NCBI RefSeq assembly: GCF_009296315.1
Contig: NZ_WHLY01000002.1
Span: 310,001-374,000 of the forward strand
DNA length: 64,000 bases
Direction: 5' to 3'
From: Salmonirosea aquatica
GTDB taxonomy: Bacteria; Bacteroidota; Bacteroidia; Cytophagales; Spirosomataceae
Each line of letters starts with the position of its first letter. Position 1 is the first letter of the stretch. The position numbers were made by a program, and so were the translations under genes. Shown here in pieces: positions 1-64,000 of this stretch. The notes beneath the pieces were generated by a model. It saw nothing but the letters and a program-made list of their open reading frames with translations. It was not told where the DNA came from and made no database searches.

Positions 1-871
1 GCTTTATAGCTCAAAGCACGAGATTCTAAACTTTGCCCGGCATCAAAACATTCCCTGGCGGGAAGACAGCTCCAACGCCACCGATCATTACCGTCGGAAT
101 GTATTACGCCATCGAGTAGTGCCTGTACTGCAAGAGCTCAACCCATCCCTGGAAGCCACTTTCCTACAAACCTCCGAACGACTGCGAGCCGCCAGTTCGG
201 TACTGGATGTCTATTTAGCCACCTGGAGGTCGCAGGCCGTACGTCAGGAGGGTGATACACATTTTGTTTCTATCGACATGCTACGTCGCACCCGCGAGCC
301 AGTCTATCTGCTGCATACCGTACTGGAGCCCTTTGGGTACAGTTACGCACAAGTTCAGAATATTGTGGCAACGCTGGATGCCACGAGCGGAAAACAATTC
401 CATTCGCACAGTCATAGTGTTGTGAAGGATCGTACCGAACTAATCATCAGTCCCCAAATCAGCACTCCAGACGTACGGTATTTGCAAATCGCCAAAGGTA
501 CCTCTCGAATCCATGTTTCCGAAAAGGGGGTACTTTTACTGACTCATCACACCTATTTCCCTACTTTTGTCCCCACCCCGGATAAACATATTGCGTACTT
601 TGATGAAGCTCTGTTGTGCTTTCCCCTTGTAGTTCGTCCCTGGCAAATCGGCGACTGGTTCTGCCCTTTTGGCATGAGCGGAAAACGCAAGAAAGTGAGT
701 GATCTGCTCGTTGAGCATAAAATACCAGTGTCACACAAACCCAATTGCCTGGTCCTCCTCAATGGTGACCAACAGATTCTCTGGGTTATTGGGCTACGTG
801 CCGACGACCGTTTCCGGCTTGGTCCGCATTCGATAAAATTCCTACAGGTAGAGTACCTAATCAATGCGTAA
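1..871 (+). CDS. tilS: tRNA(Ile)-lysidine synthase, 3' part (5' end outside window)
   Basis: TilS modifies the wobble cytidine of the CAU-anticodon tRNA-Ile to lysidine, using ATP and lysine, so that the tRNA reads AUA. The open frame enters from the left edge at base 2 and encodes about 289 residues. Near its start it shows the family motif WREDSSN followed by YRRNVLRH. The C-terminal TilS domain follows at about residues 195-265, with PWQIGDWFCPFGM, the lysine-rich GKRKKVSDLL segment and a final VIGLRADDRF. The N-terminal PP-loop ATP-binding half lies upstream of the window, so this is a cut at the window edge and not a degraded gene. An internal ATG/GTG near 119 should not be taken as the start, because the conserved motif lies upstream of it. 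Confidence 0.93.
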   Translation, partial: LYSSKHEILNFARHQNIPWREDSSNATDHYRRNVLRHRVVPVLQELNPSLEATFLQTSERLRAASSVLDVYLATWRSQAVRQEGDTHFVSIDMLRRTREPVYLLHTVLEPFGYSYAQVQNIVATLDATSGKQFHSHSHSVVKDRTELIISPQISTPDVRYLQIAKGTSRIHVSEKGVLLLTHHTYFPTFVPTPDKHIAYFDEALLCFPLVVRPWQIGDWFCPFGMSGKRKKVSDLLVEHKIPVSHKPNCLVLLNGDQQILWVIGLRADDRFRLGPHSIKFLQVEYLINA

Positions 872-1011
872 AATCTTTCTGAAACCCACAGAAAAAAATC
901 AGGATATAGGATATTTTTTTGAACTGAATCAGCCGTATTAATGACAAAAAAAATGATATTTTTCAGTAGTGAAAGAGGTCTTAAATAGTCAATGATTAGT
1001 TGCCATCTATA

Positions 1012-1019
1012 TATTTTTG
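1012..1019 (+). promoter_or_regulatory. Candidate -7 element TATTTTTG
   Basis: TATTTTTG fits the Bacteroidota -7 consensus TAnnTTTG and lies about 85 bp before the ATG at 1104. No TTG stands at the usual 17-23 bp upstream, so only half the promoter is convincing. If real, it argues against translation starting at about 1017 and for the start at 1104. Confidence 0.35.
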
Positions 1020-1103
1020 TACCATAATTTTTATTTTGGCATTTTCTTTGCACAGCGGTACCTTACTATACAACATTATTATCCGGTGAAACCACATTTA
1101 TTT

Positions 1104-3386
1104 ATGAAAGTATGTCGATACGCCCTCCTTCTATCTATGGGTTTGCTCCTGCTTTCAACAGGGGCCAGCGCCCAGAGTGCGCGTCTCAAAGCGGCGAACA
1201 AGCAATTTGAAAACATGAGCTACCTCAGCGCGGTGAGGGCTTATGAAGATTTTCTGCGGCTGAACAAACGCAGCGATCCCATGGAAACCCGGGAAGCCCT
1301 TGTCAATCTCGGATACAGCTACCGGCGCCTCGAGGACTCCAAAAATGCCGAACGGATTTATAGTGAACTTGTCAATAATTACAATGACCTTCCCAGCGAA
1401 GTATATTTGTACTATGCTCAGTCGCTGGCTAAGAATCGCAAGTACCGCGATTCGCAGAAGATGTACGCTAAGTACGGTGAAATGCAGACTGCCGATCTTC
1501 GGGGCCGGAAATTCACGGTTTCGTACATGGATATGAACCGGTTTTATAAAGATTCATCGTCCTATCACATCGACTATCTGCCCATCAATTCGCGGCAGGC
1601 CGATTTCAGTCCTATGTACTATCAACAAGGCCTGGTGTTTGTTTCAGCCCGGAACGAATCGGGCGTAGTCAAACGCGTTTTTAATTTTAATCAATCTCCT
1701 TTTCTGGACCTGTACTTTCAGCCCGACACCGCACTTTTTCATGTGAATGCGGAGCCGACCGCAGGTGCCGCCGTCCTGGGTGGAGGAGAACTCAACAAAG
1801 CTGAGGCTGACGGAAGCGTTGCCACCAATGAAGGTACCCTGACCAAATCGGAACTGTTCAGCCGGACACTCAACACCAAATACCACGAAGGCCCGATGAC
1901 CTTTTTTAAGGATCAGAAGCGGATTATTTTTACCCGGAATAACGATGACCGCGGAAAGTCCGGTAAAAGCGACGATGGGGTTCGTAAGCTGAAACTCTAC
2001 TACGCCGAGCAAGATGACAGCGGCAAGTGGGTCAATATTGAAGAGCTTCCCTTCAATAGTAAGGATTATTCCTGTGGGCATCCTGCCCTTTCACCCGATG
2101 ATTCGCGGCTTTATTTTGTTTCCGACATGCCCGGAGGGTACGGCGGCACTGATTTATACGTCGTGGATTACAATGACGGTCAGTGGGGTACCCCAGTCAA
2201 TCTCGGCCGTGAACTCAATACCGAGGGCAACGAGATGTTCCCTTTCGTGGCGGCTGACAACACGCTCTACTTTTCATCCGACGGCCACGAAGGCCTGGGG
2301 GGGCTCGATGTTTTCATGGCCGAAATGAAAGGGGATATTGCGGTGAATGGCGTAGAAAACCTCGGAGCTCCCATCAATTCCGAGCGGGACGATTTCGGCT
2401 TCATCACCGATACCCTACGTACCTCCGGCTATTTCAGCTCCAACCGCAAGAGGGGTGCCTCGGATGACAATATCTACAGTTTCCGGCGGCTCTGCAAAGC
2501 CATGAACATTTATGTGTATGACGCCAAAACCAAAGAGCCCATTGAGTCGGCCGACGTACGGATTGTCAAGGGCGGGGTAAACCAGGAACTGCAGCAAACC
2601 GGCATGGATGGCAGCATCAGGCTCTGTATGGACTCCAATACCGAATACGAATTCAGGGGAATCAAGGAAGGGTACGCCGCCAACAGTGTCCGTTTCTCTA
2701 CCCTTACCCAGTCTACCAACCCTTCGATGGGGATTTCGATTTACCTGGATCGTAATGAAAACACTTCAATCGTGAAAGGTACCATCCGCAAGGAAGTGGA
2801 TTTGCAGCCCGCCGATGGGGTTCGAGTAACGCTTCGCAATGAGAAAGACAAGACCGAAGAAACCGTAACCACGGGTCCTGATGGAGGCTATGAATTCGAT
2901 ATGGATCCCAATTCGAATTATACCATCACCACCGAAAAAGACCGCTACACCCGGGACCAAAATCAAATAAAAACGCCCAAACGTGGCGAAGTGGTAGAAA
3001 ATAACGTGGGTATCTACGGGGAGGGCGATGTGTTCAAACTGGACAATATCTACTATGACCTTGATAAGTTTTTCATTCGTCCCGATGCCGCCAAGGAACT
3101 GGAACGTGTGGTGGCGTTGCTGAAAAAATATCCCGAAATGACCGTAGAGCTACGCTCCCACACCGATAGTCGGGCCAGTAATTTTTATAACGAAAAACTG
3201 TCCGAACGCCGGGCCCGGGCCGCTTACGACTATTTGGTGCGTCGCGGAATCAGCCCGATGCGACTGGTAGCCAAGGGATATGGAGAAACAGACCCCGTAA
3301 ACGATTGTGTGGATGGCGAAGAATGCACCGAAGATGAATACCAGCTCAATCGCCGGACCGAATTTAAAATCCTGGCTGTACAGTAG
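1104..3386 (+). CDS. OmpA-family envelope protein with TPR, PD40 beta-propeller and carboxypeptidase-regulatory-like repeats (PorE-like architecture)
   Basis: The protein has 760 residues, starting MKVCRYALLLSMG with a signal peptide ending near GASAQ. In order it has TPR-like helices (about 25-135), a PD40/WD40-like beta-propeller (about 155-465, with repeats such as HPALSPDDSRLYFVSD and DNTLYFSSDG), two carboxypeptidase-regulatory-like beta domains (about 470-635) and a C-terminal OmpA peptidoglycan-binding domain (about 645-757: YYDLDKFFIRPDA, HTDSRA, LSERRARAAYDYL, KGYGE). This order matches PorE of the type IX secretion system and related OmpA proteins encoded beside PorP/SprF. Unlike PorE there is no lipobox cysteine and no porP-like neighbour, so the link to T9SS is only possible. 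It probably anchors an outer-membrane complex to peptidoglycan. A strong terminator follows. Confidence 0.85.
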   Translation: MKVCRYALLLSMGLLLLSTGASAQSARLKAANKQFENMSYLSAVRAYEDFLRLNKRSDPMETREALVNLGYSYRRLEDSKNAERIYSELVNNYNDLPSEVYLYYAQSLAKNRKYRDSQKMYAKYGEMQTADLRGRKFTVSYMDMNRFYKDSSSYHIDYLPINSRQADFSPMYYQQGLVFVSARNESGVVKRVFNFNQSPFLDLYFQPDTALFHVNAEPTAGAAVLGGGELNKAEADGSVATNEGTLTKSELFSRTLNTKYHEGPMTFFKDQKRIIFTRNNDDRGKSGKSDDGVRKLKLYYAEQDDSGKWVNIEELPFNSKDYSCGHPALSPDDSRLYFVSDMPGGYGGTDLYVVDYNDGQWGTPVNLGRELNTEGNEMFPFVAADNTLYFSSDGHEGLGGLDVFMAEMKGDIAVNGVENLGAPINSERDDFGFITDTLRTSGYFSSNRKRGASDDNIYSFRRLCKAMNIYVYDAKTKEPIESADVRIVKGGVNQELQQTGMDGSIRLCMDSNTEYEFRGIKEGYAANSVRFSTLTQSTNPSMGISIYLDRNENTSIVKGTIRKEVDLQPADGVRVTLRNEKDKTEETVTTGPDGGYEFDMDPNSNYTITTEKDRYTRDQNQIKTPKRGEVVENNVGIYGEGDVFKLDNIYYDLDKFFIRPDAAKELERVVALLKKYPEMTVELRSHTDSRASNFYNEKLSERRARAAYDYLVRRGISPMRLVAKGYGETDPVNDCVDGEECTEDEYQLNRRTEFKILAVQ

Positions 3387-3450
3387 CCGATTTGGTAAAT
3401 GAATTTAAGGTACCTGAGTCACTTTTCTCAAAGGTACCCTTTATATCCAT

Positions 3451-3484
3451 GAGTGCCCCGCTGCTTGTCGGGGCACTCTTTTTT
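3451..3484 (+). terminator. Rho-independent terminator after the OmpA/TPR gene
   Basis: A perfect 10-bp stem (GAGTGCCCCG at 3451-3460 with CGGGGCACTC at 3469-3478), an 8-nt loop and a run of six T. It lies 65 bp after the stop of the upstream gene. Confidence 0.9.
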
Positions 3485-3566
3485 GTAGAAACTCATAACT
3501 TGCGTTAAACCAGTATTCGACCAAAAGACAGAATGAGGTAAAACCTCCAAAATCTGTTATATCTCG

Positions 3567-3887
3567 ATGAACAATCATCCAAAACCCAGAAAAACTTACA
3601 CAGATATTTCACTTCCGGAAATGAAGCGAATTCAGTCAGAACCTAATACGATTGTAGTGGACGTGCGTGAGCCCTGGGAGTTTGAAGAATTCAATGAAGG
3701 CGGTATCAATATTCCACTGTCGACGATCCGAGAGAAAAGGCAAGTACTGGAAACATTCGACACGATTGTCGTTATCTGTACCAACGGTACCCGCAGCAAA
3801 GTAGCCGCGCTAGATTACTGTAGGGTACCTACCTGGGCCGACAAATCCATTTATCACCTTCGGGGAGGTATCCTTGAAGCTGAGTAA
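3567..3887 (+). CDS. Single-domain rhodanese-like protein
   Basis: A 106-residue cytoplasmic protein with one rhodanese domain. Visible marks are the CH2A-like VVDVREPWEFEEFNEGGINIP at about 30-50 and the active-site loop CTNGTRS (Cys71 to Ser77), which fits the CxxGxRS pattern of sulfurtransferases that form a Cys persulfide. Single-domain rhodaneses move sulfane sulfur to thiol acceptors; the acceptor here is unknown. The gene stands alone between a terminator and the convergent dapF, so the context gives no pathway. The catalytic cysteine is present, so it is not an inactive relative. Confidence 0.88.
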   Translation: MNNHPKPRKTYTDISLPEMKRIQSEPNTIVVDVREPWEFEEFNEGGINIPLSTIREKRQVLETFDTIVVICTNGTRSKVAALDYCRVPTWADKSIYHLRGGILEAE

Positions 3888-3937
3888 GAGGGGCGGAAGT
3901 ATTTGTCAGAAAGGCAGGTAAAAGCTACGGATGGGAC

Positions 3938-4726
3938 TTAGATTGTCTCAATTTCTAAGGTACCCTCGTACACCCGTACTGCCGGGCCAATCAGATAAAT
4001 ATCGTCAAATTGTCCTGATTCCAGTTTCCGGAATTCGACCTGAAGGTTTCCACCCACCACAGCGATATCAACCGGACTTTCCCAGCCAAAATGGGCGTGC
4101 GACGAGAGTGCGCAGGCCGTCACACCCGTGCCACAAGAGTAAGTTTCGTCTTCTACTCCGCGTTCGTAAGTACGTACTTTGAGAAAATTGGGAGATACAA
4201 CTTGCACGAAATTCACATTGGTCCCCCCGCGAGGACCGTAGGTTTCGCCATAGCGGACGGCTCGCCCAATGGTGACTACATCGGTTTTGTCCACGTCATC
4301 GACATAGGCCACATAGTGTGGAGAGCCTGTATCCAGAAAATCGTAGGTTTCATGTTGCTCAGAATCACCTACCGGGCTCATTTTCAACCGTATCGAATGC
4401 TCATTTGCCGTCGCTTCGTGAACTCCATCCACCGCCATGAACGTGGTATGCTCCTGGAATATACCCAAATCGTGCGCAAACCGGACCGTACAGCGGCCAC
4501 CGTTTCCACACATACTGCCTTCGGCGCCGTCGGCGTTGAAGTAGACCATTCGGAAGTCATAGCCAGGTTCATTCCGCAGCAAAATCAGGCCATCGGCTCC
4601 GATACCGAAACGCCGGTGGCAAAGCCGGGCTACCAATTGCGTCGAAACCGGAAATGATTCGGTCCGATCGTCAATCAGAATGAAATCATTTCCGGTACCC
4701 TGGTATTTATAGAAATTGAGAAGCAT
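3938..4726 (-). CDS. dapF: Diaminopimelate epimerase
   Basis: DapF converts LL- to meso-diaminopimelate, the direct precursor of lysine and of the peptidoglycan cross-linking residue. The 262-residue protein begins with the family signature FYKYQGTGNDFILIDDR. It carries both catalytic cysteines: Cys73 in MCGNGGRC and Cys198 in YSCGTGVTA. GADGLILL near residue 44 and PRGGTNVNFV near 165 are also typical. Length is normal. It is transcribed towards the rhodanese gene (50 bp apart) and lies downstream of rplS on the same strand, beyond the rplS terminator, so it probably has its own promoter. Confidence 0.96.
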   Translation of the reverse strand: MLLNFYKYQGTGNDFILIDDRTESFPVSTQLVARLCHRRFGIGADGLILLRNEPGYDFRMVYFNADGAEGSMCGNGGRCTVRFAHDLGIFQEHTTFMAVDGVHEATANEHSIRLKMSPVGDSEQHETYDFLDTGSPHYVAYVDDVDKTDVVTIGRAVRYGETYGPRGGTNVNFVQVVSPNFLKVRTYERGVEDETYSCGTGVTACALSSHAHFGWESPVDIAVVGGNLQVEFRKLESGQFDDIYLIGPAVRVYEGTLEIETI

Positions 4727-4813
4727 GCTTTTTATCCTTTGCTGGGTTAATTCCTGTAATGATTGTTTTAAAGAATTGGTTCAAGAGTATTCACTCCTTC
4801 CTGCTTTATATAG

Positions 4814-4845
4814 AAAAAGCCCCGCTGGAAAAAACCGGCGGGGCT
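4814..4845 (-). terminator. Terminator of rplS
   Basis: An 11-bp stem (4818-4828 with 4835-4845, one G-T wobble) around an A6 loop. Read on the minus strand it is followed by a T run at 4818-4814. It lies 36 bp beyond the rplS stop codon. Confidence 0.85.
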
Positions 4846-4880
4846 GCTGCGACCATTGAGGTAGCCTGGAAAAACAAGGA

Positions 4881-5258
4881 TTATGCTTTTTCAGCTACTT
4901 TGGCCGACTTCAGTTCCTTGATACGAGCCGCCTTACCCTGACGTCCGCGCAGGTAGAACAGGCGAGCCCGACGTACCTTACCCCGGCGAAGTAGCTCGAT
5001 TTTGGCGATGGTAGGAGAAAGAATAGGGAAAATACGCTCTACCCCTACTCCGTTAGAAATCTTGCGCACGGTAAACGTTTCACCCGCGCTATTGGGATTA
5101 CGGCGCTGAATGACGGTACCCTGGAACAACTGAAGACGCTCCTTGGCACCCTCACGGATTTTCACGTGCACAACGATGGTGTCGCCCGATTTGAAATCGG
5201 GAAATTCAGACTTACGATTCTCATTCGTAGCCTCAACGAGTTTGATTAATTCACTCAT
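4881..5258 (-). CDS. rplS: 50S ribosomal protein L19
   Basis: L19 sits at the interface of the 30S and 50S subunits. The 125-residue protein has the family signature [29 protein letters not shown] at about residues 18-46, [18 protein letters not shown] and [10 protein letters not shown], and [22 protein letters not shown] near the end. A short alanine/lysine-rich tail follows. The gene is monocistronic here: a candidate promoter lies about 95 bp upstream and a terminator closes it. The leader holds a small GGGG...CCCC hairpin at about 5304-5322, which might allow autoregulation, but I cannot assign it to a known leader family. Confidence 0.97.
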
Positions 5259-5349
5259 GATGATTTTTGAAAAATAAACAGGTAAAAGCTAATTTCCAGC
5301 GGATGGGGTGACGCCCCTTCATTCAAAACAGCCTGGTAAAAAACGAGTG

Positions 5350-5357
5350 CAAAGATA
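5350..5357 (-). promoter_or_regulatory. Candidate -7 element of rplS
   Basis: On the minus strand this reads TATCTTTG, an exact TAnnTTTG match, followed by a leader of about 90 nt before the rplS ATG. No TTG is seen at the right distance upstream. The element also lies in the short gap before the divergent nnr gene. Confidence 0.5.
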
Positions 5358-5400
5358 AGGGTACTTTTTGGGATATGAAAGGAATTGCTATTTTTACAAT

Positions 5401-6882
5401 ATGAAAATTCTATCCGCATCCCAGGTCCGCGAACTCGACGCCTATACCATTCAAAATGAGCCTGTTTCTTCCCTCGATCTGATGGAAAGGGCGGCGCGGG
5501 CCTTCGTGTGCTGGCTATGCGCACGCTATGACAACCGGAAGAGAATTGTAATTTTCTGTGGTAAGGGCAATAATGGCGGTGACGGATTGGCCATTGGGCG
5601 TCTTTTGTCGGGAAAAGGGTACCCGGTAAGTGTACACGTAGTGCACTATACCCAAAAAGCTACGGATGATTTTCAAGCCAACCTGGATCAACTGGGTGAT
5701 TTCCTGGCTATCCATGACATCCGCCACGTCGAAGACATTCCCAACTTACCTGCCGGTGACCTGCTGATCGATGCCCTACTTGGTTCCGGACTCTCGCGCC
5801 CCGCATCGGGACTGTTGGAAAAAGTGATCGGTGCCCTAAATGATAGCCCGGCCGAAGTGATCTCGGTGGATATTGCGAGTGGCTTATACATGGATAAAGT
5901 CAACGACACCACCGATGCCGTTGTCAAACCCAACCATACGGTGAGCTTCCAATTGCCCAAACTGGCCTTCATGATGCCTCATAATGGTCCTTTCGTTGGC
6001 AACTGGCACGTGGTGGATATTGGCTTGTCACAAACCCGCATCGACCAAACTGAAACACCTTACTATTTTACGGATGCTCCTGCCGCCAGGCACCTGATTC
6101 GTGCGCGGGAAAAATTTTCTCACAAAGGTACCTTCGGGCATGCCCTGCTTCTGGCGGGTAGCTATGGCAAAATGGGAGCGGCCCAGCTATCGGGCGGCGC
6201 GTGCCTGCGAGCGGGGGTAGGTTTGCTCACGGTGCATGTAGCCCGCTGCGGGTATACGATCATGCAAATTGCCCTACCCGAAGCGATGGTGTCTGTAGAC
6301 ATACACGAACAATTGATTACCACACTGCCCGAGCTTGCCCCTTATACGGCTATTGGGGTAGGTCCCGGCCTGGGCAAGGAACCTCAAACTCTGAAGGCCC
6401 TGGATGAGCTGATTGAACAGGCAAAGGTACCCATGGTTTGGGATGCCGATGCTCTTAATCTTCTTTCGGAAAATCCTGACCTACTCAAAAGACTTCCTGC
6501 AGGTACCCTCATCACTCCCCACCCCAAAGAGTTCGAACGACTGGCCGGAAAGAGCAATGATGACTATGAGCGGCTGGAATTGGCTCGTCGTTTTGCACAG
6601 GAGCATTCGCTGGTGGTATGTCTCAAAGGAGCGCACACGGCCGTTATTTTTCCTAATGGCAGCGTTCACTTCAACGCAACGGGCAACGCGGGCATGGCCA
6701 CGGGTGGCAGTGGTGACGTATTGACGGGGATTTTGACTTCCCTTTTAGCCCAAAAATATCCGCCTGAGGATGCTGCCCGGCTTGGGGTATATCAGCACGG
6801 CGTAGCGGGCGACCGGGCATCGCGGGCACGGTCCAAGGTATCCATGATTGCTTCCGATATTGTGGAAAACCTGGGTTGGTGA
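5401..6882 (+). CDS. nnr: Bifunctional NAD(P)H-hydrate repair enzyme (epimerase + ADP/ATP-dependent dehydratase)
   Basis: The enzyme repairs hydrated NADH and NADPH: the N-terminal YjeF_N domain epimerises R- and S-NAD(P)HX, and the C-terminal kinase-like domain dehydrates S-NAD(P)HX. The start MKILSASQVRELD at 5401 gives 493 residues, the normal length of the fused form. Visible motifs are GKGNNGGDG near residue 52 in the epimerase, and GSYGKMGAAQLSGGACLRAG, DADALNLL, TPHPKEFERL and the nucleotide-binding NAGMATGGSGDVLTG in the dehydratase. The gene is divergent from rplS and alone. An in-frame ATG 33 bp upstream would add residues not typical of the family. Confidence 0.95.
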   Translation: MKILSASQVRELDAYTIQNEPVSSLDLMERAARAFVCWLCARYDNRKRIVIFCGKGNNGGDGLAIGRLLSGKGYPVSVHVVHYTQKATDDFQANLDQLGDFLAIHDIRHVEDIPNLPAGDLLIDALLGSGLSRPASGLLEKVIGALNDSPAEVISVDIASGLYMDKVNDTTDAVVKPNHTVSFQLPKLAFMMPHNGPFVGNWHVVDIGLSQTRIDQTETPYYFTDAPAARHLIRAREKFSHKGTFGHALLLAGSYGKMGAAQLSGGACLRAGVGLLTVHVARCGYTIMQIALPEAMVSVDIHEQLITTLPELAPYTAIGVGPGLGKEPQTLKALDELIEQAKVPMVWDADALNLLSENPDLLKRLPAGTLITPHPKEFERLAGKSNDDYERLELARRFAQEHSLVVCLKGAHTAVIFPNGSVHFNATGNAGMATGGSGDVLTGILTSLLAQKYPPEDAARLGVYQHGVAGDRASRARSKVSMIASDIVENLGW

Positions 6883-7112
6883 GCAGGTACCTCTTTTTTC
6901 CTGGCACCCTCTACTGAATTCTGAAAAATTTCCTTTTTCTTCCAACCTTTCAGCAACCAGGTTGCTCTAATAGGCGTATATGAGGATATAGGTAAAACTA
7001 CCCGTTTTTGGAATAAGGGGATTCTACGCTATGAATTTTTTCCAGTTAGCACGAGATTTGCAAGACCTACCATTATAATAAAGCACCATTTAACAATTTA
7101 TCAATATTAGCC

Positions 7113-7271
7113 ATGATCCAACGTAATTGGGGAGCAGCAAGCTCCAACAAAAAAGAAGCCAGGTTAGCCATCGATCAGACCACGTTGCTGGGAGGATTAG
7201 GCGTACTTATTTTCGCCTACATTGTTTTTCGATTCATCTATCCGCTGGTCGAAAAAGGAGTTTTGTGGTAG
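7113..7271 (+). CDS. Small single-span membrane protein, function unknown
   Basis: A 52-residue reading frame beginning MIQRNWGAASSNKKEARLAI and ending KGVLW. A basic, polar N-terminal part is followed by one hydrophobic span (about residues 24-44) and a short tail. It fills the gap between nnr and the convergent feoB, and its stop is 17 bp from the feoB stop. The composition looks like a real membrane protein rather than random sequence. I do not recognise a family. A 230-bp gap with no gene precedes it. Confidence 0.5.
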   Translation: MIQRNWGAASSNKKEARLAIDQTTLLGGLGVLIFAYIVFRFIYPLVEKGVLW

Positions 7272-7288
7272 AAATCTACCAATTCACA

Positions 7289-9481
7289 TCAGCTTAGGAG
7301 CTGGTAGGTAATCCAGGCCGAGAGGTAAGCCAGCCCCATGGTGTAGAATAGCTGCACCAGGGGCCATTTCCAGCCATGAGTCTCGCGATATACTACGGCC
7401 AAGGTACTCATGCACATCATAGCAAACACATAGAACATAAGCAGGGAAAAGGAAACTGCCGGGGTGTACATAGGTCCACCCGTGCGCGGGTTCCTTTCTT
7501 TTTGTAGGCGCTGGCGAATTGTAACGGCATCTTCACTGGCATCGCCGCCAATACTATAGATTGTGGACATGGTACCTACGAATACTTCCCGGGCGGCGAA
7601 GGATGTGATGAGGGCTATCCCAATTTTCCAGTCGTAACCCAGTGGGCGAATGGCAGGCTCGATGAAGCGCCCGAAGTGTCCGGCATAAGAGCTTTCCAGA
7701 CGGGCTGAGGCCACGGTGGCTTCACGTGCCTCGGGGCTCACGTTTTCAGTCAGGCTGCTCAACGCCTGTTCGCTGGCCTGTTCCATACTGTCGCCGGGGC
7801 CATACGAAGCCAGCACCCACAGTACGATGGAAATGGCTATGATGATTTTACCCGCTTCCAAAACAAAAGACTTTACGCTATCGAACATCATGATACCCAG
7901 GTGACTCCAACGGGGCAGCTTGTAGGTAGGCATTTCTAAAATAAAATAGCTGGGCTCGCGGCGGGGTATAAACAGGGAGAATAACCAGGCCGAAGCCAAA
8001 GCACCTACCAACCCCAGCAGATAGAGGCCCAGTAAAACGAGTCCCTGCAGGTTAAGTACCCCAAGCACCGTTTCGTCAGGTACCACCAGTGCGATTAGAA
8101 TCGTGTAAATAGGTAGGCGGGCCGAGCAACTCATCAGCGGAGTTACCAGAATAGTGAGCAACCGTTCATAAGCATTGTTAATACTCCGGGTGGTCATGAT
8201 GGCCGGCACTGCGCAGGCTACACCTGAGATAAGCGGCACCACGCTTCGCCCATTCAGGCCGAATTTGCGCATCAGCTTATCCATGATCACCATGACCCGC
8301 GCCATGTACCCCGACTCTTCCAATAACCCGACCAAGCCAAACAAAAAGGCAATTTGGGGAATAAAAATTATGACCCCGCCAATTCCAGCCATGAGGCCAT
8401 CGGTTAGCAAATCATTTAAAACGCCCGCAGGCAGAGTATTCTTAGTCCATTCAATCGCCTGTGCCGTAGCCAGATCCAGCCAGTCCATCGGGTACTGAGC
8501 CCAGGCAAAAACGGCTTGGAAAATGACCAACAGTACTCCCAAAAAAGCCACATAACCCCAGAATGGATGAAGTAAGATTTTGTCAAGCCGTCGCGTCCAG
8601 GCAGGTTGGTCGCTTTCGCCTACTATCGTTACAGCTTTTTGTACCAGAGGTCGCAGACGCTCGTAGCGGGTGATGGTTTCGTAAGCCAGGAAATCGGTTT
8701 TATCAAAACCATGACTAGCCACCAAGTTATCGAGTTGGGTACGTTGCGACGGATCCAGAAACGTAAAAGCCTCGTGCTGACACACATACTGCATGGCCAG
8801 ATAGTTATTTTCCAACCCAAAAGCTTTCTTGGTCTCCTCAATCAGGGCCTCGTGTTCTTCGGACGGGTCCATGAAATACGCCGACTGTGGCAGGGAAATG
8901 GTAGAGGCTCGCTGCACAGCATCACGCAGAAGTTCGGTACCTTCACCCGTCCGGGCGTTAATTTTGACTACCGGTACGTGCAACTGCATTGCCAACTGCA
9001 CGGCGTTTACGCGCAGATTCATGCTATCGGCCACATCCAGCATGTTAAGTGCCAGTACCGTAGGCAAACCCAAGTCAGCGATTTCGGTGAATAAGAGCAG
9101 ATTACGTTGCAGATTGGAAGCATCGGCCACCACGATAACCGCATCGGGATAGTCAGGGTGGCGGGGATTGGCCAGAATATCCATTACCACCTGCTCATCC
9201 CTGGATTTGGGATAAATGCTGTAAATACCGGGCAGGTCAATCAGAATAGCCTCAGAAGGTGTTACCGGGGACGGTGGCCGATCAGTAGTTATCTCCGGTT
9301 CGGTGGGTACTGCCACTGCCTCCGGGATGGAGGCGAAGCGCATAATACCGGATTTTTTATCGACTGTGACACCGGGAAAATTCCCGGTTTTCTGACGTAA
9401 ACCCGTCAGTTGATTAAATAGGGAGGATTTACCGGAATTAGGGTTGCCAATTAAGGCAATTTTATAGGAAGTAGATCTCAA
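7289..9481 (-). CDS. feoB: Ferrous iron transporter FeoB
   Basis: FeoB is the inner-membrane GTPase permease for Fe(II). The 730-residue protein has the N-terminal G domain: G1 GNPNSGKSS at 12-20, G2 Thr in GNFPGVTVDK, G3 DLPG at 82-85 and G4 NMLD at 146-149. A helical spacer follows, then the polytopic membrane domain with the Gate repeats (GFLEE-like GLLEESGYMARV, the CAVPAIM segment, and SFAAREVFVGTM). A Pro/Thr-rich stretch at about 52-77 lies between G2 and G3 and looks like a small insertion in the G domain. feoA lies 41 bp upstream on the same strand, so the two form an operon. Confidence 0.97.
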   Translation of the reverse strand: MRSTSYKIALIGNPNSGKSSLFNQLTGLRQKTGNFPGVTVDKKSGIMRFASIPEAVAVPTEPEITTDRPPSPVTPSEAILIDLPGIYSIYPKSRDEQVVMDILANPRHPDYPDAVIVVADASNLQRNLLLFTEIADLGLPTVLALNMLDVADSMNLRVNAVQLAMQLHVPVVKINARTGEGTELLRDAVQRASTISLPQSAYFMDPSEEHEALIEETKKAFGLENNYLAMQYVCQHEAFTFLDPSQRTQLDNLVASHGFDKTDFLAYETITRYERLRPLVQKAVTIVGESDQPAWTRRLDKILLHPFWGYVAFLGVLLVIFQAVFAWAQYPMDWLDLATAQAIEWTKNTLPAGVLNDLLTDGLMAGIGGVIIFIPQIAFLFGLVGLLEESGYMARVMVIMDKLMRKFGLNGRSVVPLISGVACAVPAIMTTRSINNAYERLLTILVTPLMSCSARLPIYTILIALVVPDETVLGVLNLQGLVLLGLYLLGLVGALASAWLFSLFIPRREPSYFILEMPTYKLPRWSHLGIMMFDSVKSFVLEAGKIIIAISIVLWVLASYGPGDSMEQASEQALSSLTENVSPEAREATVASARLESSYAGHFGRFIEPAIRPLGYDWKIGIALITSFAAREVFVGTMSTIYSIGGDASEDAVTIRQRLQKERNPRTGGPMYTPAVSFSLLMFYVFAMMCMSTLAVVYRETHGWKWPLVQLFYTMGLAYLSAWITYQLLS

Positions 9482-9522
9482 TGCTAGGTGTCACCAAAAT
9501 AATAGAGCTAATACGCGTGGTT

Positions 9523-9753
9523 TTACTCCACCACAATGCTGGCGGCTTCGTTACGCCGCAACGACAGGCAGTAGCAGCCGCCCACCCGTACACAAATCGG
9601 ATCCCCAAAGGGGGCTACGGCATCCAAACGTACCTCACAACCCGGCAAGCAGCCCATTTCCAAAAGTTTCAGTGACATAGCGCGGTCGCTGAAAGACTTA
9701 ATGACGGCGCTTTCGCCTTTTTTCAGGTCGGCAACATTGCGGACAGCTAGCAT
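9523..9753 (-). CDS. feoA: Ferrous iron transport accessory protein FeoA
   Basis: FeoA is a small SH3-like cytoplasmic protein needed for FeoB activity. Starting at MLAVRNVADLKKGESAVIKS it has 76 residues, with the family features SDRAMSLKLLEMGCLPG and the ending RRNEAASIVVE. An in-frame ATG at 9786 would add eleven hydrophobic residues (MCLIILNLNKP), but it lies close to or inside the likely promoter, so 9753 is preferred. It is the first gene of the feoAB pair. Confidence 0.93.
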   Translation of the reverse strand: MLAVRNVADLKKGESAVIKSFSDRAMSLKLLEMGCLPGCEVRLDAVAPFGDPICVRVGGCYCLSLRRNEAASIVVE

Positions 9754-9783
9754 GGGCTTATTTAGATTTAATATAATTAAACA

Positions 9784-9815
9784 CAAAATAAAGGCATAGA
9801 CACGACATTATCAAA
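9784..9815 (-). promoter_or_regulatory. Candidate feoAB promoter
   Basis: On the minus strand TTTG (9815-9812), a 20-bp spacer and TTATTTTG (9791-9784) match the Bacteroidota TTG-N19-TAnnTTTG promoter with one mismatch. The start of transcription would fall near 9777, just before the feoA start at 9753. I did not find an obvious Fur box. Confidence 0.45.
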
Positions 9816-9871
9816 TGATTGCCCTCATGTTTTTTAATTCCTGACCAAAGTCAGTTAGAAAGCTACTGAAG

Positions 9872-9906
9872 TTGGTGCGGTGGTAACGCTTTATAGCGTA
9901 CTTTTG
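9872..9906 (+). promoter_or_regulatory. Candidate promoter of the ccm gene cluster
   Basis: TTG at 9872-9874 and TACTTTTG at 9899-9906, an exact TAnnTTTG element, are separated by 24 bp, slightly longer than usual. It lies about 110 bp before the ccmB start and faces it. Confidence 0.5.
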
Positions 9907-10016
9907 CTTACTCAATGATTAAATGACAACCTGGGGGGCTCGCTAACTGGGGGTACTTTGACCCGATCCGTCCCCACCTCAGGAAAAGCCTGATTGTCAA
10001 CTGTCGACCGATAGCT

Positions 10017-10679
10017 TTGCAAGAAGTAAAAACCCTCATCTGGAAAGAAATCACGCTGGAATGGCGGCAACGTTACGCACTGAGCGGTATGCTGCTCTAC
10101 GTAGTGAGTACGGTTTTCATATGCTACCTAAGTTTCAACTTGAAGCGCAACGAACTCACCCCCATTGTCTGGAATACGCTCTTGTGGATTATCCTGCTGT
10201 TCACTGCCGTGAATGCCATTGCCCGGAGTTTCGCCCAGGAGCGCCACGCTAGGCTACTGTATTATTACACCCTCGCCAGTCCACAGGCCATTATCCTCTC
10301 TAAAATTATCTATAATACGCTGCTGATGCTGGCATTGGCGGGAATTGGTTTTGGCTTTTACACGTTTGTGATGGGAAGCCCCGTGGTAGATCTAGGGCTT
10401 TACCTGATCAGTATTGTTCTGGGTTCAGTTGGGTTTGCGTCGGTGTTGACACTTGTGTCGGGTATCTCTTCCAAAGCTGAAAACAGTGGTACCCTAATGG
10501 CTGTTCTGAGCTTTCCGATCATCCTTCCGATGTTACTTATGACGATTCGTCTGGCAAAAAATGCACTTGATGGACTTGACCGAAGCGTGAGTACTGACGA
10601 AATAAGTACCTTGCTGGCAATAGATGCTATTGTGATCACACTTTCGTATTTATTGTTTCCTTATTTGTGGAGAAGCTGA
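10017..10679 (+). CDS. ccmB: Haem exporter permease CcmB
   Basis: CcmB is the membrane subunit of the ABC-type complex that drives haem release from CcmE during cytochrome c maturation. The 220-residue protein begins MQEVKTLIWKEITLEWRQRYALSG, typical for CcmB, and has six hydrophobic segments. ARSFAQERHARLLYYYTLASPQAIILSK is the conserved cytoplasmic loop. The start codon would be TTG at 10017; I see no ATG that keeps this N-terminus, so the start is only moderately certain. No ccmA ATPase lies beside it in this window. It heads the cluster ccmB-ccmC-ccmD-ccmE-ccmF. Confidence 0.93.
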   Translation: MQEVKTLIWKEITLEWRQRYALSGMLLYVVSTVFICYLSFNLKRNELTPIVWNTLLWIILLFTAVNAIARSFAQERHARLLYYYTLASPQAIILSKIIYNTLLMLALAGIGFGFYTFVMGSPVVDLGLYLISIVLGSVGFASVLTLVSGISSKAENSGTLMAVLSFPIILPMLLMTIRLAKNALDGLDRSVSTDEISTLLAIDAIVITLSYLLFPYLWRS

Positions 10680-10774
10680 AAATTAATTTTGAATAAATGA
10701 TTGATCGAGAGAAGTAGAGAACAGTACTTTCGCCAATTTATTCACTCAATTACTCAATTCAATATTGAACGTTT

Positions 10775-11470
10775 ATGAAAAAAAGCTGGTGGAAAATCCT
10801 GACAGTCTTCATTATGTTTTATGTCATTTTCCAGGGATTGCTGGGAGGGGTACCCCGCCAACCGATCCTGAACGAGACGATCCGTAACTTGTATTTCCAC
10901 GTTACCATGTGGCCTGCGATGATTACGATGCTATTGGTATCCATGATTTACGGAATCCGTTTTTTGAGCACGAACCAAATCAGCGACGATGACAAATCGG
11001 CGGTTTTTGCCAAAACCGGAATCTTATTCGGAGTCCTGGGATGTTTGTCAGGCTCGTTATGGGCTAACTTTACTTGGGGAGATCCCTGGCCTAATGACGC
11101 TAAGCTCAACAGCGCTGCCGTGGGAATGCTGATTTATTTTGCCTACCTCTTATTACGGTCCTCCTTTGAAGATGAGCAGAGACGGGCACGTATTGCAGCG
11201 GTATACAACATCTTTGCTTTTGCTGTATTTTTGCCGTTGATTTTTGTACTCCCCCGGCTGACGGATTCGCTGCATCCCGGCAATGGCGGTAATCCGGGTT
11301 TTGGTTCGCTGGACATCGATGGGAATATGCGTATGGTATTCTATCCGGCCATCATTGGCTGGACCTTATTGGCTACTTGGATTACCACGATACGCTATCG
11401 CCTGCGGGTTATTCAGCGGGTACAGGATGAAAAAGTTTCGTTCCAGAACAATCCGGTTCCAAACCATTGA
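10775..11470 (+). CDS. ccmC: Cytochrome c biogenesis protein CcmC/CcsA family
   Basis: CcmC loads haem onto the chaperone CcmE. The 231-residue protein has six hydrophobic segments and a modified tryptophan-rich WWD-type loop, WANFTWGDPWPNDAKLNS, at about residues 90-107. Two likely axial haem histidines are seen: His42 in RNLYFHVTMWPAM and one in SLHPGNGG. It follows ccmB after 95 bp and precedes the small CcmD-like gene, the order usual in Bacteroidota. The loop is shorter in tryptophan than in proteobacterial CcmC, which is normal for this phylum. Confidence 0.92.
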   Translation: MKKSWWKILTVFIMFYVIFQGLLGGVPRQPILNETIRNLYFHVTMWPAMITMLLVSMIYGIRFLSTNQISDDDKSAVFAKTGILFGVLGCLSGSLWANFTWGDPWPNDAKLNSAAVGMLIYFAYLLLRSSFEDEQRRARIAAVYNIFAFAVFLPLIFVLPRLTDSLHPGNGGNPGFGSLDIDGNMRMVFYPAIIGWTLLATWITTIRYRLRVIQRVQDEKVSFQNNPVPNH

Positions 11471-11544
11471 ATTTTCAATTTAGTAGAATAAAACGTCATG
11501 GGGCGTTGTTCATATAGTACTATTCATTTTTCAGTTTATTTAGC

Positions 11545-11763
11545 ATGAAACGCGTTTTTTCTCTTCTCTTAGCCCTAAACCTGATTTCGCTTTCTCTGTT
11601 TGCCCAACAATCTGATGTAGCCATGGCCGACCAAATGCGGGCCGATGGCAAAATATGGGTAGTTGTGGGCGTTATTGCGCTTATCTTTGCCGGTATTATT
11701 ACGTATCTGGTCCGTTTGGACAGCAAATTAACCAAGCTGGAAAAAGATTTGAATATCAAATAA
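11545..11763 (+). CDS. ccmD: CcmD-like small membrane protein
   Basis: A 72-residue protein: a signal-like hydrophobic segment (MKRVFSLLLALNLISLSLFAQQ), a short polar linker, one membrane span (about residues 39-57, WVVVGVIALIFAGIITYLV) and a charged helical tail rich in Leu and Lys. Small proteins of this design between ccmC and ccmE are annotated as CcmD family in Bacteroidota, where they help release holo-CcmE from CcmC. The assignment rests on position and topology more than on sequence. Confidence 0.78.
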   Translation: MKRVFSLLLALNLISLSLFAQQSDVAMADQMRADGKIWVVVGVIALIFAGIITYLVRLDSKLTKLEKDLNIK

Positions 11764-11846
11764 CCTGATGTAAGACGTTAAATAGGAGAAGCCATCCTTC
11801 GTTAGGCCTATTATTCAAGGTTCGCTATCCAATAATCATTATCACC

Positions 11847-12281
11847 ATGAAAAAAATCCATATTTTCGGAATCGGCGTGATTGCCATTGCTATTGCCATC
11901 ATTGTATCTACGGCGGGTGACGCCAGTACCTACGTCAACTTCTCGCAAGCCGAAGAGCTTGCTCTCAACGGCAACAACGGTAGCATTCATGTGGTGGGAA
12001 AACTCAAAAAAGACGCCGCGGGGCAAATTCAGGAAATGGCTTACAAGCCCGAACTGGACCCCAATTATTTTGAATTTACTTTGCTGGACAACAACCAACG
12101 TGAACAAAAGGTAGTATACCGTAGCCCCAAGCCCCAGGATTTCGACAAGTCCGAACAAGTGGTGGTGATCGGGCGTATGGAGAAAGACCATTTTGAGGCG
12201 GAAAAAATTCTGCTGAAATGCCCATCCAAGTACAATAACGAGAAACTGGAAACTACCGAATACCAAGCCGCCCAATTATGA
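11847..12281 (+). CDS. ccmE: Haem chaperone CcmE, cysteine-type
   Basis: CcmE carries haem from CcmC to CcmF on the outside of the inner membrane. The 144-residue protein has an N-terminal membrane anchor (residues 5-22) and the OB-fold beta domain, with VVGKLKKDAAG, FEFTLLDNN and VVVIGRMEKDHFEAEKILLKC. The covalent haem-binding position is not the proteobacterial HxxxY but CPSKY (Cys125 to Tyr129), the CxxxY variant known from archaea and sulfate reducers. Its stop overlaps the ccmF start by 4 bp (ATGA), so the two are translationally coupled. Confidence 0.93.
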   Translation: MKKIHIFGIGVIAIAIAIIVSTAGDASTYVNFSQAEELALNGNNGSIHVVGKLKKDAAGQIQEMAYKPELDPNYFEFTLLDNNQREQKVVYRSPKPQDFDKSEQVVVIGRMEKDHFEAEKILLKCPSKYNNEKLETTEYQAAQL

Positions 12282-14881
12282 TCCATACTGCCTACGGAGA
12301 TGCTGGCCGCCTATTCGTAATCATTGCCTTTGTATCGGCTCTGGTTGCGACCTTTGCCTATTTCAAGTCCGTGATTTCTTCCACCCGGCTTGATGAGGTA
12401 CCTGTGTGGAAACGATTTGCGCGGGGCGCATTCTTCATCCACGCGGCGGCGGTCGCCGGTGTGGTGTTCTGCTTGTACTGGATCATCGGCAACCACTATT
12501 TTGAATACCACTACGCCTGGGACAATTCGTCGCTCTCGCTACCTACAGGTTTTGTCATATCCAGCTTCTGGCAGGATCAGGAAGGTAGCTTCCTGCTCTG
12601 GATTTTCTGGAACGTTGTATTGGGGCTGGTTCTGATCGTAACCAATCGTTCTTGGGAAGGGCCGGTAATGGCGATTTTCGCGTTGGTCCAGGCTTTCCTC
12701 GCTTCAATGATTCTGGGAGTGGTAATTCCCGGCCTTGACCTGAAAATCGGCTCCACACCCTTCCTGCTTTTGCGGGAAGCAATGCCCGATATTCAGATCT
12801 GGCAAACCAATCCTAATTTTATCCCCAAAGACGGTAACGGCCTTAACCCTCTTTTGCAGAACTATTGGATGGTGATCCACCCTCCTACCCTGTTCCTGGG
12901 TTTTGCCACCACATTGATTCCCTTCTCATTTGCCATGGCGGGTTTATGGACCAAGCAGGTGAAAGAATGGATCCGTCCGGCTTTGCCCTGGGCGTTGCTA
13001 TCGGCTATGATTCTGGGGGTAGGTATCCTGATGGGAGCGTACTGGGCCTACGAGACACTTAATTTCGGCGGGTACTGGAACTGGGATCCGGTAGAAAATA
13101 CTTCTTTCGTACCCTGGCTCGTATTGGTGGCGAGTATTCACACCATGATTATCGGCCGTAGGAACGCCACAGCCCTCAAAACGTCTTTTATTCTGGCTAT
13201 TGCTACCTTCGTCATGATCCTCTACTCGACGTTCATGACCCGAAGTGGCGTACTGGGTAACGAATCCGTGCATTCTTTTACTGATTTGGGCTTATCGGGT
13301 CAACTTCTCATTTACCTGATGACCTTTGTGGTGCTGGCAGTGGGACTGCTGATCGCCCGTTGGAAGCTGCTTCCCTCAGACAATGAGGAAGTATCCTCCT
13401 ACTCGCCGGAATTCTGGATTTTCATTGGTGCTACCTTACTGTGTTTGGCAGGATTCCAAATTCTCGCCACCACTTCCATTCCGGTGTACAATGCCATTGC
13501 CGAGAGTTTTGGAAAAATCCTCAATCTAGCTCTTCCGACCAATCCGATCGCTCACTACAACAAGTTTCAAATCTGGTTTTTTGCTCTTATTACCCTGCTT
13601 ACGGGCATTGGCCAGTTTTTCTGGTGGAAACGCACTGGAGAAGGCAGATTGGGTACCCTGTACCCACCCCTGCTGATTACGTTGATCCTGAGTGCCGTCT
13701 TTATTACGCTGGGAGAAGTTCGCACGATTTCCTATATCGTACTCCTTACCGCCGCTACCTTTGCAGTGGTTGCCAATGGTACCATTCTGCTCAATATCCT
13801 CCGGGGCAACTACAAGCTTTCGGGTGGGGCGGTAACCCACATTGGCGTGGCGCTCATGCTGATCGGAATCCTCTTTTCATCGGGTTATACCCGGGTAATA
13901 TCCCTCAATAATTCCGGACTGATGATTTCCCGTTCGGAAGAATTTACTAAAAACGACAACAAAGAAAACAAGGAAAACGTAACGCTCTGGCTCAACCGCC
14001 CCGAGCAAATGGGCCAGTATATGCTGACATGGCGGGACGTGCGCGTAGAACCACGCCATATTCCCGAATACATTCCTAAAAGCTGGGTGGAGATTATCGA
14101 AAACGATTTCCACGCCGTGGCGCTGCGGGATATTGTCGTCAAGGACAAGACCTACTACAAAACCGGGGATACTTTGGAAATCTATCCCGAGAATTTTTAC
14201 TACGAAATAGAGTACCGTGCTCCTTCGGGCAAGGTATTCACGCTGTTTCCAAGAGCACAGATCAATCCGCGGATGGGTCTGATCTCTTCGCCTGACATCC
14301 AGCGCAAATACGATAAAGATTTGTATACCTACGTGTCGATGGTAACCAATCCGAACGAGGAAGGCAAATGGAGTGCCACCGAAGAGTTTACGGTAGCCAT
14401 GAAAGACACCTTTTTTGTGAATGACTACGTGGCGATTCTGGACAATGTTGTCCGCACGGATAAAGTGGATGGCCTTCCGCTGAGGGAGAACGATGCCGCC
14501 GTCAAAGCGATCATTCGGGTGCTCGACAGCGAAAAAGAGTACATCATTGATCCTTCCTTCGTAATCCGTGATCGTACGGTGGGCCGCAAGGCTGCGGTGA
14601 GCGATGAACTGGGCTTACGCATCCAATTCCGCGAAATAAATCCGCAAACGGGTCAATTCACCTTCGCTGTCAATACCAAACAACGCGATTTCATAGTAAT
14701 GAAGGCCATCGAAAAACCCCTGATCAATGTACTCTGGCTGGGTACCTTTGTGCTGGTGATTGGGTTCATGATGGCTACAGTCCGTCGCTTCCGGGATTTT
14801 TCCAAGAATCAGAGACGGGAGATGGCCTCTCCAAAGAAGCAGAAAATCCGGACTCCTCAATTCAACGCTGACAGCGTTTAA
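12278..14881 (+). CDS. ccmF: Cytochrome c haem lyase CcmF
   Basis: CcmF ligates haem from CcmE to the CxxCH motif of apocytochrome c. The protein has 867 residues, long for the family, with about 15 hydrophobic segments. The WWD domain is at about 258-280 (WAYETLNFGGYWNWDPVENTS), and VIHPPTLFLGF at 199-209 supplies a conserved histidine. A large soluble periplasmic domain occupies about residues 550-810 before the last membrane span near 815-835. A basic tail follows. It is the last gene of the cluster; an inverted repeat that could act as a terminator overlaps its end. Confidence 0.95.
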   Translation: MIHTAYGDAGRLFVIIAFVSALVATFAYFKSVISSTRLDEVPVWKRFARGAFFIHAAAVAGVVFCLYWIIGNHYFEYHYAWDNSSLSLPTGFVISSFWQDQEGSFLLWIFWNVVLGLVLIVTNRSWEGPVMAIFALVQAFLASMILGVVIPGLDLKIGSTPFLLLREAMPDIQIWQTNPNFIPKDGNGLNPLLQNYWMVIHPPTLFLGFATTLIPFSFAMAGLWTKQVKEWIRPALPWALLSAMILGVGILMGAYWAYETLNFGGYWNWDPVENTSFVPWLVLVASIHTMIIGRRNATALKTSFILAIATFVMILYSTFMTRSGVLGNESVHSFTDLGLSGQLLIYLMTFVVLAVGLLIARWKLLPSDNEEVSSYSPEFWIFIGATLLCLAGFQILATTSIPVYNAIAESFGKILNLALPTNPIAHYNKFQIWFFALITLLTGIGQFFWWKRTGEGRLGTLYPPLLITLILSAVFITLGEVRTISYIVLLTAATFAVVANGTILLNILRGNYKLSGGAVTHIGVALMLIGILFSSGYTRVISLNNSGLMISRSEEFTKNDNKENKENVTLWLNRPEQMGQYMLTWRDVRVEPRHIPEYIPKSWVEIIENDFHAVALRDIVVKDKTYYKTGDTLEIYPENFYYEIEYRAPSGKVFTLFPRAQINPRMGLISSPDIQRKYDKDLYTYVSMVTNPNEEGKWSATEEFTVAMKDTFFVNDYVAILDNVVRTDKVDGLPLRENDAAVKAIIRVLDSEKEYIIDPSFVIRDRTVGRKAAVSDELGLRIQFREINPQTGQFTFAVNTKQRDFIVMKAIEKPLINVLWLGTFVLVIGFMMATVRRFRDFSKNQRREMASPKKQKIRTPQFNADSV

Positions 14882-14896
14882 AGCGTTGTCAGCGTT
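14864..14896. terminator. Weak bidirectional hairpin between ccmF and the VOC gene
   Basis: AACGCTGACA (14864-14873) pairs with TGTCAGCGTT (14887-14896) over 10 bp with a 13-nt loop. It overlaps the ccmF stop and ends 3 bp before the end of the convergent gene. T runs are short, so termination would be weak. Confidence 0.45.
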
Positions 14897-14898
14897 TC

Positions 14899-15297
14899 CT
14901 ATGGATCCGCAACAATTTCTACCCGGTTACCATCCGGATCCAGTATCACGCTTTCGTAATAGCCATCGCCCGTACGACGAGGCTCACCTACGACCGTATA
15001 TCCATCCGTCCGCAAACGCTCGGTTAGTGAGTCCACTTCTTCCTGGCGTCCTACCGAAAGAGCTAGATGCGTGATTCCCAGGTACTCCTCACCTATCCCG
15101 GCCCCACTTGCCGATACGGAATCTTTCTGCATGATTTCCAACCGTGCGTCTCCCCCAAAACTCAAAAAGTACGACGCAAATCCCTTACGTAGGTTTAGAT
15201 ACTTTTCATTGGAAGTAGCCTGGAAGTAACGGAGGTAGAAAGCACGCAAGACTTCCAATTGCGTGGTGTAAACGGCCAAATGATCGAGTCGAGCCAT
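14899..15297 (-). CDS. VOC (glyoxalase/bleomycin resistance) family protein
   Basis: A 132-residue single-module VOC protein. It starts LDHLAVYTTQLEVLRAFY, with a metal-ligand His in the first beta strand, has ITHLALSVG at the middle and ends with ESVILDPDGNRVEIV, the usual last strand with a Glu ligand. Such proteins are metal-dependent lyases, isomerases or dioxygenases, or antibiotic-binding proteins; the substrate cannot be read from the sequence. It converges on ccmF, with about 17 bp between the stops. Confidence 0.88.
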   Translation of the reverse strand: MARLDHLAVYTTQLEVLRAFYLRYFQATSNEKYLNLRKGFASYFLSFGGDARLEIMQKDSVSASGAGIGEEYLGITHLALSVGRQEEVDSLTERLRTDGYTVVGEPRRTGDGYYESVILDPDGNRVEIVADP

Positions 15298-15399
15298 AGT
15301 GTTGGTAAATTAGGTGGGTTGAATTATGGAAAGGCACATTCCTCAAACAAGCTTTTCTTTATATTTGATTCTTTCTTAACCTACCTGTTACCCTCTCTC

Positions 15400-16863
15400 A
15401 TGCGAAATTTTCTAAAAATCCTGGGACTTGCCCTGGTTATTCTTATTGTTGTACTGCTTTGGAATACGTTCCGTTTCGAATCAAAACAGCTTACTAATGT
15501 ACCCCCTGCGCCTCCAATCGCCATCCCCGATTCGGCCCTCCTGCGTCTCAGCCAGGCAGTACAATACCGCACCATTTCGTATCAGGACTCCGCGCTGACC
15601 GACACTACCCAGTTTAAGGCCTTCATTACTTTTCTAGAAAGGTCTTTTCCTATGGTGCACAAGCAGATGACCCGCGAACAGATCAATGACTATGCCTTGC
15701 TTTTTCAGTTGAAGGGGAGTAATCCCTCCCTGAAACCCATGCTGATGATGGGCCACTATGATGTGGTACCGGTAGTAGAGGGTACCGAAAAAATGTGGAA
15801 AAGTGCGCCTTTCGCTGGACTTGTGCAGGATGGATTTGTCTACGGCCGGGGTACTCTCGACGATAAAAGCACCGTGCTGGGCTTGCTGGAGGCCATGGAA
15901 ATCTTACTACGTCAGAGCTTTCAACCCAGTCGTACCATCTACTTTTCCTTTGGTCACGATGAAGAAGTAAGTGGACGAAAAGGAGGGCAGGCCTTGGCCC
16001 GGACGCTTGAACGACGGGGTATCCAACTGGAAATGGTTATTGATGAAGGGGGTACCATTAAGACCGATGGCGTGGCTGGCCTGACTCAACCCGTAGCCCT
16101 AATCGGCACCGCCGAAAAGGGCTATACCAGTGTGGCACTGACCGCCCACGGCGAGGGAGGACATTCCTCCATGCCTCCTCCCAAGACCAGCATCGGGATG
16201 TTGGCCAGTGCCCTGGATAATCTGCAAAAAGCTCCATTCAAATCCTCCCTGGGAGGTACCGTCGGCGAGATGCTTCGGTACCTGGGCCCGGAAATGCCTT
16301 TTGCTCAGAAGTTGGCGGTTGCCAACCAGTGGCTGCTGGCGCCGGTCCTGATTAATTCCTTTAGTGTTACAAACTCAGGTGCTGCCAGTACTCACACCAC
16401 TATTGCTCCCACTATTCTGAAGGCAGGTATAAAAGACAACGTGCTGCCGATCGATGCTACGGCAATCGTCAATTTCCGTATTCTGCCCGGCGATTCGGTG
16501 CAGGGCGTAGTCAACCATGTCAAAAACGCCATTGCTAATCCTGACATTGAGGTAGAATCCCTCCGAGAATTCGACTCAGAGCCTTCACCGGTTTCCTCGC
16601 CCGAGGCACCTCCCTTTCAGATTCTGAGCCGAACTATCAAGAGTTGTTACCCTAACGTCCTGATCACCCCGTATCTGGTACTCGGGGCCACGGATGCCCG
16701 GTATTACCGCTCGTTAAGCCCAAACATTTACCGCTTCACACCTTACCAGCTCGACGAAGAAGACCTTAAACGTCCGCATGGTACCAATGAGCGAATCAGG
16801 ACAGATACCTACAAGGAAATGATCCGCTTTTATGTGACGCTTCTGAAAAACGCAGCGCAGTAA
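15400..16863 (+). CDS. M20 family zinc metallopeptidase, membrane-anchored (carboxypeptidase S/PM20D1-like)
   Basis: The 487-residue protein starts MRNFLKILGLALVILIVV, a signal anchor. The zinc-site motifs of M20 peptidases are visible: MMGHYDVVPV (His and catalytic Asp), GRGTLDDKST (bridging Asp), GHDEEVSGRKGG (catalytic Glu-Glu), LVLGATDARYYR (Asp) and KRPHGTNERI (last His). The long form with a membrane anchor resembles yeast carboxypeptidase S and PM20D1, which act on blocked dipeptides or N-acyl amino acids. The substrate here is unknown. An upstream in-frame start at 15259 would overlap the divergent VOC gene and precede the anchor, so 15400 is preferred. Confidence 0.93.
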   Translation: MRNFLKILGLALVILIVVLLWNTFRFESKQLTNVPPAPPIAIPDSALLRLSQAVQYRTISYQDSALTDTTQFKAFITFLERSFPMVHKQMTREQINDYALLFQLKGSNPSLKPMLMMGHYDVVPVVEGTEKMWKSAPFAGLVQDGFVYGRGTLDDKSTVLGLLEAMEILLRQSFQPSRTIYFSFGHDEEVSGRKGGQALARTLERRGIQLEMVIDEGGTIKTDGVAGLTQPVALIGTAEKGYTSVALTAHGEGGHSSMPPPKTSIGMLASALDNLQKAPFKSSLGGTVGEMLRYLGPEMPFAQKLAVANQWLLAPVLINSFSVTNSGAASTHTTIAPTILKAGIKDNVLPIDATAIVNFRILPGDSVQGVVNHVKNAIANPDIEVESLREFDSEPSPVSSPEAPPFQILSRTIKSCYPNVLITPYLVLGATDARYYRSLSPNIYRFTPYQLDEEDLKRPHGTNERIRTDTYKEMIRFYVTLLKNAAQ

Positions 16864-17116
16864 TCTCAACTACCTCAGGGGTACCTTTCGAATTAAATTG
16901 GATTAAACCCGGATAGTCGGGGAACCTAACTCCTGGTGAGTTTTGTATAGATAGCGGGACTTTTGTAAAACCTACCCCTAAAACTCGGGGAATTCTGTTA
17001 ATATAATTCCACAATTTTGCCGATCACAGGCAAGAAAATTCCCCAACGGGCGTTTGAGAAAAAAGATTGATGCTAACGCCGGGTATACTAATAAAACCAG
17101 AAATCAATAGACCACT

Positions 17117-17899
17117 ATGAGGAAAATAGGAGCAGTGTTGGCCATGGGAATTGTGTTGTTAGGGATGATGGCTGGCTTTAAAAGCATCGAGAAAAAGAAG
17201 ATTTTTTCACTTGCATCCACCCAAATTGTTGCCACAAATAACCTGAACGTATCCCTCACCCCCGAAGAAGCAAATGAAACGGCCTGCTCCAATCTATATG
17301 ATTCCTTACAGCTAGCGGTCGCCGGTCTGTCAAAAGAGGCTTTCCGCTACGCTTGGTTCGGATTCCAGCAAGCGGGTTTTTCAAAGCCTATACTTGCCAT
17401 TGCCGATTTCAGCCAATCGTCACGTCACAAGCGACTTTATGTCATCGACTTTCTGAATAAAAAGGTGTTGCTGAATACCTACGTGGCGCATGGACGCAAC
17501 TCCGGTCAGGAATACGCCAGTAAATTTTCAAATGCCAATTCCTCCTACCAGTCTAGCCTTGGTTTCTATAAAGCACTAGGTACCTATCACGGAAAGCATG
17601 GGCTTTCTTTGCGGTTGCAGGGCCTCGAAAAGAATATAAACGACCAGGCTTTTGAGCGGGCTATTGTCATGCACGGGGCCGACTACGTCAGTGAAGATTT
17701 TATCCGTCAAACGGGCCGACTTGGGCGCAGTCTAGGATGCCCGGCTGTTTCACAAGCCGAACATCAGCAATTGATTAAACTCCTGCGCAACGGGGCTGGG
17801 TTATTTTTGTATTATCCCGATGCCAATTATCTCAGCAAATCCAAAATACTACATCAAGCAGTAGCTGCTGTTCAGAGGGTTGTACCTTCCAATTCATAA
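17117..17899 (+). CDS. Murein L,D-transpeptidase catalytic domain family protein
   Basis: A 260-residue secreted protein with a hydrophobic N-terminus (residues 5-22). The catalytic part at about residues 95-235 belongs to the YkuD-like family PF13645: KRLYVIDFLNKKVLLNTYVAHGRNSG, LGFYKALGTYHGKHGLSLRLQGLE, the histidine in IVMHGADYV and the catalytic cysteine in GRSLGCPAV. These enzymes act on peptidoglycan stem peptides. Its 3' end overlaps the 3' end of a second, different L,D-transpeptidase gene by 28 bp on the other strand. A 253-bp gap without a gene precedes it. Confidence 0.9.
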   Translation: MRKIGAVLAMGIVLLGMMAGFKSIEKKKIFSLASTQIVATNNLNVSLTPEEANETACSNLYDSLQLAVAGLSKEAFRYAWFGFQQAGFSKPILAIADFSQSSRHKRLYVIDFLNKKVLLNTYVAHGRNSGQEYASKFSNANSSYQSSLGFYKALGTYHGKHGLSLRLQGLEKNINDQAFERAIVMHGADYVSEDFIRQTGRLGRSLGCPAVSQAEHQQLIKLLRNGAGLFLYYPDANYLSKSKILHQAVAAVQRVVPSNS

Positions 17900-19062
17900 A
17901 CATCCTTGAAGTACATCAGGTTGCCCGCCTGGTCAACGTCTGCAGGCATGTAGTACAGAAACGTAGGTACCTTCTTCTTCAAAGGGTGAGTAGTCGGCTT
18001 TCGGTCTTCTTCTTTGGATTCAAGGGCTTCTTCTATAAAATTATCGTCCAGCAGAGGTTCGGCGGCAATAAAATTGGCAAGTTGGGCGGGATTTTCCAGT
18101 CGTACGCAGCCATGACTTCGCCAGCGCTGTTTCGCGTCGAACAGGGTTCGTACATTCGTGTCGTGCAGGTAAATAGCTAGCGGATTCTGAATATTCACCT
18201 TCATAAATCCCAGTGAGTTATCTTCACCGGTGTCCTGTCTAAACCGGTAAGGAAAGTGATCGGCGTTCATGTCGCTCCAGTCGATCTCGTGTTCATCTAC
18301 CACATTTCCCCGGTTGTCAATTACCTTGATCCCGTTTCTTTCCAAATAATAGATGTTCTCCTGAATCCGGGGAATCATTTCCTTTACAGCAATACTTTTA
18401 GGTACATTCCAGTAAGGAAACGTAATGACATTGGTGGCATAGGTATCTATGCCGGGGGTCGGAGAATCGGCCTTTCCTACAATTACCTTCATGCGCAAAG
18501 ATTCTTTTCCCAGTGAATCCATCCCCACCAGATAAGCACCCCGAATATTTACCAGTACCAGTCGATCGGCTCCCTGCGCCTGGCGGTGAATCCAGCGGTA
18601 GGTGTTCAGGCTTTGCGCTACTAAGGCAGCACTATCAGCCTGCCCAGCCTGCGTTAGACGGAGATAATGGTTTTTCAGCGCAGTGTAAGCGGGATAAGGG
18701 GGCTCCAAGTCTTTCAAAACATCTTCGAGTTTTAATCCCTGCGCCAGTTCCCAACCGGCCTTCTTGATTCGGCTGGTATCTGCCGGGATTACCTTCTCGA
18801 TATAGCGGAGATGTTCAGGTTTGTGACCAAAGCCAATTTCTTCCAGGTAGCGGAATAAATCACGTTCTTGATTTGCTGTATCAAGTTGGATGCCAACCGT
18901 TTTCCCGTAGGCAATCAGTTTCTCATAGTTTTTGTTATTCTTTACTTCAGAGGCGATCTCGGCCTCTGTTACACTGAAACGGTCTTTTTTCTTACAGCCG
19001 TTAACTCCAAGAAAAACCAGTATGAGGTAGGGTACCAGTGGGAGGATTTTTTTTACAGACAT
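17872..19062 (-). CDS. YkuD-type L,D-transpeptidase lipoprotein
   Basis: Read from MSVKKILPLVPYL the product has 396 residues. The lipobox FLGVNGC places the lipidated Cys near residue 22, so it is a lipoprotein. A helical, possibly peptidoglycan-binding region occupies about residues 40-170. The YkuD domain starts at LVLVNIRGAYLVGM and contains YLHDTN and the catalytic SHGCVRLENP near residue 315. It forms 3-3 cross-links or attaches proteins to peptidoglycan in known relatives. An upstream in-frame ATG at 19155 adds a non-signal-like segment and is not preferred. It overlaps the convergent transpeptidase gene by 28 bp. Confidence 0.9.
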   Translation of the reverse strand: MSVKKILPLVPYLILVFLGVNGCKKKDRFSVTEAEIASEVKNNKNYEKLIAYGKTVGIQLDTANQERDLFRYLEEIGFGHKPEHLRYIEKVIPADTSRIKKAGWELAQGLKLEDVLKDLEPPYPAYTALKNHYLRLTQAGQADSAALVAQSLNTYRWIHRQAQGADRLVLVNIRGAYLVGMDSLGKESLRMKVIVGKADSPTPGIDTYATNVITFPYWNVPKSIAVKEMIPRIQENIYYLERNGIKVIDNRGNVVDEHEIDWSDMNADHFPYRFRQDTGEDNSLGFMKVNIQNPLAIYLHDTNVRTLFDAKQRWRSHGCVRLENPAQLANFIAAEPLLDDNFIEEALESKEEDRKPTTHPLKKKVPTFLYYMPADVDQAGNLMYFKDVYELEGTTL

Positions 19063-19266
19063 GGTATTAAAGTTGGTTGTTATCTTTTCTATATCAGAAA
19101 AGACCCGTGCTAACTTATGCTGCTCAGTATATATCAGTGGGTCAGCATGTTGCAAAAACCAATTCTATTCACATCTTTCAATATGTAGAATAACATACTC
19201 ATATACCTAGACAAAGTATCTCTATCCTGTAACTTTATACGAGTAGCCCCTTCTTTGATAGTCTGA

Positions 19267-21447
19267 TTAAATGTTCCACCAGTAGGTGAGTTTGAGTACC
19301 AGAGCGCGGGTTTTTACGTGAAAATTTTCGGGGAGGTAATTATCGGTATATACGATAAACAAATCGGAAGCCGGCTTGTAGCGCCACTGTAGGCGGGTGT
19401 TCAAATTGATATTATCCGCCTGATTATTGTACTGGACAAACGTGGTCAGGAAAAGGTTATTACGAAAGGTAACATCCACGCGTGGCCCCACGAGCCAGTA
19501 TTCCACCCGATTCCAGGGGGCAGGCAATAAAATATTGTTATAATTGCTGCTGAGGGTTAGAGCGACATAGGGTTGGAAGCGGTACCCAAGATCGGCGGCA
19601 AAATTGGTACGCTCTCCTCCCTGATAGTACCCTCCCACGCGGCTTGAAACCGTATAAGTAAAATTGCGCTTGGGGCTTGAGTTGAATTCAAATCCAGCCG
19701 ATTTCCAGTGGTGCTCCGTGCCGGTAGCCAGTTGTTCACGTCCCGAATTGGTAGGATCGAAGGGTCGTAACAAACGCACATAATTGGTGGCGGCCCAAAT
19801 ATTGGCAGTACCCCGGTTCTTGAAATTGAAATTATAGAAAAGTACCGTCTCGTTGTCAGTAAGGGTATGTTGCTTATTCCAGTAGAAGGTACTTTGCAGG
19901 CGGGGTCCGTGGCTGATGAGGGTATTGGATTTTACGAAAAACAGGTAATCGACCCGGGGGCTAATTTTATAGTAGCCGTTTCGGATGGCGTTTGGCACAT
20001 AGCCAACCTCGGCATTGTAGTTAGAACCTACGTATTCGTGCTGCCATTGCCACGCAAAGTGGGTATTGGCATAGGTAATGTCCGCGGCATGGGCCAAATC
20101 ATCGCCTTTCCGATCGGGGGTGAAGGATTTCAGGAACATCACCTTGCCCGTCCACAGGTTATTGACCGAAGCCAGGTTGAACTCCGCCCCTACGTTGCGG
20201 TTGTAACGGTTAAATTCCCCATTTACCTCGGGGCGGTAGTGGATCGCGTCCTTATTGACCATCATAAGCCTCACGTTGGAACGAGCCAGTACCTGCCGCT
20301 GCAAGGCCACGACGGCAAAGTTTTGTCCCGGCAGGCTATCCTGCGATGAGGTCTGTACATTGAGTACCCCCAGTCGCCAGTTCTGATTGAGCTTACCGCT
20401 CAAACGGGCCCCATACAAGATCGGTACCCCCAAACCTACCCTACGCGAGAAAAAGGGCCGAATGGAAGCATATCCAAAATTGGCAAACAAATCGGCGTTC
20501 TCAAGGAAAAACTGTCTCCTTTCAGGAAAAAAAAGCTCAAAACGATCCAGATTGGTCTGCTGTACATCCACATCAACCTGGGAAAAATCGGGGTTGACTG
20601 TCAAATCCAGATTCAATGAGGGCGTAATGCCAATTTTAACATCTCCGCCTGCCTGTAGCTTTCGTTTAGTGCCATCATGCTGACGGAAGTCTTTATTCAA
20701 ACCGGTGGCCACGTACGGAATCACCGAAATGTTAGCCCCCGGATCAGGCGGTGGTTGGTCCCAGATTAGTCCTCCGGTATAGGCCAATGAGGCCGTTGCA
20801 AACTGCCGGGGAACGGGCGCCCAAGCCGATTTCTCGGCAATAGTCAGATCGAGTCGGCTAAAATTGATGCCCCAGGTCGTAATTCCGGGTTTATAGCGGA
20901 TACTCTTGAAGGGTATGGCCGCCTCCCACACCCATTTTTCATCATCGTTCTTTACAGCGGTTTCCCAGCGGTTATCCCAGCTTAGGTTCACGGCGGCACC
21001 ATCGTACTGCTGCCCGTCCCAAGGAGCGCCCGCGGCATTGGAACCAAACGAAAACCCATTGGTTCGGTCATCGAAGGTGTCCATGAAGAGCAGAAAATTA
21101 TCATTCTTATTGAAGGTGAAATCTCGCCTCAGCGACTCAACGATCAGGGTACCCGGGACCGGCTTGAAGTTAGTGACCAGGATGTAAATGTTCTGTTTGT
21201 CATAGGTCATGCGCACTTCGGTTTTGGCACGCGCAAAACTGGTATCGATTGGTTGGACCATGTAGAAATCACCTGCCACCTCCACATTTTGCCAGGCGGC
21301 CTCATTTCCTATGCCATCCACGCGGATGGCCGACTGGGCAGGATAGATATGGTACTGATAATTATCGTTGGGCTTCTGGGCAAAAGTAGACCCGGAACTT
21401 CCGGCAAAAAGTATACAGATGAAGATACCAGACAGTAATGGGCGCAC
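19267..21447 (-). CDS. DUF5916 outer-membrane protein with CBM9-like N-terminal domain
   Basis: A 726-residue secreted protein with a signal peptide (cleavage near STFAQ). The N-terminal part (about 30-215) is the beta-sandwich annotated as carbohydrate-binding family 9-like: IRVDGIGNEAAWQNVE and TEVRMTYDKQNIYILV. The DUF5916 part follows, with the signature NPDFSQVDVDVQQ, then FFPERRQFFLENADLF and a C-terminal beta-barrel with alternating aromatic strands ending KLTYWWNI. The ending in an aromatic-rich strand fits insertion into the outer membrane. The family is common in Bacteroidota and its function is not established. It stands alone, with about 59 bp to the deformylase-like gene upstream on the same strand. 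Confidence 0.88.
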   Translation of the reverse strand: MRPLLSGIFICILFAGSSGSTFAQKPNDNYQYHIYPAQSAIRVDGIGNEAAWQNVEVAGDFYMVQPIDTSFARAKTEVRMTYDKQNIYILVTNFKPVPGTLIVESLRRDFTFNKNDNFLLFMDTFDDRTNGFSFGSNAAGAPWDGQQYDGAAVNLSWDNRWETAVKNDDEKWVWEAAIPFKSIRYKPGITTWGINFSRLDLTIAEKSAWAPVPRQFATASLAYTGGLIWDQPPPDPGANISVIPYVATGLNKDFRQHDGTKRKLQAGGDVKIGITPSLNLDLTVNPDFSQVDVDVQQTNLDRFELFFPERRQFFLENADLFANFGYASIRPFFSRRVGLGVPILYGARLSGKLNQNWRLGVLNVQTSSQDSLPGQNFAVVALQRQVLARSNVRLMMVNKDAIHYRPEVNGEFNRYNRNVGAEFNLASVNNLWTGKVMFLKSFTPDRKGDDLAHAADITYANTHFAWQWQHEYVGSNYNAEVGYVPNAIRNGYYKISPRVDYLFFVKSNTLISHGPRLQSTFYWNKQHTLTDNETVLFYNFNFKNRGTANIWAATNYVRLLRPFDPTNSGREQLATGTEHHWKSAGFEFNSSPKRNFTYTVSSRVGGYYQGGERTNFAADLGYRFQPYVALTLSSNYNNILLPAPWNRVEYWLVGPRVDVTFRNNLFLTTFVQYNNQADNINLNTRLQWRYKPASDLFIVYTDNYLPENFHVKTRALVLKLTYWWNI

Positions 21448-21506
21448 GAAAATAGAGTTAATGCAGAAGCGGAATTTAATTTACAGTAGCAAAGGTAAGC
21501 CACCAG

Positions 21507-22082
21507 TCAATCTACTCCTAAACCTGGCACCTCCGGCTCGCCCGGATTCTGAGGTAGCATCTGCTCAACTGGATGCGGCACCGGAGTAGGTTTCCATTGA
21601 AAAGCTTTTGCGTCCAGCGCGCGCATGGTACAGAGTATACCTTCAAGGTGATCATATTCATGCTGAAGCAGCTCAGCCATATCATCACGTAATTCCTGTT
21701 CATGCTCTACCCACTCAAGATCATAGTACCGTATTCGGATTGTGCGGTGGCGGCTCAGGCGAACCAGCAGGTTGGGTAGGCTCATGCAGTCGTCCCAGAG
21801 TTCCATCATTTCTTCGCTTTTATATGTTACCACCGGGTTAATGAAAACCGTAGATTTTCCGGCAATATTCATATAAATGAGACTTTTCATGTAACCCATC
21901 TGTGAAGCCGCAATTGCCCGCCCAGCCTGGTATTTCTCACGAAATTCCATCAAAGCATTATGAAGGTTGCTGATTATTTCGGTTATCAGTTCCGTATCTT
22001 CACGACCTAGGGGTGAACAGGCCTGGTAAAGCCTTTCATCGCCCAGGAGAAGTATATCGGCTAGCCCTTTGGTAGGTTCCAT
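21507..22082 (-). CDS. Peptide deformylase-like protein with divergent motifs
   Basis: Peptide deformylases remove the formyl group from nascent proteins with an Fe/Zn centre. The 191-residue protein starting MEPTKGLADILLLGDERLY has all three motif regions: GRAIAASQMG for GxGLAAxQ, DDCMSLPN for EGCLS, and HEYDHLEG as the exact HExDH metal site. The cysteine, both histidines and the catalytic Glu are kept, but the first two motifs deviate, as in type III-like or deformylase-related proteins. A second, canonical def gene probably exists elsewhere. A GTG at 22097 is possible but sits inside a hairpin. Confidence 0.82.
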   Translation of the reverse strand: MEPTKGLADILLLGDERLYQACSPLGREDTELITEIISNLHNALMEFREKYQAGRAIAASQMGYMKSLIYMNIAGKSTVFINPVVTYKSEEMMELWDDCMSLPNLLVRLSRHRTIRIRYYDLEWVEHEQELRDDMAELLQHEYDHLEGILCTMRALDAKAFQWKPTPVPHPVEQMLPQNPGEPEVPGLGVD

Positions 22083-22085
22083 ATT

Positions 22086-22115
22086 AAAAGAAAACACCCC
22101 TTGAATGAAGGGGTG
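22086..22115 (-). terminator. Terminator-like hairpin directly upstream of the deformylase-like gene
   Basis: CACCCCTT (22095-22102) pairs with AAGGGGTG (22108-22115) with a 5-nt loop. Read on the minus strand the stem is followed by TTTTCTTTT and then, within 4 nt, by the ATG of the deformylase-like gene. It could end an unseen upstream transcript, act as an attenuator or occlude the ribosome-binding site. Confidence 0.5.
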
Positions 22116-22768
22116 CCTTAATTAAACCACAAGATGAGAAAGTGTGTGTATAGTAAGTGGTTTGATAGTTTTATAAAAACAAGACAATAATGAGAAATGC
22201 AACGTTCAGAAGGAAGAGTACCCCTGGTATGTACCGAAAAACAAGGTTACCAGCAAGAGCGATTTTTCGTAATATTTCCAAATCCTCTATACAATTATAC
22301 TATGATTATCAGTATTCTACAAATAGTTTATTAAAAAAAATACTAAAAAAAAATACTTTAATAAGTAATTTAAATTATATGTAAATAAAAGTTAAAAGTA
22401 CGTTTTTCAATAAATCACCGTGTAGTTAACCGTTTCTACATCATCGGTACTTTTATATTCAAGCTTTAAAAGATACCCGATGGAAGATCCGGAAAGATAC
22501 ATCGTACCAAACTCGTTGCCCAAAGTGAGGCTGCTGATATGTATATACGTAGATACTACGCTGGAAGATTACAGGCCTAAAACTACTTGCGAGAATATAG
22601 CCAATTAGTTTTTTTGCAAGCGCACAGGCAACGCATGGAAAGTCGGAATAATTCTATAATGCTTTGGGTATACGTTACTCCCAACGAACAATATACTCTA
22701 CTTTTGCAAACGGGCCGGATAGCTCGATTCGGTTCCACAGCTATCGCTTCAATCGGTCATTCACCCGT
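22116..22768. other. 653-bp intergenic region, AT-rich in its first half
   Basis: The stretch from about 22140 to 22440 is clearly poorer in GC than the surroundings, with poly-A runs. No convincing gene is visible. A 42-codon open frame at 22480-22608 (MEDPERYIVPNSLPKVRLLI at its start) has no recognisable family. A promoter for the MFS gene lies at the right end. Confidence 0.5.
22699..22706 (+). promoter_or_regulatory. Candidate -7 element of the MFS gene
   Basis: TACTTTTG is an exact TAnnTTTG match, 62 bp before the ATG at 22769. No -33 TTG is present at standard spacing. It supports translation starting at 22769 and not at the in-frame position 22664, which would precede the transcript. 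Confidence 0.45.
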
Positions 22769-23949
22769 ATGCTTTCTACTGCTTCCGCCCGGCGCCACCC
22801 CCTCCTTAGCACGTTAACCACATTCTTCTCTAATCCGCTGGCACGGGCGGTAGGTTTTGTATTTGCCTTGGATAGCTTCTTGTTTGGCAGCTGGGTAGCG
22901 CGGATTCCACACGTAAAATATACGCTCGGGCTTAATGATGCTCAACTCGGACTGGCTTTATTTGCGCTTCCGATTGGTTCTATTGTGATGAACCCCTTCA
23001 CCGGTCGCCTCATTCGTCGCTTTGGCGCCGCCTGCTGCAGTATGTGGGGAGGAATTGGATTTTTTATAAGCGTACTGCTGCCTATTCAGGCACCTGATGC
23101 CTTTTTCCTGACTTTGGGGTTGTTTATCATGGGCATATTCACAGCCTTGCTCAATGTATCGATGAATACCTGCGCAGCGAATCTGGAAAAAGAACAGGGC
23201 ATCCGGATCATGTCTACCTGTCATGGTATGTGGAGTCTGGGGGTATGTTGGGAAGTACATTTGCCGGTCTCATGATCTGGGTGGGTAACCCAGCTTCTCT
23301 ACATATGCTGGGCGTGGTAGTGGTGCTGGTGGTTTTTATGCTGAGGTTACGAAGGTACCTAGCAGCCATTCACGAAGAACCCTCGCCCCACAGCGTTTCT
23401 CTGGCTAAGCCTACTCCTGCACTTTTACTGTTGATTGTGATCGGTATGGCGGTTTCGATGGGAGAAGGTCTGGCCTTCGACTGGAGTGCGGTGTACCTAC
23501 GGGAAGTAGCCCACTCCACGGCTTCGGTATCCGCTCTGGGGTTTGCCGTTTTTTCGCTAGCCATGACCTTGGGACGCTTCATCGGGGATAGCATCATCCC
23601 CCGTATTGGTCAGAAACGCCTGCTGATGTTTGGCGGCCTGACTGCAGGTTTCGGTCTTTTACTAGCCATTCTAATTCCTGAACCATTAGTAGTCATGGTT
23701 GGTTTTTTGGTGCTGGGGCTAGGCTGTTCGCTGGGCGCGCCAATGCTCTATACTGCTTCCATGCAATTGCCAGGTACCTCCCCCGCGGCAGGACTAGCCA
23801 CGTTTGCTACCTTAAGTTTCATTGGCTTCATGGCCGGCCCACCCATCGTAGGATTCATAGCCGAAGGCTATGGACTCCCCTACGGACTTTTGTTTGTGGC
23901 AGTTTTATTGATGGGAAGTGGCTTACTAAGTCGGTGGGCCCGCATCTAA
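22769..23949 (+). pseudogene. MFS transporter (YbjJ/fucose-permease-like), single-base frameshift
   Basis: The two halves form one 12-helix major facilitator protein of about 393 residues. The first half begins MLSTASARRHPLLST and carries RAVGFVFALDSFLFGSWVARIP and the loop GRLIRRFG. It is in frame until CHGMWSLG, then shifts into a nonsense tail. The second half resumes in another frame with GGMLGSTFAGLMIW and runs to the stop at 23949. The shift is at the five-G run 23239-23243; one more G would restore a continuous protein. Tagged pseudogene because the given sequence is broken, but a sequencing error is likely. The substrate is unknown. Confidence 0.85.
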
Positions 23950-23968
23950 GGTATTATTTTCCTCTCTC

Positions 23969-24925
23969 CTACCCTTTCTTTTTACCAATCGAAATCAAAA
24001 CCACACCGGCTACTATAATAGTGGCTGACAAGAGCGATTGACTGGTAAGTACTTCACCCGCAAAAGCCCATCCCAGTAGCATGGCCACCACTGGATTGAC
24101 ATAAGCATAGGTAGAAAGCAGCTGTGGAGGCGCGTTACGTGCCAGCCAGGCAAACGAAGAAAATCCAATGAGCGAGCCGAAAACAATGAGGTAGATCAAC
24201 GCCCCGATGGCCTTGGTAGGCGCATGGCTGATACTCAGTAGGGTAACGGGCTCGACGAGTAGACTGACTACTAACAAGACGCCCCCGCCCACCAACATCT
24301 GTACCGCGCTCGATACAATTTGGGTGGGTAGCTTCAATCGCCCCGAAAGTAGGGTACCCAAGGCCCATGAAATATTACCCAGCGTGATGATGGCAATACC
24401 GAGCCAGCTTTCGCTCGATGTTGCTTCAAAACCACCGGGCTTCACCAGTAAGCCAATACCTACCATACCCACCAACAAACCTGCCATGGCGAGTCTTGTG
24501 GGCCTGGCCTTACTAAAGGTAAGCCAGTTGAGCATCATGATGAACAACGGAAGCATCCCCGCCAACAGGGCAGCTACACCCGTAGGTACATACTGCAGGG
24601 CGACGGTCATTCCTCCATTTGCTACGGTCAATAGCAATATTCCAATGAGTCCTGCTGAAAGCCATTCCTGGCGGGAGGGACGGGCGCTGCCTGTCATGCG
24701 AGCAAATGGGTACAGAATTAGGCCCGCCGTCAATAACCGACAACCAGCCATGTACATAGGTGGCATATGCTCGGTCATGAAATGGATAAATAGGTAGGTA
24801 GACCCCCATAATATATACACGGACAGCAAGTTGAGAATCAATTTGGTACGTTGGGGAGTTTCCAGACCCGTGCCGCTTAATCTGGATCTGAAACCGGGGA
24901 GTGAAATAAGCGCCATAACGAACAA
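23969..24925 (-). CDS. EamA/DMT superfamily transporter (YedA-like)
   Basis: A 318-residue inner-membrane protein with ten hydrophobic segments and two EamA repeats. The first starts LLSVYILWGSTYLFIHFMTEHMPPMYMAG, the second SWLGIAIITLGNISWALGTLLSG. YAYVNPVVAMLLGWAFAGE is the typical last-repeat signature. Members export amino acids or other metabolites; the substrate cannot be inferred. The start may be the ATG at 24925 or the one three codons later. It is convergent with the MFS gene, 19 bp apart. Confidence 0.9.
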   Translation of the reverse strand: MFVMALISLPGFRSRLSGTGLETPQRTKLILNLLSVYILWGSTYLFIHFMTEHMPPMYMAGCRLLTAGLILYPFARMTGSARPSRQEWLSAGLIGILLLTVANGGMTVALQYVPTGVAALLAGMLPLFIMMLNWLTFSKARPTRLAMAGLLVGMVGIGLLVKPGGFEATSSESWLGIAIITLGNISWALGTLLSGRLKLPTQIVSSAVQMLVGGGVLLVVSLLVEPVTLLSISHAPTKAIGALIYLIVFGSLIGFSSFAWLARNAPPQLLSTYAYVNPVVAMLLGWAFAGEVLTSQSLLSATIIVAGVVLISIGKKKG

Positions 24926-25081
24926 TTTTATTGCCTATATCCCTGATCCAACAGGGTCTTTCTTCTGTAAAGTTCCACATTCGGCCCGATTCTCCAACGT
25001 ACCTTGTGAACATTTTAATCGTACTCTGAATTGTACTATTAATAGTCAATAAAATAGTATAAATGCTTCATTGCCTTGAAT

Positions 25082-25142
25082 AAAAATGGCCCTGAGGCAA
25101 TGGATGAGATCCGTGAAACGAATTCTCCCTGCCTCAGGGCCA
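25082..25142 (-). terminator. Terminator of the M16 peptidase gene
   Basis: A perfect 13-bp stem (TGGCCCTGAGGCA at 25087-25099 with TGCCTCAGGGCCA at 25130-25142) and a 30-nt loop, followed on the minus strand by a T5 run at 25086-25082. The loop is unusually long for an intrinsic terminator. Confidence 0.75.
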
Positions 25143-25183
25143 GTAGAAACCCAGCGCCGCAGCTGTTTAATAAAGGTACCTCT

Positions 25184-27982
25184 CTACTTCTTGGGATTGC
25201 CGCCCATGGTGGCGGGTGCTGTTTTCGTGGCAGGATTATCTTTCTTGGCCTTTTCAAAATCGCCCGCTTTGATCACCGTAATTTTAGAGTAATCGATGTA
25301 TTTGGCGGCGGCGGCTTTTACAGCTTCGGGCGTGAGCGCTTCAATCTTCTTTTCAAAATCAGCCTCCCAGTCCATCGTGCGGTTCAGGTACAGATTATTC
25401 GAAAGGGTACCGGCCAGGGATGCATCCTGAGCCCGGCTCACCTGGCGCGATTGTAGATACCCCGACTTGGCGGCTTTCAGTTCATCGGCCGTAAAGCCCT
25501 CTTTTGTTACTTTTTCAAGTTCTTCTTTAAAGGCCTGCTCCAGCTTCTCCACATTCTGAGGGGCATAAATCGCGTATGCCAAAAAACTACCGTTTTTGTC
25601 CAGCGAACTGGCGTTGAATTGGGAGCCGACGCCGTAGCTGAGTCCATCCTTTTGACGAATCCGGGTAGCGAGGCGGGAGTTAAGAAAGCCTCCACCGAGC
25701 ATGTAGTTGGCCATGACTAGGGCCGGATAGTCCGGGTCGGTATCCTGAAGGGGCATATTGAAACCCGCCACAAACATGGCATTGGCCTTATCGGGCGTTT
25801 CGAACGACTTGTTCTCGGCTTTTACTGGCTGGTAGGGCGAGGCGATTCGCGTAAAGGGCTTCGCGCTTTTCCAGGTATTGAAATTGTCGTCAATGATTTT
25901 CTGAATCTGCTCTTTGTCGAAATCCCCTACCACGGCCAGTGAAGCGTTATCGGCTCCGTAGAAATCCTTATAAAAGGCTTTCACCTGATCCAGTGTTGCG
26001 GCTTTTACCTCGGCTACGTCTTCATCAAATGTAGTAATATAACGAATGTCTCCCTTCGGGTAGGGGGAAGTAATGCGGCGGAATTCGTTGATGGCGATGG
26101 CCTGCGGCTCGCTGCGCTGGGCTTCAATCTGGGCCAACTGCTCCTGCTTCAGCTTTTCGAATTCATTGGCATCGAATGCCGGATTCCTAAGCACATCGGC
26201 CACAAGTTTCATTACTTCCGGCAAGTTGTCGCGGGTGGTCTCAATCGTAACCCCAGCCTGGTTATTGCCACCAAAGAAATTGACCCGGGCTTTCAGGCGG
26301 TCCAATTCATCCTTAATCTGTTGTCTGGTTTTGTTGGTGGTACCTTTGTCGAGCATGGATGCCGTCAGACTGGCGATGGTACCTTTATTCATCAGACTTT
26401 TTACGTCTCCGAGGCGGAGGGTCATGCGGGCGGCTACCACGTTGCCGCGCGTTTGCTTGGGCAGTAATGCTACCTCAAGGGCATTGGGCTTTTCCACTTT
26501 TGTCGTGCGGCTCTCTATGTTCTCAGGCGATGGATCAAATGCTTCCCCCTGCGCCATGAGCGCTTCTCCCTTGTAATCCTTCACAAGTTCCTCTATGTTA
26601 GGAGCGGCAGGTACTTCCACGCGGTCGGGATTGGCCGTGGGAATGAAGGTACCCGTGGTACGGTTGGAAGGCTTGAAATACTGCTGCGCTACACGGAATA
26701 CATCGTCAGGAGTTACTTTACGGACAATATCACGGAATAGAAAGGCCAGGCGCCAGTCGCCCAGGGCGATATATTCACTAATGCCGAGTCCGACACGCTC
26801 GGAACTACGGAACTGCAAATCCCAATTTTTGAGAATCGAGGCCTTAGCCCGCTCCACGTCCTCAGCCGAGGGCTTCGACATAGCAGCCGAATCAAGCGTG
26901 GCCAACATGGCCACGCGCGCCTCATCAAGTGATTTTTCTTTCAGTACTTCGGCCAGAAAAAATACATAGCCCGGATCGTGCAGCGTAAAACTGAATCCAC
27001 CCTGACTGGACGCCTTTTTGGTGTCCACCAGGTTTTTATAGAGTTTTCCGTTGGGTTCGGCGGTAAGGATCTCAATCAACACTTCCATAGCCGGAAAGTC
27101 TTCGTGCGAGCCCGGCATAATGTGGTACACGCAGGCGGCCATCTGAATGTCGCCGGTCCGGCGCAGATTGACAAATTTCTCCCCATCCTGCGTCGGTTCC
27201 ACAGTATAGCTCACCGGAAGTTTACGGGTAGGTTTAGGGATTTTGCCAAAATAGTCGTTAATCAAAGCCAGGGTTTTGGCTTCATCGATTTTTCCCGCCA
27301 CGGTCAGCACGGCGTTATCGGGCTGGTAGTAGCGCTGGTAAAATGCCTGTAGATTCTCGATGGGTACATTCTCAATATCGGAGCGATTGCCAATCGTCGA
27401 TTTGCCATAGTTATGCCACTCATAAGCGGCCGAAGCCAACCGCTGCCACAAAACCCGGAAAGGGCTGTTTTCGCCCGATTCGAATTCATTCCTTACCACA
27501 CTGAACTCACTTTCCAGATCCTTCTTGGCAATGTAGGAGTTCACCATCCGGTCCGCCTCCAGGTCGAGGGCCCATTTCAGGTTTTCGTCGCTGGATGAAA
27601 ACGTTTCGAAATAATTGGTACGGTCGTACGAGGTAGTTCCATTGGGCCGGGCCCCATGTTCGGTAAGTTCCTGCGGGATGTTGGGGTGTTTGGGGGTACC
27701 TTTGAACACCATGTGTTCCAGAAGGTGCGCCATGCCCGTTTCGCCGTACCCCTCGTGCCGCGAGCCCACCAGGTAGGTCATGTTGACCGTAGCGGTGGGT
27801 TTGGAAGGGTCAGGAAAGATCAGGACCTTCAGGCCGTTGTCGAGCTGGTATTCAGTTATCCCTTCCACGGAAGTGACCTTCTTCATGCCTTTGGGAAGGT
27901 CCTGGGCCAGGGTACCCTGCAGACCAAGCGTACCCGTCAGCAATGCAAGTAACAGGAAGCGGGAAGTCGATGAATTTTTCAT
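25184..27982 (-). CDS. M16 family metallopeptidase, two-domain, secreted
   Basis: A 932-residue protein with a signal peptide (MKNSSTSRFLLLALL, cleavage near GTLAQ). The first M16 repeat has the inverted zinc motif HLLEH (HxxEH) in GMAHLLEHMVFKGT at about residue 85, with the downstream Glu in SEFSVVRNEFE. The second repeat, from about residue 480, lacks the motif (TASMLDKGT in its place), as in the structural half of bacterial pitrilysin-like enzymes. YLQSRQVSRAQDASLAG near the C-terminus is typical. It probably degrades peptides in the periplasm. An ATG five codons upstream at 27997 is an alternative start. Confidence 0.93.
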   Translation of the reverse strand: MKNSSTSRFLLLALLTGTLGLQGTLAQDLPKGMKKVTSVEGITEYQLDNGLKVLIFPDPSKPTATVNMTYLVGSRHEGYGETGMAHLLEHMVFKGTPKHPNIPQELTEHGARPNGTTSYDRTNYFETFSSSDENLKWALDLEADRMVNSYIAKKDLESEFSVVRNEFESGENSPFRVLWQRLASAAYEWHNYGKSTIGNRSDIENVPIENLQAFYQRYYQPDNAVLTVAGKIDEAKTLALINDYFGKIPKPTRKLPVSYTVEPTQDGEKFVNLRRTGDIQMAACVYHIMPGSHEDFPAMEVLIEILTAEPNGKLYKNLVDTKKASSQGGFSFTLHDPGYVFFLAEVLKEKSLDEARVAMLATLDSAAMSKPSAEDVERAKASILKNWDLQFRSSERVGLGISEYIALGDWRLAFLFRDIVRKVTPDDVFRVAQQYFKPSNRTTGTFIPTANPDRVEVPAAPNIEELVKDYKGEALMAQGEAFDPSPENIESRTTKVEKPNALEVALLPKQTRGNVVAARMTLRLGDVKSLMNKGTIASLTASMLDKGTTNKTRQQIKDELDRLKARVNFFGGNNQAGVTIETTRDNLPEVMKLVADVLRNPAFDANEFEKLKQEQLAQIEAQRSEPQAIAINEFRRITSPYPKGDIRYITTFDEDVAEVKAATLDQVKAFYKDFYGADNASLAVVGDFDKEQIQKIIDDNFNTWKSAKPFTRIASPYQPVKAENKSFETPDKANAMFVAGFNMPLQDTDPDYPALVMANYMLGGGFLNSRLATRIRQKDGLSYGVGSQFNASSLDKNGSFLAYAIYAPQNVEKLEQAFKEELEKVTKEGFTADELKAAKSGYLQSRQVSRAQDASLAGTLSNNLYLNRTMDWEADFEKKIEALTPEAVKAAAAKYIDYSKITVIKAGDFEKAKKDNPATKTAPATMGGNPKK

Positions 27983-28124
27983 GCGTATCTGTTTCATTAG
28001 GTGAATTGATTGACTTTGAGGCTACTAATCTAAACTGCAATGTAGGTAAGAATGATTTTTTTTGCCAGGACATTCGTGACAAGCGGTTCATAAGGCCCGC
28101 GAATAGTGCCGGCACGTTTGTCCT

Positions 28125-28586
28125 TCACTTCACACGTTGCCAGGTATCGGTGCGGCCTATGAGCGAAATACCTACATACCCTCGCACATCGAGGGTGTTG
28201 TTGCCCCGGAGCGTCAGCCTACAGCTGTACTCTTTTCCGTTTTCGGGATCGTACACTTTTCCCTGATCCCACACATTGGCGCCGCTGAAGCTAAAATTTC
28301 GTAGATTGACCAATCCGAGCAGGGGCTGTTCTTTTTTTGAGACATCAGGATTGTTGCGGTCGGTTTTAGGTTGGTTGGTTTTGGGATCATCGGGTTCTTG
28401 CAACCACACAATTTTTCCAAAATACCGATTCCCCTGTTTGTAGATTTGCACCCGTCCTTTTTGGCTGCCCGTCAGCCAGGTACCTAGGATGGCATCGGGA
28501 TTGTCGGCCGGGCCGGAGAACACTCCCTTTGTTTGTAGGGAAAGCAAGACAAACCCCAAAACTAGGTACAGGCAGGTGTTTTTCAT
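28125..28586 (-). CDS. DUF2147 domain-containing secreted protein
   Basis: A 153-residue protein with an N-terminal signal (MKNTCLYLVLGFVLLSL). The DUF2147 domain (PF09917) is seen in DAILGTWLTGSQKGRVQIYK, NRYFGKIVWLQEPDDP, GKVYDPENGKEYSCRLTL and LDVRGYVGISLIGRTDTWQRV. The fold is a small lipocalin-like beta-barrel exported to the periplasm; the ligand is unknown. It stands alone, divergent from the small lipoprotein at 28657. Confidence 0.92.
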   Translation of the reverse strand: MKNTCLYLVLGFVLLSLQTKGVFSGPADNPDAILGTWLTGSQKGRVQIYKQGNRYFGKIVWLQEPDDPKTNQPKTDRNNPDVSKKEQPLLGLVNLRNFSFSGANVWDQGKVYDPENGKEYSCRLTLRGNNTLDVRGYVGISLIGRTDTWQRVK

Positions 28587-28656
28587 ACCTTAAAGGAATG
28601 ATTGTGTAAATAAAGCGTTCTATAAAAACCTCTAACGAAAAAAATAATACCTGATT

Positions 28657-29055
28657 ATGGCGAAAACCCGTTTAGTGCGTGCCTTTTCATTTCTTTTGCT
28701 GCCCTGTGTATTTGCCGCCTGTTTCCGGCCTGCTATACCCATCTCAACAGGCCCCAATTACCCTATCGACGTATTCATGAGCGACCAGTCGCCCGACCGA
28801 CCCTACACCGAAATCCAGTGGGTGGAAATCAGTCATGAAGATACGCTCGATGCCCGTCAGAAAAAAGAAAGCAACCGGATGGTCTACCGCGGAAACGACG
28901 CTCAGACGAAGGACCTGCTTACCGCCCAGCTTGTGATCAAGGCCCAGAAAGTAGGAGCTGACGCCCTGATTAATGTGCAGTACCGGTATTTTACATCGGC
29001 TACCGTGGAAGGTTACACCATGAAGGGACTGGCCGTACGGTATCGAGGCGACTGA
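28657..29055 (+). CDS. Small lipoprotein, function unknown
   Basis: A 132-residue protein with a signal and a lipobox-like FAAC near residue 22. The mature part ends with KAQKVGADALINVQYRYFTSATVEGYTMKGLAVRY. That pattern (helix, GADA(L/V)I, beta strand, second strand with a small residue before LAV) recalls the YbjQ/DUF4156-type fold of small envelope stress lipoproteins, but similarity is limited to this segment and I would not assign the family. The gene is convergent with the TamB-like gene, 26 bp apart. Confidence 0.7.
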   Translation: MAKTRLVRAFSFLLLPCVFAACFRPAIPISTGPNYPIDVFMSDQSPDRPYTEIQWVEISHEDTLDARQKKESNRMVYRGNDAQTKDLLTAQLVIKAQKVGADALINVQYRYFTSATVEGYTMKGLAVRYRGD

Positions 29056-29081
29056 GATTAAGGGATAAAGTATGCCAGCTC

Positions 29082-32000
29082 CTACTTCGCGCCTTCCAAT
29101 TTGGATGTGAGCTTGCCCGATGGCGGCACCTCGGACGGTTGTGATCCGGGCTCTACGGGTGTGGAAATCTCGGGTTTGGGAAGTGGCTTGAAACGGTTGA
29201 AGCTGTGTGTGAATTGCATACTGACCCCACCTGTGGTAATGAGGGTATTGTTGAGTAACAGGGAGTTTTGAATATTACGATTGTAAGCCTTCAGACGAAC
29301 TCCGCCATTCTGCGCCAACCAGTACTCCAGGGTCCATTCACCCAACAGGCTGGTTGCGTCAAACTGAGAGGTACCTGCCTGATTGGTACCGTAACTAAAA
29401 CGCCCATCGCGGGTGATGCGGAAGCGGTCGTTGAGAAACCGGTAGGATAAGCGGAGTTGCAAATTATTGAAAGCATTCTGGTCAAGCGAAAGGCCTGTCA
29501 CCCCCACTTCCAGATTTTCGTTCATAGCGGAGGCCCAGCGGCTAATTTGGTTGGATACCAGTTCGCTGAGGCTATTTCCCAGAAATGTCTGACTCTGATT
29601 GGCCTGCCCCAGAAAAACCTCCTGGGGACTCAGCAATTGATTGAATAACAGTAGACTGCTCACCTGACGGCTCAGTTCCTGCTCGTCGCTCTTCAACCGG
29701 TTTTCAAACGCCGCCACCGCGGAGCGGTACTCTCCCGACGACGGATACTGCTGCACGGCCAGGTTATAGGCAATGGTGGGAGTCATAAGCTGGTCGGTGA
29801 GGGCGATGGTGACCTCTACGGGATAGCGGCGGGTCTGCAGATCACTGCTCCCGCTTCCCGTTCCTGTGTTGAGGCCCGGTAGCACATTTGCGAGAGATGC
29901 CATTTGGGTGTAGCCTGCCTTCACGTCGAGCATCGCGCCGTAGGGATCACCCGACCAGGTAATCCGACTGCCGGGCTTGATAGTAAATTTCTTATTCAGG
30001 GCATTCTGAAAGGTAAAGGTATAGTCACCACGGTCGATTTCGTAGTTGCCCGTCATCGTAAAATCGCCTTTGGTATCCACTTTCATGTTCAACAGCCCCT
30101 GTCCGTAGGCTTTGATGATGTCACCCGCCTGACGGTCCAGTTGAATTTCACAGTAGGCATCGGGTGTGATATTGAAATTGAAATCCATTTTCACACCGCC
30201 CGTGCTGGCTCCCCGCCGGGATTCGTCCTTTTGATCGAGACTATCCTGCTTTACTTTCTGGCTCACAAACTGAATGTAATCCAGCGTGGTGACGTCGGTA
30301 GCGCCATCCAATGGTATGTACATCCGGGTACCCCGATTACTGGTGACACTGGCCTCAATATTCAGGTTGTCCAGGGGCCCAAACAGGCTGGCCTTACCCG
30401 TCACATAGGCCGTTCCATAAAACAGGTCGTTATCTTTACTCGTGGTATTGAGGATTTTGAAATTGCGTAAATCCGCGTTGAATCCTAACGAGAACAGTTT
30501 GAACCCATCGTGGTACACCCCGCCCCGCACGGTGGCCGTGTTGCCTTCCGGATCAGTGACGACCATGTTTTTAGCCGATATTTCGGTTTCGCTGAATGTC
30601 AATTCGTCACTGAACGAGAGCACCGATTGCAGGTACTCAAAGGTTAGTTTTCCCTGGTCTATTTTTACCTGACCGTTCAGTACGGGATTCGAGGGGGTAC
30701 CTTTCACCAATACCTGCCCCTTAACCTTTCCACTGACATCCGATATCAGGTCCTGGCTGAATGGCTCGATCATTTTCAGATCGGCATTGTTAAAATTTGC
30801 CCGCAGATTGAGCGAGTTCCCATCCCGATCGGGATTGTAGCTACCCGTGAGCGCAAAGACCCGCGCGAGGTTACGGTCCAGATGGGCGTCAAGATTGAAC
30901 TGCCTGATGAGCTGATCCCATTCACCCCGGCCCGAGAAATTACCCAGTTCGTAGTTATCGTAGCTCAGGCCTTCTACACTGAAATCGCTGTTCAGTTCGG
31001 CAGAATCGTACAGGTCGTGCAGGGTAGTGGTACCATCCAAAATTCCCCCCAGCTTAGTATCCAGTACGGGATTGAGGGTACCCAGCTTGAAGTTTTTCAC
31101 CTCAAACATCAGATTCCGTACGGAATCACTGATCATTTCACCTTCCAAAGACACCCGCTGCTTTTGGTTTACCAGTGCCAGGTTGCTGACTGTAGTTTTA
31201 CGATCGGCGACGGAAATAAGATTATTTGGATTGATCCGCCATACTTCGTCCAGCAGCACGAGGTCGGATTTTTCCAGACGCAGGGTGAGGCCCGAAGGCA
31301 GAAAATGCACATCCCCGTTAAGATTGGCCCGATTGGTACTGTTGGCCTGCCTGAGTCCACTAGTAAAATGCAAGTGATCCTGGTTCCAGGCCGCCTCGAT
31401 GCTCAGCCGCTCGGTGGGGGTCAGGGCACTGATTTTTTGCTGCTGGGAGGTCACCAAAGCCGAGGCCAGTACCTCGGCGTTACTCACAAATTTAGAAGTG
31501 GTAAAGTCAAAGTTAGAAGCAATGAACTGGCTGTTATTAACCCGAATCGTATCGGCCTGGGCATCGAGACTCAAAAAAGCCGTATTACCCATCCGGAGCA
31601 GTCCCTCAATCCGGCTACCGGGCGAAACGAAGGCCGTAGGGTATAAAAATTCCAGCAATGGGGTCATGTGGCGGCCTTCCAACTCAAAATTGATGGTGTA
31701 TAACCGAGGATTTCGGGAAATCGCTTTCTGATTATAGTAGGCCTGCCGGGTAGCCTCATCTCCCATAAAATAGAGCTTGTATTCTTTCAGCAAACGCTCC
31801 ACATCTTCGACGGCCTCGCTCAGGATATAGTTGCCGCTGACCCGGGCGGTCAAAAACTCACTATGCACATCCATGGCGCGCTCGTCGCCATCCTGCACGG
31901 ACACCAGCTGCAGGTTATCCATCACCAGATTGCGTTTATTGCGGGGGGTAAGCAAAGAGGTATTCAGGAAAGTTGCCTGCCCCACCAACGAATCGACGGT

Positions 32001-33680
32001 GTTCCCCTGCACCTGGGCATCGATCTGGGTTTTCAGGGTAAGGGGTACTTCGGAAAAGCCCAAGGCCATCAGGTTGGCTTTTTCCAGTCGGCCCTGTAGA
32101 TCGAATGAGTTTTGTGGTTTGGACAAATCTATTTCGCCATCCAGGATGAATGTCAAATTGGTATCGCGCGAGCTGACCTGTCCGTTGAAGTAGGCTTTCT
32201 GCAAATTCCCCCGCAACTGTACATTCCGGTAGTCGTACTGATTGAATCCGAGCCGGTTTACTGTAGCGTTCAGGTTCACAGCCGCCGTAGAGATCGCAAA
32301 ACCTTTGCCATTGAGTTGCCCCGAAAAATCCAGCTTTTGCAAAGTTTCGGGACGGTCAAAGAGTACACCCAGATCCAGGTTGGCCGTTTTAAGCAGCCCC
32401 TTGTAGGTAGAAGTATAGCGATCCTGAATATGAAAAAGCATATCCGTGTTCAGATCACCGATATCGGTTTTTACGTGGCTCTTCAGATCGAAATCCACGG
32501 AGGTACCCTTGAAGGTACCATCAATGGCCACAAGGCCAAACTTTTTGAATGTTTCGTGCAAATCGGTTTCGGGATAGTACTGCACCAGATCGTTGGTTTC
32601 GATCCGCGAGCTCACGAGGTCGAAATCCATGGTGGTTCGACTGAATTCTGGTAGTCCCCTGAAGTCGAACCTCCCCGCCAGTCGGCTACCTTTCCCAAAA
32701 CGCAGGTCGGTATTTTTGACGCTGAAATCGTGCACCGTCCCATCGAAATCGCCCGACAGCCGCCAGGTTTCATTCAGAGTCAGCAGGTATTCATGGAATA
32801 GCCCCAGGTCGTCGGAGTACACGCGGCTGTTGTCAAAGTGCGCCACCATCCGAACCTTCTCATTGAAATCGCCAAAAGCCGAGGGATGCTTGTAATTGAA
32901 ACTCAAATAGTTGGTTAGATAGGACCCCCCGATGTAGGCGCTCAGGGCAGCGAGTTCTACTTTCTTGGCGCAGTACATGAATTTCGTATCGAGATCATGT
33001 ACCTTCAGCGAAGTCTGCCGGTCGATGGTGGTCAAGTCATTGGCCACAAATTTGATAGTGTCGCCCAGGACCAGAAAGTCTTTCAATTGCGCATTTAGCT
33101 CACGCAGTTCGAAATGGTAATAATCAAAAACACTGGCTTTTCTGTCAAAGGGCTCACGCGGATCGTCGTAGTGAAAGGTACCTTCGGTGAGAGTGGCTTT
33201 GCCAATCGTAAAAGGGATATTCTGGTCGGGCACGTAGCCAGTGGTATCGCCGGAATTGGCCATTTCATTCACGCGCGCGATGAAAAAATCCATATTCGTA
33301 TCCCCCGAATTGGTCTTCACCAGCCGTACCTCGGGACGGTAGACATTCACTTCGTCGAGGTGGATTTCGCTTGCCGAATTGAGCAGGATAGCCTCTATAT
33401 CGAAATTGATGTCGAGCCGACCGACATCGATCATGGGTTGATTGTTGAGATCCTTTATCGAAACCTGCTCCAGCGAAATGACATCGAGCCACTTGATATT
33501 GATACGTCCAATCGAAATGGGGTACCCCATACGGGCGGAGATTTCCTTGACGGCTTTCTGGGTGGCCCAGGTTTGTACGGTGGGAAACTGGAAGACGATT
33601 GTTCCTATGCCAAGCGCATAAAGCGCCAGGATCAGAAACATCACCAGGCCATTGCCTATTTTTTTAAGGATGTTCACCAT
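29082..33680 (-). CDS. tamB: TamB-like translocation/assembly module protein (DUF490/AsmA-like)
   Basis: The 1532-residue protein has a single N-terminal membrane span (about residues 10-30), then an AsmA-like start (AVKEISARMGYPISIGRINIKWLDVISLEQVSI) and a long array of beta-strands. The TamB C-terminal domain lies at about residues 1000-1460, with TATVRGGVYHDGFKLFSLGF and GQGLLNMKVDTKGDFTMTGNYEIDRGDYTFTF. Such proteins form a hydrophobic groove that spans the periplasm for lipid transfer or barrel-protein assembly. A Pro-rich tail ends the protein. No barrel partner lies beside it here. It is divergent from tsaD. Confidence 0.9.
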   Translation of the reverse strand: MVNILKKIGNGLVMFLILALYALGIGTIVFQFPTVQTWATQKAVKEISARMGYPISIGRINIKWLDVISLEQVSIKDLNNQPMIDVGRLDINFDIEAILLNSASEIHLDEVNVYRPEVRLVKTNSGDTNMDFFIARVNEMANSGDTTGYVPDQNIPFTIGKATLTEGTFHYDDPREPFDRKASVFDYYHFELRELNAQLKDFLVLGDTIKFVANDLTTIDRQTSLKVHDLDTKFMYCAKKVELAALSAYIGGSYLTNYLSFNYKHPSAFGDFNEKVRMVAHFDNSRVYSDDLGLFHEYLLTLNETWRLSGDFDGTVHDFSVKNTDLRFGKGSRLAGRFDFRGLPEFSRTTMDFDLVSSRIETNDLVQYYPETDLHETFKKFGLVAIDGTFKGTSVDFDLKSHVKTDIGDLNTDMLFHIQDRYTSTYKGLLKTANLDLGVLFDRPETLQKLDFSGQLNGKGFAISTAAVNLNATVNRLGFNQYDYRNVQLRGNLQKAYFNGQVSSRDTNLTFILDGEIDLSKPQNSFDLQGRLEKANLMALGFSEVPLTLKTQIDAQVQGNTVDSLVGQATFLNTSLLTPRNKRNLVMDNLQLVSVQDGDERAMDVHSEFLTARVSGNYILSEAVEDVERLLKEYKLYFMGDEATRQAYYNQKAISRNPRLYTINFELEGRHMTPLLEFLYPTAFVSPGSRIEGLLRMGNTAFLSLDAQADTIRVNNSQFIASNFDFTTSKFVSNAEVLASALVTSQQQKISALTPTERLSIEAAWNQDHLHFTSGLRQANSTNRANLNGDVHFLPSGLTLRLEKSDLVLLDEVWRINPNNLISVADRKTTVSNLALVNQKQRVSLEGEMISDSVRNLMFEVKNFKLGTLNPVLDTKLGGILDGTTTLHDLYDSAELNSDFSVEGLSYDNYELGNFSGRGEWDQLIRQFNLDAHLDRNLARVFALTGSYNPDRDGNSLNLRANFNNADLKMIEPFSQDLISDVSGKVKGQVLVKGTPSNPVLNGQVKIDQGKLTFEYLQSVLSFSDELTFSETEISAKNMVVTDPEGNTATVRGGVYHDGFKLFSLGFNADLRNFKILNTTSKDNDLFYGTAYVTGKASLFGPLDNLNIEASVTSNRGTRMYIPLDGATDVTTLDYIQFVSQKVKQDSLDQKDESRRGASTGGVKMDFNFNITPDAYCEIQLDRQAGDIIKAYGQGLLNMKVDTKGDFTMTGNYEIDRGDYTFTFQNALNKKFTIKPGSRITWSGDPYGAMLDVKAGYTQMASLANVLPGLNTGTGSGSSDLQTRRYPVEVTIALTDQLMTPTIAYNLAVQQYPSSGEYRSAVAAFENRLKSDEQELSRQVSSLLLFNQLLSPQEVFLGQANQSQTFLGNSLSELVSNQISRWASAMNENLEVGVTGLSLDQNAFNNLQLRLSYRFLNDRFRITRDGRFSYGTNQAGTSQFDATSLLGEWTLEYWLAQNGGVRLKAYNRNIQNSLLLNNTLITTGGVSMQFTHSFNRFKPLPKPEISTPVEPGSQPSEVPPSGKLTSKLEGAK

Positions 33681-33726
33681 GCAGGGTTATGGGCGACGAA
33701 CGTGTCCCAACTTGCAGTAATTTACT

Positions 33727-33734
33727 TATTTTTG
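33727..33734 (+). promoter_or_regulatory. Candidate -7 element of tsaD
   Basis: TATTTTTG matches TAnnTTTG exactly and lies 20 bp before the tsaD ATG at 33755. A TTG at 33712-33714 is only 12 bp upstream, too close for the standard spacer. A very short leader would result. Confidence 0.4.
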
Positions 33735-33754
33735 TGCAAATTTTAACGATTTGC

Positions 33755-34752
33755 ATGAATATTCTGGCCATCGAATCCTCCTGTGATGAAACCTCTGCTG
33801 CTATTTTTTCTAACGGAACTATACGCTCCAATGTTGTAGCCACGCAGCTCATTCACCAGGCCTACGGGGGCGTGGTACCCGAACTGGCCTCACGCGCACA
33901 CCAGCAGATGGTACTTCCCGTGGTGGAAAAAGCCCTTCTGGATGCAAAAATAGAGAAAAAAGAGTTGCAAGCCATCGCTTTCACGCGGGGGCCGGGGTTG
34001 ATGGGGGCCTTGCTGGTAGGTACCTCCTTTGCCAAATCCATGGCTTTGGGGCTGGATATTCCTCTCATCGAGGTCAATCATATGCAGGCGCATGTGTTGG
34101 CTCATTTTATCGAAGCACCCCGACCTACCTTCCCCTTTCTTTGCCTGACCGTCAGCGGGGGTCACACCCAGATCGTGCTGGTGCGAGATTATCTGGATAT
34201 GGAAATCATTGGCCAAACCCTCGACGATGCCGTGGGCGAAGCCTTTGACAAATCGGCCAAACTACTCAACCTACCCTACCCCGGCGGCCCACTGATCGAT
34301 AAGCACGCACAGCTGGGTAATCCAAAGGCATTTGAGTTTCCGATCCCTGATATTGCGGGGCTTGATTTCTCGTTCAGTGGGATTAAAACCTCTATTTTGT
34401 ACTTTTTACAAAAAAACACCAGAGAAAACCCGGCCTTTGTGTCGGAATATTTGGACGATATTTGCGCGAGTATTCAGCATACCCTTATCAAAATTCTTTT
34501 GAAGAAAATAGGAAAGGCAGCCCGGCAAACGGGAATCCGCGAAATAGCGATCGCCGGGGGGTTTCGGCCAATTCGGGGCTGCGCTCCGCTTTGCAGCAAA
34601 CCGGACTGGAAGAGGGCTGGAACGTCTACATCCCGCGCTTTGAGTACTGTACCGACAATGCCGCCATGATCGCCATCGCGGCTTACTACAAGTACCTGAA
34701 AAACGATTTTGCCGACCAAACCGTCAGCCCCCTGGCCCGTATGGATTGGTAG
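33755..34752 (+). pseudogene. tsaD: tRNA t6A threonylcarbamoyltransferase TsaD, single-base frameshift
   Basis: TsaD forms t6A37 on ANN-decoding tRNAs and is essential in most bacteria. The frame begins MNILAIESSCDETSAAI, with the metal-binding HQAYGGVVPELASRAHQQ and MQAHVLAH, and GGHTQIVLV. It is intact to about residue 268 (REIAIAGG). There the frame is lost; the expected VSANSGLRSALQQTG and FEYCTDNAAMIA continue in another frame to the stop at 34752. The break is at the six-G run 34556-34561, and one more G gives a normal 332-residue TsaD. Because the gene is essential, I infer a sequence error and expect the gene to work. Confidence 0.93.
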
Positions 34753-34755
34753 ATA

Positions 34756-34795
34756 TTGTGTAATTGTGTAATTGTGTAATTGTGTAATTGTGTAA
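34756..34795 (+). repeat. Five perfect tandem copies of TTGTGTAA
   Basis: The 8-bp unit TTGTGTAA is repeated five times without a mismatch, starting 4 bp after the tsaD stop. It is not palindromic and not CRISPR-like. Such short arrays change length by slippage. It sits in the 140-bp gap between tsaD and the MOSC gene. Confidence 0.95.
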
Positions 34796-34892
34796 AATGA
34801 AATTCCGTCTTCGTTCTATACTACTTATCAGATAATTATTTTTAACTAAAACTAAAATTTAACTTATCCACGATTCAATACTTACACAACCT

Positions 34893-35684
34893 ATGATTCT
34901 TTCCGAAATCTGGATTTACCCCATCAAATCGCTCGGCGGCATCTCACTATCCGAAGCCACCGTGGAGGAACGTGGCTTACAGTACGACCGTCGCTGGATG
35001 CTGGTGGATGCTGGGGGTAAATTCATTACTCAGCGGAAAGTCCACGCAATGACGTTGATCGATGTGAGTTTTGCGGAGGCAGGATTCTTAGCAATGCACC
35101 GTTCGTTTCCCCAAGATCCGCTTTTTATCCCCTTCGAGCCAAAAAGCCAAGAACCCGTTCAGGTAAAAGTGTGGGACGATGATGTGGAGGCTATCACTGT
35201 AAGCGACGAAGCCGACCGCTGGTTCAGCAGGTACCTTCGTCAGACCCTCCGTTTGGTAAAAATGCCCGAGGCAAGTAAACGTCTGGTAGACTCCCGCTAC
35301 GCCCAGCATGGAGAGTCCGTCAGCTTTGCGGATGGGTACCCACTGCTGGTAATCGGTCAGGCGTCGCTCGACGAGTTGAATAAGCGCCTACCCGAGCCCG
35401 TCTCGATGCGCCGCTTCCGGCCCAACCTGGTTGTTACGGGTACCTCTCCCTTTGCCGAAGACTACTGGACGGATTTGCAAATCGGCTCCGCTACCTTTAA
35501 TGCCGTAAAACCCTGCGCCCGTTGTGTATTGACCACTATTGATCCTGACACCGGCCAAACCGGAGCCGAACCATTGAAAACCTTAGCCACCTACCGAAAG
35601 CATAAAGGCAAGATTCTGTTCGGCATGAATCTTTTGGCCATGCCGGGCCATATTGCCGTGGGAGATCGTGTCGAAATTCACTAG
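34893..35684 (+). CDS. MOSC domain protein with N-terminal beta-barrel domain
   Basis: A 263-residue cytoplasmic protein. The MOSC N-terminal beta-barrel comes first (LSEIWIYPIKSLGGISLSEA, VEERGLQYDRRWMLVD), then the MOSC domain with MRRFRPNLVV, the conserved cysteine pair region KPCARCVLTTIDPDTG and the end LLAMPGHIAVGD. Members resemble mARC and YcbX, which carry molybdenum cofactor and reduce N-hydroxylated compounds; the substrate is unknown. Three bases separate its stop from the next gene, so the two form an operon. Confidence 0.9.
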   Translation: MILSEIWIYPIKSLGGISLSEATVEERGLQYDRRWMLVDAGGKFITQRKVHAMTLIDVSFAEAGFLAMHRSFPQDPLFIPFEPKSQEPVQVKVWDDDVEAITVSDEADRWFSRYLRQTLRLVKMPEASKRLVDSRYAQHGESVSFADGYPLLVIGQASLDELNKRLPEPVSMRRFRPNLVVTGTSPFAEDYWTDLQIGSATFNAVKPCARCVLTTIDPDTGQTGAEPLKTLATYRKHKGKILFGMNLLAMPGHIAVGDRVEIH

Positions 35685-35687
35685 TTC

Positions 35688-36536
35688 ATGTCAGAATCGA
35701 ACCCTCCGCCTTATCGTTTCCGGGCCAGTCACCTGCATTGGCTCAGCCTCGACGTCGTTGCGGGAGCCGTAGTGTCGCATATTGCTGCCAACCGGATGCC
35801 TACCGGAAAACAACCGCTCAATGCCTGGGTTACCGTGATTTTGGGATTGGTCGTTTTAGGCATCTACACCCTGGACCATCTGCTCGACAATAGGAAGCCA
35901 GAACAACCCCGTACCCAACGTCATGCGTTTATCCGCGAGCACGAGGCCGTCATTTGGCGTATTACACTTGGGTCCCTGGGGCTGGCCGCCCTACTTTCCT
36001 GGCTCATTCCCCGGTACCTTTGGGAGTTCGGTCTTGGCATGGTCATACTGGTCGCCCTGTATTTGTGGGGGGTGTCCCGCATACCCATGAAGAGCCACCA
36101 ACAAGCCCTGAAAGAACCAATTACCTCGTTGATTTATGCAGCAGGCGTGTGGGGAAGTACCTGGTTTTTGGGAGATTCGGTTACGTGGGAAAGTATCGTA
36201 CTTGGAATAATTTTCTATCTGATCACCGTACAGAGTCTACTCCTCTTTTCTCACATCGAGGCGATTCAGTACCGCGAAGTTTTTAACATGGCCCGGTGGT
36301 TGAAACGACCTCTGACGCTTGGCATTCTGAAGGGAATTTCGCTCATTACGCTTATCGTCTGTTTGGTGGTGTGTTTTCTGACCGAGTACCACTTTACCCA
36401 ACGGCTCTCGGTCCTGTTCATCCTGATGTCGCTCGTACATTACTGGATGGTTCTCAATCCGGAGAAAGTCGTTTCGGACGAGCGGTTTCGGTTGGTGGGA
36501 GAGCTGGTTTTTATTATGCCAGGGCTTGTTCTTTAG
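35688..36536 (+). CDS. Polytopic membrane protein, UbiA-like pattern, function unknown
   Basis: A 282-residue inner-membrane protein with about seven or eight hydrophobic segments. LGIYTLDHLLDNRK in the second segment places two Asp residues four apart (DxxxD), and DERFRLVGELVF near the end gives another acidic loop. This recalls the aspartate-rich loops of UbiA prenyltransferases, but the NDxxD consensus is not exact and other families cannot be excluded. It starts 3 bp after the MOSC stop, so the two are probably co-transcribed. Confidence 0.75.
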   Translation: MSESNPPPYRFRASHLHWLSLDVVAGAVVSHIAANRMPTGKQPLNAWVTVILGLVVLGIYTLDHLLDNRKPEQPRTQRHAFIREHEAVIWRITLGSLGLAALLSWLIPRYLWEFGLGMVILVALYLWGVSRIPMKSHQQALKEPITSLIYAAGVWGSTWFLGDSVTWESIVLGIIFYLITVQSLLLFSHIEAIQYREVFNMARWLKRPLTLGILKGISLITLIVCLVVCFLTEYHFTQRLSVLFILMSLVHYWMVLNPEKVVSDERFRLVGELVFIMPGLVL

Positions 36537-36576
36537 GTACCTAAGGTACCTACCTCTTTTCAGGACTCGTCTCCTT

Positions 36577-37782
36577 TCAGGCTTCCTCACCTACCGTCAA
36601 CCGAACGAGTTCGATCCGGGTATCCTGCATCGAAATCACCTGAAAGGTGTAGGGGGGTAGATCAATAAGATCGTTGACTTTGGGCAAATCGCCGTGAATA
36701 TGAATCAGCATGCCGGCGAGGGTATCGTAGTCGCCCTCGGGTAATTCCCAGTCATATTTTTCGTTGAGGTAGTCTACTTCGTGGCGGGCACTCAGCAGGT
36801 AGGTGTTCTCGTCGACTTTCCTTTCCGTCCAGTCTTCGGTGGAGTCGTATTCGTCCTGGATTTCCCCAAATATTTGCTCCACCACATCCTCCACGCTCAC
36901 TAGCCCCGAGGTACCTCCGAACTCATCCACGACCAGGGCCAGGCTTTTTCGTTCTTCCAGAAACCGTAACATCAGGTCACTGGCGGGCATCGCCTCCGGC
37001 ACGATCAGCATGGGCGTTACGATACTGGCGATCTCCTTGGGTTTGCGAAACAGGGCCAGGGAGTGGCAGTACCCCGCCACATCGTCGATCGATTCGCGGT
37101 AGACAATGATTTTGGAATGTCCGCTACTGATAAAGGCCTGCCGTAGGTCTTCTATCTCGTCGTCCAGCGCCACAGCGGTAATCTCGGTGCGCGGGATCAT
37201 GCAATCCCGGATACGGACGTCCTTAAAATCCAGCGCGTTGATAAACATGCGTTCCTCGATCCGGTTATCCTCGAAATCCGAATCATCCGCCACCGCCGTT
37301 TCATCACGGATCTGGCTGACCAGGCGTCCCGCCGTGGCCGGCGGAGCACTCTTGATGAAGGGTTCGACCAACCAGTAGACTGGTGTCAAGAGCCACTCAG
37401 CCAGCCGCACCGGAAAAGCACGCATCGACACCAGCCGCGGAAAAGCCCGCCCCGCCCGCAGCCAAAGTACGTAGGTGACTACCCACGCCGCAAAGGCTAC
37501 TAGGCTGAATACGACCCAATACAGTGCTCGGGGCCAGTCCAATACTTCGGGCCAGACGGTATGATTGGAAGCCACCAGGCAAAAACACCCAAAGGCCACC
37601 AGCATCAATCGGTTCATGCGCAGCATCCGGCGCCAGTAGGCAAGTGAATGGGCTTTGACATCACTTTCCGGGCTCATTTGCATCCATTCCAGCGGTGAGT
37701 CCAGCAGGATTGCCCGCACGGCTCCATAATACCCTGCCAATACAAAGAAGAACACCGCAAGCACCGGATAGGGATTAATCAT
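36577..37782 (-). CDS. CBS-domain membrane protein, HlyC/CorC (CNNM) family
   Basis: A 401-residue protein: a poorly conserved DUF21-like membrane region with three or four spans (about 5-130), a CBS pair (about 190-310; RIRDCMIPRTEITAV, DEFGGTSGLVSVEDVVEQIFGEI) and the C-terminal CorC_HlyC transporter-associated domain (EVDYLNEKYDWELPEGDYDTLAGML). Relatives include Mg/Co efflux CorC and the gliding protein GldE. It could be GldE-like, but neither ssb nor mutY, its usual neighbours, is here, so I leave it unnamed. Its start overlaps the stop of the upstream small gene by 4 bp. Confidence 0.9.
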   Translation of the reverse strand: MINPYPVLAVFFFVLAGYYGAVRAILLDSPLEWMQMSPESDVKAHSLAYWRRMLRMNRLMLVAFGCFCLVASNHTVWPEVLDWPRALYWVVFSLVAFAAWVVTYVLWLRAGRAFPRLVSMRAFPVRLAEWLLTPVYWLVEPFIKSAPPATAGRLVSQIRDETAVADDSDFEDNRIEERMFINALDFKDVRIRDCMIPRTEITAVALDDEIEDLRQAFISSGHSKIIVYRESIDDVAGYCHSLALFRKPKEIASIVTPMLIVPEAMPASDLMLRFLEERKSLALVVDEFGGTSGLVSVEDVVEQIFGEIQDEYDSTEDWTERKVDENTYLLSARHEVDYLNEKYDWELPEGDYDTLAGMLIHIHGDLPKVNDLIDLPPYTFQVISMQDTRIELVRLTVGEEA

Positions 37783-38000
37783 TTTTTCTTCTGTTTAGTG
37801 GATTTCGTTTTGGGAGAAGCTTTCGGATTCTCGGGCAAAGTGCGCAAACGGTAGTACTGGTGCAAGAGCAGGAAGGTCAGACTGAGCATCATCAACCAAT
37901 AGCTATGGCTCAAATCGGTCCGTAGAATTTCCAGGATCCACAGCAGAAAAAAGCCCAGTGCGGCGGCCAGCAGAAGGGTCTTGATCAGTTTAGGATTCAT
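37779..38000 (-). CDS. Small two-span membrane protein, function unknown
   Basis: A 73-residue protein with two hydrophobic spans (about residues 6-22 and 33-46) and a very basic tail (PKASPKTKSTKQKKK). It overlaps the CBS/CorC gene by 4 bp, so translation is likely coupled and the small protein may assist it. I recognise no family. A 225-bp gap without a gene separates it from the divergent aldolase. Confidence 0.75.
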   Translation of the reverse strand: MNPKLIKTLLLAAALGFFLLWILEILRTDLSHSYWLMMLSLTFLLLHQYYRLRTLPENPKASPKTKSTKQKKK

Positions 38001-38225
38001 GGCAGTTCAATCAGCAGGTGGGGTACCCCGGGAAGTACTTCATAAAGTCAAAAGTAAGAAGAATCCTCAAAAATAGCGTATCCAATTGCTTTAACAACCT
38101 TTTACCCGTTTCAGGCCATTCCTTTCATTGGCAAAAAAATAGTTATCTTGCATACTCGAACCCCGGTATTTTGATAATTATCGAATACCCTAAATTTTTT
38201 CTTTAAATAATCCTTAAATCTTACC

Positions 38226-39305
38226 ATGAGCGATACAATGACCCGCTTTAAGCCCGGCGTAGTTACGGGCGAAGGCGTAAGCGAAATTTTCCGTCATGCC
38301 AACGAGAACGACTATGCCCTACCGGCTGTCAATGTCGTGGGTACCAACTCGGTGAACGCCGTTCTGGAAACCGCTCGGGCGGTCAATAGCCCCGTGATGA
38401 TTCAATTCTCTAACGGTGGCTCCATATTCTATGCGGGCAAGAGCCTGCCCAACACCGATCAGAAGGCCGCCATCGCCGGGGGTATCTCAGGAGCCATGCA
38501 CGTACATCAGATGGCAGGGCACTACGGCATACCGGTGATTCTGCACACGGACCACTGCGCTAAGAAACTGCTCCCCTGGATCGACGGTCTACTCGATGCC
38601 GGTGAAAAATATTTCGACCAGCACGGGGTACCCCTTTATAGCTCGCACATGCTGGATCTTTCGGAAGAACCCATCGAGGAAAATATCGAGATCAGCGCCA
38701 AATACTTCGAGCGTATGGCCAAAATGGGCATGACGCTGGAAATTGAATTGGGCGTGACGGGCGGCGAGGAAGATGGCGTGGACAACAGCGACGTAGATAG
38801 CTCAAAGTTGTACACCCAACCCGAAGAGGTAGCTTATGCCTATGAGGAGCTCAGCAAAATATCGCCGAATTTCACCATTGCGGCGGCATTCGGCAATGTG
38901 CATGGGGTATACAAGCCAGGTAATGTGAAGCTGCAACCTAAGATTCTGCACAATTCACAGGAGTACATCATCAAGAAATTCGGCACAGGTCCCCTACCCG
39001 TCAATTTTGTATTCCATGGGGGCTCGGGGTCGACCCGTGAAGAGATTCGGGAAGCCATTCAGTACGGCGCCGTCAAAATGAACATTGATACCGATATGCA
39101 ATGGGCTACCTGGGAAGGTATCTTGAAATATTACCACAAATCTGAACATTACCTGCAAACCCAGCTCGGCAATCCCGATGGCAGCGATTCACCCAACAAG
39201 AAGTATTACGATCCCCGCGTGTGGCTGCGTAAAGGAGAAGAAAGCATGGTAGAACGGCTTAAGGTAGCTTTCGAGGATTTGAACTGCATCAACCGGCTCG
39301 CTTAA
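38226..39305 (+). CDS. fbaA: Class II fructose-1,6-bisphosphate aldolase
   Basis: This zinc enzyme cleaves fructose-1,6-bisphosphate in glycolysis and forms it in gluconeogenesis. The 359-residue protein is of the E. coli FbaA (class IIA) length. Seen are the zinc ligands in VILHTDHCAKK (His, with Asp nearby), the loop IELGVTGGEEDGVDNS, FGNVHGVYKPG with the second zinc His, and VFHGGSGS with the third. NIDTDMQWA is the phosphate-binding end. It is a single-gene unit, closed by a strong palindromic terminator 50 bp after the stop. Confidence 0.97.
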   Translation: MSDTMTRFKPGVVTGEGVSEIFRHANENDYALPAVNVVGTNSVNAVLETARAVNSPVMIQFSNGGSIFYAGKSLPNTDQKAAIAGGISGAMHVHQMAGHYGIPVILHTDHCAKKLLPWIDGLLDAGEKYFDQHGVPLYSSHMLDLSEEPIEENIEISAKYFERMAKMGMTLEIELGVTGGEEDGVDNSDVDSSKLYTQPEEVAYAYEELSKISPNFTIAAAFGNVHGVYKPGNVKLQPKILHNSQEYIIKKFGTGPLPVNFVFHGGSGSTREEIREAIQYGAVKMNIDTDMQWATWEGILKYYHKSEHYLQTQLGNPDGSDSPNKKYYDPRVWLRKGEESMVERLKVAFEDLNCINRLA

Positions 39306-39354
39306 AGCCGTTGAGTATTACGAATGAAGACAGCTTGTCAGCGCGTGCTGTGAT

Positions 39355-39386
39355 AAAAAGGGCGAACCGTACGGTTCGCCCTTTTT
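39355..39386. terminator. Bidirectional terminator after fbaA
   Basis: A perfect 32-base palindrome with a GC-rich core (GGGCGAACCG) flanked by five A on the left and five T on the right, so it can act in both directions. It serves fbaA on the plus strand and the lipoprotein gene at 39436 on the minus strand. Confidence 0.9.
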
Positions 39387-39435
39387 ATTGAAGTCTGGAA
39401 AATGTTAAATTCCCGCTTCCAGGTTGGTGCCAATT

Positions 39436-39798
39436 TTACTGACATTTTCCGAATGAATTATCGGCTCCGTAAAAGGTAAAAACCAGCTTATCGGTCTGTA
39501 AATCTTTCAGGCCGTAGGACCAGGTACCCTCTCCATTGACACCAAAATTAGAAATCAGTATAGCCTTGTTGTCGTCCGCGATTTTCCATTGGCCGCTTTG
39601 CGTCTGGCCATTTTGCCGCTGCCGGTAGTTACCCTCCGCGCCGAAATACTGGTCGGGAAGAATCGACTGGTTGTCGCACCACCAGGTTTCGGTCAGGCTG
39701 GCTACTATTTTCGGTTGTACATCCTTCTCATTTTGACAGGAAAACCCGACCATCAGGCCCAGCCCTACTGCCCATTTAGCAAACTTTACCCCTATCAT
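39436..39798 (-). CDS. Lipoprotein of a tandem paralogous family (copy A)
   Basis: A 120-residue lipoprotein with lipobox VGFSC near residue 21. It shares with the next two genes the pattern ETWWCD (near residue 39), DQYFGAEG, QRQNGQTQSGQW and the final Cys in SFGKC. The Cys of WWCD and the last Cys are kept in all three copies, which suggests a disulfide closing a small lipocalin-like barrel. The fold is an inference. Function unknown. It is the last of three genes on the minus strand. Confidence 0.82.
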   Translation of the reverse strand: MIGVKFAKWAVGLGLMVGFSCQNEKDVQPKIVASLTETWWCDNQSILPDQYFGAEGNYRQRQNGQTQSGQWKIADDNKAILISNFGVNGEGTWSYGLKDLQTDKLVFTFYGADNSFGKCQ

Positions 39799-39876
39799 AT
39801 TGTACTGGTTTGTAAGAAACAGATTTGTTTAGCTGAAAAACGAATCTTCTCGCCAAAAAGTACCTTCTAAGGACAA

Positions 39877-40275
39877 CTACCGCCCGCTAATGGTCGAACA
39901 GGGCAGCAGGGTATGAATAGAACGACTATCACCCCGAACCGTGAATTGGAGTTTATTCTGCTTGATTTCACCGATCTCATAATAATAGTCAGAATTCGGT
40001 TTACCCTCCAATACCGGGAAATTCAGCTTTTCATTGTTAGCTGACAGTTCCCATTTCCCTAAATACTCTACTCCTTTGTAACGCTGTTTGAAGGTACCGT
40101 CGCTGTCGAAGTACTGATCTGTCATGGTACTGGTGTAGTCACACCACCATTTACCCACCAGCAATTCGCGCGTGCTGGGTTCGGCTTCTTTCTTTTGGCA
40201 GGAGAACATTCCTACCAAAAAAAGTCCAACTATTGCAGTTAACAGTCGGGTGTACGTGCGGCTTTGTTTTTTCAT
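39877..40275 (-). CDS. Lipoprotein of a tandem paralogous family (copy B)
   Basis: A 132-residue lipoprotein with lipobox VGMFSC (lipidated Cys near 26). It shows GKWWCDYTSTMTDQYFDSDG, FKQRYKGVEYLGKWEL and a late conserved Cys in LLPC, and it is the most divergent of the three in its middle. It carries a short extra tail (STISGR). It lies about 100 bp downstream of copy C. Function unknown. Confidence 0.82.
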   Translation of the reverse strand: MKKQSRTYTRLLTAIVGLFLVGMFSCQKKEAEPSTRELLVGKWWCDYTSTMTDQYFDSDGTFKQRYKGVEYLGKWELSANNEKLNFPVLEGKPNSDYYYEIGEIKQNKLQFTVRGDSRSIHTLLPCSTISGR

Positions 40276-40375
40276 TGGATGTAGATTTTTGTAAGCAAAT
40301 TGGTTTAATCATTTTACAAAAAAAAGAACGTACCACCCGTTATAAAAAATACAGTATTCCTACCAAAAACAGCTA

Positions 40376-40750
40376 CTAGGGACAGGGAGCAAATGTATAG
40401 TCGCCGATGTAATTAAGTACAAGCTTGCTGGATGACACTTCCTTGAGGCCATATGTCCAGCTGTCCACCAGATTATTCGATACGTCCGAAATGGAAATGG
40501 TTTTTTTATCAGAAGACAGCGACCACTTACCGGTTGACGTAACTCCATTGAAACGCTGCTGGAATGTCCCGTCGGCACCAAAGAATTGGTCGGCCAGGGT
40601 TTTGTTACTGTCACACCACCATTTTCCGCTTAGCTGAGCACTGACATCCGGCCCGGGATCATCATCCGACTTGCAGGAGAACATGACCAAAAGGCCAAAG
40701 AGGAAGGTCCATTTGAGGGTTTGGGTAATAGATTGGCTGTGCTTTTTCAT
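40376..40750 (-). CDS. Lipoprotein of a tandem paralogous family (copy C)
   Basis: A 124-residue lipoprotein with lipobox LVMFSC followed by KSDDDPG. The acidic run just after the Cys resembles the lipoprotein export signal that sends Bacteroidota lipoproteins to the cell surface. The shared pattern is GKWWCDSNKTLADQFFGADG, FQQRFNGVTSTGKWSL and a final Cys in FAPC. It is the first of three head-to-tail copies, each separated by about 80-100 bp. Function unknown. Confidence 0.82.
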   Translation of the reverse strand: MKKHSQSITQTLKWTFLFGLLVMFSCKSDDDPGPDVSAQLSGKWWCDSNKTLADQFFGADGTFQQRFNGVTSTGKWSLSSDKKTISISDVSNNLVDSWTYGLKEVSSSKLVLNYIGDYTFAPCP

Positions 40751-40874
40751 GAGAGTATGTTTTAAGATGACTAATATTTATATCGCAAATAAATCAGTCA
40801 TTCCAAAAAAACATAGTTTAATCCCCCTGATTTTCACACCATTTAGTAAACGGCGCTCCTGATTATAATACCTT

Positions 40875-41828
40875 TCAGGTCATTTCGGAGGCTTCTTCCA
40901 CTGCCGGTACCTCAATCCGGTCTTTTCCCCAAAAACTCGCCAGCAACGAACCGGTGATGTTCATAATCGGACCAAAAAGCGCCGGTGCAAGACCCACAGT
41001 AGCTACCTTGCCCATTTGCAAAGCTAGTCCGGAAGCCAGTCCTCCGTTCTGTAATCCCACTTCCAGCGCCACCGTGCGGCAATCCTGCTCGGGCAGCCGC
41101 AGCAAGCGGGCCAGTCCATAACCCAGCGAATAGCCCAGCAGATTGTGGATGAGGGTACAGACTACCAGTGCGGCACCGATCGTGAGCAGGCTTTCGCGTC
41201 CCGCGGCCGTAATGATACAGATGATGAGGGCGATGCCGATCATCGACACCAGCGGCATGTAGCGGTTGAGCCAGGCCGACTGCTTTCGGAATATGTAATT
41301 GACGAGCAGCCCCAGCCCGATGGGCAGGATGATCATTTTCAGGATATCCACCATCATTTTCAGAAAATCCACTTCCACGAAGGTACCCGCCAGCCATTTC
41401 ATGAGGGCAGGAGTCAACAAGGGTGCCAGCAGGGTCGCTACGGCCGTGATGGTCAGCGATAGGGCCACGTTGGCCTTAGCAATGTAGGACATGACGTTGG
41501 AAGCCAGGCCGCTGGGTGAGCAGCCAATCAGAATTACCCCGGCCGCTACCTCGGGCGGGAAATCGAAACTTGTGGCCAGGGTGTAGCCTATGACGGGCAT
41601 AATCGAAAACTGGCAAATCAGCCCGATCAGCACTGAACGCGGCGACTTGATTACGCTTTCAAAGTCTTTCAAACCCATGGTGGTACCCATACCGAACATG
41701 ATAATCATCAGCAAGGGCACGATCAGGTTCTTAAGCTCAAAACCTCCCAGGCTGGTAAATGGACCCGGAAAAATCATGGCCAGGGTAGCCGCTACGATGA
41801 TGGAAAGGGTATAGAGATACGATTTCAT
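40875..41828 (-). CDS. Bile acid:sodium symporter (BASS) family transporter
   Basis: A 317-residue inner-membrane protein read from MKSYLYTLSIIVAATLAM, with about nine or ten spans. Family marks are LLMIIMFGMGTTMGLKDF, GCSPSGLASNVMSYIAKANVALS and TVALEVGLQNGGLASGLA, which carry the sodium-site residues of the ASBT fold. In bacteria such proteins import organic acids such as pantoate or pyruvate more often than bile acids; the substrate here is unknown. An ATG at 41861 adds eleven polar residues and is less likely. Confidence 0.92.
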   Translation of the reverse strand: MKSYLYTLSIIVAATLAMIFPGPFTSLGGFELKNLIVPLLMIIMFGMGTTMGLKDFESVIKSPRSVLIGLICQFSIMPVIGYTLATSFDFPPEVAAGVILIGCSPSGLASNVMSYIAKANVALSLTITAVATLLAPLLTPALMKWLAGTFVEVDFLKMMVDILKMIILPIGLGLLVNYIFRKQSAWLNRYMPLVSMIGIALIICIITAAGRESLLTIGAALVVCTLIHNLLGYSLGYGLARLLRLPEQDCRTVALEVGLQNGGLASGLALQMGKVATVGLAPALFGPIMNITGSLLASFWGKDRIEVPAVEEASEMT

Positions 41829-41990
41829 AAGGAAGTTTGATTTGGAAGAAAAGAAAGACATCCTGCCAAACTACTTATGGCCCCGAATAGACTCAGGATA
41901 CTGGAAGGTACCCCATTTTGGTTACACATAATATTTGCTATCTCATCCATATTAGTTTGATCAAATACATTTTACAAGCACAAAAGGCAC

Positions 41991-41998
41991 TATTTTTG
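41991..41998 (+). promoter_or_regulatory. Candidate -7 element TATTTTTG of the T9SS cargo gene
   Basis: TATTTTTG matches TAnnTTTG exactly, 95 bp before the ATG at 42093. The nearest TTG is 31 bp upstream, outside the usual spacer; TTT at 41971-41973 has a 17-bp spacer. Confidence 0.35.
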
Positions 41999-42092
41999 CG
42001 TATTTATTGGTTACTCCATTAGGTAGCATTCTTACCAACCCGATATTGACACTATCAAGCGTATTATAATCTTTCGCTCAAAACAGAACTCG

Positions 42093-43736
42093 ATGCTATT
42101 TTTCAGGAAGCGCTTTTTTGGGAAAAGTATCTGTGTGATTTTCGCCTGCTTCTTCCTGCACTTCAATGCGTTTTCACAATGTCCGCAGAGTTACTCCTGG
42201 ACGGAATGGAGTAGTTTCAATGGTATGAATGCGACAGGGAGCGTTCTGGTCGACAATAAGGTCATCGGCGTCACCATGACCGCCAATTATTCCTTTGATT
42301 CAACCGAAACCATTTTTCGACTGGCCGATTATTTCGCGCCGTTCAGCGGCTATTCCCAGATTAAGGACGGGACAGTTCCGCGAATGACCTGGTCGGTGGG
42401 ACAAGGGGGCAAAACCACCATCTGTTTTTCGGAGCCCGTTACCAATCCCATACTCCTGTTTGCCTCTCTGGGCCGTCCAAGTGCAGCCGTTACACTCAGT
42501 TTTTCAGAACCCTACGTCCCCATGTTTGACGGGGGAGGGATGGATTTTCTGGATGGTTATTCCCTGAGTGGCAATGAGGGAAACTGCATTATTCTGTTTC
42601 CAGGCACCTTCAGCTGCGTTACCATCAACTCCACGACTCCCGAGTACTATACGAACATTACCTGGGGCTTACAGCCCCCTGCTTTCCCGGTAACGATCAC
42701 GGAAAAGGCAGCGGCCTGCGGTAGTACGATTCTCACGGCCCAGGGTGGAGTAAGCTACCGATGGAATGGAGGGAACAATCCTCAACAGGCTAGCAATCTG
42801 ATCGATACGAGCGGAATTTACACCGTCACGGCTACCGACGCCAGAGGATGTACGTCCGTAGCGCTGAAAAACATTTCCGAACTCCCCAAGGCCACAGTCA
42901 CTTCGGAAATCGAACAAACTATTTGCCAGGGACAATCCTATCTGGGCTATACCGCCAGCGGGGTGTACCATGATACCCTGACGAACAGTAAAGGGTGCGA
43001 CAGCATCCGAACTGTTCGCCTCACCGTGGTAGACACACCCAAACTGGATTTGGGGGGTAACCGGGAAATTTGTGAGGGAGAATCGCTTGAAATTGTACCC
43101 GCCGTGCAGGGTACGGGCCCTTTTACCTACCGCTGGTCGACGGGTGAAACCTCCCCAAACCGCACCGTCGATAAAGCAGGGAAGTATAGGCTTACCGTTG
43201 GGCAAGGGGCTTGTTCGGTCAGTGATTCAGTGCAACTCACGGTAAATCCCCGGCCCGTGGCTACTCCGGACGAAACAGTATGCAGGAATCAACCGCTGGT
43301 CGCTGGACTGGCCGACCCCAACGTATCCTACCGCTGGGTACCTTCTAACGAAACAACCCGGGAAATATCGGCAGCCCATGAAGGCATCTATCAAGTGACG
43401 CTCACGAATCAATTCGGTTGCTCAACCCTAAAAACTTTTACAGTTGTAGGCACCTGTGCGGCCCTTATTTTCGCGCCGGATGCCTTTTCACCCAACGGCG
43501 ATGCGGTGAATGATGTCTTCAAGGTACTGATAACCGGAGGAGTTCCGCTTAGCTTTACTATTTTCAACCGATGGGGGAATCCCGTGTATGCCAACCAGGA
43601 AAGCGAAACGGGATGGGATGGAACTCTGAATGATCAACCATGCGCCGAAGGTACCTACGTGTACGTGTTGCGGTATAAAAACCTTCTGGATAATTCAATA
43701 GCCGAGTATCGGGGTAGCCTGCTTCTGATGCGGTAA
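42093..43736 (+). CDS. T9SS type-B (gliding motility-associated C-terminal domain) secreted adhesin-like protein
   Basis: A 547-residue protein with a signal peptide (cleavage near NAFSQ). After an N-terminal beta domain (about 35-195) come Ig/PKD-like repeats with SYRWNGGNNPQQ, TYRWSTGETSP and SYRWVPSNE. The end is the CHU_C / type-B sorting domain: FAPDAFSPNGDAVNDVFKV, FTIFNRWGNPVY, GWDGTLNDQPCAEGTYVYVLRY. This domain directs export by the type IX secretion system, usually with SprF-type help, to the cell surface. The target of the repeats is unknown. It is convergent with pyrB. Confidence 0.92.
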   Translation: MLFFRKRFFGKSICVIFACFFLHFNAFSQCPQSYSWTEWSSFNGMNATGSVLVDNKVIGVTMTANYSFDSTETIFRLADYFAPFSGYSQIKDGTVPRMTWSVGQGGKTTICFSEPVTNPILLFASLGRPSAAVTLSFSEPYVPMFDGGGMDFLDGYSLSGNEGNCIILFPGTFSCVTINSTTPEYYTNITWGLQPPAFPVTITEKAAACGSTILTAQGGVSYRWNGGNNPQQASNLIDTSGIYTVTATDARGCTSVALKNISELPKATVTSEIEQTICQGQSYLGYTASGVYHDTLTNSKGCDSIRTVRLTVVDTPKLDLGGNREICEGESLEIVPAVQGTGPFTYRWSTGETSPNRTVDKAGKYRLTVGQGACSVSDSVQLTVNPRPVATPDETVCRNQPLVAGLADPNVSYRWVPSNETTREISAAHEGIYQVTLTNQFGCSTLKTFTVVGTCAALIFAPDAFSPNGDAVNDVFKVLITGGVPLSFTIFNRWGNPVYANQESETGWDGTLNDQPCAEGTYVYVLRYKNLLDNSIAEYRGSLLLMR

Positions 43737-43796
43737 TTGTCCCAACAGGTTTACTCACCGATAGGGTAATCTTCGCAAGTAGGGTACCTTACCCTG

Positions 43797-44717
43797 CTAC
43801 TGCTGCGCCAGCAAATACAGCACGGCCATGCGCACGGCCACGCCATTCTCTACCTGATTCAGGATAATGGAATGGGACGAATCGGCGGCATCCGAGGAGA
43901 GTTCCACGCCACGATTGATGGGGCCGGGATGCATCAGCACGATCTCGCGGTCGAGTTCATCGAGCATGGCTTTGTTGATGCCAAAGTACAGTGAGTACTC
44001 ACGCAGCGAAGGGAAATACTTGATCTGCTGCCGTTCCAGTTGAATACGCAGCACATTGGCGACATCGCACCAGCGGAGGGCGGTGCGTACATCATGGCCT
44101 ACCTTCACGCCCAGTTCGGGCAGGTACTTGGGAATGAGCGTCGCGGGACCACATACCATCACCTCGGCACCTAGCTTCTGTAAACAGAAAATATTCGAAA
44201 GCGCTACCCTGGAATGCAGGATATCCCCGATGATGGCAATTTTACGGCCTTTCAGATCACCCAGTTTTTCGCGCATCGAGAAGGCGTCGAGCAAAGCCTG
44301 GGTGGGATGTTCATGGGTACCATCACCCGCATTAACCACATTGGCCGAAATCCGGGTAGACAAATAATGCGGAGCACCCGGGCTACTGTGCCGCATCACG
44401 ATCATGTCTACCTTCATGGCCAAAATATTATTGACCGTATCGAGCAAGGTTTCTCCTTTTTTGACCGAGCTGCCGGAGGCCGAAAAATTGACCACATCCG
44501 CCGAAAGCCGCTTCTCGGCCAGCTCGAACGACAGACGGGTACGGGTGGAATTTTCGAAAAAAACGTTGGCAATGGTAATGTCGCGTAGGGAGGGCACCTT
44601 CTTGATCGGGCGATTGATCACTTCTTTGAACTGGGTCGCGGTATCTAATATCGTATGAATGTCGTTTTCTGTGAGATTCTTGACGCCTAGTAAATGCCGA
44701 ACCGAAAGTTGTGCCAT
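43797..44717 (-). CDS. pyrB: Aspartate carbamoyltransferase catalytic subunit
   Basis: PyrB joins carbamoyl phosphate and aspartate in pyrimidine synthesis. The 306-residue protein from MAQLSVRHLLGVKNL has the carbamoyl-phosphate loop FFENSTRTRLSFE, DGTHEHPTQALLDAF and the aspartate loop MHPGPINRGVE. SGSSVKKGETLLDT is also typical. A longer frame reaches 44813, but the extra 32 residues are not family-like and a -7 element lies at 44741-44748, downstream of that start, so 44717 is chosen. No pyrI or other pyr gene is beside it. Confidence 0.97.
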   Translation of the reverse strand: MAQLSVRHLLGVKNLTENDIHTILDTATQFKEVINRPIKKVPSLRDITIANVFFENSTRTRLSFELAEKRLSADVVNFSASGSSVKKGETLLDTVNNILAMKVDMIVMRHSSPGAPHYLSTRISANVVNAGDGTHEHPTQALLDAFSMREKLGDLKGRKIAIIGDILHSRVALSNIFCLQKLGAEVMVCGPATLIPKYLPELGVKVGHDVRTALRWCDVANVLRIQLERQQIKYFPSLREYSLYFGINKAMLDELDREIVLMHPGPINRGVELSSDAADSSHSIILNQVENGVAVRMAVLYLLAQQ

Positions 44718-44740
44718 TGCGAGTGTACGGGAAAGTTTGG

Positions 44741-44748
44741 CAAAGATA
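44741..44748 (-). promoter_or_regulatory. Candidate -7 element of pyrB
   Basis: Read on the minus strand this is TATCTTTG, an exact TAnnTTTG match, 23 bp before the pyrB ATG at 44717. No TTG is seen at standard spacing. It decides between the two possible pyrB starts. Confidence 0.5.
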
Positions 44749-44836
44749 GAAAAAAGTGCCGTTTGAACTTCGACGCACATCCGCTGAGTTTCGCAAACCT
44801 TACCCAAGGTCAATCGACGAGCCCTAAATATTATTT

Positions 44837-45526
44837 TTAAAGTCGATATCCGAAATGGAAACCCATCGACAAACTGCCCGTAGGACGGTAGCGGCCGGGG
44901 ATGTCGGTGCGGATACTGAAAAAATCGACCTGGTCATCGCTTCTGGTGTTCCGGGGCAAGCCCAGGTACCTCACATTCAGCGCCCGGATGCCCAGGCCCA
45001 GATATATATCCATCAGCCAACGCTCGCCCATGACGATCTGACCGCCCCATTTGATATGGAAAGCATTCACAAAACGTCCCAGATGCGTATCCTGGTTCTT
45101 GAAATAGGCACACTGCTGATTGAACCGGCCACCGGTGCAGTCGTACCCTACACTTTCAAATTGTTCTTCGCTATTTTTTTTGAAAAGGTACTCTCCGGCT
45201 ATGTAGGCACTTTGCTGGTTGCGCTTGTGGAAGTAGTAGCGGATCTGGGAGCGGGAGCGCCAGGTTTCGCGGTGGGGATGCTCGTCTCTTTCTACATGCC
45301 AAAGATTGAAGGCCGAGTGCCCATAACCTACCTCCTGCTGTACCGTCCAGGCGGGGTTCCACAAAGGTACCTCGATGCCTGCCTGCACCGTATTGTCCAG
45401 ATCGAACAGCGCCAGCGGCGTGACTTTCAGGATAATCACCGAACCCAGCGTGTCGGGGCTAGGTACCTGGGCGTATGCCGAAGCCAGGCTGCACACAAAA
45501 AGTACCCCTAACAGACATTTTCTCAT
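44837..45526 (-). CDS. Outer-membrane beta-barrel protein, function unknown
   Basis: A 229-residue secreted protein with signal MRKCLLGVLFVCSLASAYAQ. The mature part alternates polar and aromatic residues, begins with a typical first strand (VIILKVTPLALFDLDNTVQAGIE) and ends MGFHFGYRL, with an aromatic third from last, as in small outer-membrane barrels of the DUF3575-like type. Family membership is not certain. Its start overlaps the stop of the LVIVD gene by 4 bp, so it is the last gene of a three-gene operon with two LVIVD lipoproteins. Confidence 0.8.
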   Translation of the reverse strand: MRKCLLGVLFVCSLASAYAQVPSPDTLGSVIILKVTPLALFDLDNTVQAGIEVPLWNPAWTVQQEVGYGHSAFNLWHVERDEHPHRETWRSRSQIRYYFHKRNQQSAYIAGEYLFKKNSEEQFESVGYDCTGGRFNQQCAYFKNQDTHLGRFVNAFHIKWGGQIVMGERWLMDIYLGLGIRALNVRYLGLPRNTRSDDQVDFFSIRTDIPGRYRPTGSLSMGFHFGYRL

Positions 45527-46299
45527 TCCACCGGAATTTTACTGAGGAAATCGAACTGGTCCTTGTCGTCATAACGGTACTGATAAATCCCCTGCTCGCC
45601 CGTGATGATCAGCGTGGAGCGGTACGGAATCACATCATAGGTAGGTATGTCTTCCCGGAATTCTTTCAAAACAGGCTGCTCGGGGTTGGAAATATCGAAG
45701 AGTTTCAGCCCCCGGGTACCTTCACCCACAAAAAGCCGGTTTCCATCTGCCCCCAGGCCGTAGGGCGATTCCATCGGCAAGCTGGTTTTCAGCTGTGGAC
45801 TGGAAAGGTTGGAGATATCCACCACATCAAGCGTCGAGCGGGAAACGAACTGCCGACAGACCGTCGCGTTGCGCAACGTTACGTAGGCATAGATACCCTG
45901 CACTACCACCGGATCGCAGCTCATTACGTGGGTATATTTGGTAAGCAGGCGGGGCGATTGGGGCTGCGCATTTTCAAAAATGTACATCCCGTCGTTGGCC
46001 CCAACAAACAGGTTGTTTTTGTAGGGAAAAATGGTTTCTATTCCCACGCCCAAATCCGTTTTGGTCGCTTTTACGGGTTGATCGGGCTGGGTAATATCAT
46101 AGACATCGAGGCTTTGCCGAGTCACGATATAAAGAGTATTACCCGTAATGGCAAAGCGCGCCATGGAACCGCCTGTGCCCGTCTGAGAACCTGGTGAGAT
46201 ATCGGCAGAGCGCGAGACAGAATCGCAACCCGAGATCGCAAAAGTCGCACTCCCGATGACCATTAGGTACATTACAATTCGCAGGGTACTGTTTTTCAT
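45523..46299 (-). CDS. LVIVD-repeat lipoprotein
   Basis: A 258-residue lipoprotein with lipobox FAISGC near residue 24. Repeated beta-propeller-like units are visible: NTLYIVTRQSLDVYDITQPDQPV, NNLFVGANDGMYIFENAQPQSP, STLDVVDISNLSSPQ and NRLFVGEGTRGLKLFDISNPEQP. This is the LVIVD repeat (PF08309), a surface beta-propeller module. Function is unknown. It overlaps the downstream barrel-protein gene by 4 bp and lies 41 bp after the other LVIVD gene, so a complex of barrel and propeller lipoproteins is possible. Confidence 0.9.
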   Translation of the reverse strand: MKNSTLRIVMYLMVIGSATFAISGCDSVSRSADISPGSQTGTGGSMARFAITGNTLYIVTRQSLDVYDITQPDQPVKATKTDLGVGIETIFPYKNNLFVGANDGMYIFENAQPQSPRLLTKYTHVMSCDPVVVQGIYAYVTLRNATVCRQFVSRSTLDVVDISNLSSPQLKTSLPMESPYGLGADGNRLFVGEGTRGLKLFDISNPEQPVLKEFREDIPTYDVIPYRSTLIITGEQGIYQYRYDDKDQFDFLSKIPVE

Positions 46300-46340
46300 A
46301 GGTACTATTGGTTTGGGTTACCCCTGAAAAATTTGAATCA

Positions 46341-46880
46341 TTAACGGAAACAGGCTGGCGGCGCCGAAACCGACACTTTCTCCCAGCTTACTACAAATCC
46401 TTTTTTGCTATCCACACACTCAAAGTAGATATTCTGGAATGGAGGAAAATCGTACTGTGGTATCGCCTGCCCGATTCTTTTTACCGTCTTGATCGCCGTA
46501 GGATTACTAATATCAAATACCACCAGGTCGCGACCATTGTCGGCATAGAGGTAGTTGCCTTTCACGGCCATATCATAGTTGGCTAGGATACTGAGAAAAG
46601 CTATCTTCTCTGGCTTAGCAGGATCACTATTGTCGATCACATGAATCCCTTCGCCCAGTTCATTTACAAACAAATAGTCGCCCTTGACGTAGATTTTACC
46701 CGGCTTCCGCAGAGGGCGGGGTTCCTGGGTCTCTATTTTGGTCAGTTCCGCCTGGGTAGCATAGACGGGTCGGTAAGCGGTGTTGTCAAATACAGGTCCA
46801 TTGGGAACCTCATCACGGACAGGCTCACAGCCAGCCATAACGGCCAGTATTCCAAATAGTAGAAAGTAGTTTTTCTTCAT
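46341..46880 (-). CDS. LVIVD-repeat lipoprotein, short
   Basis: A 179-residue lipoprotein with lipobox AVMAGC near residue 18. Three LVIVD-like units are seen: GKIYVKGDYLFVNELGEGIHVIDNSDPAKP, NYLYADNGRDLVVFDISNPTAI, and the end KRIGQAIPQYDFPP. With too few blades for a closed propeller, it may pair with the next protein. The C-terminus after QNIYFECVDSKKGFVVSW is not repeat-like. It is the first gene of the three-gene operon. I see no frameshift. Confidence 0.85.
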   Translation of the reverse strand: MKKNYFLLFGILAVMAGCEPVRDEVPNGPVFDNTAYRPVYATQAELTKIETQEPRPLRKPGKIYVKGDYLFVNELGEGIHVIDNSDPAKPEKIAFLSILANYDMAVKGNYLYADNGRDLVVFDISNPTAIKTVKRIGQAIPQYDFPPFQNIYFECVDSKKGFVVSWEKVSVSAPPACFR

Positions 46881-47310
46881 TGGTTCGAGCCTTTTATTTC
46901 AAGAGTTTTTACCGGAAAGAATGGTTGTAAAGCGGTGAAAAAATATCCCAGAAAATAACACTGAGTATTTTTGTACCCTTCGTCCCCCCGCTGGTTTACT
47001 ATTTTAATGATTGTATACCTTCCCAATGCCTCTGGTACCCGACAAAAAAACATGAATACAGACTTACTGTGAGATCAGCGGCTAACAGATACTTTACAAA
47101 GAGGATAAACTACCTTATCCTTTTATAATCAAAATAGTAGAATTTATTTAATAAAATTTTTAATTAAATATCGAGTATAAATTAAACAAATTTCGGTTCT
47201 TTGTTGAAAAAAAGAACATCCATGTCGAGTAGCCAAACTGCCGTATAGTTGTTTTAAAGTTTTTACAGTCAATCGTTTACCTTACATTCTCACTTTTAAC
47301 CTTGTATTGT
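46881..47310. other. 430-bp AT-rich intergenic region before susC
   Basis: This stretch separates the divergent LVIVD operon and susC. It becomes very AT-rich at about 47120-47200. I see no gene in it and no sigma/anti-sigma pair or hybrid two-component regulator near it. It must hold the promoters of both flanking operons, but I find no full consensus. Confidence 0.5.
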
Positions 47311-50300
47311 ATGAAACACAATTCCTCACTAAAAACCGGAATCTGCCAATCGCGCAGAAATCCCTTGCTCCGAGTCAGGCTGCTGATTCTGATGGCAGTG
47401 ATTATTTCCTGCTTCACCGTCCAGGCTCACACGGTGAGCACACCCGACTTTGGCGCAACGACAGCACCATTTGCAGATAAAACCGTAAAAGGTAGAGTAA
47501 CCGATGTGGCCAATGGACAGGGACTTCCCGGTGTCAATGTGGTCGTGAAAGGTACCAGTGTGGGTACTACCACGGATGAGCGGGGTGACTATTCAATCAG
47601 CGTACCCGAAAATTCGTCGGTTTTGGTATTTAGTTTCGTTGGGTACCTTAGCCAAGAAGTTCCCGTTGGTAATCGTACGACCATCGACCTGGCTCTGGCC
47701 TCCGATACCAAGGTGCTGAGTGAAGTGGTTGTGATCGGCTACGGAACTGCCAAGAAGTCCGACTTGACCGGAGCGGTGGGCTCGGTGAAAGAATCGGAAT
47801 TGCGCGAGCGTCCGGCCCCTTCACTGAACCAGCAATTGGCTGGTCGGTTGCCGGGCGTACAGGTCAACACAAACTCGGGCCGTCCGGGTGGTCGTACTAA
47901 CGTGCGGATCCGGGGTTTTAGCTCGATCAACTCCTCCAACAACCCGCTATACGTAGTAGACGGTGTGATGCTGCCCCAGGGTAACCTTTCGCAGTACAGC
48001 TCCGCCATTGACTACCTCAACCCCAATGACATCGTGTCGGTAGAAGTTTTGAAAGACGCTTCTTCTACGGCCATCTACGGAGCACGGGGCGCCAACGGCG
48101 TAATTCTGGTAACGACCAAAAAAGGAAAGGCGGGCGAAAGTTCGGTAACGTATAGCGTAGATTTGAGCGTACCTACCATCGGTCCCAAGCGTCCGCAGGT
48201 GTTGAATGCTCAGGAGTACCTCGATACGGAAGATCTGGCCTATACCAACATCGCCAAGTATGATCCCGCGGGCTGGGCTTCGGGCAAATACGCCAACCTC
48301 AACCCTATCACTCGGCGCCGGGACTACAATGCCAAATTCCCCGGCGTGTTCCGGGAAGAAAACGGCGTATTTCTCCCAAATTACGATACCAATTGGTTTA
48401 AGGAAGCCACCCAGAACCGGGTTTCTCAAAACCACCAACTGGGCTTCAGTGGCGGTAACCAGCGCACTACCTATGCCCTTTCGCTCAACTACCGCGATGA
48501 GGAAGGTCTGATCAAAACCACCTACCAGAAGCGCTATGCCGCCCGGTTCAGTATCGATGATCAGGTGAAAAAGTGGATGCGGATTGGCGCTACGCTGAGC
48601 TACAACAATCAGAACGAAAACCTCTCGGACATCAACGACGCCGTTTCGCGCCAGATCGTGGAAGACTTCCCCTTCCTGCCCGTAAAATACGCCGATGGCT
48701 CCTATGCCAACAACCGCGACTATCCGCAAGCTGAAGGCAGTATGAGCTCGGTACACCGCCTTATGGATCGCAAGTACATCATTGCTACGCAGAACACACT
48801 CGGTAGCTTGTACGCCAATCTGACCCTGGCCCCCGGCCTGGAATTACGGTCGGTACTGGGTGCGAATGTCATCACGCAAGAGATTAACCAGTCCAGTACC
48901 CGTACCCTATCCATCTCACAGTTTGGTACGGCCGAGAAAGTCAACAACAAATCGGTGTTCTGGTCGTGGGAAAACTACCTGACCTACAACAAGACGTTTA
49001 ACGGCATCCATGCCTTTACCGGCTTAGCGGGTATATCGTGGCAGGAAACGAACAATACCGGCTTACGTGCCTACATCCAGAACTTTGCCACCGACTACTT
49101 CGGCTATGACAACCTGGGTGCGGGAGCTACTAACCCGCAGGTAGGTTCGGGTGCGTCGCGCTTTGCGTTCAACTCGTACTTTGGCCGGATCAATTATAGC
49201 CTGAAAGACAAGTACCTGGTGACCGTGACGGGCCGGGCCGATGGCTCTTCCAAGTTCGGAGAGAACCACAAGTTTGCCTTCTTCCCCTCCGGAGCTTTAG
49301 CCTGGAAAGTGTCAGAAGAAGATTTCCTGAAAGGCAATCCGGTGATTTCCAACTTGAAACTACGGACCAGCTACGGCGTAACGGGTAACTCCGAGATTCC
49401 TCCCTACTCGTCACTTTCGCTGCTTAGCTCCAACTACGCTGCCGTGTATGGCGACACCCGCGTGGGCGGTACGGGTCGCAACCGCCTGGCCAACCCCGAT
49501 TTGCGCTGGGAGAAAACCGCCCAGACCGACGTGGGTGCCGAAATCAGTTTCCTGAAAGGCCGCATTTCATTTGAAGCCGACTACTATTACCGCAAAACCA
49601 CCGATATGCTGCTGGATGCCCCGGTACCCCGTACGAGTGGTTATTCTGTAATTCGCAAAAACATCGGGTCTATGCAGAACCAGGGCTTCGAGTTTGCGCT
49701 CAACACGGTCAATGTCGAGAGCGGAAGCTTCACCTGGACCTCCAACTTCAATATTTCACTGAACCGCAACAAGGTACTTTCGCTGGCTACGCCTTCGGAC
49801 ATCTTTGGTGTAGGTGGTCCCAACTTCACCAACCAGACCAGCATCATCCGCATTGGCGAACCAGTCGGTTCGTTTTGGGGCTTGATCCGGGAAGGTACCT
49901 GGAGCGAGGCTGAGCGCGATGAGGCCGCCCAGTTCCGCAGCTACCGGAATAACCTGACCATGCTGCCCGGTGATATCAAATACAAAGACCTGAACGGCGA
50001 CAAGGCTATCACCGATGCCGACCGTACCATCATTGGTAATGGTAGCCCCAAGGGCTGGGGTTCGTTCATGAACACGGTTCGCTTTGGCAACTTCGACCTG
50101 ATGCTCGATCTGCAATTCACCTACGGCAACGACGTATTGGACCTTACGTTGCACCCCAGCGAAGACCGTCAGGCCATTGCCAACAGCTACAAGACTGTGC
50201 TGGATGCCTGGACGCCCACCAACCAGGATACGCCCGTTGCTGAAATCCGGGAAACGCGCGCGGGCTACGTGACCAATGTGGATTCACACTGGGTATTCGA

Positions 50301-50559
50301 TGGCTCATTCCTGCGGGGACGTAACCTGCTGCTGGGCTACAACGTACCCGCTGACCTGACCAGCAAACTGAAGATGAGCAAAATCCGCCTGTATGTTTCG
50401 GCGCAGAACTTCTTCCTGCTGACCAAGTACCCCCACGGCGATCCCGAAGTGACGCCTACAAACGGCGATGCAGCAAGCAATGTGTTCTCACAGGGTATTA
50501 TCTGGCACGGCTATCCCAAACCTACCATTTACATGGGCGGTATCCAGGTGGCGTTTTAA
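47311..50559 (+). CDS. susC: SusC/RagA family TonB-linked outer-membrane protein
   Basis: A 1082-residue TonB-dependent outer-membrane transporter. A signal segment is followed by a carboxypeptidase-regulatory-like domain (about 50-125: VKGRVTDVANGQGLPGVNVVVKG, TTTDERGDYSI), the TonB-box region SEVVVIGYG, the plug (LAGRLPGVQVNTN, VRIRGFSSINSSN, PLYVVDGV, STAIYGARGANGVILVTTKKG) and a 22-strand barrel ending in a Phe (GGIQVAF). With the next gene it forms a SusCD pair, importing a glycan or peptide. No glycoside hydrolase lies beside it, so the substrate is unknown. Start at ATG 47311 is preferred to a TTG nine bases earlier. Confidence 0.96.
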   Translation: MKHNSSLKTGICQSRRNPLLRVRLLILMAVIISCFTVQAHTVSTPDFGATTAPFADKTVKGRVTDVANGQGLPGVNVVVKGTSVGTTTDERGDYSISVPENSSVLVFSFVGYLSQEVPVGNRTTIDLALASDTKVLSEVVVIGYGTAKKSDLTGAVGSVKESELRERPAPSLNQQLAGRLPGVQVNTNSGRPGGRTNVRIRGFSSINSSNNPLYVVDGVMLPQGNLSQYSSAIDYLNPNDIVSVEVLKDASSTAIYGARGANGVILVTTKKGKAGESSVTYSVDLSVPTIGPKRPQVLNAQEYLDTEDLAYTNIAKYDPAGWASGKYANLNPITRRRDYNAKFPGVFREENGVFLPNYDTNWFKEATQNRVSQNHQLGFSGGNQRTTYALSLNYRDEEGLIKTTYQKRYAARFSIDDQVKKWMRIGATLSYNNQNENLSDINDAVSRQIVEDFPFLPVKYADGSYANNRDYPQAEGSMSSVHRLMDRKYIIATQNTLGSLYANLTLAPGLELRSVLGANVITQEINQSSTRTLSISQFGTAEKVNNKSVFWSWENYLTYNKTFNGIHAFTGLAGISWQETNNTGLRAYIQNFATDYFGYDNLGAGATNPQVGSGASRFAFNSYFGRINYSLKDKYLVTVTGRADGSSKFGENHKFAFFPSGALAWKVSEEDFLKGNPVISNLKLRTSYGVTGNSEIPPYSSLSLLSSNYAAVYGDTRVGGTGRNRLANPDLRWEKTAQTDVGAEISFLKGRISFEADYYYRKTTDMLLDAPVPRTSGYSVIRKNIGSMQNQGFEFALNTVNVESGSFTWTSNFNISLNRNKVLSLATPSDIFGVGGPNFTNQTSIIRIGEPVGSFWGLIREGTWSEAERDEAAQFRSYRNNLTMLPGDIKYKDLNGDKAITDADRTIIGNGSPKGWGSFMNTVRFGNFDLMLDLQFTYGNDVLDLTLHPSEDRQAIANSYKTVLDAWTPTNQDTPVAEIRETRAGYVTNVDSHWVFDGSFLRGRNLLLGYNVPADLTSKLKMSKIRLYVSAQNFFLLTKYPHGDPEVTPTNGDAASNVFSQGIIWHGYPKPTIYMGGIQVAF

Positions 50560-50601
50560 GTGTTAAAGTTTAGTAATTGATCCAATAAGTTATAGACAAA
50601 T

Positions 50602-52161
50602 ATGAAACGATATAATTTTAAGAAAACAGCGAAAATACTCCTGTGCGGATTTGTGCTGCTGGGGCCGACAGCCTGCAAGGACTTTCTGGAAGAGCAAGAT
50701 CCGGCTAACCTGACTCCCGAGAGTTTCTATACCATTCCTGACCACGCCGAAGCCGCCATCGCAGCCGCCTACGCCGAAATGCGTTTCTACGGCGATGGCT
50801 CCGGGATTTTCTCGTCCAACTGGCAGATGCTAGAAGCTGTAACGGGTACTTCCACGACCGAAACCGCCCAGAATTCGGACTTGAACAACCTGTATTCGCT
50901 CTCGTACGACGGTAACACGCAGCACCCGATCAATTTCTGGAATGGCCTGTACCGGGTGATCGCCAACGCCAACCTGGTGCTGGAAAAGGTACCCCCTATC
51001 ACCCCCATGCCCGAAGCACAGAAAACCAAAATTCTGGGGGAAGCCCGCTTCCTCCGCGCCTGGTCGTATTTCTACCTGGTACGGTTGTGGGGTGATGTAC
51101 CCATCATCACCATGCCACAAACGGCTTCTTCCGAGAACTTCTATCCTGCCCGTGCGCCCCAGGAAGAGGTGTATCAGCTTATCGTAGACGACTTGAAAGT
51201 AGCCGAGGCAGCTGGCTTACCCTGGATGGACGTAACGGGTCGGGCCAACCTGGCCGCGGCCAAATCGCTACTCGCTAAGGTGTACCTGACGATGGCCGGA
51301 TTCCCATTGAGCAAGGGGGCTACCCATTACAAGTTAGCTGCCGATAAGGCCAAGGAAGTGATCGACTACGCCAATGCCAACCCGACCACGATCAACCTGT
51401 TCCCGAATTATAAGGATGTACACAACGAAACCCTCAAAAACCGGCTGGAGCATATTTTCATGATTCAGTACAACTCCACGGTTGCGGGTAATCCGATGGA
51501 CAACTTCTACCCTAACTTTAAGCCCGTCACCTATTCGGGCCCGGGAGGTACGGGTAGTTCGGTACCTACACGGTCGTTCTATGATTCGTATGAAACGGGC
51601 GACCGCCGCACCAAGGATCAGGAGGGATGGTTTTATACCACCTACTTCACCAATGGCAACGGCGCGCGCTTCGACCTGGGTGCTCCCTATGTCTTCAAGC
51701 ACTTCAACTTCATTGCCAATGGCACCGAAGGCCTGGCTGGTACCCGGAATAACAATCTCAATGTACCCCTTATCCGTTACGCCGAGGTGCTATTGATTTT
51801 TGCCGAAGCCCAAAACGAGGTGACGGGCCCCACCCAGGAAGCTTATGATGCCTACAAGCGTATTCGCGACCGCGCTACTCTGACCACTCCCGCTCTGGGT
51901 ACCTTCGACAAGGCATCTTTCCGGGAAGCGGTTTGGCGCGAGCGCTGGTACGAACTGGCCTACGAAGGCAAAACCTGGTTCGACATGGTGCGCCTGCGCA
52001 AGGTATTCAATGAAAAAACCAAAAAGTTTGACGATTTTGTGGGTCACGTAAACCTGAACACGAATGTACCCCTGGCCGAGAAACACCTGTTGTTCCCGCT
52101 GGGCATTCAGGAGATGCTCAATAATCCGAATCTGAAGCCGCAGAACCCTGGCTACAACTAA
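50602..52161 (+). CDS. susD: SusD/RagB family nutrient-binding outer-membrane lipoprotein
   Basis: The 519-residue lipoprotein lids the SusC transporter. The lipobox is LLGPTAC (Cys near residue 25), followed by KDFLEEQDPANLTPESFYT, the usual SusD start. TPR-like helical content is seen in LGEARFLRAWSYFYLVRLWGDVPII, and the C-terminal RagB part has FREAVWRERWYELAYEGKTWFDMVRLRK and ENNPNLKPQNPGYN-like NNPNLKPQNPGYN. It starts 42 bp after susC and closes the pair; a long bidirectional terminator follows. Confidence 0.96.
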   Translation: MKRYNFKKTAKILLCGFVLLGPTACKDFLEEQDPANLTPESFYTIPDHAEAAIAAAYAEMRFYGDGSGIFSSNWQMLEAVTGTSTTETAQNSDLNNLYSLSYDGNTQHPINFWNGLYRVIANANLVLEKVPPITPMPEAQKTKILGEARFLRAWSYFYLVRLWGDVPIITMPQTASSENFYPARAPQEEVYQLIVDDLKVAEAAGLPWMDVTGRANLAAAKSLLAKVYLTMAGFPLSKGATHYKLAADKAKEVIDYANANPTTINLFPNYKDVHNETLKNRLEHIFMIQYNSTVAGNPMDNFYPNFKPVTYSGPGGTGSSVPTRSFYDSYETGDRRTKDQEGWFYTTYFTNGNGARFDLGAPYVFKHFNFIANGTEGLAGTRNNNLNVPLIRYAEVLLIFAEAQNEVTGPTQEAYDAYKRIRDRATLTTPALGTFDKASFREAVWRERWYELAYEGKTWFDMVRLRKVFNEKTKKFDDFVGHVNLNTNVPLAEKHLLFPLGIQEMLNNPNLKPQNPGYN

Positions 52162-52174
52162 TCAGATTGCTTGA

Positions 52175-52225
52175 TTAACCAAAAGCGCCGCCTTCCCGAA
52201 TCGGGAAGGCGGCGCTTTTGGTTAA
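52175..52225. terminator. Long bidirectional terminator after susD
   Basis: A perfect inverted repeat of 25 bp per arm (52175-52199 and 52201-52225) around a single central A. The core GCGCCGCCTTCCCG is flanked by A4 and T4 runs. It separates susD and the convergent thioesterase. Confidence 0.92.
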
Positions 52226-52255
52226 CAACATATGCATATGGTCGATCGAACCAGC

Positions 52256-52984
52256 CTACCAGTTCGATACGCCGACGGCCATTTCTTTCCCCTCCTGATC
52301 AAGCAGCCAGTGCATCAGTTCACCCCTTCCCGGATGGCTGGAAACACTGGTGATCAAATCCTGCCGGGTGCATTCTTTCTTGAATTGAATCTCGATTTCA
52401 GTACAGAAATGGCTGGCCAAAAATTCAGGAGGAAGCGGCTCCAACATCCATTGAAAATAAACGCTATTGTTCACATGCGCATTCGAGTCGATCTCATTGT
52501 GCCGGGCGCGGAGTTCCGCCCTGGGCAAATCTCTCAACTGGGGTGAGAGAAATTTTCGGGTAGGCCGGGATAGAAAAGGCAGATGTCTGTAGGGCTCAAA
52601 AATAGCTTGAAAATGTGCCGCCGGGGTAGTCAGGCCTCTTTTGGTGGTATCGAAAACCAGCCAGGTTGACGAGGCCGAAATGAGCAGGGTACGGGCTTGG
52701 TCGTACATCCTGAAATCCCGATACACATACACGCGTTCCAGGCCCGCGGGGTGGGTTTCAATGGTAATTTCTTCGGCGAGCCTTGGCCAACGGCTAATCG
52801 AAATCTTCATGCGGTGCAGTACCCATGACAACCCCAGTTCAGCCAGGGCGGGCATACCTACCCCCAACTGGATCGCGTGCCGGTCGGCGGCGTCCTGCAG
52901 GTAATTGGCCAGCGAATACAAGGTAAGATTTCCCTGGCTGTCGGTTTCGAAGTTACGGACCCGTAGGGTTTCGGTATGAATCAT
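52256..52984 (-). CDS. Acyl-ACP thioesterase (FatA/FatB-like)
   Basis: It hydrolyses acyl-ACP to free fatty acid. The 242-residue protein is a double hotdog of PF01643: RVRNFETDSQGNLTLYSLANYLQDAADRHA, LGLSWVLHRMKISISRWP and ETHPAGLERVYVYRDFRM in the first half, and the second half RHNEIDSNAHVNNSVYFQWMLE with the conserved Asn-His pair of the active site. Bacterial members are common in Bacteroidota and Firmicutes and act in lipid turnover. The gene stands alone, convergent with susD. Confidence 0.92.
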   Translation of the reverse strand: MIHTETLRVRNFETDSQGNLTLYSLANYLQDAADRHAIQLGVGMPALAELGLSWVLHRMKISISRWPRLAEEITIETHPAGLERVYVYRDFRMYDQARTLLISASSTWLVFDTTKRGLTTPAAHFQAIFEPYRHLPFLSRPTRKFLSPQLRDLPRAELRARHNEIDSNAHVNNSVYFQWMLEPLPPEFLASHFCTEIEIQFKKECTRQDLITSVSSHPGRGELMHWLLDQEGKEMAVGVSNW

Positions 52985-53168
52985 AACAAGAGGTATATTC
53001 CAGGGAAGTAGGGTACCCTTCCTACGGGTTTCAAAGCTACTAAAATTTTTCGGCCCCTGAATCCTTCGTCAAAGGGGTAGCTTAGATGAGTAGAATAGCG
53101 CTTTTTTGGTTTATAATATTTGCTGGGGTACCTTACTTTTCAAATTACTCGAACCTGTTTATTCGCTT

Positions 53169-54581
53169 ATGAAACCAACGCGCAGAACTTTCCTGAAAAA
53201 CATTTCCGCTGCCTCAGCGGCACTGGCCACCGCCGGAGTGGCTGGTACTGGGCTAGCCAAGGCAGGCGTGGCCCGTCCCTTCTCGATCATCCGGGATTTA
53301 AAGAAGGTCAGTCCCAATGACAAAATTCGCATTGCGACCATCGGCATGGGTATTCAAGGCAATTTCGATACCCAGGCGGCTCTCCGTAGTTCGCCCGACA
53401 CTGAACTGGTAGCTGTAGCCGACCTGTACGACGGGCGCTTGCAACGGGTGAAGGAAACCTTCGGAAAAGATATTTTCACCACCCGCGACTACCGCGAAAT
53501 CCTGGCCCGAAAGGATATTGATGCCGTGCTTATCGTCACGCCCGACCATTGGCACGACCACATCACTAAGGAGGCTCTGAAAGCCGGGAAAAACGTCTAC
53601 TGCGAAAAACCCATGGTACACCACATCGACGAAGGTTTGTCGGTGATCGATGCCTGGAAAAAATCGGGAAAAACCATGCAGGTAGGTAGTCAGCGGATCA
53701 GTGGCGCGGCGCATAGAGAGGCCAAGCGAATGATCGATGCAGGCGATATCGGCGCCATCAATTATATAGAGTCCAACAACGACCGCTTCGGAGCCATCGG
53801 TGCCTGGAATTACTCCATCCCGCCCGATGCCTCCCCGGCTACCTGCGATTGGGAACGCTTCCTAGGCGATGCACCGAAGGTACCCTTCGACGCCAAACGG
53901 TTTTTCCGTTGGCGCAACTACCGCGACTACGGTACGGGCGTAGCCGGCGATCTGTTCGTCCACCTGATCACGGGTGTACATTTTGTGACGAGTTCGCTGG
54001 GGCCGGAACGTATATTTTCGTCCGGGGAGCTAAGCTACTGGAAGGATGGCCGCGACGTACCCGACGTACTGGTTTCCATCCTGGAATACCCCAAAACCTC
54101 CATTCACGAAAAATTCCAGATGGTGCTGCGGGTGAATTTCGCCAATGCGGGCTCCATCAAAAACAACACCCGGATCATCGGAACGGAAGGACAGATCGAG
54201 TTTGACGGCTCAGGTATTGTCCTGACCAAGAAAAAGCTCCCTGTGGCTCCTGGCTACGGCAACTACGACAGTTTCTTCACCTTTCCCGAAGCCACGCAAA
54301 AGGAATTCGTCAAGCAGTACGACGCTCAATATCCCCCCGACACGCGCAAAGCCGACCCGGTGAAGGAAATCAAGTTCAGTGCTCCCGACAAAGAAGACGA
54401 GCACGCCAATCACTTCGCCAATTTCTTTGAGAATGTTCGCAAAGGCAGCCAGGGTACCATCGAAGATCCGGTTTTTGCTTTCCGGGCTGCCGCACCTGTG
54501 CTGGCCTGTAATGAGAGCTACTTCGATCAGAAAACCGTATACTGGGATCCCGTGGCGATGAAGCAGCTGAAGAAGAAATAA
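53169..54581 (+). CDS. Tat-exported Gfo/Idh/MocA family oxidoreductase
   Basis: A 470-residue NAD(P)-dependent sugar-dehydrogenase-like protein. It starts MKPTRRTFLKNISAASAA, a twin-arginine signal, so it is exported folded with its cofactor. The Rossmann start is IRIATIGMGIQGNFDTQAAL; DAVLIVTPDHWHDHITKEALKAGKNVYCEKPM is the EKP motif. The C-terminal Gfo/Idh fold follows with GTGVAGDLFVHLITGVHFV. Paralogues in Bacteroidota act on sugars or inositols; the substrate is unknown. The SusCD pair and this gene are separated by the thioesterase, so a functional link is weak. The start at 53169 rather than 53106 is fixed by the Tat motif. Confidence 0.92.
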   Translation: MKPTRRTFLKNISAASAALATAGVAGTGLAKAGVARPFSIIRDLKKVSPNDKIRIATIGMGIQGNFDTQAALRSSPDTELVAVADLYDGRLQRVKETFGKDIFTTRDYREILARKDIDAVLIVTPDHWHDHITKEALKAGKNVYCEKPMVHHIDEGLSVIDAWKKSGKTMQVGSQRISGAAHREAKRMIDAGDIGAINYIESNNDRFGAIGAWNYSIPPDASPATCDWERFLGDAPKVPFDAKRFFRWRNYRDYGTGVAGDLFVHLITGVHFVTSSLGPERIFSSGELSYWKDGRDVPDVLVSILEYPKTSIHEKFQMVLRVNFANAGSIKNNTRIIGTEGQIEFDGSGIVLTKKKLPVAPGYGNYDSFFTFPEATQKEFVKQYDAQYPPDTRKADPVKEIKFSAPDKEDEHANHFANFFENVRKGSQGTIEDPVFAFRAAAPVLACNESYFDQKTVYWDPVAMKQLKKK

Positions 54582-54608
54582 TCTACCGTTGCTTGCTAAG
54601 GTACCCTT

Positions 54609-54648
54609 AAAAACAGCGAAAGCCCCTCTGAGAAGAGGGGCTTTCGCT
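54609..54648 (-). terminator. Terminator of cspA
   Basis: A perfect 15-bp stem (54615-54629 with 54634-54648) and a GAGA tetraloop. On the minus strand a T5 run (54613-54609) follows. It may also help to end the convergent oxidoreductase transcript, but on the plus side the T run is missing. Confidence 0.88.
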
Positions 54649-54669
54649 TCATTATGTGTATGGTAAGGC

Positions 54670-54861
54670 TTAGGCAAGCTTAACATTCACCGCGTTAAGG
54701 CCCTTACGACCTTCCTGTAAGTCAAAGGTAACTTCGTCGTTTTCCCGGATTTCGTCGACAAGCCCTGAAATGTGTACGAAATAGTCCTGTCCAGTTTGGG
54801 TATCCTTGATAAAGCCGTACCCTTTCGAATCATTGAAAAATTTTACTGTTCCCTGGTTCAT
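54670..54861 (-). CDS. cspA: Cold-shock/CSD family RNA chaperone
   Basis: A 63-residue OB-fold protein that binds single-stranded RNA and DNA. It starts MNQGTVKFFNDSKGYGFI, with RNP1 KGYGFI, and RNP2 YFVHIS follows. The rest, DEVTFDLQEGRKGLNAVNV, is typical. I use the family symbol cspA; I cannot tell which paralogue it is. It is a single gene with a strong promoter upstream and a terminator downstream, so it can be induced on its own. Confidence 0.95.
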   Translation of the reverse strand: MNQGTVKFFNDSKGYGFIKDTQTGQDYFVHISGLVDEIRENDEVTFDLQEGRKGLNAVNVKLA

Positions 54862-54888
54862 AACTCCCTTTTGTGTATTTGTTTTTCA

Positions 54889-54919
54889 CAAAAATAGTAG
54901 TTCTAAACATTTTTCCAAA
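54889..54919 (-). promoter_or_regulatory. cspA promoter, complete Bacteroidota consensus
   Basis: On the minus strand TTTG (54919-54916), exactly 19 bp and TATTTTTG (54896-54889) reproduce the TTTG-N19-TAnnTTTG consensus of the Bacteroidota primary sigma factor. It lies 28 bp before the cspA ATG. It is the best promoter I could see in the window. Confidence 0.75.
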
Positions 54920-54986
54920 CAAATTTCACTACGCGCGCCCGAGGCTAATACTTGCGTTTCTCTTTCGCACTTTGAAGCTTTCTATT

Positions 54987-54994
54987 TAGTTTTG
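54987..54994 (+). promoter_or_regulatory. Candidate -7 element of guaA
   Basis: TAGTTTTG matches TAnnTTTG, 17 bp before the guaA ATG at 55012. No TTG at normal spacing is found; the leader would be about 10 nt. Confidence 0.4.
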
Positions 54995-55011
54995 CGATTT
55001 AGATAGCTACC

Positions 55012-56541
55012 ATGACCGAACAAATCCTTATTCTCGATTTCGGCTCCCAGTATACTCAATTGATCGCCCGGCGGGTTCGCGAACTTGATGTCTATTGCGA
55101 GATTCATCCCTTCAACCACATTCCGGCATTCACCCCCAACATCAAGGGGGTTATTCTTTCGGGTAGCCCCTGCTCAGTGCGCGACAGCGACTCACCGCGC
55201 GTGGATCTGAGCCAATTCCGCGGGAAGGTACCCGTATTGGGTGTTTGCTACGGCGCACAGCTGATGGCCCAGATGCTCGGCGGTGATGTGCTGCCCTCCC
55301 AGCACCGCGAATACGGCCGCGCCAAACTGGAAATCATCGATGACGACTCGTCCCTGCTAGCCGGTCTTTCCGAAACCTCGCAGGTATGGATGTCGCACGC
55401 CGACACCATTGTGCGTATTCCTGACAATTTCCGGATTATCGCTTCTACGGATTCGGTGGAAGTGGCGGCATTCAAAATTGAGAACGAACTGAGCTACGGC
55501 ATTCAGTTTCACCCCGAAGTGACCCATACTACCGAAGGAAAGCAACTTCTCCACAACTTTGTGGTGGGCATTTGCGGTTGCCACCAGGATTGGACCGCCG
55601 AATCGTTCGTTGAATCGACCATTCATAGCCTGCGGATGAAAATTGGGAATGATAAAGTGGTCATGGCCCTGTCGGGTGGGGTCGACTCTACGGTTGCCGC
55701 CACGCTCGTGCACCGCGCCATCGGCGACAATCTGTATTGTATTTTTGTCGATAATGGCCTGCTGCGCAAAAACGAATTTGAAGAAGTACTCCACTCCTAC
55801 CTGGATATGGGCCTCAATATCAAGGGTGTGGATGCTGTACAACAATTTTACAAATCGCTGAAAGGACTCGAAGATCCTGAAGATAAGCGTAAAGCCATTG
55901 GCCGCACCTTCATTGAGGTATTTGACCAGGAGGCGCATCTTATCCAGGATGTGAAATGGCTGGGGCAGGGTACCATCTACCCCGACGTCATTGAGTCGGT
56001 TTCGGTGAAAGGACCTTCCGCCACCATCAAATCGCACCATAACGTAGGCGGCCTGCCTGATCTGATGAACCTGAAAGTGGTGGAACCACTGAATACGCTG
56101 TTCAAAGACGAAGTACGGGCCGTGGGACGGACCCTTGGAATTTCTGACAAGATTCTCAGCCGTCACCCCTTCCCAGGCCCTGGGCTGGCTATCCGGATTC
56201 TGGGTGAAATTACGCCGGAGCGCGTGGCTATTTTACAGGAGGTCGATGCCATTTTCATCAATGGCCTTAAAAAGCACAACTTATACCACGATGTGTGGCA
56301 GGCAGGTACCATGCTCCTACCCATTCAGAGCGTGGGGGTGATGGGCGACGAGCGTACCTATGAACGCGTGGTGGCGCTGCGGGCCGTTACCTCCGTCGAC
56401 GGCATGACCGCCGACTGGGCCCACCTACCCTATGAGTTTCTGGCCGAGGTTTCCAACGATATCATCAATCGGGTTAAAGGCGTCAACCGCGTCGTATACG
56501 ATATATCCTCCAAGCCGCCCGCCACCATTGAGTGGGAATAG
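55012..56541 (+). CDS. guaA: GMP synthase (glutamine-hydrolysing)
   Basis: GuaA converts XMP to GMP. The 509-residue protein has the class I glutamine amidotransferase domain first ([19 protein letters not shown]; Cys79 in GVCYGAQ; catalytic His-Glu in QFHPEVTHT), then the PP-loop synthetase ([12 protein letters not shown]), and the dimerisation domain ending KPPATIEWE, the canonical GuaA end. It is monocistronic: a short leader and a long terminator. Length and motifs are normal. Confidence 0.98.
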
Positions 56542-56546
56542 GAAAG

Positions 56547-56600
56547 GCACATAAAAAGGGAAGGGGCGACCAAATGGTCGCCCCTTCCCTTTTTATGTGC
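56547..56600. terminator. Very long bidirectional terminator between guaA and the DUF1328 gene
   Basis: A perfect 26-bp stem (56547-56572 with 56575-56600) with a 2-nt central loop. The core AAAAAGGGAAGGGGCGACC gives T5 on both outward sides. It serves the guaA end and the minus-strand gene ending at 56615. Confidence 0.93.
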
Positions 56601-56614
56601 TCTGCTTTACTTCG

Positions 56615-56776
56615 TTAAAGTCGGGATCTGCCGAAGATGAGGCTGATCACAAAAAGAACGATAAATACAAAAAACAGAATCTTAGCGATTCCGGCTGCTC
56701 CGGCTGCAATGCCTCCGAAGCCAAGGACACCGGCAATGATTGCCACAACGAGGAATATGATGGTCCATTTAAGCAT
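56615..56776 (-). CDS. DUF1328 (YtjA-type) small membrane protein
   Basis: A 53-residue protein starting [20 protein letters not shown]. It continues [16 protein letters not shown] and ends LIFGRSRL. This is the DUF1328 pattern: two hydrophobic spans with a Gly/Ala-rich hairpin between them. Such genes are often stress-induced, but the function is unknown. It is converging on guaA and the terminator. Because it is short, automatic gene calling may miss it. Confidence 0.88.
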
Positions 56777-57014
56777 GATTGAAAAGGGGTCTAGTGAAAA
56801 ATGTTTGTTGATCTAGCTAAATAAAAAGCCTGTACCAGATAGCGAATTCAAGGCTTATGTTTCCTTCATAACCCGTTTTAGGCCTTCTGACGATAAGGAG
56901 GCCTAAAATATGGGGTACTTTATACCCATATTTCTATTCACTGAACGACCACATACCATTATTCCCCTCCTTGGACGTTACTGTAATACCCTCCACGCTT
57001 TAATTCCTGTCTTT

Positions 57015-57740
57015 ATGCGCGTATTCCTACTGCTCTTTGTCCTGCAGGGTTTACTCCTACAATCCGTATCCGCTCAGGTGGTTGCGGCCCAGCGCCCTGT
57101 AACGCTTTTTACGGTGAGAGCTGTGGATCAACAGACTACGAAGGAGATTGCAGCTTCATTCAAGATTTTTCTCCATGCGGCTAATAAAAGGTTTGAAGGA
57201 GCCAATGGCCCCGAGAAAGTAGCCAACTTTAGTGTAAAAATGTTTAGCTCCGACACTGTGACCATTGAAACAGAGGCCGAGGGGTACTTTCCTATTGAGG
57301 AGATTCTGCTGGTGTCTTGCGATACCTGCGGATTTTACCAGTATACTGCGCTGATGGAAAAACAGGTCGATTCGGTCTTTACTAACCTTAAAGTCAACGA
57401 TGTCATCAAGTTGGACAAAATTTACTTTGATCAGAGCAAATACGACCTCCGGCCCGAATCCCGCGATCAGTTGGAAAAACTTTACCGTACCTTACGAAAC
57501 AACCCGAAGCTGAAAATAGAAATCGCCGGACATACCGACAACGTAGGCGATGCCCGGCTGAATCAGTACCTGTCCGAAAACCGGGCAAGAGTTATTTACT
57601 CCTATCTGCTTCGGAAAGACATTGCGTCTAACCGCCTGCGTCACCAGGGCTATGGCTCCTCGAAACCGGTGGCTCCCAACGACACCGAGGAAAACAAATC
57701 GTTAAACCGTCGGGTCGAATTTGTGGTTTTGGACAATTGA
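57015..57740 (+). CDS. OmpA-family peptidoglycan-binding protein
   Basis: A 241-residue secreted protein with signal MRVFLLLFVLQGLLLQSVSAQ. The N-terminal part (about 30-125) is a carboxypeptidase-regulatory-like beta domain, with a vicinal pair of Cys in VSCDTCGFYQ. The C-terminal OmpA domain (about 135-238) shows LDKIYFDQSKYDLRPES, GHTDNVGDARLNQYLSENRARVIYSYLL and GYGSSKPVA, with NRRVEFVVL at the end; Asp and Arg of the DAP-binding site are present. It precedes the DUF5723 gene on the same strand by 106 bp. An in-frame start at 56910 adds residues before the signal and is not preferred. Confidence 0.9.
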   Translation: MRVFLLLFVLQGLLLQSVSAQVVAAQRPVTLFTVRAVDQQTTKEIAASFKIFLHAANKRFEGANGPEKVANFSVKMFSSDTVTIETEAEGYFPIEEILLVSCDTCGFYQYTALMEKQVDSVFTNLKVNDVIKLDKIYFDQSKYDLRPESRDQLEKLYRTLRNNPKLKIEIAGHTDNVGDARLNQYLSENRARVIYSYLLRKDIASNRLRHQGYGSSKPVAPNDTEENKSLNRRVEFVVLDN

Positions 57741-57846
57741 CACTCTCCCCAGCTGTTCCGCCTGGTTGAAATAGTTTTCAGAAAGGGGCGTTTAGCCAAT
57801 AGGCATACTTTTAGTGCTTCGCCGTGCAACGCAAATCCATAAAGCC

Positions 57847-59297
57847 ATGAACCGATTTCCCGCTTTCATTTGTACAGGCCTAGTATGCCTGTTTTTCTCC
57901 ATTGCGGCCAATGCTCAACGTTTTCTGGGTATCGCCTCTCAGGCCAACGGGGGCTTCTATTCGGCGTACCAGAATCCGGCTTTCCTGGCCGACAATCGGT
58001 ACCCTATTAGGTTGCACCTGCTCACGGGGGGCTGCACCTTGACAACAACTACGTGCGTTACGCCGCGCCTTTTTCCATGCTCGATTTATTACGGCAGAAA
58101 AATAGCCGCCCGCTCGATCCTTATGATCTGGAAGAAATCCGCAACGGAAAACCCAAAAATGGTACCTTGTCCGGAGAACTACGGGGCCCGGCTGTTTCGT
58201 TTCGCCTGGGCAACCGCACCAACCTGGGCATCATGACCCGGGTTCGCAGTGGGTTCCAGGTGACCGATGCTTCCGAACGGCTCATGGCCATTACGCGGCT
58301 GGGTTTGGCCAATCAAAGCAATCTACAGGATCTGGGGTACCTGGCTTTATTTGCCTCGCAATCTGAAAATCGCTTCAACCTGACCAGTCAGGCTTATTCG
58401 GAATGGGCCTTTTCGCTGGGTCAGGTACTGATCGAGACGGATGCTTTTCGTGTTAAGGGAGGCTTTACCCTAAAAAGGTACTTTGGCTACGCCGGGGGCT
58501 ATGTCCAAAACCGGAGCCTCAACTACCGACTCCTGCCCGACTCTACTACCACCAATGCCGCCTATATGCAGATCGATCGTTTCGACGCTACTATGGGCTA
58601 CACCGATGCTGACCGTGCTTCTTTCTTGTCGCCGGGCTGGTTGTTCGGACGTAACGCCAGTGGGCGGGGCTGGGGCTGGGACGTTGGTTTGGCGTACGAA
58701 ACCCTGGCCGAAGAGGGTACCCTACCTACCTTGCGCCTGAGCGCTTCGTTAACTGACGCGGGACAAATTCACTACGCGGGACAAGGTGTCAAGAACTACC
58801 ACATTCAGGCCGATGACCGCCAGATCACCGAAGAAGAATGGCGGGGATACAGCTCACCCCAGGAAGGCGAAAACCAACTCAACGCATTCGGCCGCCTTTT
58901 TGAAGAAGAATTTGGCCTCAAGGATGACGACAACACCGGCGAATTCACACTAGCTACCCCTACGGCCCTCAACCTCAGCGCCGATGTGCAGGTGGTCAAT
59001 CACTTTTACATCAACGCCACGGTCATCCAGAGCATTAAGCGCACAAGCGTCCCGCAGCTTCGCCAGACCAGCCTTTGGGCCGTAGTTCCCCGCTACGAGT
59101 CCGAGAAGGTCGGACTTTCCTTTCCGATCATCCGGCAAAACGGCGGATGGGCGGTGGGTACCGGCTTGCGGGTGGGAGGACTGGTTGTTGGGTCGGACAA
59201 TCTGCTGGGGCTCTTCTCCCGCAACGGCCGCTTCAAAGCCCAGGGTGTCGATATCTACGGAGGAGTAAGTTTCGGACTTAATCCCAGAAAAAACTAA
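57847..59297 (+). pseudogene. DUF5723 family outer-membrane protein, single-base frameshift
   Basis: Together the two halves encode about 483 residues. The first starts MNRFPAFICTGLVCLFFSIAANAQ, a signal peptide, then FLGIASQANGGFYSAYQNPAFLADNRYPI, typical of DUF5723. It loses frame at HLLTGG. The rest resumes in another frame with LHLDNNYVRYAAPFSMLDLLRQK and continues as a beta-barrel to VDIYGGVSFGLNPRKN. The break is at the six-G run 58026-58031; one added G restores it. DUF5723 proteins are often coded beside OmpA-domain genes in Bacteroidota, as here; the function is unknown. Confidence 0.88.
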
Positions 59298-59362
59298 CGG
59301 CTGTTTCAGCCGAAGCGTTTCCTGGGATTAAACCTAACTTTTCTCACTTAAAAGTATAGAGG

Positions 59363-60043
59363 CTAACGTTTTCGCAAATGTTTCAGAAAAAAAGATCCGC
59401 TGTCCGATTCACTTGCATCGCCTGCGGCTACCCGCAGGGCCGAAATTTTATTGGAAAAGCCATCATTGTCCTTGGAAACCCGGATAGAACCCACATCGAC
59501 CAATAGGTCATCGGGGTCATTCTTTTCCAGTACATAAAAAGCATGTTGGGTGTTCTTGATCCCATCACTACTCCATTCTCCCGAGAATATCTCCAAAGAT
59601 TTGGTGGTGGCGGTCTCATACTGCGAGTTCGTTACAAGGTAGGCCGTAAACTTATTACCCGCACCCGCTACAAAACCTTCGGTGCTGCTCCCGGTTTGGG
59701 TACCGATCTTGTAATTCATTTTAATGGTCTGATCGCTTTCATTCTGATTGGTGAGTTGAAAGCGGTCCGAATCATCGAAAACGTGCCCCACATCCCAGTC
59801 ATTGGGTATATTGGTCGCAGTCAGTTCCACGGGCTTCATTTCATAGATGCCCGCAATTTGCACGGGCTTGCCCGTCTCAATCAGAGTCATACCCAACGCT
59901 TTAAGTTCGGCAATTACGCTACTGGATGCCAACTGCTGCGTAAGCTGGGGATCTGGCTCAGTCTCATCTTTCTTGCAGCTACTCATGCCTACGAGGCATA
60001 TTACCAGGAAAAAAATCGGGGTACCTTTCGCAAATGATTTCAT
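59363..60043 (-). CDS. Lipoprotein, function unknown
   Basis: A 226-residue lipoprotein with lipobox LVGMSSC (Cys near 23) followed by KKDETEPDP. The mature part is predicted beta-rich: PVQIAGIYEMKPVELTATNIPND, IKMNYKIGTQTGSSTEGFV, FTAYLVTN and KNTQHAFYVLEKND. I recognise no family. It ends with a basic tail (HLRKR). It is converging on the DUF5723 gene with about 65 bp between stops. Confidence 0.8.
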   Translation of the reverse strand: MKSFAKGTPIFFLVICLVGMSSCKKDETEPDPQLTQQLASSSVIAELKALGMTLIETGKPVQIAGIYEMKPVELTATNIPNDWDVGHVFDDSDRFQLTNQNESDQTIKMNYKIGTQTGSSTEGFVAGAGNKFTAYLVTNSQYETATTKSLEIFSGEWSSDGIKNTQHAFYVLEKNDPDDLLVDVGSIRVSKDNDGFSNKISALRVAAGDASESDSGSFFLKHLRKR

Positions 60044-60208
60044 GTTGAGTTGGTTTGATGGTAAGATAATTCAGAGCAATAACCTCATATTCAAGGGGGC
60101 AATCAAGCTTTCGACCGGGTAGTTAGTAAACGGTAGCCCCCGTAAGGCGTTACAAAATAGTGTCGGCATACTTTTTTCATACACTGTTGGTGAACCATTT
60201 CCCCACAG

Positions 60209-61237
60209 ATGAAACAAAATATCGCTACTTTCTCAAACTGGATTATAGTATTAGTAGGTATCCCGGCGCTCATGTATTTGGGCCGCCCCTTCCTTGTTAC
60301 TTTTTTCATCGCCATTATTCTCGCCATGGTATTGAGTCCGGTCATGGACTGGCTCATTAAAAAAGGCCTTGGTCGAGGGTGGGCGGTATTGGTTTGTACA
60401 CTCATTGTGGTACTTTTCTTCGCGATTCTGGCGGGATTGTTGACCTACCAGATCAGCCTGGTAGCCAAAGACCTGCCCCGCATGGAACAGAAAGCCAACG
60501 ACCTGTTGAATCAAGCCCAGAGTTTCATTCAGGACAAAACCGGCATGGCTCCTGAAAAGCAGATGGATGAGGTCAAGCAACAGGTCGCCAAATTAGGATC
60601 TTTGGGTATGTCGTTCTTTGGTTCGTTTACCAACACGGTTACCAATTTCTTTCTGATGTTCGTGTATTTGGTTCTGTTGCTTTCACATCGCCATAAGATT
60701 CAGAAGTTTCTCATCAGTTGTGTGGAGCCGAGCGATAAACAACAGGCCTATAAGCTCATCTTCAAGGCACGTGATACCGCCAGTATGTACATCTGGGGCA
60801 TGCTCAAGGACGTAACTGCGATGGCTATCGTATATGCGATCGGTTTCATGATCGGAGGTATCAAACACGGTATTTTTCTAGCGATCATCGCGGCTGTTTT
60901 TTCTTTCCTGCCCTACATCGGCAATATCATCGGAGGCGGGACGGCCGCCGTACTCGCCATGATTTCGGGCGAGCCCTCGGCGTTTCTGATCGTGGTGGGC
61001 GTGATGACGGTCGCTCAAATTATTGAAAACTACACCCTTTCGCCCTTCCTGGTCGGCAACGCCGTAGGCCTGAATCCTTTTTTCAGTATTGTTTCGATTA
61101 TTGTGATCAGCATGATCTGGGGTATCGGTGGGGCTATCATCGCCTTGCCCCTTACTGGGGTAATCCGGGTAGCCCTCTTGTTCTCGCCCCACACCAAGCC
61201 CATGGCCGAATTTATGGGCGACGATGATGCATCCTGA
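60209..61237 (+). CDS. AI-2E family transporter (TqsA/PerM-like)
   Basis: A 342-residue inner-membrane protein of PF01594. Hydrophobic segments begin at about residues 10-45 (IIVLVGIPALMYLGRPFLVTFFIAIILAMVLSPV), a soluble helical region follows (about 85-140), then the conserved C-terminal helices with AIVYAIGFMIGGIKHGIFLAIIAAVFSFLPYIGNIIGG and LVGNAVGLNPFFSIVSII. The name comes from TqsA, but most members probably export other small molecules or ions; nothing here shows the substrate. It stands alone. Confidence 0.92.
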   Translation: MKQNIATFSNWIIVLVGIPALMYLGRPFLVTFFIAIILAMVLSPVMDWLIKKGLGRGWAVLVCTLIVVLFFAILAGLLTYQISLVAKDLPRMEQKANDLLNQAQSFIQDKTGMAPEKQMDEVKQQVAKLGSLGMSFFGSFTNTVTNFFLMFVYLVLLLSHRHKIQKFLISCVEPSDKQQAYKLIFKARDTASMYIWGMLKDVTAMAIVYAIGFMIGGIKHGIFLAIIAAVFSFLPYIGNIIGGGTAAVLAMISGEPSAFLIVVGVMTVAQIIENYTLSPFLVGNAVGLNPFFSIVSIIVISMIWGIGGAIIALPLTGVIRVALLFSPHTKPMAEFMGDDDAS

Positions 61238-61383
61238 ATAACGCTCTCACCGTATGTATTCTTGATTCGGTTTTCCGGGTGCAAGCTTGGTGGCGCATGA
61301 GTTAATTTGGATCAGCTTTGACCCAGGCATTGCGTGGCACCGGTTAAATGCCTATTTTTCTGAAATATACTGATCGATTGTCT

Positions 61384-61785
61384 ATGAGTGTCACTACCCT
61401 ACAGGCCACCCTGGGTGAAGAAAACTACCTGGTATCCCTACATGCCCGCCATCATGAAATACTCGCCGACGAGCCCGTCATACTTGGGGGGCAGGATCAG
61501 GGCATAGCGCCCTATGAGCTGATTCTGGCGGGTCTGGGAGCATGCACCAGTATAACCCTCAAAATGTACGCCCAACGGAAAGGCTGGGTTTTGAAAGAGG
61601 TAGATGTAACACTGGAAATGTCCGTTGCTCCGGGTACTAGGCCGGTGATTTCCCGGCGTATTCAAATAAAAGGGGAAGTAACGCCTGCGCAATGTGACCG
61701 CCTGCTCGCCATCGCCAATTCGTGCCCGGTGCATAAGCTTCTCAGCCATTCGATCCAGATAGAATCTGCTTTATTTGAAGATTGA
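61384..61785 (+). CDS. OsmC family peroxide-detoxifying protein
   Basis: A 133-residue protein from MSVTTLQATLGEENYLVSL. OsmC-type proteins are thiol-dependent hydroperoxide reductases. The first catalytic Cys is in LAGLGACTSITLKMYAQRKG and the second in ANSCPVHKLL, both present. The Arg in YAQRKG and the Glu in APYELILAGLG are family features. It is followed after 68 bp by the FAD oxidoreductase gene on the same strand, so the two may be an operon. A start 12 codons upstream at 61348 is possible. Confidence 0.92.
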   Translation: MSVTTLQATLGEENYLVSLHARHHEILADEPVILGGQDQGIAPYELILAGLGACTSITLKMYAQRKGWVLKEVDVTLEMSVAPGTRPVISRRIQIKGEVTPAQCDRLLAIANSCPVHKLLSHSIQIESALFED

Positions 61786-61853
61786 CTCATGCGGTGAAAC
61801 CTAAAGTACCCCCTCCAAAAAGCATTTTCAATTTCCCATCAACTTTCCACTAC

Positions 61854-63200
61854 ATGAAACACGTCGTCATACTCGGAAACGGTATCAGTGGGATTACGGC
61901 CGCCCGGTACATACGCAAGTACTCCGACTATCGGATTACGGTTATTTCTGCCGAAACCGAGCATTTTTTCTCCCGTACCGCACTCATGTACATCTACATG
62001 GGTCATATGAAATACGAGCATACCAAACCCTACGAGGACTATTTCTGGGAGAAAAACCGCATCGAACTCCGGCACGCCTGGGTACAGGCTTTTGACTTCG
62101 CCAATAAAACCCTTACCCTCACCGAGCAGGGTACCGATGTGCCGGGTACGCTCACCTACGATATTCTGATTCTGGGGGTAGGCTCGGTGAGCAATCGGTT
62201 CGGTTGGCCGGGTCAGGATCTGGAAGGCGTACAGGGCTTGTACAACTATCAGGATCTCGAAGCCATGGAAGCCAATTCGGAGGGAGTCGAACGGGCCGTC
62301 ATAGTGGGTGGAGGATTGATCGGCATAGAAATGGCCGAAATGCTTCGGACGCGTGACATTGCCGTAACGATGCTGGTTCGGGAAAAAGAGTTCTGGGATG
62401 CTGTATTGCAGGTCGAAGAAGCGAAGATGATCGGCCGACACATCCGCGAACATGGAGTGGACCTTCGGCTGGTCACCGAGCTGGAGGAAATCACCGCTCA
62501 GGGCGAACGGGTGGGAGGCGTGGTTATGAAGAATGGCGAAAAACTCGACTGCCAGTTCGTAGGGCTAACCGTGGGCGTGAGTCCTAATATCGAGCAATTC
62601 AGAGATACGGAGCTGGAAACCGAAAAGGGCATACTAGTCAATCGGTTTCTGGAAACCAACCTGCCCGATGTGTATGCTATCGGAGACTGTGTGCAGCACC
62701 GTGAGCCGCCCGAAGGCCGCAAACCGGTGGAGCAGATCTGGTACACGGGCCGCATCATGGGTGAAACCGTCGCACGCAGCATATGCCAGGCCAAAACGCA
62801 GTATCAGCCCGGCGTTTTCTTCAACTCGGCCAAATTCTTCGATATCGAATATCAGACTTATGGACAGGTACCTGCGCAGGTACCCGCGGGCTTCCAGACC
62901 TTTTACTGGGAGCATGCAGAGGGTAGGATAGCCTTGCGGATCAACTACCGAAGCGGCAATGAGGCCGTCACAGGCATCAACGCCTTTGGAATGCGCCTCC
63001 GCCACGAAGTATGCGAAAAGTGGATCAAAGGCAAGAAAAGCGTGGGGTACATGCTGTCGCACCTGCGCGACGCCCATTTCGACCCGGAGTTTTTTAAGCG
63101 TCATGAAAAAGCCATTGTCCGAGCCTTCAATAAAACGCACCACGACCATACCATCCGACTGGGCGGCAGGCCAGCTTTTTGGGAAAAAGTGTTTGGATAA
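61854..63200 (+). CDS. NAD(P)/FAD-dependent oxidoreductase (pyridine nucleotide-disulphide family)
   Basis: A 448-residue flavoprotein. It begins MKHVVILGNGISGITAARYIRKY, the FAD Rossmann motif. A second NAD(P) motif is AVIVGGGLIGIEMAEMLR near residue 145, and the FAD Asp lies in DVYAIGDCVQH. The C-terminal third is not the usual dimerisation domain and carries HEVCEKWIKGKKSVGYML, a longer extension. There is no CxxxxC redox pair, so it is not a disulfide reductase; it may serve as an NADH dehydrogenase or ferredoxin-type reductase. Its downstream neighbour is a membrane protein 60 bp away, so they probably form an electron-transfer unit. Confidence 0.9.
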   Translation: MKHVVILGNGISGITAARYIRKYSDYRITVISAETEHFFSRTALMYIYMGHMKYEHTKPYEDYFWEKNRIELRHAWVQAFDFANKTLTLTEQGTDVPGTLTYDILILGVGSVSNRFGWPGQDLEGVQGLYNYQDLEAMEANSEGVERAVIVGGGLIGIEMAEMLRTRDIAVTMLVREKEFWDAVLQVEEAKMIGRHIREHGVDLRLVTELEEITAQGERVGGVVMKNGEKLDCQFVGLTVGVSPNIEQFRDTELETEKGILVNRFLETNLPDVYAIGDCVQHREPPEGRKPVEQIWYTGRIMGETVARSICQAKTQYQPGVFFNSAKFFDIEYQTYGQVPAQVPAGFQTFYWEHAEGRIALRINYRSGNEAVTGINAFGMRLRHEVCEKWIKGKKSVGYMLSHLRDAHFDPEFFKRHEKAIVRAFNKTHHDHTIRLGGRPAFWEKVFG

Positions 63201-63260
63201 AGAAATAGTACAGCCGGTCCCCCCTCCCATAATTCCACAAATAAATACTACAACAACGCT

Positions 63261-64000
63261 ATGACTGCTGTTCAAAAAATCGGCCTAACGTTATTTTCCA
63301 TGGGCTTTGCCATCTGGATCGTCACGCTCAGTCTGGGCCAATGCACCCTCACACCGGATATCCTGAGCGACACTACGCTCATTAAAAAAGAACATTATGA
63401 ATTGATAAGAGCCTCCGCCGCCCCCATGCTGGGTAAAACCTACACCACGGCGTTTTCCTTCGGCAACGCGTTTAGGGGAGCGGTCGATGAGGTCAACCAG
63501 AAATTCAGAGACCAGCAGCAATACGACAAAGTAATTTATGACAATTACGCTTTTCCCGTGACCAAAGCCGCCTCGGTGGGGGCCATCACCGAGTATACCG
63601 CCCTATGGTTCTGGTTGAGCATCGGGCTGGCGATTGTGGGGGCGCTGATGTACATTTTTCCTAAAAAGCGCCTCCTGCCCGGCATCAAGAACGACCATAT
63701 TTTTCACCATCCGGCCACGTCACGCGGTTGGCTCGGAATCTTGCTAGGTACCTTTCTGATTTTGTTCTACGTCGTGCTCTACTTTTACCCCGAGTACATC
63801 GTCAACTGGGTCATCCTGGTCGATCCGATTAGCCGGGCGCTCAACGGGGGACCCGCTTCGCAATGGTTCCTGTACGGCTTTCTGTATTCACTCTGCATCC
63901 TGGTCATGGGAGTTCGGATGATCATCAAGTACCGCCATTCACCTTATCAGCAAATCCGGTCAGTGTCGGTAATGTTTTTTCAGACTTCGTTTGCCTTTCT
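63261..64000 (+). CDS. Membrane protein, probable FeS-binding/electron-transfer partner, 5' part (cut at window end)
   Basis: The frame starts MTAVQKIGLTLFSMGFAIWI and is open to the window end, 246 codons. Hydrophobic segments lie at about 5-25, 115-133, 157-179, 206-222 and the edge. ILVDPISRALNGGPASQWFLYGF and KYRHSPYQQIRSVSVMFFQTS resemble the N-terminal part of Bacteroidota membrane proteins annotated as 4Fe-4S-binding, but the cluster cysteines would lie beyond the edge. It follows the FAD oxidoreductase by 60 bp, which supports an electron-transfer role. Confidence 0.75.
   Translation, partial: MTAVQKIGLTLFSMGFAIWIVTLSLGQCTLTPDILSDTTLIKKEHYELIRASAAPMLGKTYTTAFSFGNAFRGAVDEVNQKFRDQQQYDKVIYDNYAFPVTKAASVGAITEYTALWFWLSIGLAIVGALMYIFPKKRLLPGIKNDHIFHHPATSRGWLGILLGTFLILFYVVLYFYPEYIVNWVILVDPISRALNGGPASQWFLYGFLYSLCILVMGVRMIIKYRHSPYQQIRSVSVMFFQTSFAF

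Follow-up and report, generated by a model that had tools for sequence, protein, structure and literature searches.

The locus described here raises the question of what three small lipoprotein genes, arranged head to tail, encode and whether their products belong to a described protein family. The genes lie in a stretch of 64,000 nucleotides of the Salmonirosea aquatica genome (hereafter, the window). In its published description, strain SJW1-29 is a brackish-water member of the Spirosomaceae with a genome of 7,065,248 bp in four contigs and an N50 of 6,512,965 (PMC11356934). The genome carrying the window had 7,065,248 bases in four contigs, and the contig with the window was 6,512,965 bases long. 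The features of the locus were as follows, with coordinates counted within the window.

40376-40750, minus strand: P1, lipoprotein of 124 residues with lipobox Cys26, Cys46 and Cys123; predicted lipocalin-like domain at about residues 41-124
39877-40275, minus strand: P2, lipoprotein of 132 residues, the most diverged of the three copies
39436-39798, minus strand: P3, lipoprotein of 120 residues, the third gene of the array
40613-40615, minus strand: P1 Cys46 codon; this residue is the Cys of WWC and is predicted to be on strand A
40382-40384, minus strand: codon of P1 Cys123, directly past the last predicted strand (residues 117-122)
40875-41861, minus strand: sodium/bile-acid symporter family (SBF) transporter, the upstream neighbour
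38226-39305, plus strand: class II fructose-bisphosphate aldolase, the downstream neighbour on the opposite strand
39353-39388, A-/T-flanked on both strands: hairpin of 16 base pairs lying between the P3 and aldolase genes (-25.4 kcal/mol, z -7.3)

A preliminary description of this DNA had proposed three tandem paralogous lipoproteins of 120-132 residues. Three open reading frames of this kind were present, separated by gaps of 100 and 78 bases, and each product had a signal peptide ending in FSC, as judged by eye. When P1 was used as a query against its own genome, P3 was retrieved with E 5.0e-29 (42% identity) and P2 with E 8.8e-21 (36%), and the next-best match had an E-value of only 0.003. 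Because of the gap between 8.8e-21 and 0.003, the resemblance of P1-P3 is not due to chance, and the three proteins are paralogues. Invariant in their alignment were WWCD, D54-Q55, F57, G61, Q65-R66, G69, G74, W76, K109-L110 and the last Cys. The shared motifs were thus present as first described, except that the spacing is QR..G....G.W, with four residues between the two Gly and not three.

As had been recommended, a profile of the three copies was searched against genomes (200 drawn from the taxonomic family), and it retrieved strong relatives there. Membership was assigned at E 1.6e-18 or better; weaker matches, beginning at E 6.7e-6, were excluded from the two family alignments, A2 with 17 rows and A3 with 18 rows. 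The larger whole-genome searches scored the best 11-21 candidates per genome, and the resulting tallies are lower bounds. In the search with A3 at E 1e-10, a member was found in at least 14 of 222 genomes of the taxonomic family, representing at least 8 of 36 genera. A family match was present on a Persicitalea jodogahamensis contig, at the same position as the match in G016. At least 7 of 390 genomes drawn from the order reached E 1e-10, including one that does not belong to the taxonomic family (G314, with protein L047), and at least 8 further genomes reached 1e-6. At the class level, at least 5 of 395 genomes besides the window's own reached 1e-6, with none below 1e-9 among the matches listed. 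Across the 18 aligned members, Q65, F57, G61, G74, W76 and both Cys were conserved in 17 or 18, the R of QR was present in 8, and a Cys followed the hydrophobic stretch in all 18 (by eye).

Two of the five class-level genomes encoded lipoproteins of 116-119 residues with YW, HYF.SDG and GTW (or GTWKW-like) motifs and no Cys after the Trp. Lipoproteins of this kind were L088, L092 and L093, encoded at three separate places in G891, and L089 in G854; the three of these that were scanned against Pfam gave nothing at E up to 0.1. Wider kin of the family, lacking the Cys pair, thus exists, and these proteins may form a sister family that would not have the disulfide proposed below.

The family had been described as unrecognised, and this was borne out: P1-P3 fell below every Pfam and NCBIfam cut-off, and the searches run gave no strong match to a well-described family of known function. 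The best Pfam match of P1 (E 0.016) and P2 (E 0.0067) was the DUF4923 lipocalin-like domain (PF16270), a weak match below the cut-off; at E 1e-5, a DUF4923 member was present in 0 of the 39 relatives' genomes searched. Among the relatives, the best Pfam E-value was 0.0016 for L047, and for the 17 rows of A2 it was 0.0067. The best NCBIfam E-value over the 18 rows was 0.003. When 10 of the 18 members were scanned against NCBIfam, 18 of the 22 listed rows began at residues 1-4, so the signal peptide was included in these matches. Some of them extended over the domain as well, such as SP_0198 (residues 2-96), Riean_0653 (1-112) and BSAP-5i (1-97). Riean_0653, which has no stated function, recurred in 6 of the 10 members; its best E was 0.0089, at 16.9 bits (cut-off 57). 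A literature search on lipocalin-like Bacteroidetes lipoproteins and "Lipocalin_4" returned no title on this family among the best-ranked matches.

The BSAP-5i match bears on a reading in which the array consists of immunity lipoproteins acting against toxins of rival strains. Diverged tandem copies would suit such an array, and the immunity lipoprotein BSAP-5i gave weak NCBIfam scores in 3 of 18 members (E up to 0.1). However, of the ten members scanned singly, two matched BSAP-5i, at 13.8 and 11.3 bits (cut-off 150); both matches started at residue 1 (1-97 and 1-58) and included the signal peptide, and P1-P3 were unmatched. Moreover, among the matches listed, 12 of 14 family genomes were single-copy, more than one copy being seen only in the Salmonirosea genome (three) and in G016 (two). 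P1-P3 had no match in PADLOC, and no relative was found on plasmids (P1 alone as the query) or on viral contigs (pattern-based search). This reading is extremely unlikely.

A link to a curated family was obtained by profile-profile comparison. The family core, from which the signal and tether had been removed, was aligned with Lipocalin_4 (PF13648), a lipocalin-like domain found in lipoproteins of Bacteroidota. Lipocalin_4 was represented by all 11 proteins that the Pfam model, used by itself, retrieved at E 1e-5 from the genome of the window and those of 13 relatives, 14 in total. The alignment covered 56 columns with a score of 36.3 and a probability of 88%, at E 2.7e-6 (5.4e-8 when the tether was retained), these hhalign E-values referring to a single comparison. 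The best of 100 column shuffles scored 14.7, and the reversed profile scored 8.9. The aligned region spans DQ.F to the late KL; neither the last Cys nor the WWC strand is part of it. A scan of ten relatives that were weaker or outlying (8 from the order search and 2 from the search with the three-copy profile) placed 5 over the Lipocalin_4 cut-off and one exactly at it. P1-P3 themselves had no match to PF13648 at E up to 10, and the sole family member matching the model was L047, with 19.7 against a cut-off of 22.4. Given the profile link and the relatives over the cut-off, the family appears to be distantly related to Lipocalin_4, although it falls below the Pfam cut-off and is not filed there. 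The likeness extends to the lipoprotein character, the small domain, the F..DGt and GtW.l motifs, and solved lipocalin-like Bacteroides proteins that match in fold; the WWC motif and the invariant Cys pair set the family apart.

The structures of P1 and P2 were predicted with AlphaFold2. In the P1 model (17-row alignment), pLDDT averaged 82.7 overall and 90-96 by block over residues 41-124. The P2 model (18 rows) averaged 83.1, with blocks at 91-96 over residues 31-130 except for 79 (91-100) and 83 (111-120). Eight strands were predicted in each. The top PDB match of the P1 model in Foldseek was 4qrl, a lipocalin-like protein, at E 1.7e-3, and there was no PDB match at E 1e-3 or better. In VIA, 4qrl was again first for P1, with Z 11.1 and an rmsd of 1.8 over 82 residues, followed by 4nw4 (10.8), 4gzv (10.5), 4kh8 (10.4), 3hty (10.3) and Tannerella potempin E, 8ehc (10.2). 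For P2, the values were 10.3 for 4nw4 and 10.1 for both 4qrl and 8ehc. These Z-scores of 10-11 are above the 7-8 that, according to the tool, are typical of models without a clear match, and the gap is not wide. The nearest solved fold to P1, 4qrl, is the lipocalin-like protein BACUNI_01346 of Bacteroides uniformis; it is 23% identical to P1, but it gave no match in the profile search at E up to 10. Searching the sequences of solved chains with the profiles of 17 and 18 rows returned three distinct chains, none a lipocalin by name, at a best E of 0.033. In a viral fold library, nothing was found at E 1e-3 or better; the best match was the algal-virus protein EsV-1-190 (E 4.4e-3), and two phage proteins labelled "lipoprotein" followed at E 0.023 and 0.029.

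These models support a lipocalin-like fold for P1 and P2, the two copies modelled, which had been a guess: the eight strands, the best solved matches (lipocalin-like or similar barrels) and the 56-column link to Lipocalin_4 all point in this direction. Comparison with META/HslJ folds had also been recommended. The E. coli entry 2kts (NP_415897.1), which we take to be HslJ, resembled both models, with Z 8.2 to P1 and 8.0 to P2, and a META/HslJ-type barrel could be considered on these grounds. However, the lipocalin-like Bacteroides proteins scored 2-3 Z higher than 2kts for P1 and about 2 higher for P2, P1-P3 had no match to Pfam META at E up to 10, and the sequence profile favours Lipocalin_4. 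A META/HslJ-type barrel is therefore very unlikely, and the lipocalin-like barrel is preferred.

Cys46 and Cys123 were present in 18 of 18 rows, as was Trp45, and Trp44 was present in 17; the invariance of the Cys is partly a matter of choice, since the rows were gathered with profiles containing WWC. The distant last Cys nevertheless accompanies the WWC Cys in every row. In the P1 model, Cys46 is on predicted strand A and Cys123 is just past the last strand. Strands A and H are adjacent in a closed lipocalin barrel. Because the conserved Cys would lie on and beside neighbouring strands, a Cys46-Cys123 disulfide closing the barrel is likely according to the model. The earlier suggestion that the two shared Cys form one disulfide fits their joint occurrence, which a disulfide needs.

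The calycin signature includes a Trp-Arg lock, in which the Trp of a strand-A Gly-X-Trp motif is packed against a strand-H Arg (PMC3367933). The Gly was present in 3 of the 18 members, P1 and P2 among them. An Arg within ten residues before the final Cys was found in 1 of 18, and the last strand had no conserved Arg, so that this family shows the classical calycin signature incompletely. Classical calycins and lipocalins such as E. coli Blc resemble the family in the eight strands and the strand-A Trp, and Blc entries gave Z 7.6-7.9 for P2. In contrast, the family is shorter, mostly has no Gly and no conserved strand-H Arg, and has the Cys pair instead.

The neighbourhood of the genes was compared across 14 relatives' loci. 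Only in Persicitalea was a block in common with the window found; it extends from 46341-46880 down to P1 and includes the transporter. The SBF transporter gene was also directly upstream of both Persicitalea copies. In the window, a gene for a CHU_C type IX secretion domain protein (42093-43736) lies on the far side of the transporter and is extra relative to the syntenic Persicitalea block. In other genera, a cupin gene was upstream on the same strand in five genomes of one genus, and a beta-lactamase-type serine hydrolase and a thioredoxin flanked the family gene in three genomes of another. Two genomes of one genus had, beside or close to the family gene, a gene for an exported protein of 335-350 residues; in a second genus, G024 had two such genes, the identity being 31-34%. 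These proteins start with SFT.LPN..... (L066:7400-8446, L067:7592-8638, L065:761-1768 and 2822-3874), and the two that were scanned had no Pfam match. None of the cupin, serine hydrolase, thioredoxin or exported protein genes was seen beside the window genes. Because the recurrent exported neighbour was not seen at the window locus, no function was drawn from it, and the neighbourhood as a whole gave none either. A few kb from a family member in G123, the same translated peptide recurs in open reading frames of several frames (L063:1150-2403), and this region looks like a CRISPR array.

The hairpin at 39353-39388 is likely a two-way terminator that closes the array. It was missed in a motif scan, perhaps because of a T run inside the stem. 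RNA elements of Rfam were absent from 38000-43000. A scan for sigma-70-type promoters gave 2 sites against 4.3 in shuffles, a consensus that says little for Bacteroidota, and exact TAnnTTTG was absent from the minus strand of the four gaps.

The neighbours are relevant to another reading, in which the proteins are potempin-like protease inhibitors, that is, lipocalin-like lipoproteins in which a terminal loop of the barrel blocks a protease that the cell itself secretes. Potempin E of Tannerella forsythia (8ehc, 8ehd) is a small lipoprotein with a barrel similar to that in the P1 and P2 models, among the closest solved folds of both, and potempins in general are small lipoproteins (PMC7296668). 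By analogy, this likeness suggests that barrels of the potempin E type can act as protease inhibitors. On the other hand, the same source places potempin genes directly before a protease gene, that of potempin E adjoining a KLIKK protease gene (PMC7296668), whereas the window genes are flanked by the transporter and aldolase genes. The serine hydrolase found in three genomes of one genus was the sole recurring hydrolase among the neighbours scanned, and potempin E was not matched in sequence by the family profiles at any E up to 10. A potempin-like role is thus improbable for the array, and a barrel binding some ligand or partner is retained as the preferred reading.

A phylogenetic tree of the family was examined for the history of the array. 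P1, P2 and the first Persicitalea copy formed an unresolved group, and P3 was placed beside the second Persicitalea copy, L038, with support of 89/76; the latter is probably the orthologue of P3. Neither Persicitalea copy was a clear orthologue of P2, whose branch length was 2.09 against 0.38 for P1. The likeliest history, which the tree leaves unproven, is an ancestor with two copies followed by a third, fast-changing copy in Salmonirosea. The far longer branch of P2 looks as if its role had changed while the reading frame stayed open.

It had further been proposed that the proteins are exposed on the cell surface and change fast. Surface export signals have been published for Capnocytophaga (C-X-K-(D/E)2-X), B. 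fragilis (SDDDD) and F. johnsoniae (SDDFE) (PMC5080379). The sequence after the lipidated Cys is C-K-S-D-D-D in P1, C-Q-K-K-E-A in P2 and C-Q-N-E-K-D in P3. The SDDD described for the first gene was therefore found in P1, though after Cys-Lys and not directly after the Cys, and P2 and P3 do not have it. C-x-K-(D/E)2 was present in 4 of 18 members (L015, L017, L023 and L024); this consensus comes from other genera and may not be that of the host. SusD N-termini of the same genome were used for comparison, 30 of the 59 SusD-domain matches being fetched and 29 N-termini being readable. An acidic residue was at +3 in 22 of the 29, where P1 has Ser, and three consecutive acids starting at +2 to +4 were found in 0 of 29. 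One of the 59 matches is a SusD-like gene within the window (50602-52161), after a large plus-strand open reading frame (47302-50559). Surface exposure of P1, judged from its N-terminal sequence, is possible; for the array as a whole it is left as a proposal. Only P1 carries a run resembling the published signals, and the 29 SusD N-termini do not share it.

To describe the rate of change, dN/dS was calculated for thirteen orthologue pairs from two genera, and four with saturated dS were dropped. For the nine pairs with finite dS, the family gene gave 0.11-0.18 in eight and 0.03 in one. The corresponding ranges for six neighbour genes were 0.04-0.09, 0.11-0.18, 0.09-0.12, 0.06-0.07, 0.07-0.08 and 0.03-0.04; in the pair where the family gene had 0.03, two neighbours were at 0.09 and 0.14. 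The family is under purifying selection on average and changes mostly faster than its neighbours, but not faster than all of them. Between Salmonirosea and Persicitalea, P1 was 58% identical to its orthologue, and five syntenic genes were 63, 72, 65, 95 and 87% identical. Fast change is thus only mild, and the wide divergence of the copies noted initially includes the long branch of P2.

These data also bear on the reading that the proteins are surface-exposed, fast-changing lipoproteins, either adhesins or coat proteins facing phages or grazers, that escape recognition. The acidic run of P1, the four members with C-x-K-(D/E)2 and the identity of P1, under that of the five syntenic genes, would agree with it. 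However, the dN/dS of 0.03-0.18 indicates purifying selection on average, P2 and P3 are without the signal, and P1 has Ser at the position where most SusD N-termini are acidic. Such a coat or adhesin role is considered unlikely.

On balance, it is fairly probable that P1-P3 are outer-membrane lipoproteins, each consisting of one minimal, disulfide-closed, eight-stranded lipocalin-like barrel that binds a ligand or partner. A barrel of about 85 residues would be anchored in the outer membrane by its lipid through a short, flexible, Pro-containing tether. The WWC Cys on strand A and the last Cys at strand H would be bonded, closing the barrel, and this bond may take over the job of the calycin Trp-Arg lock. 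Through its mouth and loops, the barrel would bind a partner protein or a small ligand, either in the periplasm or on the cell surface; after duplication, specificity may have been split among the copies or have changed. A bolder version seems doubtful to us: minimal lipocalins centred on the Spirosomataceae, in which an A-H disulfide replaced the calycin lock and the copies, duplicated into an array in Salmonirosea and Persicitalea, would each bind a different ligand or block a different protease on the cell surface.

To our knowledge, the jobs of lipocalin-like lipoproteins of Bacteroidota are largely unknown. The family is one without a curated name and is ordinary in kind, and the three-gene array alone leaves the wider picture unchanged. 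What it adds to the lipocalin-like lipoproteins of Bacteroidota is a family that has no curated model and has a clear sequence signature, in which the Cys pair and the tandem copies together form a compact test case for barrel stabilisation and binding.
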